DNA of 33,681 bases. Source: Opitutaceae bacterium. GTDB taxonomy: Bacteria > Verrucomicrobiota > Verrucomicrobiia > Opitutales > Opitutaceae. The DNA is taken from assembly GCA_028822375.1 (NCBI GenBank), contig JAPKDW010000017.1:1-33681 (forward strand), read 5' to 3'. A program made the position numbers and the translations under genes. Position 1 is the stretch's first letter, and each line of letters begins with the position of its first letter. Positions 1-33,681 of the stretch are shown here, piece after piece. The notes under the pieces are model-generated. The model was not told the DNA's origin. It made no database searches and saw only the letters and a list, made by a program, of their open reading frames with translations.

Positions 1-435
1 GCCTCTTCCTCTTCCTTTTGTTTTGCCGCCGCCGCCGCCGCCGCCGCCGCGATAGCCACCGCCACCGCCACCGCCGCCGCCGTAGCCACCGCCACCGCCA
101 CTGTAGCCACCGCCACCGCCGCTGTAGCCTCCGCCACCACCTCCGCCGCTGCCGCCGCGGAATCCGCCACCGCCGCCACCGCGGGGTCGCTCAGGTCGAG
201 GGGTTGCCTCGCGTACTCTTAATTCACGTCCAAGGAGTTCGGTTCCATTGAGCGATTCAATCGCAGTATTAGCTTCGCCAGAATCGGTCATGGTTATGAA
301 TGCAAAACCGCGAGGTCTTCCAGTTTCACGATCCATGATCAATTTAACGGATTCAACTGCTCCGAACGTAGCGAATGCTTCGCGTACGTCATCTTCGGAT
401 GCGTCGAATGTCAGGTTGCCTACATATATGTCCAT
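1..435 (-). CDS. RRM-type Gly-rich RNA-binding protein, cut by left edge
   Basis: Single-strand RNA-binding protein of the bacterial RRM/Rbp type, probably cytoplasmic. The start is the ATG at 435-433, and the frame stays open for 145 codons to the left edge, so the C terminus is missing. One RNA recognition motif fills residues 2-76, with RNP-2 IYVGNL at 3-8 and RNP-1 RGFAFITM at 42-49, including the aromatic residues expected to stack on RNA. From residue 85 the protein becomes almost pure glycine with YSGGGGG repeats, then ends in view with a basic KTKGRGRG stretch. This RRM plus Gly-rich layout is known from cyanobacterial and other bacterial Rbp proteins linked to cold or RNA metabolism; the role here is inferred. 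No clear Shine-Dalgarno precedes the ATG. It is separated from ruvB by 148 bases. Confidence 0.93.
   Translation of the reverse strand, partial: MDIYVGNLTFDASEDDVREAFATFGAVESVKLIMDRETGRPRGFAFITMTDSGEANTAIESLNGTELLGRELRVREATPRPERPRGGGGGGFRGGSGGGGGGGYSGGGGGYSGGGGGYGGGGGGGGGYRGGGGGGGGKTKGRGRG
25..144 (-). repeat. GCC tract and 21-base coding repeats of the Gly-rich tail
   Basis: A run of eight GCC trinucleotides (25-50) is followed by near-identical 21-base units, for example 82-102 and 103-123, which read on the minus strand as YSGGGGG heptads. The repeats lie inside the RNA-binding protein gene and probably expand or contract by replication slippage. Confidence 0.85.
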
Positions 436-494
436 TTTGAAAAAGCGCCTAATCTAAAAATACAGAATCGATAAACGGCGCCCTTATCAAATCT

Positions 495-518
495 GCTTGA
501 AAACACGCTGTTTCAAGC
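495..518. other. 8-base perfect inverted repeat between ruvB and the RRM gene
   Basis: GCTTGAAA (495-502) and TTTCAAGC (511-518) are exact complements around an 8-base loop. On the minus strand it lies downstream of ruvB and upstream of the RRM gene. There is no proper T run after it, so it is either a weak terminator, an operator, or a structure in the RRM gene's 5' leader. Confidence 0.5.
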
Positions 519-583
519 GAGTCCTCATTAATTGAGAATTGGCAGTCAATGACGCGGTTCCCATTTTTGCAAGGAGTTAAATG

Positions 584-1621
584 CTAGGCGTCTAGTGGTA
601 GTTCGTTGCTTTCTGCTAGGCCAATCGCCTCGTAGCCTTTGCCCGAAATGACGCGACCTTGGGGCGTGCGTTGGATGAAGCCGTTTTGAATCAAAAATGG
701 TTCGTGGACTTCTTCGAGCGTATCGGCTTCTTCGCCTACTGCGACGGCGATGGTTTTGAGTCCGACGGGTCCGCCTTTGTATGTGCGGGCAATGGTCGAC
801 AGTATTCGCTTGTCGATTTCGTCGAGCCCATATTTGTCGATCCCGAGGAGTTCGAGCGCGGCATGGGCGCTCTCTTGGGTGATCGTGCCGGTACTGCGTT
901 CTTCTGTGTAGTCGCGAGCGAAGTACACGAGGTTGTTGGCGATTCTTGGCGTGCCGCGGGAGCGGTTGGCGATTTCGACCCCACCCGTGGTTTCGACGGG
1001 TATGTCGAGGAGCTTGCAGCTGCGTTCGACGATGCTGAGTAGATTTTTGGGCGAGTAGTAATCGAGACGAGTTTGTAGAGTGAAGCGACTGCGGAGCGGA
1101 GCGGTGAGCAATCCGCTGCGAGTGGTTGCTCCGATAAGCGTGAAGCGGGGGATATTGAGTCGAACCGATCGGGCGTTGGGGCCTTGGTCGATCATGATGT
1201 CGATTCGGTAGTCCTCCATTGCTGAATAGAGGTATTCTTCGACTGTCTTGGGTAGACGGTGGATTTCGTCGATGAAGAGAATGTCGCCTTCTTGCAGGTT
1301 GGTAAGCATGCCGGCGAGGTCACTGGCTTTTTCGATGACCGGTCCGGAGGTGACACGCACGTTGCTTCCCATTTCGGATCCGATGATGAAGGCGAGACTG
1401 GTCTTGCCGAGACCAGGAGGGCCGCTGAGAAGAATATGATTGAGCGGCTCTTTGCGCTTGCGAGCGGCTCCTGTCATGATGCGTAGCCGTTCGATGGTTT
1501 TGTCCTGTCCGACGAAGTCTTTGAAGGAAAGGGGGCGTAGGATCGATTCAGTCTGGGAGTTCAGCGGAGTTTCCAACGCTTCGGCGTAGAAATCGACTCC
1601 AGTTTGGCTAGGTTCGCTCAT
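584..1621 (-). CDS. ruvB: Holliday junction branch migration ATPase RuvB
   Basis: Hexameric AAA+ motor that drives branch migration of Holliday junctions together with RuvA during recombinational repair, ahead of RuvC cleavage. At 345 residues it has the usual length. Walker A GPPGLGKT lies at 67-74, Walker B with DEIH at 118-121, sensor 1 GATTRSG at 164-170, and the arginine-finger region PLRSRF at 175-180. The C-terminal winged-helix domain carries the typical QNGFIQRTPQGR stretch near residue 315. ruvA and ruvC are not in this window. No Shine-Dalgarno is visible before the ATG. The upstream gene on the same strand ends in a strong terminator 100 bases before this start, so ruvB probably has its own promoter in 1622-1725. 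Confidence 0.98.
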   Translation of the reverse strand: MSEPSQTGVDFYAEALETPLNSQTESILRPLSFKDFVGQDKTIERLRIMTGAARKRKEPLNHILLSGPPGLGKTSLAFIIGSEMGSNVRVTSGPVIEKASDLAGMLTNLQEGDILFIDEIHRLPKTVEEYLYSAMEDYRIDIMIDQGPNARSVRLNIPRFTLIGATTRSGLLTAPLRSRFTLQTRLDYYSPKNLLSIVERSCKLLDIPVETTGGVEIANRSRGTPRIANNLVYFARDYTEERSTGTITQESAHAALELLGIDKYGLDEIDKRILSTIARTYKGGPVGLKTIAVAVGEEADTLEEVHEPFLIQNGFIQRTPQGRVISGKGYEAIGLAESNELPLDA

Positions 1622-1725
1622 GAGTTTTGGCGGAATTTCGAATTTGTGGGGTTTAAATCAATCATTTGAGGTAAGAGCAAGCGGAAGGGAAAGGATAGGA
1701 AGAAAGCTTGTTTGGGTTGGGGCAT

Positions 1726-1759
1726 AAAAAAGCCCCGCGTCGCATAGCGAAGCGGGGCT
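1726..1759 (-). terminator. Intrinsic terminator of the RG-rich protein gene
   Basis: On the minus strand AGCCCCGC pairs with GCGGGGCT (1752-1759 with 1731-1738). Four further base pairs sit above a mismatch, with a TAT loop, and a run of six T follows. It begins 11 bases after the stop codon of the upstream gene, so it separates that gene from ruvB. Confidence 0.92.
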
Positions 1760-1769
1760 GGATAAAGGA

Positions 1770-2729
1770 CTATTCGCTTGGCGATTCTCGTCGTTCGCCT
1801 TGTGGGCGACGACGGCGTCTGCGATTGCCGCCTTCGCGGTTACTATCTCCGCTTTCGCGGTTACTATCTCCACCTTCGCGTGGACCTCGGTCTTCACGAC
1901 TGCGCCCTTCGGCGTTGTTGCGAGGACCACGGTTCCGGTTACGACCGCCGCGTTGGCGATTGTTCGGGCGTTCGCCGTTGTTTTCTCTAGGACCGCGGTT
2001 TTGTCCTTCACGGCGTCTGCGACGCTGGTTCGGGTCGCGGTTGTCGTTTCGTCGCCCTTTGGGCTTCGGCGTTTCTTCTTCACTAGAGAATAGCGACTTC
2101 AACCATGCGAAGAATCCCTTTTTCTTGGGAGGCTTCGACAGGGTAACAGGACTATCTTCTGAACGAACGCGCTTCTTGGGAGCTGCCCGTTTCCCGTCCG
2201 TTGAAGGGCGGAATTCTTCGGCTGCCCGTTGTGGTGGGCGTTGGGTTTCTTTTAGGGTCGCGAAGCGTTCGGGACGATTGTCGTCGGTTGCTTCGGGTGA
2301 CTGGGAGGATTCGTCATCCGGGTAGGCTTCGATATTGGAATCGATGGCTTTTTCTTCTGGCGAGGTCTCTTCTTCTTCTTTGCGTTCTGGTCGCTCGAAC
2401 CGTTCTCTGCGCTTTGGAGAGGCGGGTCTATCGCCACCAACGAGGTGGCTGGGAGCGGTTGATTTGACGACGAGGTCGTCCATTTCGATTATATCGTCGT
2501 CGTCGTATGCTCCTCGAATTTGATCGAGGGTTTTAGCGGCTGATGCGTTGGACGCGCCAGGCCGGCGTTTACGTGTACCATACAGGATGGCTTTCTTCTC
2601 GGTAGGAGCTGGTGAGGAGGGCTCTTTGCGCTCGGATTTTTCCGGTGCGCTTTCGGCTGCCTCCTGGGGCTGAGCGGCAGATTCGTCGCTATCCAGCTTC
2701 TTTTCGTTTGTTTCTTCTGTGTCAGACAT
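1770..2729 (-). CDS. Disordered acidic/RG-rich protein of unknown function
   Basis: I do not recognise a family. The 319-residue product has low sequence complexity throughout. It has an acidic, Ala/Ser/Glu-rich N terminus (1-45), a short conserved-looking segment AILYGTRKRRPG (47-58), an acidic patch DDDDIIEMDDL (76-86), a mixed-charge middle, a basic amphipathic stretch KKKGFFAWLKSLF (202-214), and an Arg/Gly/Asn-rich tail (226-314) with RGG, RNR and polyarginine motifs. The tail suggests RNA binding or condensate formation; the FFAWLKSLF segment could touch a membrane or a partner protein. These roles are inference. The ATG at 2729 is the first codon of the long frame. The reading frame is supported by its own terminator and by the absence of stop codons over 960 bases, but part of its openness comes from biased composition. 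Confidence 0.8.
   Translation of the reverse strand: MSDTEETNEKKLDSDESAAQPQEAAESAPEKSERKEPSSPAPTEKKAILYGTRKRRPGASNASAAKTLDQIRGAYDDDDIIEMDDLVVKSTAPSHLVGGDRPASPKRRERFERPERKEEEETSPEEKAIDSNIEAYPDDESSQSPEATDDNRPERFATLKETQRPPQRAAEEFRPSTDGKRAAPKKRVRSEDSPVTLSKPPKKKGFFAWLKSLFSSEEETPKPKGRRNDNRDPNQRRRRREGQNRGPRENNGERPNNRQRGGRNRNRGPRNNAEGRSREDRGPREGGDSNRESGDSNREGGNRRRRRRPQGERRESPSE
1833..1871 (-). repeat. 21-base tandem repeat in the RG-rich tail
   Basis: The 18-base segment at 1833-1850 recurs exactly at 1854-1871 with a 21-base period. It encodes GDSNRE-type repeats near the C terminus of the RG-rich protein. Confidence 0.85.
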
Positions 2730-2790
2730 TAGTTATATAATTGGCGCGATTCGGCATGTCTTCGCTCGTTCGCGCGGTAGGTATTTCCTG

Positions 2791-2844
2791 TTTCTACGGC
2801 GGTTCCCCTAAAAGAAGAGGGGGTTCTGTATTCCGCCGTGGAAA
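2791..2844. other. Long nested hairpin in the divergent intergenic region
   Basis: TTTCTACGGCGG (2791-2802) pairs with CCGCCGTGGAAA (2833-2844) over 12 positions with one G-U wobble. Inside it CCCCT (2805-2809) pairs with AGGGG (2818-2822). It lies between the minus-strand RG-rich gene and the plus-strand dUTPase-like gene. No T run follows on either strand, so it is not an ordinary terminator. An operator or a structured 5' leader is more likely. Confidence 0.6.
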
Positions 2845-2987
2845 GGGCTACTCTACTGATCTGGGGGGAAATACAATCTTAAACCTCGATGAAGATGACG
2901 CGAATCGACGGATTATTGGCGAAGAGGCCGTTTTTGATAGCGGCAATTGGCTTGCCTGACAGCGGAATGGGAGGTAGTGCTCAGTTC

Positions 2988-3359
2988 ATGGATAAGCTCA
3001 CGCAGATTTTTGAAATGCAGGAAGAATTGAACGCCCGTATCGGAGTTAATCTGAAGGGGATCGACGAGAAGGAGCAGACCAAGTGGGTCTTGAACTATAC
3101 TCGAGCGATGCAGCAGGAGATGGCTGAGTTGACAGATTCGGTTCCTTGGAAGTGGTGGGCGAAGTATCAGGAGTTCGACAAGCAGAACGCCCGGGTCGAA
3201 GTGATTGACCTGTTTCATTTTCTCGTATCGCTTGCTCAGACATTGGGTATGACGGCTGATGATGTCTTCGATGCGTATATTGCGAAGAATAAAGTGAATC
3301 ATCAGCGACAGGACTCCGGCTATACGGAGAAAGACGAAGCGGATTCGCGCCATATCTAG
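2988..3359 (+). CDS. Dimeric-type dUTPase / all-alpha NTP pyrophosphatase
   Basis: Predicted to hydrolyse dUTP (or a related NTP) to the monophosphate and pyrophosphate, keeping uracil out of DNA. The 123-residue product matches the all-alpha dimeric dUTPase type. It has an EEL helix at 12-14, the EMAELTDSVPWKWW block at 44-57, with acidic Mg2+ ligands likely at E44, E47, E71 and D74, EVIDLFHF at 71-78, and the NHQRQDSGY tail near 104-112. I chose the ATG at 2988 because homology begins at MDKLTQIF and GGAGGT lies 12 bases upstream. The frame stays open back to an ATG at 2889, but those 33 residues look uncharacteristic. The gene is 29 bases upstream of the TPR gene and may be cotranscribed with it. 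dUTP specificity is inferred from the motifs only. Confidence 0.82.
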   Translation: MDKLTQIFEMQEELNARIGVNLKGIDEKEQTKWVLNYTRAMQQEMAELTDSVPWKWWAKYQEFDKQNARVEVIDLFHFLVSLAQTLGMTADDVFDAYIAKNKVNHQRQDSGYTEKDEADSRHI

Positions 3360-3388
3360 TTTTTCGTCGGCTCAGGGTTTTGGCTTCT

Positions 3389-6070
3389 ATGAATCGCTAC
3401 TTTAGCTGGATTCGATATTCGATGGCGGTGGCGCGTTTTTCGATTTTGGGCTATGTTCTTGGACTGGCGCACGTTTCCTTGGGACAGGAAGATGCCATTC
3501 CTTTAGTTGACGAAGAGCAGAATTTACTAGCTCGACGAAACGATGTTTTTTGGAAGGGCGAAAGCGCTCGTCGAGCCTTGCAGTCGGGTTTGTATGAATT
3601 GGCGGAGCGTTATTCCCAAGAGGCATTGGATGGAGTGGATGGCAATGATGGTGAACTGAGGGAAAATCTGCGTTTGTTGCAGGTCGATGCGTTGTTGGGA
3701 CGTGGACTTTACGATAGAGCTGGATCCTTGCTTAGCGCTTTGAGCGGAGAGGGGGTCTTCAATCAATCTAAGGTTCTTAGGGAAGCTGTGTTGGCTTTGG
3801 TGAGAGAAAGCGAGGAGGAAGGGGCTCGGTTCTTGGAATCGATCGATGCTTCGGAATTCGATTTCGGCGAGCGTGCCTGGCATGCTTTGATTCGCGGCTG
3901 GTTAGATTTGCGCTCAGGAGACTTGGAAGGGTCTGATACGGAGTTTTCGGAGGCGAAACGATATGCGAATAACCAGTCGCCAGCTTTGGCGGCGCAGATC
4001 GGTTATCTGGTGTTCCGCTATCAATTGGAGTCGGAGGATGTCTCTGTCGCGATCGGAGATTTAAGGTTGAATTATGAGGCTAGCCGCGGATTGGAAACGG
4101 GATTCCGATACGGTCAGCTATTGGCCGTGGCTTTGTTTGACGAGGGGCGTAGCGATGAGGCTATCGAGGTGGTGAACGAAGCGATTGAGGAGTTACCGGA
4201 AATTTACGTTGACCGTAGGGATCAATTCTTGCTTTTGCAGTTGCTCCTCTCGGGTCCGGATTCGGATTTGGGTCAAAGTGCCGCGAGGGAATTAGCGGTA
4301 GATGGGAATAACCTTTCGCTCCAGCAAATTGCGCTGCAGCATTTAATTTCGGAAAGCCTGGGCGACGAAGGGAGGCTGGGCGAAGCTTTGATGGTGACTT
4401 TGGACTCGATCGTCGAAGGTTCGGCGGCGCATCCATTGGCAGCAGAGGCCCTATATTATAGAAGTGTTCGGCGGTATCAGTTGAGAGACTATGCGAATAT
4501 GGAGGACGATGCGTATCGTTTGATGGATACGTTTCCGGATTCCGCCTATCGGCGAGGGTCTTTGACGTTGCTGGCATCGGCTTCGTGGCAGAGAGAGAGA
4601 TTTCGAACGGCTGCGAGTTTCTTGTCTCAGGCGCGATCGGAATTTGCGGGAAGTCTGGATGACGAGGCTTTGAGCATTTTAATTGCGGATTGCTATTTTC
4701 GTGCAGGACTTCGAGGGCAGGGCAATTCGGAGGATTTTGCGAATGCGGCTGAGGCGTACGAGATCGCGTTGAACGAATCGTCAGAAAGGGAAATGGCTAG
4801 TCAGATATTCTTTCAGTTGGTTCTGTCTCATTTAAAGGCGGGCTCGACCGAGACTGCGAAAGCTATCTTGGACGATCCAATTAGAAGCGCGAAGTCGGAC
4901 GCGTTGAAAGTTTGGCGGGGCGAATGGATGTTGATAAAGCAGATGCGCCACGAAGGGCAATCGAACGAAGCCTACGAGCGAATTCGGGGTAACGTGAATC
5001 TGGAGGGGATGAATTCTGGATTGGAACTGCGTATGCTCTGGCTGGGTTCGAAACTCGCATACGAGTCTGGTCTGTATGGGGAGACTGAGGTGTGGGTCGA
5101 GGATATGAACGATGTCCTGGACGAGGTTGATTTTGGCGATGATCCGTTCGAGAATCAGGTAAGGTCGGACGGGATGCTCACGCTTGCGGAGTCGTTTTTG
5201 AAATTGGGAGACGAGGAGTCCGAACAAGCTGGTTTGGCCCTATTGACTCGGCTTCGGGAGGAATTCGCGGGTTCGGAGTCCGCAGAACGGTCGTATATCG
5301 TTCAGGCTCGATACCTTTCGGATCAGGAGTTAGTAGTGGAAGCGGGGCAGTTGCTTACCTATCTTTTCGATAATTTTCCGAATAGCAAGTATGCGCCTTT
5401 GGCTTTGTATGAAACGGCTCTCAATGCGGAGAAGCGTGGTTTGGCTGAATATTTGAAGCAAGCGATGGAATTGCTTGACCGGATTGCGAAAGACTATCCT
5501 GAATCCGACTTGGTGTATTACGCGCGATTGAAACAGGGCGATTTGCTGCGGAAGTTGAATCTCTACGGAACTGCCGAGATCGTGTATGAGCAACTTGAAG
5601 ATGCGTTCGGAGATCGTCCGGATCGCTATTTGGCGCAGATTTCTTTGGCGGATACTTTGATTGCTCAGGCGAGCGAAGATCCGAGTAAGTTCGAAGCCGG
5701 AATATCTCGTCTCGAATTGTTGATGGATTTACCTGACATTCCGATCGAACTCCGAGCGGAGGCGGGGTACAAGCGAGGAAATGCGTGGGAGAATAAGGGA
5801 GAACGGTTGAAGGCAAAATCGGCGTATTGGGATCTTTACGATTTGTTTGTCGTCGAGGAAATGAGGATACAGCAACTTGGGAAGAAGGGGCAGTATTGGC
5901 TGTCTAGAGCGATGTTCGAATTGGCTGAAATCTTCGAGGACGAAGCCGAGTTGGACATGGCTATTGAATTTTACGAAAAAATAGAGACGCTTGGGCTATT
6001 GGGTGGAGCGGCGGCTCGGTCCAGGGTCGATCAGCTTAAGCGCAGGGCTCCGGTCGCCGAAGCGCAATGA
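3389..6070 (+). CDS. Secreted tetratricopeptide-repeat protein
   Basis: An 893-residue, helix-rich protein probably in the periplasm or attached to the outer membrane. Residues 1-32 form a signal peptide: a basic start, a hydrophobic core near 14-28, and possible cleavage after VSLG (29-32). The rest consists of degenerate TPR units with recurring LA..Y...G/A pairs, for example ALQSGLYELAERYSQEAL near 55-72 and LLTYLFDNFPNSKYAPLALY near 650-670. The latter resembles the repeats of YbgF/CpoB and BamD. The ATG at 3389 was chosen over a TTG nine bases upstream. It is followed 10 bases later by an ExbB/TolQ gene, so a scaffold role for an energised envelope complex is a reasonable inference. I cannot name a specific family. 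Confidence 0.88.
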   Translation: MNRYFSWIRYSMAVARFSILGYVLGLAHVSLGQEDAIPLVDEEQNLLARRNDVFWKGESARRALQSGLYELAERYSQEALDGVDGNDGELRENLRLLQVDALLGRGLYDRAGSLLSALSGEGVFNQSKVLREAVLALVRESEEEGARFLESIDASEFDFGERAWHALIRGWLDLRSGDLEGSDTEFSEAKRYANNQSPALAAQIGYLVFRYQLESEDVSVAIGDLRLNYEASRGLETGFRYGQLLAVALFDEGRSDEAIEVVNEAIEELPEIYVDRRDQFLLLQLLLSGPDSDLGQSAARELAVDGNNLSLQQIALQHLISESLGDEGRLGEALMVTLDSIVEGSAAHPLAAEALYYRSVRRYQLRDYANMEDDAYRLMDTFPDSAYRRGSLTLLASASWQRERFRTAASFLSQARSEFAGSLDDEALSILIADCYFRAGLRGQGNSEDFANAAEAYEIALNESSEREMASQIFFQLVLSHLKAGSTETAKAILDDPIRSAKSDALKVWRGEWMLIKQMRHEGQSNEAYERIRGNVNLEGMNSGLELRMLWLGSKLAYESGLYGETEVWVEDMNDVLDEVDFGDDPFENQVRSDGMLTLAESFLKLGDEESEQAGLALLTRLREEFAGSESAERSYIVQARYLSDQELVVEAGQLLTYLFDNFPNSKYAPLALYETALNAEKRGLAEYLKQAMELLDRIAKDYPESDLVYYARLKQGDLLRKLNLYGTAEIVYEQLEDAFGDRPDRYLAQISLADTLIAQASEDPSKFEAGISRLELLMDLPDIPIELRAEAGYKRGNAWENKGERLKAKSAYWDLYDLFVVEEMRIQQLGKKGQYWLSRAMFELAEIFEDEAELDMAIEFYEKIETLGLLGGAAARSRVDQLKRRAPVAEAQ

Positions 6071-6080
6071 ACTTTTAGAT

Positions 6081-6794
6081 ATGAACTTTGCATCCATAGA
6101 TTCGATACATATTGAGCTGTTCGATAAGTTTCAGCAGGGCGGCGTGATTATGGGGCCGATGTTTTTGATGAGCATAGCGGCCTTGGCCGTATTTGTAGAA
6201 CGCGTGCTTTTCCTGCATCGTAATCAAATTCATTCGAGAAGTTTTCTAGCAGGAATCGAAAATTCGCTTAGCAAGGGACGTTTGGTGGAGGCTTTGACGG
6301 TCTGCCAGGATACTCCTGGGCCCGCTGCGGCGATGGTTAAGGCGGGCTTGATGACATTTAGAAAGACGGACGATGAAATTCGTGAAGCGGTGCGGGAAGC
6401 GGCAGTAGTGGAGTTGGGACCGATCAAGCGTCGAGTAGGGGCGTTGGCGGCGATTGCGCATGCGGCTCCTTTGTTTGGTTTGTTGGGAACGGTGATCGGC
6501 TTGATCGATGCGTTCTCGCAATACGAGGAGCAGGGCGTGTATTTGAACGCCGGTTTTTTGGCGACGGGTATGTGGCAGGCTTTGATTTCGACGGCGACTG
6601 GATTAGCTCTGAGCGCGGTGTGCGTATTGGGTCATCATTTTCTGGTCGGGCGCGTGCGTTCCATGACGCATGAAATGGAATGGCTAGGACAGGAGTTGCT
6701 CGTGTCGTTCGTAAAAATAAAGGCCGACGCGAATGTGGCCATCGAGGAAGAAAAGGAGGATGATGAAGCTGCTGGCTCTGAATCTGAAGACTGA
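6081..6794 (+). CDS. MotA/TolQ/ExbB-type proton channel subunit
   Basis: Inner-membrane subunit that, with the ExbD/TolR partner downstream, forms a proton-driven motor transmitting energy to the periplasm. The 237-residue product starts at the ATG at 6081; the open frame extends upstream into the TPR gene but that part has no family features. Three membrane segments are visible at about 23-44, 119-143 and 166-189, with the long cytoplasmic loop between the first two that is typical of ExbB. The signature GLLGTVIGLIDAF (133-145) and ISTATGLALS (169-178) carry the channel-lining threonines. The C terminus is a highly acidic tail. The stop overlaps the next gene by 32 bases. Whether it serves TonB-type uptake, Tol-type envelope maintenance or another process cannot be told from this sequence. 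Confidence 0.93.
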   Translation: MNFASIDSIHIELFDKFQQGGVIMGPMFLMSIAALAVFVERVLFLHRNQIHSRSFLAGIENSLSKGRLVEALTVCQDTPGPAAAMVKAGLMTFRKTDDEIREAVREAAVVELGPIKRRVGALAAIAHAAPLFGLLGTVIGLIDAFSQYEEQGVYLNAGFLATGMWQALISTATGLALSAVCVLGHHFLVGRVRSMTHEMEWLGQELLVSFVKIKADANVAIEEEKEDDEAAGSESED

Positions 6795-7212
6795 GATTCC
6801 GAAAACGGTTTCGCTGAGCTTTTTGCCGTTCGTGGATATTTGCGCGATTGGTTTGTTCGCGATGCTTTTTGGATCGAATTACGTGATCGCTCCTGGAATA
6901 CGCATTGATCTGCCGCGTTCGAACCATGTTCAGACGATTCATTCAGATCGCTTGCAGGTGATGTCGGTGGATGAAATCGGGGGAGTAGAGCAGATTATTT
7001 TCGAAGATCGTATTTTGAATTTGGAAAGTCTCAGCCGGATGCTCGAAGTTCGTGGAGAGGTTCCGGCGAACGTGACCCTGTTGGTACGGTTGGACGCGGC
7101 TGTTTCGGCGCAGACTTTTACGTCAATTTTCGAGATTGCAGAAGCTGCGGGTTACGAAACGATCCAGTGGGCCACTGAAAACCGTTTAATTTTTGGGGAA
7201 CGGGTTGATTGA
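6763..7212 (+). CDS. ExbD/TolR-type biopolymer transport subunit
   Basis: Single-pass inner-membrane partner of the ExbB-like channel. The 149-residue product has a short cytoplasmic N terminus, one membrane segment near 19-43, and a periplasmic domain. The proton-carrying aspartate expected in the membrane segment is present as FVDIC with D25. The segment lacks the usual VVFLLLIFFM wording, so the protein is a divergent member. Two adjacent ATG codons (6760 and 6763) are possible starts; AGGAGG at 6754-6759 touches the first and is three bases from the second, so I took 6763. The gene begins inside the ExbB-like gene, which points to translational coupling and a fixed subunit ratio. Confidence 0.88.
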   Translation: MKLLALNLKTEIPKTVSLSFLPFVDICAIGLFAMLFGSNYVIAPGIRIDLPRSNHVQTIHSDRLQVMSVDEIGGVEQIIFEDRILNLESLSRMLEVRGEVPANVTLLVRLDAAVSAQTFTSIFEIAEAAGYETIQWATENRLIFGERVD

Positions 7213-7952
7213 TGCAGCGCTTGACTTCCAGGTGGATTGTTGGCGTTTCGATAGGGGGCATTGTCCACGTCGGGATCTTTTGGATGGTCGCCGTGGTTTC
7301 GAATTCGGATGAAGCCGAACGGAAGAATCGTTCGGAGGGAGCGACGCTGCAATATATTGGCTCGGATACGGAGGAGCTTTCTCAGGTAATGAAGGAGCAG
7401 ATAATGCTATTCGACCCGAAACCTCTGATGAAGCCGACCCAATGGAATGGGGCGAACTTCGAACGGATCGAGGATTATTCGAATGCGGAGTCGACGCCAT
7501 TTCCAGATTATGCACCGTTGTTTTCGTCGGATAGTGGGGATTTTGTCGAGCCGTTCGGTAACTCGTGGAGCCAAGCTGGATCGCCTCGCGAGAATCATTT
7601 GGCGTTTCCTTACGTGGCTACTCGGCACTTCGGTCGCGAGAATTTGAAGCGGAGCAGTTCAGGCTCGGCAGGTTTGGAATTGGAAGTCGTCGAAGTTGGA
7701 TCGGGGAGGACGGTGTTTTCGAAAGAAATTTCTATTAATATAGCGCGCTCGGTTCTGGTGCTTGAGGAGGCGTGGAAATCGGTTGAATTCCTCCTGCAAG
7801 TAGTGGATTCCTTTCAAGTGGGTACGCCGTCTACTGTTCAATCAAGTCGGTTTCCTGAAATCGACAGGAAGTTGGGCGAATTAATGACAAAGGAACTTTT
7901 ACCTAAAGGCTTGTTAATCAACGGCTCGTACTTAGTTCGGATTTCCCGGTGA
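7212..7952 (+). CDS. Membrane-anchored protein in the TonB/TolA position, family unknown
   Basis: The 246-residue product has one N-terminal membrane segment at about 9-30 and the rest should be periplasmic. This is the layout of TonB or TolA, and the gene follows ExbB- and ExbD-like genes with its ATG overlapping the previous stop (TGATG). However there is no proline-rich spacer, and the C-terminal region (from about 150) does not show a TonB box-binding domain that I can recognise. There is a short alpha/beta-looking segment near 150-205 (LELEVVEVGSGRTVF onward). The third-partner role is inferred from position and topology. The last gene of the cassette; no strong terminator follows it before the tRNA-Thr promoter region. 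Confidence 0.75.
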   Translation: MQRLTSRWIVGVSIGGIVHVGIFWMVAVVSNSDEAERKNRSEGATLQYIGSDTEELSQVMKEQIMLFDPKPLMKPTQWNGANFERIEDYSNAESTPFPDYAPLFSSDSGDFVEPFGNSWSQAGSPRENHLAFPYVATRHFGRENLKRSSSGSAGLELEVVEVGSGRTVFSKEISINIARSVLVLEEAWKSVEFLLQVVDSFQVGTPSTVQSSRFPEIDRKLGELMTKELLPKGLLINGSYLVRISR

Positions 7953-7982
7953 CCCCCTTTAAGCTTTTTATTGAAATTTCAG

Positions 7983-8011
7983 TTGACGGGCATTTTTCGG
8001 TTATGCATCTT
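7983..8011 (+). promoter_or_regulatory. Candidate promoter of tRNA-Thr-tuf
   Basis: TTGACG at 7983-7988 matches a sigma-70 -35 box, and CATCTT at 8006-8011 with a 17-base spacer could serve as -10, although it is a poor match. The start point would fall about 30 bases before the tRNA. It is plausible because a highly expressed unit begins here. Confidence 0.4.
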
Positions 8012-8046
8012 CTTGCTTCTTTTTTCGACACACACCACTTGAAAAC

Positions 8047-8122
<76 letters not shown>

Positions 8123-8198
8123 TTCGAGCGACGGTTTTTTAAATGGGAGTGTTGGGAAGAAAAACAATTTTGATAATCATAATTAACTAACAAGCAAA

Positions 8199-9389
8199 AT
8201 GGCTAAAGGAACCTTCGAAAGAACTAAACCACACGTAAACGTTGGCACTATCGGACACGTTGACCATGGTAAAACTACGTTGACGACGTCGATCTTGGCT
8301 GTTCAAGCAGGCAAGGGACTCGCGGAAGCTAAGTCATACGCCGATATCGCTAAGGGTGGTACGGTTCGTGATGAGACAAAGGTTGTAACGATCTCTGTCG
8401 CTCACGTTGAGTATGAGTCTGACAAGCGTCACTACGCTCACGTCGACTGCCCAGGTCACGCGGACTTCGTAAAGAACATGATCACGGGTGCGGCGCAGAT
8501 GGATGGCGCGATCTTGGTTGTGAGCGCGGCTGATGGACCAATGCCTCAGACTCGCGAGCACATCCTGCTCGCTCGTCAGGTTGGCGTTCCTAGCATCGTG
8601 GTTTTCCTTAACAAGTGCGACCTAATCGACGACGAGGAACTCCTCGAATTGGTTGAGATGGAAGTGCGCGAATTGCTCGACAAGTACGACTTTCCAGGCG
8701 ACGACACCACGATCATTCGCGGTTCCGCTATTGCGGCTCTCGAAGGCACGGATGAAGGCAAGGCTAACATCCAAGCTCTTATGGATGCCATCGACACGGA
8801 TGTAGTTGAGCCAGAGCGCGAAATCGACAAGCCATTCTTGATGTCTGTTGAAGACGTATTCTCGATCACTGGTCGCGGTACGGTTGCTACAGGTCGTATC
8901 GAGCGTGGTATCATCAAGGTTGGTTCCGAAATCGAAATCGTTGGTCTTAAGGACACTGCGAAATCTATCGTAACAGGCGTTGAAATGTTCCGCAAGATGC
9001 TCGATCAAGGTCAAGCTGGCGACAATGTTGGTATTTTGCTTCGCGGCATAGAAAAGGAATCCATCGAGCGCGGTCAAGTATTGGCAGCCCCTGGTTCGAT
9101 TACGCCTCATAAGAAGGGTAAAGCTGAAATCTACGTTCTTTCTAAGGACGAAGGTGGACGTCACACTCCTTTCTTCAACGGCTACCGTCCTCAGTTCTAC
9201 TTCCGTACGACAGACGTAACGGGTATTTGCGAACTTCCTGAAGGCGTAGAGATGGTTATGCCAGGTGACAATATTTCGATCGTTGTTTCTTTGACTAAGC
9301 CAATCGCTATGGAAAAGGGCCAACGCTTCGCTATCCGTGAAGGCGGACGCACTATCGGAGCTGGACGTATTACCGACATCGTCGAGTAA
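8199..9389 (+). CDS. tuf: Translation elongation factor EF-Tu with unusual switch I
   Basis: GTPase that carries aminoacyl-tRNA to the ribosomal A site. The 396-residue product has the P-loop GHVDHGKT (19-26), DCPGH (83-87) with the catalytic histidine H87, NKCD (138-141), and complete domains 2 and 3 ending in [15 protein letters not shown]. The striking feature is switch I. The nearly invariant EEKARGITI of bacterial EF-Tu reads [13 protein letters not shown] here (53-65), two residues longer overall. It keeps the Mg2+-binding threonine (T64) but has K61-V62 in place of the Arg-Gly pair. The rest aligns without gaps to ordinary EF-Tu, so this is not a frameshift. No Shine-Dalgarno precedes the ATG. 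The gene is cotranscribed with tRNA-Thr and ends in a strong terminator. No second tuf follows fusA in this window. Confidence 0.98.
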
Positions 9390-9414
9390 GCGAATCGCAT
9401 ACAGTTTATTTCTC

Positions 9415-9457
9415 TTGCCGAAACCCGCTAAATCGGGTTTCGGCAATTCTGTTTTTT
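9415..9457 (+). terminator. Strong intrinsic terminator after tuf
   Basis: TTGCCGAAACCCG (9415-9427) pairs perfectly over 13 bases with CGGGTTTCGGCAA (9434-9446). The loop is 6 bases, and TTCTGTTTTTT follows. It lies just 14 bases before tRNA-Trp. Confidence 0.95.
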
Positions 9458-9470
9458 AAAATTAAGGCAT

Positions 9471-9546
9471 AGGGCAGTAGCTCAATTGGTAGAGTAGTGG
9501 TCTCCAAAACCATTGGTTGGGGGTTCGACTCCCTCCTGCCCTGCCA
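9471..9546 (+). tRNA. tRNA-Trp (anticodon CCA)
   Basis: Acceptor arm AGGGCAG pairs with CTGCCCT, the discriminator is G, and CCA is encoded at 9544-9546. The anticodon loop CTCCAAA carries CCA, read as Trp. It stands before secE-nusG, a conserved arrangement in many bacteria. A TAAAAT at 9457-9462 could be a -10 box for it, but no convincing -35 box is visible, so it may depend on read-through from tuf. Confidence 0.97.
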
Positions 9547-9564
9547 TTCTTATAAACTCGTTTA

Positions 9565-9768
9565 ATGAAAAATCCTTTCCGCAGCATCCGTATCTTCGCA
9601 GGCGAAACAATGGGCGAATTGAAGAAGGCATCTTGGCCGACTCGCACTGAGTTGCGCGATTCCACAATCGTGGTTCTCGTGTCGATTGTCATTATGGGTG
9701 TCTTTATCGCTGTAGCGGATTTCTCTCTCGCTAATGTGGTGAACTTGTTCACCAGCTACATGCGCTAA
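9565..9768 (+). CDS. secE: Preprotein translocase subunit SecE
   Basis: Small essential subunit that clamps SecY in the SecYEG protein-conducting channel of the inner membrane. The 67-residue product is the short single-span form. The cytoplasmic amphipathic helix carries the conserved GELKKASWPTRTEL (17-30), followed by one membrane segment at about 35-58. It lies 18 bases after tRNA-Trp and 11 bases before nusG, the usual order. No Shine-Dalgarno is seen before the ATG. Confidence 0.96.
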   Translation: MKNPFRSIRIFAGETMGELKKASWPTRTELRDSTIVVLVSIVIMGVFIAVADFSLANVVNLFTSYMR

Positions 9769-9779
9769 GTTTTAAAGCG

Positions 9780-10382
9780 ATGACCGAAACAAGCGAAACA
9801 AGCGAAACAGACGAAATCATCGATAGGTCCCGAGGTGATTGGTACGTGATTCAAACCCTTTCCAATCAGGAAGGGAAGGTGAAGCGGTACCTGGATAAGT
9901 TCATCGTTGAAGAAGAGATGGAAGACTTCGTGTTCGAAGTTCTCGTTCCGACGGAAACGGTTGTTGAAGTAAAGAATGGCAAGAAAACGCAAATCACTCG
10001 GAAGTTTTATCCAGGATACGCGTTTGTCCGCATGCACCTCTATGGTGAAGACGGAAAACTTTTGAACAAGCCGTGGTATTTCGTTCGCGAAACCGCTGGC
10101 GTTATTAATTTCGTGGGAGCAGCTCGTCCAGCTGCCCTGAAAAAGGCGGAAATGGACACGGTTCTCAGCCAAATCGAAGCGGCTTCGGGTAAGGAAACTC
10201 CGAAGATCCAGTACGAAGAGGGCGAAGAAGTGAAGATTACCGATGGACCTTTTCTCAATCTCAATGGTCGGATCGACGAAATCGATCCCGACAAAGGCAA
10301 GCTCAAGGTATCCGTATCCATTTTTGGCCGTTTTACGCCAGTGGAATTAGAATATTGGCAAGTCGAACGCATAACTAGCTAG
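9780..10382 (+). CDS. nusG: Transcription elongation/antitermination factor NusG
   Basis: Binds the clamp of RNA polymerase to promote processive elongation and links it to Rho or to the leading ribosome through S10, whose gene is also in this window. The 200-residue product has an NGN domain (about 20-125) with [11 protein letters not shown] at 21-31 and [11 protein letters not shown] near 75-85. A C-terminal KOW domain (about 145-198) contains [16 protein letters not shown]. The N terminus has an added acidic TSETSETDE stretch encoded by short 9-base repeats. The start is the ATG at 9780, 11 bases after secE. No Shine-Dalgarno is visible. Confidence 0.97.
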
Positions 10383-10390
10383 AATATCAG

Positions 10391-10816
10391 ATGGCAAAGA
10401 AAATAACCGGAACGATTCGTCTGCAGCTCCCAGCTGGCGGCGCAAACCCAGCTCCTCCAGTAGGACCAGCGCTTGGCGCAGCAGGGGTCAATATCATGGC
10501 CTTCTGTAAGGAGTACAATGCGAAGACGAAGGATCAGGCAGGAACGATTCTTCCTGTCGTTATCTCTGTCTATCAAGACAGATCATTCAGCTTCATCCTG
10601 AAGTCCCCTCCGGCGGCAGTTCTTCTTAAGAAGGCAGCTGGCTTGGCGAAGGGTTCGGGCGTGCCGAATCGCGACAAGGTCGGTACCGTGACCAAGAAGC
10701 AAATTCTCGAGATCGTCGAGACGAAGAAGGCGGACCTAAACGCGTCCGACCCAGAGGCAGCTTCTCGCATTATCGCGGGAACCGCTCGCTCGATGGGCAT
10801 CGATGTCGTCGACTAA
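10391..10816 (+). CDS. rplK: Ribosomal protein uL11
   Basis: Binds the GTPase-associated centre of 23S rRNA at the base of the L10-L12 stalk and takes part in factor-dependent GTP hydrolysis and stringent-response activation. The 141 residues match the family length. The proline-rich N-terminal signature [14 protein letters not shown] (17-30) and the C-terminal RNA-binding part with [10 protein letters not shown] are intact. It follows nusG by 8 bases and precedes rplA by a structured 71-base spacer. Confidence 0.98.
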
Positions 10817-10848
10817 TATCACTCTCTCATAATAGATCACCCGTTAAC

Positions 10849-10880
10849 GCAGGAGCCGAAAGGCGTTCGAACTGCAAGGA
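10849..10880 (+). promoter_or_regulatory. Candidate structured leader of rplA
   Basis: GCAG (10849-10852) can pair with CTGC (10872-10875). Inside, GCC-GAAA-GGC (10855-10864) forms a small GNRA-capped hairpin. The fold ends against the AAGGAG Shine-Dalgarno of rplA (10876-10881), so protein binding here could block translation. A role as an r-protein feedback site is inference. Confidence 0.45.
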
Positions 10881-10887
10881 GTACACC

Positions 10888-11580
10888 ATGGCTAAACCGA
10901 CTAAACGTTTTCGCGCTGCTCAAGAAGCAGCCGATTTGAGTAAAGAGTACACTGTTGCAGAGGCTGTCGATGCGCTCGCGAAATTGCCGAAGGCAAATTT
11001 CGATGAGACTGTCGAACTGTCGATGAAACTGTTAGTAGATCCCCGTAAAGGCGACGAAATGGTTCGCGGTACGGTGATGTTGCCTCATGGCAGCGGAAAG
11101 ACGGTACGCGTTCTCGCGTTTACTACTGATCCCGATGCGGCTATTGCTGCTGGCGCGACTACTGCGGGTCTCGGAGATATCATCGAGAAGATCCAAGGTG
11201 GATGGCTCGATTTCGATGTAGCGGTTGCTACTCCAGATGCGATGAAGGAAGTGCGCAAAATCGCTCGCGTCCTTGGTCCTAAGGGAATGATGCCGAATCC
11301 GAAGGCAGGCACGGTTTCGCCTGACATCGAAAAAGCGATTAAGGAAGTGATGGCAGGTCGCGTAGAGTTTAAGCTCGATAAGTCTGCAACACTCGGAGTT
11401 GGAATCGCAAAACGTTCTTTCTCAGCCGAGCAAGTCACCGACAATTTGAATACATTGATCGATGCAGTTGGAAAAGCTCGTCCGTCGGGTTTCAAGGGTA
11501 ACTACATTCACAGCGCCACAATTTCGGCAACGATGACTCCCGGCCTCAAGCTTGCCGGATCCGAGTACTCGAAATTCTAA
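10888..11580 (+). CDS. rplA: Ribosomal protein uL1
   Basis: Forms the mobile L1 stalk that helps release deacylated tRNA from the E site. In many bacteria it also represses its own operon by binding mRNA. The 230 residues cover both domains, and the conserved signature near 128-147 reads RKIARVLGPKGMMPNPKAGT. The ATG at 10888 has a good AAGGAG seven bases upstream, which makes this one of the better-marked starts in the operon. rplJ follows after only 25 bases. Confidence 0.98.
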   Translation: MAKPTKRFRAAQEAADLSKEYTVAEAVDALAKLPKANFDETVELSMKLLVDPRKGDEMVRGTVMLPHGSGKTVRVLAFTTDPDAAIAAGATTAGLGDIIEKIQGGWLDFDVAVATPDAMKEVRKIARVLGPKGMMPNPKAGTVSPDIEKAIKEVMAGRVEFKLDKSATLGVGIAKRSFSAEQVTDNLNTLIDAVGKARPSGFKGNYIHSATISATMTPGLKLAGSEYSKF

Positions 11581-11605
11581 CCTTTAAATTTGTAGCATTA
11601 GATAA

Positions 11606-12124
11606 ATGAGACCGGAAAAACAATTTCTAGTAGACGAGGTTAACAATCATCTCGAAAAGTCGGACTACCTGTTCTTGGCGGATTACGAACGTGCAAACGT
11701 TATGGATATCGCGGAACTACGTGGCCAGCTCGTGAAGGAAGAAGCCGAATTTCACGTCGTAAAAAATAACATCCTCAAAGTTGCCGCAAAGGGACGCGGA
11801 CTTCCTTCATTGGATGACCAATTGACAGGACAGAACGCGATTATAATCGGTGGCGGAAATCCTTCTGGAGTCGCCAAGATTCTGACGAACTACTTCGATA
11901 AGGCCGAGAAGTTCGAGGTTAAAGTAGGCGTTCTTAGCAGCAACAGGATCGAGCAAAATGAGGTTCAAGTATTGGCCAAGTTGCCATCCTTGGATGCGTT
12001 GCGAGCTCAACTGCTTGGATTGCTCAGCAAGCCTGCTCAGCAGATGGTATTCGTCCTCAACGCGGTTCCGCAGAACATTCTCAATGTCCTTCAGGCAAAA
12101 GCCGACGCGAAGGGCGACAACTAG
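11606..12124 (+). CDS. rplJ: Ribosomal protein uL10
   Basis: Base of the stalk: anchors L12 dimers to 23S rRNA next to L11. The 172-residue product has the N-terminal RNA-binding domain with FHVVKNNILKVAAKG near 50-64 and a C-terminal helix rich in Leu/Ala/Val that binds L12 dimers. The spacer from rplA is only 25 bases, too short for the L10-binding mRNA leader that sits at this position in E. coli. The structured spacer is instead downstream, before rplL. No Shine-Dalgarno is visible. Confidence 0.97.
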   Translation: MRPEKQFLVDEVNNHLEKSDYLFLADYERANVMDIAELRGQLVKEEAEFHVVKNNILKVAAKGRGLPSLDDQLTGQNAIIIGGGNPSGVAKILTNYFDKAEKFEVKVGVLSSNRIEQNEVQVLAKLPSLDALRAQLLGLLSKPAQQMVFVLNAVPQNILNVLQAKADAKGDN

Positions 12125-12136
12125 TTTTATCTATTT

Positions 12137-12160
12137 CGAAGGCGTTTGCGCCTTCGTCTT
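12137..12160 (+). terminator. Attenuator-like hairpin between rplJ and rplL
   Basis: CGAAGGCG (12137-12144) pairs perfectly with CGCCTTCG (12149-12156) around a TTTG loop, and TCTTATC follows. The T run is weak, so partial termination, mRNA processing or 3' end protection are all possible. Confidence 0.55.
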
Positions 12161-12187
12161 ATCATAATAAAGAAAACCAAAGATATA

Positions 12188-12233
12188 GGCTAGGGCTGAT
12201 AAACGGCCTTAAATGAGGGGAACCGAACTAGCC
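12188..12233 (+). promoter_or_regulatory. Candidate structured leader of rplL
   Basis: GGCTAG (12188-12193) pairs with CTAGCC (12228-12233). Inside, CGG and CCT (12204-12209) can pair with AGG and CCG further on, leaving an asymmetric internal loop with CTGATAAA on one side. The fold ends 15 bases before the rplL ATG, a spot where the mRNA has no Shine-Dalgarno. It may be a stalk-protein binding site; this is inferred from position only. Confidence 0.4.
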
Positions 12234-12248
12234 GATCAAAAAAATACA

Positions 12249-12629
12249 ATGGCAGACATCACAAAAGAAGACGTAATCGAATGGCTCAGCAATCAAACCG
12301 TGCTCGACATCGCCGGATTGGTTAAAGATTTGGAAGACAAGTGGGGCGTAAGCGCTGCTGCTCCTGTAGCCGTTGCCGCAGCTCCTGCTGGCGAAGCAGC
12401 TGAAGCTGTTGAAGAGAAGACTGAATTCGACGTAATCCTCCTCGAGGCAGGCGCTAAGAAGATCAATGTGATCAAGGAAGTGCGTGCGATCACCGGTCTC
12501 GGTCTTAAGGACGCAAAGGATCTCGTTGAAGGAGCTCCTAAGCCAGTTAAGGAAGCTGTTTCCAAGGACGAAGCTGCTGAGATCAAGACCAAGCTCGAAG
12601 CAGTCGGCGCAAAGGTTGAACTTAAATAG
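12249..12629 (+). CDS. rplL: Ribosomal protein bL12 (L7/L12)
   Basis: Present as dimers on the stalk, where its C-terminal domain recruits EF-Tu, EF-G and other GTPases. The 126-residue product has the N-terminal dimerisation helices (1-32), an Ala/Pro-rich hinge (about 38-57) and the factor-binding domain with [20 protein letters not shown] near 70-89. The start is set at the ATG at 12249, where family homology begins (MADITKEDV). An in-frame ATG at 12213 would add 12 unlikely residues from within the leader hairpin. No Shine-Dalgarno is visible. Confidence 0.97.
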
Positions 12630-12665
12630 CATTGCTCAGTACTGTTTCTAATAGCTTTTTATATC

Positions 12666-12700
12666 AAGACAGGCGCGTTTTCGCGCGCCTGTCTTTGCTG
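12666..12700 (+). terminator. Hairpin (partial terminator) between rplL and rpoB
   Basis: AAGACAGGCGCG (12666-12677) pairs perfectly over 12 bases with CGCGCCTGTCTT (12684-12695), loop TTTTCG. Only a few T follow, mixed with G and C. In E. coli a leaky terminator between rplL and rpoB sets the ratio of ribosomal protein to polymerase mRNA, and this hairpin lies at the same place. Confidence 0.75.
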
Positions 12701-12790
12701 TTCCTAAATACCGGCTGCTGATTCACTTTTAGCGACCGTTTTTTGAATTCTATTTCGCACCTAATTACTCAATTCAAGTAAGGAAATTCC

Positions 12791-15700
12791 ATGGCCGACC
12801 GCATCAATTTCGGAAAACTTAAGGACACAATCAGTCCCCCCAATCTGATCGAAATTCAGATCAATTCCTACCTGGATTTTCTGCAGAAGGACACCCCGAT
12901 TCTCGAACGCAAGAAAGATGGAATCGAAGCAGTCTTCAGCGAAGTCTTCCCAATCGAAAGCTACGACGGACGACTCGTGCTCGAATTCGTCTCGTACACG
13001 ATTGGCGATCCGAAAGCGACCGAGATCGAGTGTATCCGCGAAGGGATCACTTATGCGGTTCCGCTTTACGTGAAACTCCGTCTTCGTGAAGAAGACAATC
13101 TCAAGGACGAAGAGATTTACATGGGCGAAATGCCTATGGTGACGAGCCGCGGTTCGTTCATCATCAATGGTGCAGAGCGTGTCGTGGTCAGCCAGTTGCA
13201 CCGTTCTCCTGGCATTTGCTACGAAGTTACGCCACATACGAATGGTAAACTTCTCCATTCTTACCGGATTATTCCGGATCGCGGCACATGGCTTGAAGTT
13301 CAGTTCGATAATAACGATTTGCTTTACGTCTATCTCGATCGCCGCCGTCGTCGTCGTAAGTTTCTTATTACGACGCTCATGCGCGCTGTTGGATTCTCTT
13401 CGGATCTCGATATCCTAAATCTCTTCTATACTATTGAGGAGATGCCTCTTGCTGATGCCTTGGCAAAGGAGAACGTAAGTCAGTACGTGTTGGTCGAGGA
13501 TGCTGTCGATGCGGAGAAGGGCGTTATTATCGCCCGCGCTTTCGAGCCATTGACTAAAGCCATCGTTCGTCAATTCGAAGAGCATGGAATCCCTGCGTTA
13601 AAGATCATCGATACGTCTTCGGATGAAGGGGCGATCGTTCGTGCGCTTAAGAAGGATAATACTCAAAACGAAGAGGAAGCTCTCAAAGAAATTTATAAGC
13701 GTTTGCGTCCTGGCGAGCCGCCTACGACTGCGAATGCCAAGGCATTGCTCAAACGTTTGTTCTTCGATCCAAAGCGTTATGATTTGGGTCGCGTTGGTCG
13801 CTATAAGATCAACCAAAAGCTTGAAATGGATGTCGATGTCGAGAATCGCACCTTGGAAGGCGCTGACATCGTTGAGGCAACTAAGTACTTGATTAAGCTT
13901 AGAGGAGGCGAAGGTTACCTGGATGATATCGATCACTTGGGCAGCCGTCGCGTTCGTACGGTAGGCGAACTTTTGGCTAACCAGTGCCGTCTCGGTCTTT
14001 CCCGTACGGAGCGTCTCGTTCGCGAGCGCATGACGCTTTACGATCAAAGCGTTGATTCGATCACTCCTCAGAAGTTGATCAATCCAAAGGCTTTAACGAC
14101 CGTGATTCGCGACTTTTTTGCTCGCAGTCAGTTGTCGCAGTTCATGGACCAAATTAACCCGTTGGCGGAATTGACGCACAAGCGTCGCCTTTCCGCTCTT
14201 GGACCTGGTGGTTTGAATCGTGAACGCGCCGGTTTCGAAGTGCGCGACGTACATCCTACTCACTATGGACGCATTTGCCCGATTGAGACTCCTGAAGGAC
14301 CGAACATCGGTTTGATCAACTCGCTCGCGACTTTTTCTCGCGTCAACGAGTTCGGTTTTATCGAAACTCCTTATCGGGTTGTCGTCGAAGGCCAGATAAC
14401 TGAAGAGATTCGTTATCTCAACGCCGACCAAGAAGAAGGTAAGATTATCGCTCAGGCGAACAGTGAGATTGACGCCGATAACAATTTCCTCGGCAAGGTA
14501 ACCGTACGTCAAAGTGGCGAGTTCCTCGAAGTGGACAAAGAGCAAGTCAACTTCATGGATGTTTCTCCTAAGCAGCTCGTTTCCGTCGCTGCCGGTTTGA
14601 TTCCTTTCTTGGAGCACGATGATGCTAATCGCGCGTTGATGGGTTCGAACATGCAGCGTCAAGGCGTACCACTCTTGCAGGCTGATTCTCCTTTTGTGGG
14701 AACCGGTATTGAAGAGCGTGTCGCTCGTGATTCGAAAACTGTTTGCGTTACCGATCACGAAGGTATCGTTGCTTCGGTTGATGCGAATCGCATTGTCGTT
14801 ACCGACGACGGAGAGTTGCCCGAGCATTTCTTTAACAAGCCTATCTCCGATCATTCGAATGGAGTGCATGTTACCGAGCTACGCAAATTTATGCGGTCGA
14901 ATGCAGGAACGTGTTTCAATCAGAAGCCAATCGTCGCGAAAGGCCAGCCAGTTAAGGCCGGCGCTATTATTGCAGACGGTCCTTGTACTCAACTAGGCGA
15001 GTTGGCTTTGGGGCGTAACATCCTGGTGGCGTTCATGCCTTGGAATGGTTACAATTTCGAGGATGCCATTCTGATTTCCGAAAAGGTTCTCAAGGACGAT
15101 ATCTACACATCGATTCACGTGGCCGAATTCGAGGTAACCGCTCGAGATACAAAGCTCGGACCGGAAGAAATCACCCGTGATATTCCGAATGTCGGTGAAG
15201 AAGCGCTTCGCAACTTGAATCACGACGGCGTTATTCGCATTGGAGCAGAAGTCCATCCGGGAGATATCCTCGTCGGAAAGATCACGCCGAAGAGCGAAAC
15301 GGAATTGGCTCCAGAAGAAAAACTGCTTCGCGCTATTTTCGGCGAGAAGGCAGCGGATGTTAAGGACAGTTCTTTGGTCGTTCCATCGGGCGTCGAAGGC
15401 ATCATTATGGATGTCAAAGTTTCGAGCCGTATCGATTACGAGCGCGAGCGTTTAAGTCCTTCGGATCGTCGCCGTCAGGTGAAGCAGATCAACGAAGAAT
15501 ACAAGACGCAGATGGACAAGCTTCGCGAAGGATTGACCGAAGCGCTCTCCAATATCCTTCTCGGTGAAAAGATTCCATTGGATGTAGTGAATGGCCAGAA
15601 TGGCGAAATCATTATTCCTGCGAATCGTAAGATCACCAAGACGCTATTGCGTAAGCTAGCGGCGGTTTCCAAGCACGTTGAAATCGATCCTTCTCCTGTT

Positions 15701-16564
15701 CGTATTAAGATTATGGAGATCATCAGTTCTTACCAAGGTAAGTTCGATGAGTTGGAATCGGATCGCGAGCGCAAGACTGCGAATATCGAAACTGGCGATG
15801 ATGCTGCTCAAGGCGTTATCAAGCAGGTTAAGGTTTACATCGCTACCAAGGAAAAGCTTAAGGTCGGCGACAAAATGGCGGGACGCCACGGTAACAAGGG
15901 TGTCATCGCTAAGATCGTACCCGAAGAAGATATGCCGTATATGCCGGATGGCACGCCGATTCAAATCTGTTTGAATCCACTGGGCGTACCTTCTCGTATG
16001 AACGTGGGCCAGGTCCTTGAAACTCATATGGGTTGGGCGTGTAAGGTCCTCGGGATGAAGGTTTCGACTCCAGTATTCGATGGTATTCCGGAAAAAACCG
16101 TACGTCAGCATTTGGCGGACGCTGGATTGCCAACGACTGGTAAGAGCGTTCTCTACGATGGTCGCAGTGGCGACAAGCTAGACCAGGAAGTGGTTGTCGG
16201 TTGGGTGTATATGATGAAGCTGAATCACTTGGTTTCCCATAAGATCCACGCCCGTGCAGTCGGTCCTTATTCTTTGGTTACGCAACAACCATTGGGCGGT
16301 AAGGCTCAGTACGGTGGACAGCGTTTCGGAGAAATGGAGGTCTGGGCTCTCGAAGCTTACGGTGCCGCATACACGCTCCAGGAGTTGCTCACCGTTAAGT
16401 CGGATGACGTTCAGGGACGTACGAAGATCTACGAATCGCTCGTTAAGGGTGACGCTACTTTGCAAGCCGGTACTCCAGAATCATTCAACGTATTGATCAA
16501 AGAAATCCAATCTCTTGGCCTGGACATTCGTCTCGGTCGCCAAAGTGAGTTGGGTTATAAATAA
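12791..16564 (+). CDS. rpoB: RNA polymerase beta subunit
   Basis: Core subunit of RNA polymerase that forms one pincer and half of the active-site cleft. The 1257-residue length fits a beta subunit without the large E. coli insertions. The rifampicin-pocket region [16 protein letters not shown] is clear, with D453, H463 and S468 at the places of E. coli D516, H526 and S531. I455 replaces N518, a position that varies naturally among bacteria. The fork region [16 protein letters not shown] and the [11 protein letters not shown] segment, which lies close to the catalytic centre, are intact. AAGGAA six bases before the ATG serves as the ribosome binding site. rpoC follows after 24 bases. Confidence 0.99.
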
Positions 16565-16588
16565 TCGCCAATCAACTAGGATCAAAAA

Positions 16589-19500
16589 ATGTCTATCCAA
16601 GAAGCTCAAGATACACTCGGCGTCGAACGTGAATCGAATTTCGATTGCGTAACGATTAACGTCGCTTCTCCGGAAACGATTCGCTCCTGGTCTCGTGGAG
16701 AGGTCAAGAATCCGGAAACGATCAACTATCGTACTTTCAAACCGGAGCCAGGCGGGCTTTTCTGCCAGCGCATCTTCGGACCCGTTCGCGACTACGAATG
16801 CGCGTGCGGAAAGTATAAGCGAATCAAATACAAAGGCGTAATCTGTGACCGCTGTGGTGTTGAGGTAACTGTCTCGCGCGTTCGTCGTTCGCGAATGGGC
16901 CACATCGAATTGGCGGTTCCCGTTACGCACATTTGGTTCCTGAAGAGCATGCCATCGCGTCTAGGGCTTTTGCTCGACATGACTGCTCGCAGCTTGGAGC
17001 GCGTAATTTATTACGAAGCTTACATGGTTACTGATCCAGGTCGTACGCCTCTCGAAGAGAAGCAGTTGCTGACGGATCAGGAGTACATTCAGGCGATGGA
17101 AGAGTATGGTGACGATTCTTTCGTTGCGAAGATGGGCGGAGAAGCGCTCCGCGACGTACTCTCCGTGATGGAATTACCATCGACTGTGCTCGAGCTTCAA
17201 GAAGCGATGCGCAGTACCAAGTCTAAGCAGATCAAGAAGAAGTTGGCGAAACGCTTGAAGGTTATTCAAGGTTTCATCAAATCGAGTTCTCGCCCTGAGT
17301 GGATGGTGCAGGAAGTCCTTCCCGTTATTCCACCAGATTTGCGTCCTCTCGTTCCATTGGAAGGCGGACGTTTTGCTACTTCCGATCTCAATGACTTGTA
17401 TCGCCGCGTGATCAACCGGAACAACCGCCTCAAGAACTTGATGCAGTTGAAGACTCCAGACGTTATCATTCATAACGAAAAGCGCATGCTGCAAGAAGCG
17501 GTTGATGCGTTGTTCGATAATGGTCGTCATGGTCGTCCAGTTACCGGCGCCGGCAATCGTCCTTTGAAATCTTTGAGCGATATGCTCAAGGGCAAGCAAG
17601 GTCGCTTCCGCCAGAATCTTCTCGGTAAGCGTGTCGACTACTCTGGTCGTTCGGTTATCGTGATCGGACCTGAGTTGCGTTTGCACCAGTGTGGATTGCC
17701 TAAGAAGATGGCTTTGGTTCTGTTCGAGCCATTCATTATTCGCCGTTTGAAGGAACTTGGTTTTGTTCACACGGTTCGTGGAGCTCGTCGTATGATCGAG
17801 AAAAAGTCCCCAGAAGTTTGGGACATTCTCGAAGAAGTGACGAAGGGTCATCCGGTTCTATTGAATCGCGCTCCAACGCTTCACAGATTGTCGATCCAAG
17901 CTTTCGAACCTGTATTGATTGAAGGTGAAGCTATTCGTGTTCACCCGCTCGTTTGTACTGCGTACAACGCTGACTTTGACGGTGACCAAATGGCTGTGCA
18001 CGTTCCGCTTTCGCTAGAAGCGGTTTTGGAGTGTAAGACGCTTATGATGGCATCGGGGAATATCTTCTCGCCATCAAGCGGCAAGCCGATTTTGACTCCG
18101 TCGCAGGACGTTATCCTTGGTTCTTACTATTTGACTCTCGAGCCTGAGCCTATGGAAGAAGGCGTACGTGTTCCTCTTGCGGGAACGGAAAGCGAAGCTC
18201 TATTCGCTCAGATGGATGGAGCGAAGGAAACGCACGATTGGATTCGTATTCCAAATCCGGACTATGGTTGTGAAACGGTTTTCGGCAACAATACCAACAA
18301 AACAATCACCACGACTATTGGTCGTATTCGTTTTAGTCAGATCTGGCCGAAGGCTTTGGGCTTTCTGAATTTCCAGGTGGATAAGAGCGAGCTCGGAAAT
18401 ATCATCAACAATACCTACAAGGTATCTGGTCCGGAAGAAACCGTTCTATCGCTCGATCGTTTGAAGAAGCTAGGTTTCGACGTGGCGACAATGGCAGGCG
18501 TATCGATCGGTATCGACGATATGATCATTCCTGAGAGCAAAACTCAAATTGTTGCGAATGCTTTCGGCAAGATCGACGAAGTCGAGGGACAGTACCGTAA
18601 GGGTATTATCACTACGGGCGAGCGCTACAATAAGATCATCGATATTTGGACGGTTGCGACCGACGAAATCAAGAAAGCGGTTTTCCATGAGTTGAAAACC
18701 AACGGTGGCAAGGGTGGCGTTAATCCAGTATTCGTGATGATGGATTCGGGAGCGCGTGGCAATCCGAATCAGGTTCGTCAGCTTTGCGGAACGCGTGGTT
18801 TGATGGCTAAGCCTTCTGGTGAAATTATTGAACGTCCGATTCTTTCGTCTTTCCGCGAAGGTCTTACCGTTCTCGAGTACTTTATCTCGACTCACGGAGC
18901 TCGCAAGGGGCTTGCGGATACTGCTCTTAAAACAGCGGATGCGGGTTACCTAACTCGTAAGCTTTGTGACGTTGCGATGGATGTTATTATCACGGAGCCT
19001 GATTGCGGCACTCGGGATGGTATCTGGAAAAAGTCGATTTTCGAAGGTGATGACGAGATCGTCAGCCTCCGCGAACGTATCGAAGGACGCTGCTCGTGCG
19101 ACGATGTTTTCAATCCGTCTAATCCGGACGAAATTATCGTTACTTCTGGCGAATTAATCACTGAGCATTCCGCTCAAAAGCTCGAAGAATGTGGAATTGA
19201 GCGCCTGAAGGTGATGTCTCCCTTGACTTCAACTTCCGGATACGGTGTTGACGCGAAGTCTTACGGAATCAATCCGGCGAGTAACGACGTTGCGAAGATT
19301 GGCGACTCCGTTGGCATTATCGCGGCGCAGTCGATCGGCGAGCCGGGAACTCAGTTGACTATGCGTACCTTCCATATTGGTGGTATCGCGAGTTCGGTTG
19401 TTACGGATCCGCGCATTATCGTTCGTAATTCCGGACGCGTTAAGTATCGCGGTCTGCGTTTGGTTCATATCGAAACGGCTGAGGGTCCTGTTTATATCGC

Positions 19501-20728
19501 TTTGAATAAGACTGGAGCGATCCAGGTAATGGATAAGAACGACCGCGAATTGGAAGCTTACGATATCGTTGTTGGTTCGGCTATCCGTGTCTCGGATGGA
19601 GATACAATCGAAGGCGGCGCGGTTCTCGCAAGTTGGGATCCGTATAATATTCCCAATTTGTCGGAAAAGGCCGGTACGGTTCGTTTCCGCGATATGATTC
19701 GTGGAGTAACGATCAAGAAGGAGCTCGATGAGAGTTCTGGTCGTATCGCTACGGTTATTATCGAGCATAAGGAAGACTTGAATCCATCCGTGGAAGTTTG
19801 TGATGAAGCGGGTAAGGTACTCGCGGTTTACGGCATTCCAACCGGTGCTCAGGTTGCAGTAGCTGAAGGCGATGTAATCGCTCAAGGCGCTTTGCTCGCT
19901 AAGACGCCTCGTCAGGCTTCCAAGACCAAGGATATCACTGGTGGTCTACCACGTGTTGCTGAATTGTTTGAAGCCCGTCGTCCAAAGGAAGCTGCTGAAA
20001 TGGCTCGTTTGGATGGGGTTGTTTCTTTCGGTGGAACGATTCGCGCTAAGCGCAAATTGATCGTTTCGAACGAAGAAACCGGAACGGACGAAGAGCACCT
20101 GATTCCTCATGTGAAGCAGATTATCGTTCAAGAAGGCGACGTGGTTCACAAGGGTCAGCACTTGACTGAAGGTTCTGCGGATCCTCACGAGATTCTCGAT
20201 ATTCTCGGACCGAATCGTTTGTACGAATTCTTGATCAACGAAGTTCAGGAAGTTTACCGTCTGCAGGGCGTTACGATTAATGATAAGCACATTGAGCTGA
20301 TCATTCGTCAAATGCTGCGCAAGGTCCGGATCACCGATCCAGGCGATACGGAGTTCTTCTGGGGCGAGCAGGTTGAGCGCACGACATTCTTGCGTGAGAA
20401 CAATCGGATCATTGAAGCGGGTGGTAAGCCTGCTGAAGCGGAGCCCGTTCTACTCGGAATTACGAAAGCATCGATTGAAACGGAAAGTTTCATCTCGGCG
20501 GCTTCTTTCCAAGAAACGACGCGTGTTTTGACTGATGCTTCGACTTTGAGCAAGATCGACAAGCTGAAGGGCTTTAAGGAGAACGTTATCATGGGTCACT
20601 TGATTCCAGCAGGAACCGGTCTGCCTCAGTACCGCGATCTTCGCATCACGCTACCGTTTGGCAGTGAATTGGAAGAAACTCCTGCGGAAGCAGTCGCGGA
20701 AGCCGTTCCAAGTTCCGAAGTGATTTAG
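16589..20728 (+). CDS. rpoC: RNA polymerase beta-prime subunit, C-terminal zinc site degraded
   Basis: Catalytic subunit of RNA polymerase. The active-site motif [12 protein letters not shown] begins at N460 and holds the three Mg2+-binding aspartates. The N-terminal zinc ribbon is intact (C71, C73, C86, C89). The trigger helix motif TMRTFHIGG is present and is followed by an SI3-type insertion of about 190 residues before [18 protein letters not shown], as in Proteobacteria. The second zinc site is not intact. C806 matches E. coli C814, but the positions of C888, C895 and C898 are S881, D888 and S891 in the sequence [17 protein letters not shown]. Two extra cysteines, C835 and C837, occur in GRCSCDDV. 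The reading frame around the site is otherwise normal. The length of 1379 residues fits, and a strong terminator follows. Confidence 0.99.
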
Positions 20729-20763
20729 TCCAGTCGAAGACGAACGTCTCGATTTCGAATTTC

Positions 20764-20790
20764 AAGCCGCGACTTAGGTCGCGGCTTTTT
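20764..20790 (+). terminator. Intrinsic terminator after rpoC
   Basis: AAGCCGCGAC (20764-20773) pairs perfectly with GTCGCGGCTT (20778-20787), loop TTAG, with five T at 20786-20790. It ends the rpoBC transcript facing the convergent minus-strand gene. The complementary strand has only a short T run, so it is probably one-directional. Confidence 0.93.
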
Positions 20791-20819
20791 CGTGGGTATT
20801 TGTCTTGGTGGAATCAGCG

Positions 20820-21809
20820 CTATTGGCAGGGGAAGAACTTGTCTTCGTCTGCGTGGGTGAGGATTCGTTTTCGAGTGGATTCGAATAGGTCGCTTTCGAT
20901 GGATTTTTTGTAGGCGACCATTCCGTTTTTGAGATCGAGATTGCCCATGAATAGCGGCTCTTCGGGGTAAAGGGATTCCATCTTTTTGAAAACGCTTTTA
21001 GGCGACCGAAAGCTACCGAGCGTTATAGAGTGGACGGCTTCGATTGGAATCGAATCGAAAACGTGATCGATGAAGTCTCGATAGACTTCGATGCAATTTT
21101 CGAAATGGATCAATGGGTCGAAACGAAGGCCTACCTTCCAACCGGCTTCGGAAAGTTTCTTTAAAGCGTTGATTCGAGCGGGCAGGGGCGGGGCTCGGTG
21201 TTCGACGGATTTAGCAATGGGTTCGGGGTTGAGACTGAATGCGACGACGACGTTTGGCAGGGGTGGGCGATTCAGAAGGGGTTTTACGTTTACGCTTTTG
21301 GTTCTCAGTTCGAGCCATGCATTAGGCAAGTCCTCGAAAAGGGGAAGAAACGCGTCGGCAAATCCAGTGACGCTGTCCATCGCAAGACTGTCGCAGTCGT
21401 AGCCGCTGAAAAAGAAGTGCTGTTCGTCGGGCTGGGACTCCGCGGTTGTTCGAATGTCTGACCGGAAATCCTCGAAATTGACGAAGAGAATATAGTTGGC
21501 CGATTGGTACATGCCTTGTAGGAAGCAGTAGCGGCAATCGTACAAGCAATTAAGCATGTGCGAGAAATAGTAGTGTCGATCTGCCCCAAGTCCATAATCG
21601 GGAGGGGTTGGTAAAACGCGCGTTCCGCGCTTTTCCGCCAGGATGAGGGCGGGGTTTTGCTTTTGAATGCGAAAGTTTTGGCGGTTGGGGTTGAATATCT
21701 CGCCATAGCGTTCGCAGTTAACGCGTTCCGCTTTGGGGTAGCGTTCTAACAGGGCTAGGGTTCGCGGGTGTTCGCGGATGGCTGCTTCTATATAGATACG
21801 TTCAAACAT
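20820..21809 (-). CDS. Spore photoproduct lyase family radical SAM protein
   Basis: A 329-residue radical S-adenosylmethionine enzyme. The CX3CX2C motif that binds the 4Fe-4S cluster is C88-LYD-C92-RY-C95. The overall wording (HYYFSHMLNCLYDCRYCFLQ, FFSGYDCDSLA, LRFDPLIHFENC) is that of the SplB family, which reverses the thymine-thymine spore photoproduct in Bacillus. C139 sits where the Bacillus enzyme has its hydrogen-atom donor cysteine (C141, from memory), which suggests a working lyase-type active site. Nothing else in the window points to sporulation, so the substrate may differ. The ATG overlaps the stop codon of the upstream gene (TAATG), which indicates translational coupling. The family call is firm; the reaction in this organism is inferred. 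Confidence 0.88.
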   Translation of the reverse strand: MFERIYIEAAIREHPRTLALLERYPKAERVNCERYGEIFNPNRQNFRIQKQNPALILAEKRGTRVLPTPPDYGLGADRHYYFSHMLNCLYDCRYCFLQGMYQSANYILFVNFEDFRSDIRTTAESQPDEQHFFFSGYDCDSLAMDSVTGFADAFLPLFEDLPNAWLELRTKSVNVKPLLNRPPLPNVVVAFSLNPEPIAKSVEHRAPPLPARINALKKLSEAGWKVGLRFDPLIHFENCIEVYRDFIDHVFDSIPIEAVHSITLGSFRSPKSVFKKMESLYPEEPLFMGNLDLKNGMVAYKKSIESDLFESTRKRILTHADEDKFFPCQ

Positions 21810-22633
21810 TAGCAGATGTTCCGGGTGGAGAATTGGTTGAGTGTTGATTGGAGCTGAGAGAGGAAGGTTTTCTTGTTCGAGCTCTCTATTAAAAGAAGGT
21901 CGGTCTTTGTTTTTTCGTCTTGCTGTAGAATGGCGTCTAGTTGGGTGACGCGTTTATTCAGTTGATGGGTTTCCGTTTCGGTGAATCGAAATCGAGCTTT
22001 GGCCTTCTGGATAAAGCTGCTGGACCAATTGGATGACGGTTTCTTGGGTCGCAACTCGTCAATACTTTCGCAAAGGGTTTCGATCACGGGAATTTGAAGT
22101 TCGATCATGCGGGCAATTGCGTGTTTGTCGAAATGGGAACTCGCGGGCTGTGCGGCGTTATCGGAAACGACTTTGATGCAGTGAATGAATTCCGTAGAGG
22201 CAAATGCGAGGGCGGCTTTGTAAAAGCCAAAGCCCTCCATGTCGAACGCCTGGTTCGTTTTGTAGTCAGTCGAAGGTTCGCTGAGAGTCTGGAGCTCGAT
22301 GCCTTTGATGTTGGATTTCCAGGGAAATTGAGGATACAGCGTGTCTCGTGAGGTGTTCGACGAAATTCGATTGGCGATAAACGGGTTCCCAATCGGGGCA
22401 TCGAGATGTCCGCATATTCCCACGTTTAGCCAAATTGTTTCGTCGTTTGGGTATTTGGAGCCCAGGGCGGTTGTGGCGATTGCACTGTTGAGCGCTCCGA
22501 CTCCAGTGATTGCGAGACGGGCCTTTTCGCCTTCGAAGAACTGAGCTCTGCCATGTCCGCCACTCGGCTTCATGTCATAGTGGGCGATGATTCCCTGGGC
22601 TTCGCAGTGGAGGGCTGTTGAGAAATGTAACAT
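21809..22633 (-). CDS. Nucleosidase/phosphorylase-fold protein (MTAN-like)
   Basis: A 274-residue protein with the nucleoside phosphorylase fold, closest in motif to 5'-methylthioadenosine/S-adenosylhomocysteine nucleosidase and futalosine hydrolase. Visible landmarks are the N-terminal ALHCEAQG with E11, the glycine motif TGVGALNSA (43-51), LNVGICGHLD (69-78), DMEGFGFYKAA (131-141) with E133, and VVSDNA (155-160) with D158. E11, E133 and D158 correspond to the catalytic E12, E174 and D197 of E. coli MTAN. The last 75 residues are charged and probably helical, an extension that MTAN lacks. I chose the ATG at 22633 over a TTG nine bases upstream. The substrate is unknown. Because it is coupled to a radical SAM gene, 5'-deoxyadenosine is a candidate. 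Confidence 0.8.
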   Translation of the reverse strand: MLHFSTALHCEAQGIIAHYDMKPSGGHGRAQFFEGEKARLAITGVGALNSAIATTALGSKYPNDETIWLNVGICGHLDAPIGNPFIANRISSNTSRDTLYPQFPWKSNIKGIELQTLSEPSTDYKTNQAFDMEGFGFYKAALAFASTEFIHCIKVVSDNAAQPASSHFDKHAIARMIELQIPVIETLCESIDELRPKKPSSNWSSSFIQKAKARFRFTETETHQLNKRVTQLDAILQQDEKTKTDLLLIESSNKKTFLSQLQSTLNQFSTRNIC

Positions 22634-22724
22634 ATTCTTCAATTGATTGCGCTTTTACCTTGATGTCATTGGGACAGATGGACAAAACGCAACATTCTCA
22701 ATTTATCGTAGCTGATAAAACATA

Positions 22725-22779
22725 GGATTTCCTCTCCGGGAATCCGCTCATTTTTAAAGCAAATCAAGCCACATTGTGG
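22725..22779. other. Hairpin and palindrome in the spacer before rpsL
   Basis: GGATTTCC (22725-22732) pairs with GGGAATCC (22738-22745) with one G-U pair. CCACATTGTGG (22769-22779) is an odd-centred palindrome. Both lie in the 239-base spacer shared by the minus-strand pair and the str operon, so they may be operators or leader structures. I see no gene in this spacer. Confidence 0.35.
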
Positions 22780-22817
22780 AGGGGTCTGTTTTTTACTCGT
22801 TTTTCGGCAGAAAATAC

Positions 22818-22845
22818 TTGCCGAGGAAACGGCTTCCAGTAAGTT
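22818..22845 (+). promoter_or_regulatory. Candidate str operon promoter
   Basis: TTGCCG (22818-22823) and TAAGTT (22840-22845) are separated by 16 bases and resemble sigma-70 boxes, 27 bases before the rpsL ATG. A promoter is expected here because the gene pair upstream runs on the other strand and rpoC has a terminator. The exact boxes are uncertain. Confidence 0.45.
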
Positions 22846-22872
22846 CACGCTCCTTTCTCAAAATCACTCAAC

Positions 22873-23247
22873 ATGCCAACCATTAATCAACTCGTCAGAA
22901 AAGGCCGAAAGGTGTCCCGGACCAAGTCCAAGGCACCGGCGCTTGAATCAAATCCATTTCGTCGTGGCGTTTGCGTTCAAGTGATGACTCGTACGCCTAA
23001 AAAGCCAAATTCGGCTATCCGTAAAGTGGCTAAGGTTCGTTTGACGAACGGAATCGAAGTGATCGCATACATCCCTGATGAAGGGCACAGCTTGCAGGAG
23101 CACAGTATTGTGTTGGTGCGTGGCGGTCGCGTGAAGGACCTTCCTGGCGTACGTTACCACATCGTTCGCGGAACCTTGGATGCCATGGGCGTAGATAAAC
23201 GTCGCCGCAGCCGTTCGAAGTATGGCGTTAAGCGTCCTAAGGCATAA
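22873..23247 (+). CDS. rpsL: Ribosomal protein uS12
   Basis: Decoding-centre protein of the 30S subunit that monitors codon-anticodon pairing. The 124-residue length equals the E. coli protein. [12 protein letters not shown] has wild-type lysines at the streptomycin-resistance site, and [13 protein letters not shown] keeps both the second resistance-site lysine and the aspartate that is methylthiolated in some bacteria. It is the first gene of the long str-S10-spc cluster. No Shine-Dalgarno precedes the ATG. Confidence 0.99.
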
Positions 23248-23274
23248 GCCAATAATTTAAAACTTACTTAGACA

Positions 23275-23748
23275 ATGTCACGTCGCAGAAGAGCAGTTAA
23301 ACGCCAAACAAAGCCAGATTCCCGTTACGGAAGCGCTTTGGTTGGTCACCTTGTGAATACCGTCATGCGTGATGGTAAGAAAACGTTGGCAGAACGTATC
23401 GTGTATGCGGCGTTCGAGCGTATGAGCGAAAAGCTCGAAAAGGGAGATCCAGTGGACATGCTTCTCGGTGCTCTCGAAAACTCGCGCCCACGTTTGGAAG
23501 TTAAGAGCCGTCGTGTTGGTGGAGCTACTTACCAAGTGCCTTTGGAGATTCCATTCGAGCGTCAAGAATCGCTCGCCATGCGTTGGATGGTTAATGCAGC
23601 CGCGGCTCGCAAAGGCATTCCAATGAAAGACGCCCTTGCTGGCGAAATTATCGACGCCTACAATAATACTGGCGGAGTCGTTAAGAAGAAGGAAGAAACC
23701 CACAAGATGGCGCAGTCTAATCGCGCATTTGCTCACCTTCGTTGGTGA
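23275..23748 (+). CDS. rpsG: Ribosomal protein uS7
   Basis: Primary binder of the 3' major domain of 16S rRNA that nucleates the 30S head and lies near the E-site tRNA. In E. coli it also feeds back on the str operon. The 157 residues contain the N-terminal signature [18 protein letters not shown] and the conserved [11 protein letters not shown] (81-91). It follows rpsL by 27 bases, too short for the elaborate E. coli S7 site. No Shine-Dalgarno is visible. Confidence 0.99.
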
Positions 23749-23779
23749 TCGGGTTTTGTCCTTACTTGTTCTTTGTAAA

Positions 23780-25924
23780 ATGGTTGAAGCTCCCGCAGAT
23801 CTTTCCAATAAAAATGGCACCGGACGTCCTGTGCCTATGGAATGGACGCGTAATATTGGTATTGCTGCGCATATCGATGCTGGGAAGACCACAACCACAG
23901 AACGTATCCTCTATTATACAGGGGTAGTTCATAAGGTAGGAGAAGTTCATGACGGAAACGCCGTCACGGATTTTATGGAGCAGGAACGCGAGCGTGGTAT
24001 CACGATCACTTCCGCTGCAATCTCTTGCCAATGGGAAAACAAGGCAGGCCCTTTTGCTGGGATGAAACAGCAGATCAATATTATCGACACTCCGGGCCAC
24101 GTCGATTTTACCGCTGAAGTCGAACGCTCTTTAAGAGTGCTTGATGGGGCAGTTGCCGTTTTTTGCGCGGTTGCAGGCGTTCAGCCTCAATCGGAAACGG
24201 TTTGGCGTCAGGCTGACAAGTATGACGTGCCACGTATCGCATTCGTCAATAAGATGGATCGCGTTGGGGCGGACTTTTTGGGAGCGGTCGAAGACATGCG
24301 TACCAAGTTGGGCGCGAATGCTCATCCACTCTTTTTGAACATCGGCACGGAAGAGCATTTTTCCGGTATGATCGACTTGGTTCGTCTTAAGGCATTCCAG
24401 TTCGACCAAAACGATGCAATGGGGATCAACGTCATCGAGTGCGAAATTCCCGGCGATATGACTCGGGAAGTTACGGAATTGCGCGAATCGCTAATCGAAG
24501 CGGTTGCCGATTACGATGATGTCGTTGCTGACAAATATTTGAATGGCGAAGCGATCGATGAGTACGAGCTCGTTCTCGCAATTCGCAAAGCAACGCTTTC
24601 GCTTAACTTTGTTGGCGTAATACCAGGTTCGGCTTTTAAGAACAAAGGTGTGCAAAGCATGCTCGACGCGGTAGTGAACTACCTTCCGAGCCCGCTCGAT
24701 ATGCCACCTGTCGAAGGTCATGATCGCAAAGACAAAACGGTCGTCATTGAACCCGATGACAATGCTCCCGTAGCTGCGCTCGCGTTTAAGCTTTGGAGTG
24801 ACGCATATGTCGGAAAGCTCATTTTTATTCGCGTCTATAGCGGCACGATTAAAAAGGGAGACATGCTTTACAATCCGCGTACCGGCAAATCTGAGCGAGT
24901 GAGCCGGTTGCTGATTATGAAAGCGGATAGTCGCGACGATGTAGAATGCGCTCGTTCGGGTGACATTGTCGCTGCGATTGGCCTAAAGAACGTTTGGACG
25001 GGCGATACGTTCTCATCGAAGAATTTTGATATCGCTCTCGAGCCACCGCAATTTCCAGAACCAGTTATCTCGATGTCGATCGAGCCGGCAACGTCAGCCG
25101 ATCAAGATAAGCTTTCCCTCGGTCTCGGACGTTTGTCCGAAGAGGATCCTACTTTCGTTGTAAAAACGGATGCGGAAACGGGCCAAACGATCATTTCTGG
25201 AATGGGTGAGCTTCACCTCGAAATAATCCGCGATCGATTGGAGCGGGAATTCAAAGTTGTCGCTAGATCGGGCAAACCGCAAATCGCTTACCGTGAAACG
25301 ATCGGTATCTCTGTTGAAGCAGAAGGAAAATTTATTCGCCAGTCGGGTGGACGCGGTCAATACGGACACGCCGTCATCAAACTCGAACCACAGGAAAGCG
25401 GAAAAGAAATCGAAGTCGTCAACGAAATCGTGGGTGGCGTTATTCCAAAAGAATTTATTAAGCCGACCGAAGATGGTATCCGCGAAGCAGCTAATAACGG
25501 CGTTGTTGCCGGTTATCCTGTTGTAGATTGGAAAGCGACCCTCGTTAGCGGTTCGTTCCATGAAGTCGATTCATCGGAAATGGCATTTAAGATGGCCGGG
25601 ATCTTCGCTTTTAAGGAAGCGATGAAGAATGCTGATCCTCAATTGCTGGAGCCGGTAATGAAAGTCGAAGTGACAACGCCGATGGAATACCAGGGTGATG
25701 TCATTGGGGACCTTAATCGTCGACGCGGCCATATCCAAAATATGGATTCGAAGGGCGAAATCGCTTCTGTTCGCGCAATCGTGCCACTAGAAACGATGTT
25801 CGGCTACGCAACCGATGTTCGCTCTCTTAGTAAAGGGCGCGCTAATTACTCGATGGAAACATCTCATTTTGAACAAGTGCCGGCAAATGTGCTCGCAAGA
25901 ATGACAGACGATCTAAGCCGTTAG
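23780..25924 (+). CDS. fusA: Translation elongation factor EF-G
   Basis: GTPase that drives translocation and, with RRF, ribosome recycling. The 714-residue product has the P-loop AHIDAGKT (30-37), a normal switch I signature RGITI (72-76), DTPGH (103-107) and NKMD (157-160), then domains II to V, with the domain IV loop [10 protein letters not shown] present. The contrast with the EF-Tu in this window is useful: EF-G keeps the canonical RGITI. The ATG at 23780 gives about 20 residues before [12 protein letters not shown]. The frame is open further upstream into rpsG, but that part is not EF-G-like. It is followed directly by rpsJ, without the tuf gene that lies there in many bacteria. Confidence 0.98.
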
Positions 25925-25952
25925 AAACTATTTAATCTATATCCGAAATTTC

Positions 25953-26261
25953 ATGACTGGACAAAAAATACGCATCAGACTTCAAGGATTCGACTATCGA
26001 GTAATCGATCAGTCAGCTTCCGAGATTGTGGATACAGCTAAGCGCTCAGGCGCTCGCGTTTCCGGTCCCGTTCCGCTTCCTACGCGGATCGAAAAAGTGA
26101 CCGTGAACAAGTCGCCTCACGTGGACAAGAAAGCCATGGAGCAATTCGAAATTCGTACGCATAAACGTTTGTTGGACATTATCGAGCCAACCGCGCAAAC
26201 AGTGGACGAGCTAAAGAAGCTTAATCTACCATCAGGAGTGGATATCTCTATTCACGTATAA
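25953..26261 (+). CDS. rpsJ: Ribosomal protein uS10 (NusE)
   Basis: 30S head protein that also acts as NusE in antitermination and can bind the NusG KOW domain to couple transcription with translation. The 102-residue product carries the conserved [20 protein letters not shown], which includes the ribosome-binding loop. It starts the S10 cluster 28 bases after fusA, with no Shine-Dalgarno and no room for a separate S10 leader. Confidence 0.98.
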
Positions 26262-26284
26262 TATAACCATTTTGCAGACACTTT

Positions 26285-26338
26285 CGTCGGAGTACCTCCG
26301 GCGCTAACGTGGGTCTAATAAAACGGAGCAGAAGCTCC
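26285..26338 (+). promoter_or_regulatory. Two tandem hairpins in the rpsJ-rplC spacer
   Basis: CGTCGGAG (26285-26292) pairs with CTCCGGCG (26296-26303) with one G-U pair. GGAGC (26325-26329) then pairs with GCTCC (26334-26338) around AGAA. They fill most of the 94-base spacer, while other S10 cluster spacers are under 25 bases. A feedback site for an S10-operon protein such as L4 is a plausible inference. Confidence 0.45.
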
Positions 26339-26355
26339 ACCTACCTCTTAGAATT

Positions 26356-26985
26356 ATGAACTATACACTCTTAGGCAAGAAACTGGGCATGACCCAGATT
26401 TATGACGGGACCGTTCAGGTTTCCGTCACAGTCATCCAGGCTGGCCCGTGTCCGATACTTCAGGTCAAGACGACCGAATCTGACGGCTACAATGCCATTC
26501 AGATCGGTTACGAGACGAAGAAGGAAAAGCGGGCAAGCAAGGCAGAACGCAATCACGCGAAGAAGCACGGCGTAGCGACTCCTCGTACGATTCGCGAAGT
26601 CCGTACCGACGCGTCTTCCGAATATGCTCCAGGCGATGTTCTGGATGTAACGAAATTCGAGGAAGGCCAGAAGATCGATATTATCGGCACTTCCAAGGGC
26701 CGAGGATTTCAAGGCGTTATGAAACGCTTTAATGTAAAGGGCGGACCTGCTTCTCACGGTTCGATGTTCCATCGCCGTATCGGTTCGATCGGTCTTTGCC
26801 AATGGCCAGGACACGTATTCAAGAACCAAAGGATGCCGGGTCGCATGGGCGGTAAACAACGCACGGTTCAGAATCTCCGGATTATGAAAATCGATGCCGA
26901 AAAGAACCTGATCTTGGTTAAAGGCGGAATTCCTGGAGCCAATGGCGACACGGTTCTCGTACGTAGCGCCATCAAAGGTAAATAA
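26356..26985 (+). CDS. rplC: Ribosomal protein uL3
   Basis: Early assembly protein of the 50S subunit whose long loop reaches toward the peptidyl transferase centre. The 209-residue length is normal. The loop sequence GSIGLCQWPGHVFKNQRMPG keeps the glutamine that is N5-methylated in E. coli (Q150). The remainder of the barrel domain is ordinary. The ATG at 26356 lacks a Shine-Dalgarno and follows the two-hairpin spacer. Confidence 0.98.
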   Translation: MNYTLLGKKLGMTQIYDGTVQVSVTVIQAGPCPILQVKTTESDGYNAIQIGYETKKEKRASKAERNHAKKHGVATPRTIREVRTDASSEYAPGDVLDVTKFEEGQKIDIIGTSKGRGFQGVMKRFNVKGGPASHGSMFHRRIGSIGLCQWPGHVFKNQRMPGRMGGKQRTVQNLRIMKIDAEKNLILVKGGIPGANGDTVLVRSAIKGK

Positions 26986-27006
26986 GCCTGAAAGGACTGA
27001 AAGACC

Positions 27007-27639
27007 ATGAAACTTAAAATATTTAGTAACGAGGGCAGCGAAAGCGGCGAAAGCGAATTCGACATTCCAGTGTTCGAAGACGGTAAAGGCGTTCAAGCTG
27101 TTAAGGAAGTGATCGTAGCCCAAGCGGCGAACGGTCGTCAGGGTAGCGCCAATACGAAAACGCGCGGCGAAGTTCGCGGTGGCGGTAAGAAGCCTTGGCG
27201 TCAAAAAGGTACCGGTCGCGCTCGCGCTGGTAGCTCGCGTTCCCCGATCTGGGTTGGTGGCGGTATTGTATTCGGCCCGAAACCACGCGACTACTCTAAA
27301 AAGATTAACAAGAAGGTTCGTCAGCTTGCATTCAACCGAGCTTTGTTCGAAAGAGCGGAAGACGGATCGTTGTTGGTTGTCGACTCATTGGATATTGCTC
27401 CGGCGAAAACCAGTGTAGCGAACAGTCTTATTAGAGGCATCGCTCCAGAGGGTAATCTTTTGATCGTCGATGCGTCGTTCAGCGACACTTCCATGTTGGC
27501 GATTCGCAATTTGCGAGGCGTCGTTTTGGAAGAAGCGTCTATCGTAAGCGTTACCGATTTGTGTGACTTCGCGAAAATTATCATCACTCGTAAGGGAATG
27601 GACATTCTCGTCGAACGTGCGAAAGGAGGCTCGAAATGA
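27007..27639 (+). CDS. rplD: Ribosomal protein uL4
   Basis: Lines the nascent peptide exit tunnel with an extended loop and in E. coli represses the S10 operon and interacts with RNase E. The 210 residues include the tunnel loop GKKPWRQKGTGRARAGSSRS (60-79), with the residues where macrolide-resistance changes occur in other species unchanged. AAAGGA precedes the ATG. The stop overlaps the rplW start by four bases. Confidence 0.98.
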   Translation: MKLKIFSNEGSESGESEFDIPVFEDGKGVQAVKEVIVAQAANGRQGSANTKTRGEVRGGGKKPWRQKGTGRARAGSSRSPIWVGGGIVFGPKPRDYSKKINKKVRQLAFNRALFERAEDGSLLVVDSLDIAPAKTSVANSLIRGIAPEGNLLIVDASFSDTSMLAIRNLRGVVLEEASIVSVTDLCDFAKIIITRKGMDILVERAKGGSK

Positions 27640-27923
27640 TTCAAGCAGACAAAATTCTCAAATCGCTTCGTTTGACTGAAAAGTCTAACTTGCAGTCGTC
27701 GGAAGACGGTCAATACACCTTCGAGGTGTTCAGAGACGCGAACAAGTTCGCGATCAAGGCTGCAGTCGAAAAGGTATTCGACGTGAACGTTACTCGCGTG
27801 AACGTCATCAATCAAAAGGGTAAGCCGACTCGTAATCGCAAGACTGGTACTGCAAATTACAAGTCCGATTACAAGAAGGCGATCGTCACGCTCAAGCAGG
27901 GCGACACCATCGAAATCGTATAA
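27636..27923 (+). CDS. rplW: Ribosomal protein uL23
   Basis: Sits at the tunnel exit and docks trigger factor and SRP. The 95-residue product has the conserved KYTFEV-type strand (QYTFEVFRDANKFAIK) and the VNVINQKGKPTRNRKTGTAN loop. The ATG overlaps the rplD stop (ATGA) with a strong AAAGGAGG just upstream, so the two genes are translationally coupled. Confidence 0.98.
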   Translation: MIQADKILKSLRLTEKSNLQSSEDGQYTFEVFRDANKFAIKAAVEKVFDVNVTRVNVINQKGKPTRNRKTGTANYKSDYKKAIVTLKQGDTIEIV

Positions 27924-27941
27924 GTTCGGAGACTTTAGAAA

Positions 27942-28793
27942 ATGGCTATTATCAAATTTAATCCTACGACTCCGAGCTTACGTTTCGCGGTACTCCAGAA
28001 AAGGGATATCACGCAGAAACGTCCGGAGAAAAATCTGACGACTTCGTACAGCAAGTCGGCAGGTCGTAACTGCTACGGTCGCGTTACTTCGCGTCGTCGT
28101 GGTGGCGGACACAAACGTTTGCTTCGTATCGTCGATTTCAAGCGTACCAAGTTCGACATTCCTGCAAACGTTCAAGCGATCGAATACGATCCAGGCCGCA
28201 CTGCCCACATTGCTTTGATCGCATATGCCGATGGCGAAAAACGCTACATCATCGCTCCGGAAGGACTGAGTGTTGGCGACAAGGTGCAATCTTCTTTGAA
28301 GTTGCTCGATTTCGAACCAGGTAACGCTATGCCCTTGTCGCTCATCCCGCCTTCGACAAAATTGCACGCAGTTGAATTGCTTCCTGGCAAAGGAGCTCAG
28401 ATGGCTCGTTCCGCTGGAAACTCGATCGAAATGATCAAGGTCGAAGGCAAGCACGCTCAATTGAGACTGCCTTCCGGAGAAATTCGTTTGGTCAGTCACA
28501 AATGTATGGCGACCGTTGGTGTTGTCAGCAACGCGGAGCACTCGAAAGTCGTTATCGGCAAGGCCGGACGTAACCGCTGGAAGGGCAAACGTCCTCGTGT
28601 TCGCGGTGTTGTCATGAATCCGGTTGATCACCCCAATGGTGGTGGTGAAGCGAAGAGTAAAGGTGGCGGTGGTCGCCAAATGCTCGTGTCTCCTTGGGGT
28701 CAGTTGGCGAAAGGTTTTCCAACTCGTCGCAAGTCTAAGCAAAGCAATAATTTCATCTTGGTCCGTCGTAACGGTCGCAAGTTCAAGCGTTAA
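27942..28793 (+). CDS. rplB: Ribosomal protein uL2
   Basis: Large, highly conserved 50S protein near the peptidyl transferase centre, needed for subunit association. The 283 residues are slightly longer than E. coli L2. The C-terminal motif reads NPVDHPNGGGEAKSKGGGG: the histidine equivalent to H229 is kept, the second histidine of the usual DHPHGGG is replaced by Asn, and a short Gly/Lys insertion follows. GGAG lies upstream of the ATG. Confidence 0.99.
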   Translation: MAIIKFNPTTPSLRFAVLQKRDITQKRPEKNLTTSYSKSAGRNCYGRVTSRRRGGGHKRLLRIVDFKRTKFDIPANVQAIEYDPGRTAHIALIAYADGEKRYIIAPEGLSVGDKVQSSLKLLDFEPGNAMPLSLIPPSTKLHAVELLPGKGAQMARSAGNSIEMIKVEGKHAQLRLPSGEIRLVSHKCMATVGVVSNAEHSKVVIGKAGRNRWKGKRPRVRGVVMNPVDHPNGGGEAKSKGGGGRQMLVSPWGQLAKGFPTRRKSKQSNNFILVRRNGRKFKR

Positions 28794-28814
28794 TTTCGGA
28801 GGAGAAACTAAGAT

Positions 28815-29078
28815 ATGTCTCGTTCAATCAAAAAAGGATTTTTCGTTGACCCGCACCTCGCGGTGAAGGTCGACCGAGCTCAGAGCGCTAATGATCGCAA
28901 GCCGATCCAGACCTGGTCTCGCCGTTCCACAATCACACCAGATTTCGTGGGACTCAACTTCAACGTGCACAACGGCAGGATGTTCATTCCTGTCTACGTC
29001 ACCGAAAACATGGTTGGACATAAGCTCGGCGAGTTCTCTCAGTCGCGCATGTTCAAGGCTCACGGTGGCAGCAAATAA
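28815..29078 (+). CDS. rpsS: Ribosomal protein uS19
   Basis: 30S head protein that forms the bridge with S13 and contacts the 50S subunit. The 87-residue product begins [15 protein letters not shown] and contains [31 protein letters not shown], the typical S19 signature, split here only by composition. A strong GGAGGAG is found upstream of the ATG. The N terminus and length are normal. Confidence 0.98.
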
Positions 29079-29094
29079 TTAGGAGATCTGACTA

Positions 29095-29430
29095 ATGGAA
29101 GTACAAGCCCTAACTAAATACGCACGCATGTCGCCCAAGAAGGTGAACGAAGTCGCTCGAGTCATTCGTGGCAAGCAAGCGACGGACGCCTTGGACCTGT
29201 TGAAATTCATCCCTCGCAAGTCGGCGGCTCTGATTTCGAAGACATTGCAGTCCGCTATCGCCAATGCGGAAAATAACCACGATCTCTCGGCCGACAATTT
29301 GACGGTTGATAAGGCGATTATCGAAATGGGACCTGCTCTCAAACGCTTCAAGGCAGCCGCTCGCGGCGGTGTCGCTAAGCGTCGCAAGCGCATGTCGCAC
29401 ATCCGCATCGTACTAACCGACAACGCTTAA
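29095..29430 (+). CDS. rplV: Ribosomal protein uL22
   Basis: Its beta-hairpin lines the exit tunnel opposite L4, and it contacts all 23S rRNA domains. The 111 residues include [20 protein letters not shown] (8-27) and the C-terminal hairpin [23 protein letters not shown] lies upstream of the ATG, and the gene follows rpsS by 16 bases. Confidence 0.98.
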
Positions 29431-29443
29431 AGAATTACGACAT

Positions 29444-30070
<627 letters not shown>

Positions 30071-30084
30071 ACTTTTACTGAGCC

Positions 30085-30507
30085 ATGCCAGCACTAACAC
30101 CTTCCAGAACGAAGTATCGCAAATCCATGAAGGGCCGCATGCGCGGCAATGCCAAAGGTGGCGACACCATGGCGTTTGGCGATTTCGCCATCCAATCTCT
30201 TGGACGCGGTTACTTCAAAGGTAACCAAATCGAAGCGGCTCGTGTCGCAATCACGCGTCACATGAAACGTAAAGGAAAGCTCTGGATTCGAGTATTCCCC
30301 CACAAGCCGGTCACCAAAAAGCCTCTCGAAACCCGTATGGGTAAGGGAAAAGGGCCGGTTGATCACTACGTGGCGGTCGTCAAGCCTGGCTTGATTTTAT
30401 TCGAACTGGCTGGCGTTCCGATCGCGATCGCTCGTGAAGCGATGCGTTTGGCAGATACCAAGCTTCCTTTCAAAACACGCTTTGTAGTGCGTGAAAACAT
30501 GGATTGA
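30085..30507 (+). CDS. rplP: Ribosomal protein uL16
   Basis: 50S protein near the A-site tRNA elbow, required late in assembly. The 140 residues carry the signatures [16 protein letters not shown] near the N terminus and [21 protein letters not shown] (centre of the protein), which includes the arginine that is hydroxylated in E. coli. It follows rpsC by 14 bases without a Shine-Dalgarno. Confidence 0.98.
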
Positions 30508-30528
30508 TCCTAAAAGGGACGCACGAAC

Positions 30529-30735
30529 ATGAAGGTAAAAGAAATCAGAGAGCTTTCGCTCGCCGAAATCGAGAAGACGATCCGCGACACTCGCGATCAA
30601 CTCTTGCAACTCAAGCTGCGCAAGCAGACTGGACAAGTCGAAAACACAGCGGAGCTGACTCAGCGCCGTAAGGAGATAGCCAAGATGGAAACCATCCGCA
30701 GCGAGAAACTCCTCGCGGAGGCCAAGTCCGCTTAA
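30529..30735 (+). CDS. rpmC: Ribosomal protein uL29
   Basis: Small two-helix protein at the tunnel exit beside L23 that helps form the docking site for trigger factor and SRP. The 68-residue product reads [20 protein letters not shown] and holds the typical [15 protein letters not shown] stretch. AAGGGA precedes the ATG. It follows rplP by 21 bases. Confidence 0.97.
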
Positions 30736-30753
30736 CCCAAGCATTGATAAGCC

Positions 30754-31065
30754 ATGGAAAACGAGCGCAATAGCAGAAAAGAACTTATCGGCATCGTAAC
30801 CTCGATCTCGGGCGACAAGTCCATAAAGGTTACCTACAACTATAAGAAACCTCACCCACGCTACCGCAAGGTGATCAATCGTAAGACCGACGTGCACGTG
30901 CACGACGAAAAGAATGACGCCCGCATTGGCGACCGTGTCGAAATCATGGAGACGCGTCCATTGAGCCGACTAAAGCGCTGGCGCTTGGTTAGCATTATCG
31001 ATCGTGCTCCCGTTTACGGCGGCGCGGCTACAGAAGCAGAAGAAACTGCTGCGGCAGCAGAATAA
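30754..31065 (+). CDS. rpsQ: Ribosomal protein uS17 with acidic tail
   Basis: OB-fold protein that binds 16S rRNA helices 7 and 11 early in 30S assembly. The core (12-85) is standard, with RKELIGIVTSISGDKSIKVT and GDRVEIMETRPLSRLKRWRL. At 103 residues it is longer than E. coli S17 (84), mainly from an Ala/Glu-rich C-terminal tail after residue 88. The tail is a mild oddity. No Shine-Dalgarno is visible. Confidence 0.98.
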   Translation: MENERNSRKELIGIVTSISGDKSIKVTYNYKKPHPRYRKVINRKTDVHVHDEKNDARIGDRVEIMETRPLSRLKRWRLVSIIDRAPVYGGAATEAEETAAAAE

Positions 31066-31079
31066 AGGAATAGGTTATA

Positions 31080-31445
31080 ATGATTCAATTACGTTCAGAA
31101 CTGCAGATTGCAGATAACACAGGCGCCAAGCGCGCTCACATGATTCGTCGTTTGGGCCAGCTCAAGAAGACGGCCAGCATTGGCGACGTCGTCGTGGTGA
31201 ACATCAGGGAAAGCTCCGTTGATTCTTCGGTTAAGAAGGGCGAAGTCGTAAAGGCTGTCGTCGTTCGTACGAAGTATCCTATCCGTCGTCGCGACGGGAG
31301 CTACCTACGTTTCGACAGCAATGCGATTGTATTGCTCGACAACAATGGCAACCCACGCGGAACCCGTATATTTGGACCGGTTGCGCGTGAGCTTCGCACT
31401 AAGAAGTTCATGAAGATCGTTTCCCTAGCTCCGGAGGTACTTTAA
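31080..31445 (+). CDS. rplN: Ribosomal protein uL14
   Basis: Beta-barrel protein at the subunit interface that forms intersubunit bridges with 16S rRNA and binds the silencing factor RsfS. The 121-residue product starts [18 protein letters not shown] and contains [13 protein letters not shown] and [14 protein letters not shown], all standard. AAAGGAA upstream of the ATG; rplX starts three bases after the stop codon's end. Confidence 0.99.
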
Positions 31446-31447
31446 TC

Positions 31448-31705
31448 ATGGCTAAGACACACATTAAGCAAAACGACGAAGTCGTCGTCCTTTCAGGCAA
31501 AGAAAAAGGCAAGCGCGGAAAAGTGCTTGAACTGCGTACTGCTAAGAATCGCGCGGTTGTCGAAGGTCTCATGATGGTTAAGCGCCATCTCAAGAAGTCC
31601 GAAGAACATCCAGATGGTCAAATCGCCGAACGTGAAGGCACCATTCACGCCACCAACCTTATGCTCGCGTCTAAGTACGACGAGCGTATGGCCAAGAAGA
31701 ACTAA
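31448..31705 (+). CDS. rplX: Ribosomal protein uL24
   Basis: Assembly initiator of the 50S subunit near the tunnel exit. The 85-residue protein has a KOW motif in NDEVVVLSGKEKGKRGKVLE (9-28), and is shorter than E. coli L24 (104), lacking part of the C-terminal extension. GGAGGT lies 11 bases before the ATG, inside the end of rplN, implying coupled translation. Confidence 0.97.
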   Translation: MAKTHIKQNDEVVVLSGKEKGKRGKVLELRTAKNRAVVEGLMMVKRHLKKSEEHPDGQIAEREGTIHATNLMLASKYDERMAKKN

Positions 31706-31716
31706 TCTATTAGAGA

Positions 31717-31750
31717 ACTGAACCCGTTCCGGGTCGGAAATCCGGACAGT
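31717..31750 (+). promoter_or_regulatory. Foldable rplX-rplE spacer, possible S8 site
   Basis: ACTG (31717-31720) can pair with CAGT (31747-31750). Inside, two exclusive hairpins are possible: ACCCG (31722-31726) with CGGGT (31730-31734), or TCCGG (31728-31732) with CCGGA (31742-31746). In E. coli, S8 represses the spc operon by binding at exactly this junction. I could not match the S8 core sequence with certainty. Confidence 0.35.
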
Positions 31751-31754
31751 AGCT

Positions 31755-32339
31755 ATGAGCTCTCAAAACTTCATAAAAGAACATTACCAAACTAAGGTAG
31801 TCGAAGCGCTTAAAAAGTCGCGCGGCTATACGAATGTTTACCAGATTCCACGCATTGAAAAAGTCGTGCTCAACATGGGCATCAGTGCATTGTTGGACAA
31901 GGGCGTGATGGAAGAGTCGGTAAAGAATATGGGACTGATCACTGGTCAGCGTCCAATCAAGACCATCTCTAAGAAGAGCATCGCGAATTTCAAATTGCGC
32001 GAAGATATGCCGATCGGCTGTAAAGTGACGTTGCGTGGCGAACGCATGTGGGACTTCTTGTTGCGTCTTATCGCAGTAGCATTGCCTTCGATTCGTGATT
32101 TTCGCGGCATCCCTTCCAAGTTCGATGGAAACGGCAACTTCTCTTTAGGAGTAACCGACATCACTATTTTCCCTGAAATCTCGGTTGATTCTATCAAACG
32201 TCAATCCGGTTTGGAATTCACGATCGTGACTTCCGCGAATACGGACGAAGAAGGCTACGAATTGCTCGATCTATTGGGCATGCCTTTCCGCAAGCGCGAA
32301 GAGCAAGACGAAACTTCCAAGGACGAAACCGCAGCGTAA
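31755..32339 (+). CDS. rplE: Ribosomal protein uL5
   Basis: Central protuberance protein that binds 5S rRNA and contacts P-site tRNA and S13. The 194-residue product has YQIPRIEKVVLNMGI near the N terminus, GCKVTLRGERMWDFLLRLI in the middle, and FPEISVDSI in the C-terminal half. An acidic C-terminal tail (EEQDETSKDETAA) extends beyond the E. coli length of 179. No Shine-Dalgarno; the ATG follows the foldable spacer by four bases. Confidence 0.98.
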   Translation: MSSQNFIKEHYQTKVVEALKKSRGYTNVYQIPRIEKVVLNMGISALLDKGVMEESVKNMGLITGQRPIKTISKKSIANFKLREDMPIGCKVTLRGERMWDFLLRLIAVALPSIRDFRGIPSKFDGNGNFSLGVTDITIFPEISVDSIKRQSGLEFTIVTSANTDEEGYELLDLLGMPFRKREEQDETSKDETAA

Positions 32340-32348
32340 CTTTATACC

Positions 32349-32654
32349 ATGGCAAAAAAATCATCAATCGCACGTAACGAAAAACGCCGCAGGCTCGTCG
32401 AGCGCTACGCCGGCAAGCGAGCAGAGTTGAAAGCCATTTTGGCTAATCCCGACTCTACGGACGAAGAATTCTACGTAGCTCAGCGCAAGCTTTGCAAGTT
32501 GCCTCGCAACTCCTCCAAAATTCGCATTCGCAACCGTTGCAACATCACCGGACGCCCTCGCGCGTTCATTCGCCGCTATGGTTTGTCCCGCTTAACTTTC
32601 CGCGAACTTGCTTTAGATGGAAAAATACCTGGCGTTACGAAATCTTCCTGGTAG
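32349..32654 (+). CDS. rpsN: Ribosomal protein uS14, zinc-free long form
   Basis: 30S head protein near S3, S10 and S19. The 101-residue product is the long form without the CXXC...CXXC zinc ribbon; the core reads [20 protein letters not shown] and ends GVTKSSW. Such C-minus paralogs do not need zinc. It follows rplE by nine bases. No Shine-Dalgarno is visible. Confidence 0.98.
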
Positions 32655-32692
32655 GGCTAGCAATTCCAAAATTTCAATTACCATTTACAATC

Positions 32693-32732
32693 GCGCGAAA
32701 GCGCTAACCGGGAGTGTGGATATCACTCGGTT
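32693..32732 (+). promoter_or_regulatory. Two tandem hairpins before rpsH
   Basis: GCGC-GAAA-GCGC (32693-32704) is a GNRA-capped hairpin. Next, AACCG and AGTG (32706-32716, with a two-base GG bulge) pair with CACT and CGGTT (32724-32732). They occupy the 93-base rpsN-rpsH spacer just upstream of the S8 gene, so a feedback site is plausible but not shown. Confidence 0.45.
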
Positions 32733-32747
32733 TAAACGAAAATAATT

Positions 32748-33143
32748 ATGCACACTGATCCAATCAGCGACTTCTTAACACGCATCCGTAACGCGTCCAG
32801 CGCGCGCAAGGATTTATGCGTTTCACCTCATTCTACAATGAAGGTTGAAATTGCGCGTATTCTAAAAAAGGAAGGCTTCATCGCCGACTACACTGACAGC
32901 AAAGACGAGCGGGGTCACAAAACTCTCGACGTTCAGTTGAAGTATGTCGATGGCGATCCCTCCATTAACGGTTTGGAACGCATTAGCCGTCCTGGTCTTC
33001 GTCTTTATTCGAAGAGCGCGGACATCCCTCGCGTTCTCAATGGACTGGGTATTTGCATCATGACGACTCCTAAGGGGTTGATGAAGGATCGTGATGCTCG
33101 CCGCCAAAAGCTTGGTGGTGAAATGGTCTGTAAAGTTTGGTAG
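32748..33143 (+). CDS. rpsH: Ribosomal protein uS8
   Basis: Binds 16S rRNA helix 21 early in assembly of the 30S central domain; in E. coli it is the translational repressor of the spc operon. The 131-residue product starts MHTDPISDFLTRIRNA and ends in the conserved GLMKDRDARRQKLGGEMVCK region. The ATG at 32748 has no Shine-Dalgarno and lies 15 bases after a hairpin, unlike the tightly packed genes before it. Confidence 0.98.
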   Translation: MHTDPISDFLTRIRNASSARKDLCVSPHSTMKVEIARILKKEGFIADYTDSKDERGHKTLDVQLKYVDGDPSINGLERISRPGLRLYSKSADIPRVLNGLGICIMTTPKGLMKDRDARRQKLGGEMVCKVW

Positions 33144-33158
33144 TAGAGGAAGCGTACT

Positions 33159-33681
33159 ATGAGTAGAATTGGAAAACTTCCTGTAGATATTCCAGCCGCA
33201 GTTACTGTGACTGTCGATGGATCTACAATCACGGTCAAAGGTCCTAAGGGCGAATTGACCAAGGCATTCACTCGCGACGTAGCGATTGAAGTAGTTGATA
33301 ATCAAATCAAGCTAGCTCCTGGCACCAAGGGCCGCTTCGCAACTATGATGTACGGGACAGCTCGTTCCATCATCAATGGGATGGTCGAAGGCGTTGTTAA
33401 TGGCTTTTCGAAAAGCATAGAGATCAGCGGTGTTGGTTACAATGCCACGCTTAAGGGTAAGTCGCTGACGCTGAAACTCGGTTTCTCGCACGATATCAAT
33501 TACGATATTCCAGAAGGCGTTACCATTACGGTAACGGATAACGGAACGAAGTTGAAAATCGATGGAATCAACAAGCAAATCGTCGGTCAAGCGGCCGCTT
33601 CGATCCGTCACTACCATCCGGTAGAGCCGTACAAGGGCAAGGGCGTCCATATCCTTGGACAGCACGAAATCCGCAAGGAAG
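33159..33681 (+). CDS. rplF: Ribosomal protein uL6, cut by right edge
   Basis: 50S protein near the factor-binding site, close to the sarcin-ricin loop. The ATG at 33159 follows AGAGGAAG and starts MSRIGKLPVDIPAAVTVTV. 174 codons are visible, covering both domains up to PVEPYKGKGVHILGQHEIRK, so only a few C-terminal residues should be missing. The wording RHYHPVEPYKGKGV deviates a little from the common RPPEPYKGKGIRY, within normal variation. The next spc genes are expected beyond the edge. Confidence 0.97.
   Translation, partial: MSRIGKLPVDIPAAVTVTVDGSTITVKGPKGELTKAFTRDVAIEVVDNQIKLAPGTKGRFATMMYGTARSIINGMVEGVVNGFSKSIEISGVGYNATLKGKSLTLKLGFSHDINYDIPEGVTITVTDNGTKLKIDGINKQIVGQAAASIRHYHPVEPYKGKGVHILGQHEIRKE

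Follow-up and report, generated by a model that had tools for sequence, protein, structure and literature searches.

EF-Tu, an essential and near-universal GTPase that delivers aminoacyl-tRNA to the ribosome, is reckoned among the most constrained bacterial proteins, and models of decoding rest on residues of its switch I. The switch I signature of translational (tr-type) G domains is, as we take it in a PROSITE-like form, Arg-Gly-Ile-Thr-Ile (RGITI) ahead of an HVEY segment, and Kuhle and Ficner are said to have described a monovalent ion in 2014. The P-loop aspartate (E. coli D21) belongs to a monovalent-ion site according to the available parts of PMC4342817 and PMC4509514, and V20 and I60 are assigned the role of a hydrophobic gate in the accessible text of PMC3037878. 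As far as the available portion of PMC4342817 goes, actEF-Tu2 and Streptomyces EF-Tu3 make up the one EF-Tu-like subfamily of bacteria that stands clearly apart, an additional, condition-specific copy in some actinomycetes. The archaeal translational-GTPase relative aSelBL lacks RGITI, with the consensus KGTXX in the excerpted PMC3037878; there, conservation of the switch II histidine is lost and the usual GTP hydrolysis is thought unlikely. K-loop TRAFAC GTPases such as MnmE have a longer switch I and, at the ion site, an Asp or Asn from the P-loop, and arginine or lysine fingers can replace the ion or longer switch I loops can bind it (PMC6310460, in part).

The window analysed here is a stretch of 33,681 nucleotides from an Opitutaceae bacterium (assembly GCA_028822375.1). 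Its tuf gene (8199–9389, + strand) encodes an EF-Tu of 396 amino acids, in which the Pfam domains GTP_EFTU, GTP_EFTU_D2 and GTP_EFTU_D3 occur in this order, all above curated cut-offs. The P-loop, GHVDHGK (residues 19–25; 8253–8273, +) followed by Thr, includes Asp22 of the monovalent-ion site (E. coli D21). Switch II contains DCPGH (residues 83–87; 8445–8459, +) with the catalytic His87 (E. coli H84), and the NKxD motif is present as NKCDL (residues 138–142; 8610–8624, +), where Leu142 corresponds to E. coli M139; an earlier note made from the DNA alone had described these motifs as standard, and they are. Directly after the P-loop (8274–8282), many Opitutales-type EF-Tus, L019 and L025 among them, read GKTTTT and not GKTTLT, a Leu-to-Thr change at E. 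coli L27; the window protein retains the leucine.

The gene lies downstream of tRNA-Thr(GGU) (8047–8122, +) and upstream of tRNA-Trp(CCA) (9471–9546, +). Frames located 3′ of the latter are presumably secE, nusG, rplK, rplA, rplJ, rplL, rpoB and rpoC, which they resemble by inspection. The genome of the window (G000; 457 contigs) yielded one full-length tuf, and no second tuf was found in this 93.36% complete assembly, the next matches being other GTPases at 30–35% identity. With a single tuf in a neighbourhood of tRNA and ribosomal-protein genes, the protein is the only or main EF-Tu of the genome. Among the seven translational GTPases seen in that genome, EF-Tu alone has a changed motif. The EF-G reading frame of the window (23636–25924, +; start uncertain) has the canonical ERERGITI, as the earlier note had stated, and the motif glycine is also kept in proteins named by inspection as LepA-like (ERERGITI), TypA-like (EREKGITI), CysN-like (EREQGITI) and IF2-like (GGIT). 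A second EF-G-like protein, again named by inspection (L006, G000:C118), has a canonical ERGITI.

Aligned with E. coli EF-Tu (PDB sequence u56080; FDQIDNAPEEKARGITI), the window protein has two additional residues and lacks RGITI, both of which had been proposed from the DNA alone, and alignments to solved EF-Tus place a two-residue gap in those proteins opposite its loop. The altered segment (residues 47–65; 8337–8393, +) contains Y47, K52, R57 and D58 and ends in K61-V62-V63-T64-I65; residues 52–66 correspond to bases 8352–8396. Y47, K52, R57, D58, K61, T64 and I65 are invariant among 44 aligned sequences of the two non-canonical loop types, O (that of the window) and K. Val63 (8385–8387, +) occupies the hydrophobic-gate position of E. 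coli Ile60, and Thr64 corresponds to Thr61, the Mg2+-binding threonine of switch I, rightly described before as kept. With the alignment anchored on Thr61, K61-V62 stand where R58-G59 stood, and the exchange of Arg-Gly for Lys-Val given in the earlier note is then correct. R57-D58 could alternatively be the old Arg-Gly pair, with the extra residues placed between it and Ile60-Thr61, an alignment under which that exchange disappears. A planctomycete loop (L359; KGGEQRGETKILTI), which retains Arg-Gly upstream of an inserted stretch, supports this second alignment. In AlphaFold models of one O and one K protein, switch I has a pLDDT below 50 in both.

In a non-redundant set of 206 EF-Tus (pairwise less than 88% identical), the loops fall into discrete types: 73 are canonical (C), 67 are K, 65 are O and one is of another kind. 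RGITI is thus missing from 132 of the 205 typed proteins, in a set enriched for the variant, so that this signature cannot define EF-Tu itself. The type K loop, AKASESQGRRDxTKILTI, is longer than O and related to it. Counted back from Thr61, the invariant positions are I(−12), D(−11), P(−8), E(−7), E(−6), R(−3) and G(−2) in C; Y(−20), AKAS(−16 to −13), GRRD(−9 to −6), K(−3) and I(−2) in K; and Y(−17), KGG(−12 to −10), RD(−7, −6) and K(−3) in O. Position −2 is Gly in 73/73 C loops, Ile in 67/67 K loops, and Thr (49), Ile (11) or Val (5) in O, and hence β-branched in every typed non-canonical loop. K and O are probably one lineage separated by a three-residue indel, because K, RD and [ST]K are shared at matching places. 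Two odd loops were met in the Planctomycetota sample, L359 (G435:C27:76408–77607), which looks like an intermediate, and L372 (G441:C266:4617–5810; KGGTRRSDSKIITI).

D21, K24, T61 and H84 are unchanged in 205/205 typed EF-Tus; at T25, one C and eight O sequences have Ser. The gate pair V20/I60, scored in 315 unique sequences, is V-I in 94 of 102 C proteins and V-L in 86 of 102 K proteins; among 110 O sequences it is I-V in 68 and V-V in 40, the latter being the state of the window protein. The I-V gate of type O is a partial swap of sizes relative to V-I and spans the edge of the exchanged segment. Outside residues 36–65, M139 is the one site that differs in 7/7 same-clade contrasts; it is replaced by several residues (L, T, A, K, S) and may be regarded as a lead towards a compensating site.

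Within the phylum, 288 genomes were sampled, with up to six candidates scored per genome, and each of the 274 that gave an EF-Tu at E ≤ 1e-100 gave a single match at that threshold. The counts by loop cover 129 genomes, namely 128 of the 274 and G255 (partial match), the other 146 of the 274 standing outside them. All typed genomes of the window’s order (42/42), among them the single-contig genome of a congener (L008), have type O, and the allele is fixed as far as the order was typed. Typed genomes from other orders of the same class are canonical (22/22), and the rest of the phylum contains K in 43 and the canonical loop in 22 typed genomes, L137 being counted as K. A conserved indel in EF-Tu switch I is absent from the PVC-group indels shown in the available part of PMC3444138. 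In the literature covered, which leaves out most subscription journals, no account of the O or K loop or of their distribution was found.

The non-canonical loops extend well beyond the phylum. The pattern RD-x-[ST]-K-x-x-T-I-(3)-HVEY, run on a named genome collection, matched at least 117 stretches, a floor and not a census; 116 of the matches listed were typed (70 O, 46 K). The titles among the matches listed include Opitutales, Lacunisphaera, Kiritimatiellaeota, Pontiella, Lentisphaerae, many Planctomycetota including Rhodopirellula baltica, Gemmatimonas, Sorangium cellulosum, Minicystis, Polyangium, Nitrospira, Hyphomicrobium, Hydrocarboniphaga effusa, Omnitrophota, Elusimicrobia, Acidobacteriota and Eisenbacteria. 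Lone odd placements among them may be contamination, many being metagenome bins. The suggestion that the altered loop is a feature of the clade therefore holds for the order and fails as a restriction to it, and the view that almost all bacteria have the canonical form is contradicted by O and K loops in many phyla. In the type-O tuf of a Rhodopirellula baltica draft (BR-MGV; L235/L456), the P-loop and the C terminus lie in different frames, and L235 was left out as a full-length case.

Samples per clade, counted by genome and including a centre genome chosen for having the variant, contain both canonical and non-canonical forms. The order of Hydrocarboniphaga has 7 K and 11 C (18 genomes with a match, 31 searched); Gemmatimonadota 14 K, 5 C and 1 untyped (20 of 31); Nitrospirota 2 K, 12 C and 1 untyped (15 of 31); Myxococcota 3 O, 13 C and 1 untyped (17 of 28); and the order of Hyphomicrobium 2 K and 17 C (19 of 31). 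The 31 Planctomycetota genomes read among 37 with a match (40 searched) comprise 10 O including the centre, 3 K, 15 C, the two odd loops L359 and L372, and 1 unread. The EF-Tu match is missing from many genomes perhaps through poor assembly of tuf repeats.

Of 49 named variant genomes searched, 48 had a match and the loop of the best match was read in 46; it is O or K in 45 and canonical in one (G317). This Chlorobiaceae metagenome bin has a full canonical tuf (L434) and, on another contig, a type-O loop (L201) that is probably contamination. Two tuf copies were read in 41 genomes, one of the second copies being partial, and were of the same loop type in 41/41, so that no genome of mixed type was found among them. 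O or K is the sole EF-Tu type in nearly all hosts read. Some genomes contain further EF-Tu-like genes. The genome of L237, titled Eisenbacteria, encodes an extra EF-Tu-like protein (G316:C26:18097–19239; 39% identity) about 15 kb from its K-type tuf. A second EF-Tu in the Myxococcota sample (L330; G380:C135:8296–9453) has a canonical loop and is 53% identical to the window protein, and its genome also has a tuf at 68%. Two clearly different canonical EF-Tus of 396 and 392 amino acids, one of them shorter at the start of switch I, occur together in G512 of the Hyphomicrobium order (L416 and L430).

The loop and the body of the gene group the sequences differently. A FastTree tree that includes the loop separates C from non-C without exception (0 misplaced, support 0.965). 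Without residues 36–65, the type labels need 14 parsimony changes; residues 205 onward need 22, and the remaining G domain 5. The perfect split arises only through the loop being in the alignment, and the whole-alignment tree alone was rejected as evidence. Regional identities follow the same division: K and C of Gemmatimonadota are 43.1% identical in the loop, 79.6% over residues 201–300 and 85.5% over residues 301–393, and the corresponding values for Gemmatimonadota K against Kiritimatiella-group K are 75.4%, 68.8% and 76.5%. Over residues 201–300, the K proteins of Gemmatimonadota, Nitrospirota (one sequence) and the Kiritimatiella group are nearer to C of their own phylum than to K of other phyla. 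Planctomycetota K proteins are no closer over residues 201–393 to their own C (70.1% for 201–300 and 77.3% for 301–393) than to Gemmatimonadota K (70.5% and 79.9%), and the Nevskiales-order K proteins give a mixed picture. Sliding windows locate the change at about residues 45–64, in Nitrospira from about residue 30. The flanks, at roughly residues 15–25 and 80–100, are 88–100% identical between types in the K contrasts and 80–100% in the Opitutales contrast.

Approximately unbiased (AU) tests on constrained maximum-likelihood trees used 3 to 5 sequences per group, in comparisons that share sequences and with uncorrected p-values; the clade labels Nev, Hyp, Kir, Len and Opi were assigned from centre genomes and named relatives. 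For the loop, grouping by phylum is rejected in 15/15 comparisons (12 K, 3 O), a result that is partly circular since the types are defined from the loop. For the body, grouping by phylum is best in 11 of the 12 K comparisons, and grouping by type is rejected at 0.05 in 8 of them: Nev–Nit (p-AU 0.013), Nev–KirLen (0.023), Gem–Nit (0.0022), Gem–KirLen (0.0001), Nit–KirLen (0.011), Gem–PlaK (0.004), Hyp–Gem (0.007) and Hyp–Nit (0.0034). It is not rejected in Nev–Gem (0.80, type best), KirLen–PlaK (0.13), Hyp–KirLen (0.22) and Hyp–Nev (0.13), and in all three O comparisons (0.25, 0.49 and 0.40). In a fast search of six control windows in four comparisons, phylum is favoured in 17/24. Window 1–36 leans towards type in 4/4 comparisons (+1.1 to +7.3 lnL), as do Nit–KirLen 240–280 (+2.5), Hyp–Gem 100–140 (+0.9) and Hyp–Gem 140–178 (+12.7), and these type-leaning windows imply that tract ends vary or are blurred. 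The loop itself prefers type by 31–41 lnL in these four comparisons, against at most 12.7 lnL in a control window. A recent exchange with recognizable breakpoints was not found; even the closest pair of unlike type is only 85.4% identical in the body. For the K types, the loop and the remainder of the gene do not share one history. For O, the type of the window itself, the loop is common to several phyla, and movement of the segment or of the whole gene would each be compatible with the sequences.

The window gene thus likely encodes the normal, essential EF-Tu of its genome, with one of two related switch I alleles that have spread by replacement. A single old alternative loop would have been derived from the canonical one by insertion of a few residues just before Thr61, and would have passed between phyla when homologous recombination replaced a stretch at about E. 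coli residues 45–64 (roughly 20–30 residues), at times together with further parts of the G domain or the complete gene; the conserved flanking stretches would suit such recombination. The K types are explained most simply by tuf genes having exchanged a short segment. Entire genes were probably transferred as well, between Gemmatimonadota and the order of Hydrocarboniphaga, because K of the Nevskiales order groups with Gemmatimonadota K over the whole body (p-AU 0.80 for type). Transfer of entire O or K genes into each clade, replacing the resident tuf without any segment exchange, would accommodate that grouping as well as the O-type body comparisons and the uniform type of the 41 genomes with two copies read, but is unlikely given the eight rejections of type among the 12 K body tests, strongest for Gem–KirLen, Gem–Nit and Hyp–Nit, and the affinity of K to own-phylum C over residues 201–300 in Gemmatimonadota, Nitrospirota and the Kiritimatiella group (not in Planctomycetota, and mixed in the Nevskiales order).

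A patchy distribution might also descend from an ancient pair of tuf genes, one canonical and one alternative, in which gene conversion homogenized everything except switch I before differential loss. Conversion between tuf copies is on record (PMC4342817, in the part available), and the metagenome bin G317 has both loops, albeit on different contigs. A great number of parallel losses would be needed, however, and the lack of mixed genomes among the 41 read pairs and the single match at E ≤ 1e-100 in each of the 274 phylum genomes make such a past quite improbable. Convergence, with the same loop arising independently in each clade under a common constraint, draws on the strong positional constraint within each type, which would allow few workable solutions; it is hard to reconcile with K loops from at least five sampled phyla that share ten invariant residues (AKAS, GRRD, K and I; 67/67) and are lengthened to the same extent, or with the near lack of intermediates, L359 and L372 being the only odd forms, and has very little to recommend it. 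The chance that the loop is a sequencing or assembly error, or belongs to a non-expressed second copy, is negligible. These objections had been raised in the earlier note itself, and the check for error is answered by the same-genus genome and the 42 typed genomes of the order that share the loop, that for a second copy by the single tuf and its tRNA and ribosomal-protein neighbourhood.

In addition to this preferred history of allelic replacement, the residues kept and lost allow some predictions on function. Most likely, the O and K proteins are ordinary EF-Tus in which switch I and the hydrophobic gate have been remodelled. Because the catalytic residues are retained, GTP hydrolysis on the ribosome would be expected to be normal, with GTP bound in the usual way, Mg2+ coordinated by Thr61 and His84 serving hydrolysis. 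The earlier note had proposed that the timing of this hydrolysis or the response to antibiotics might differ. Switch I would follow another backbone path, with a β-branched residue in place of Gly59 (in the Thr61-anchored alignment) and Asp50 lost, and would acquire a new invariant lysine and an Arg-Asp pair, with the gate re-packed. At the ion site, Asp21 is kept and Gly59 is replaced in both types; by analogy with TRAFAC GTPases, a lysine in place of the ion or a longer loop that binds it could both fit. In EF-G, switch I Arg58 contacts A2662 of the sarcin–ricin loop, according to the excerpted PMC8505512; in the window protein, Lys61 or Arg57 might make such a contact.

Selection by Lit-type proteases or loop-directed toxins could have favoured the alternative loop and would be compatible with spread by replacement. 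Lit cuts EF-Tu between Gly59 and Ile60 (PMC3014915, available in part), a bond absent from the O and K loops, yet its family, Peptidase_U49 (PF10463), occurs in 3/288 phylum genomes and 0/14 controls, too rarely for a test. No avoidance is seen either, as all three genomes with such a gene (G162, G221 and G143, with L406–L408) have O or K loops, and there is only a slim chance that this was the selective force. The distribution of Peptidase_U49 was set aside as an explanation, three genomes in 288 being uninformative. A broader reading, in which switch I is an exchangeable allele, repeatedly replaced by segment transfer, with a re-engineered ion site and kept for escape from attackers, is conceivable as a whole but doubtful. 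Its ion site would use the invariant lysine instead of the ion, or bind the ion more tightly through a lengthened K-loop, and the attackers escaped would be those that recognize or cut the RGITI loop.

The object of interest is therefore a widespread alternative switch I, the spread of which was, at least for K, partly independent of the gene. If whole clades run on another loop, Arg58-Gly59-Ile60 is not required as such, and the O and K proteins would offer natural alternatives for probing how the loop bears on GTP hydrolysis, dependence on ions, contact with tRNA and susceptibility to toxins or proteases directed at it. If the loop passed between phyla on its own, two histories are mixed in EF-Tu trees and in ancestral EF-Tu reconstructions unless the segment is excluded. 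The source taxa of the ten tuf genes that have been placed in E. coli presumably have canonical loops, in which case those exchanges are no test of the O or K loop. All ten are extant genes, as described in the accessible portion of PMC5574714.

Set against the described systems, the O and K proteins resemble K-loop GTPases such as MnmE in their longer switch I and P-loop Asp, a likeness to the potassium-dependent TRAFAC K-loop that is one of analogy. They share with aSelBL the lack of RGITI in a relative of the translational GTPases, and differ from it in retaining the switch II histidine in 132/132 sequences, His87 in the window protein. Like actEF-Tu2 and EF-Tu3 they are diverged bacterial EF-Tus, but in place of an additional, condition-specific copy beside a canonical tuf they are the only type in nearly all genomes, as is the single tuf of the window’s genome. 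With canonical EF-Tu (E. coli tufA; PDB 6i8r, 3u2q) they have in common the three Pfam domains, the P-loop, Thr61, DCPGH with His84, NKxD and a single main copy. In contrast to it, residues of approximately 49–60 in switch I are replaced, Asp50, Pro53, Glu55 and Gly59 are missing, O has two and K five additional residues, and Ile60 of the gate is mostly Val or Leu.
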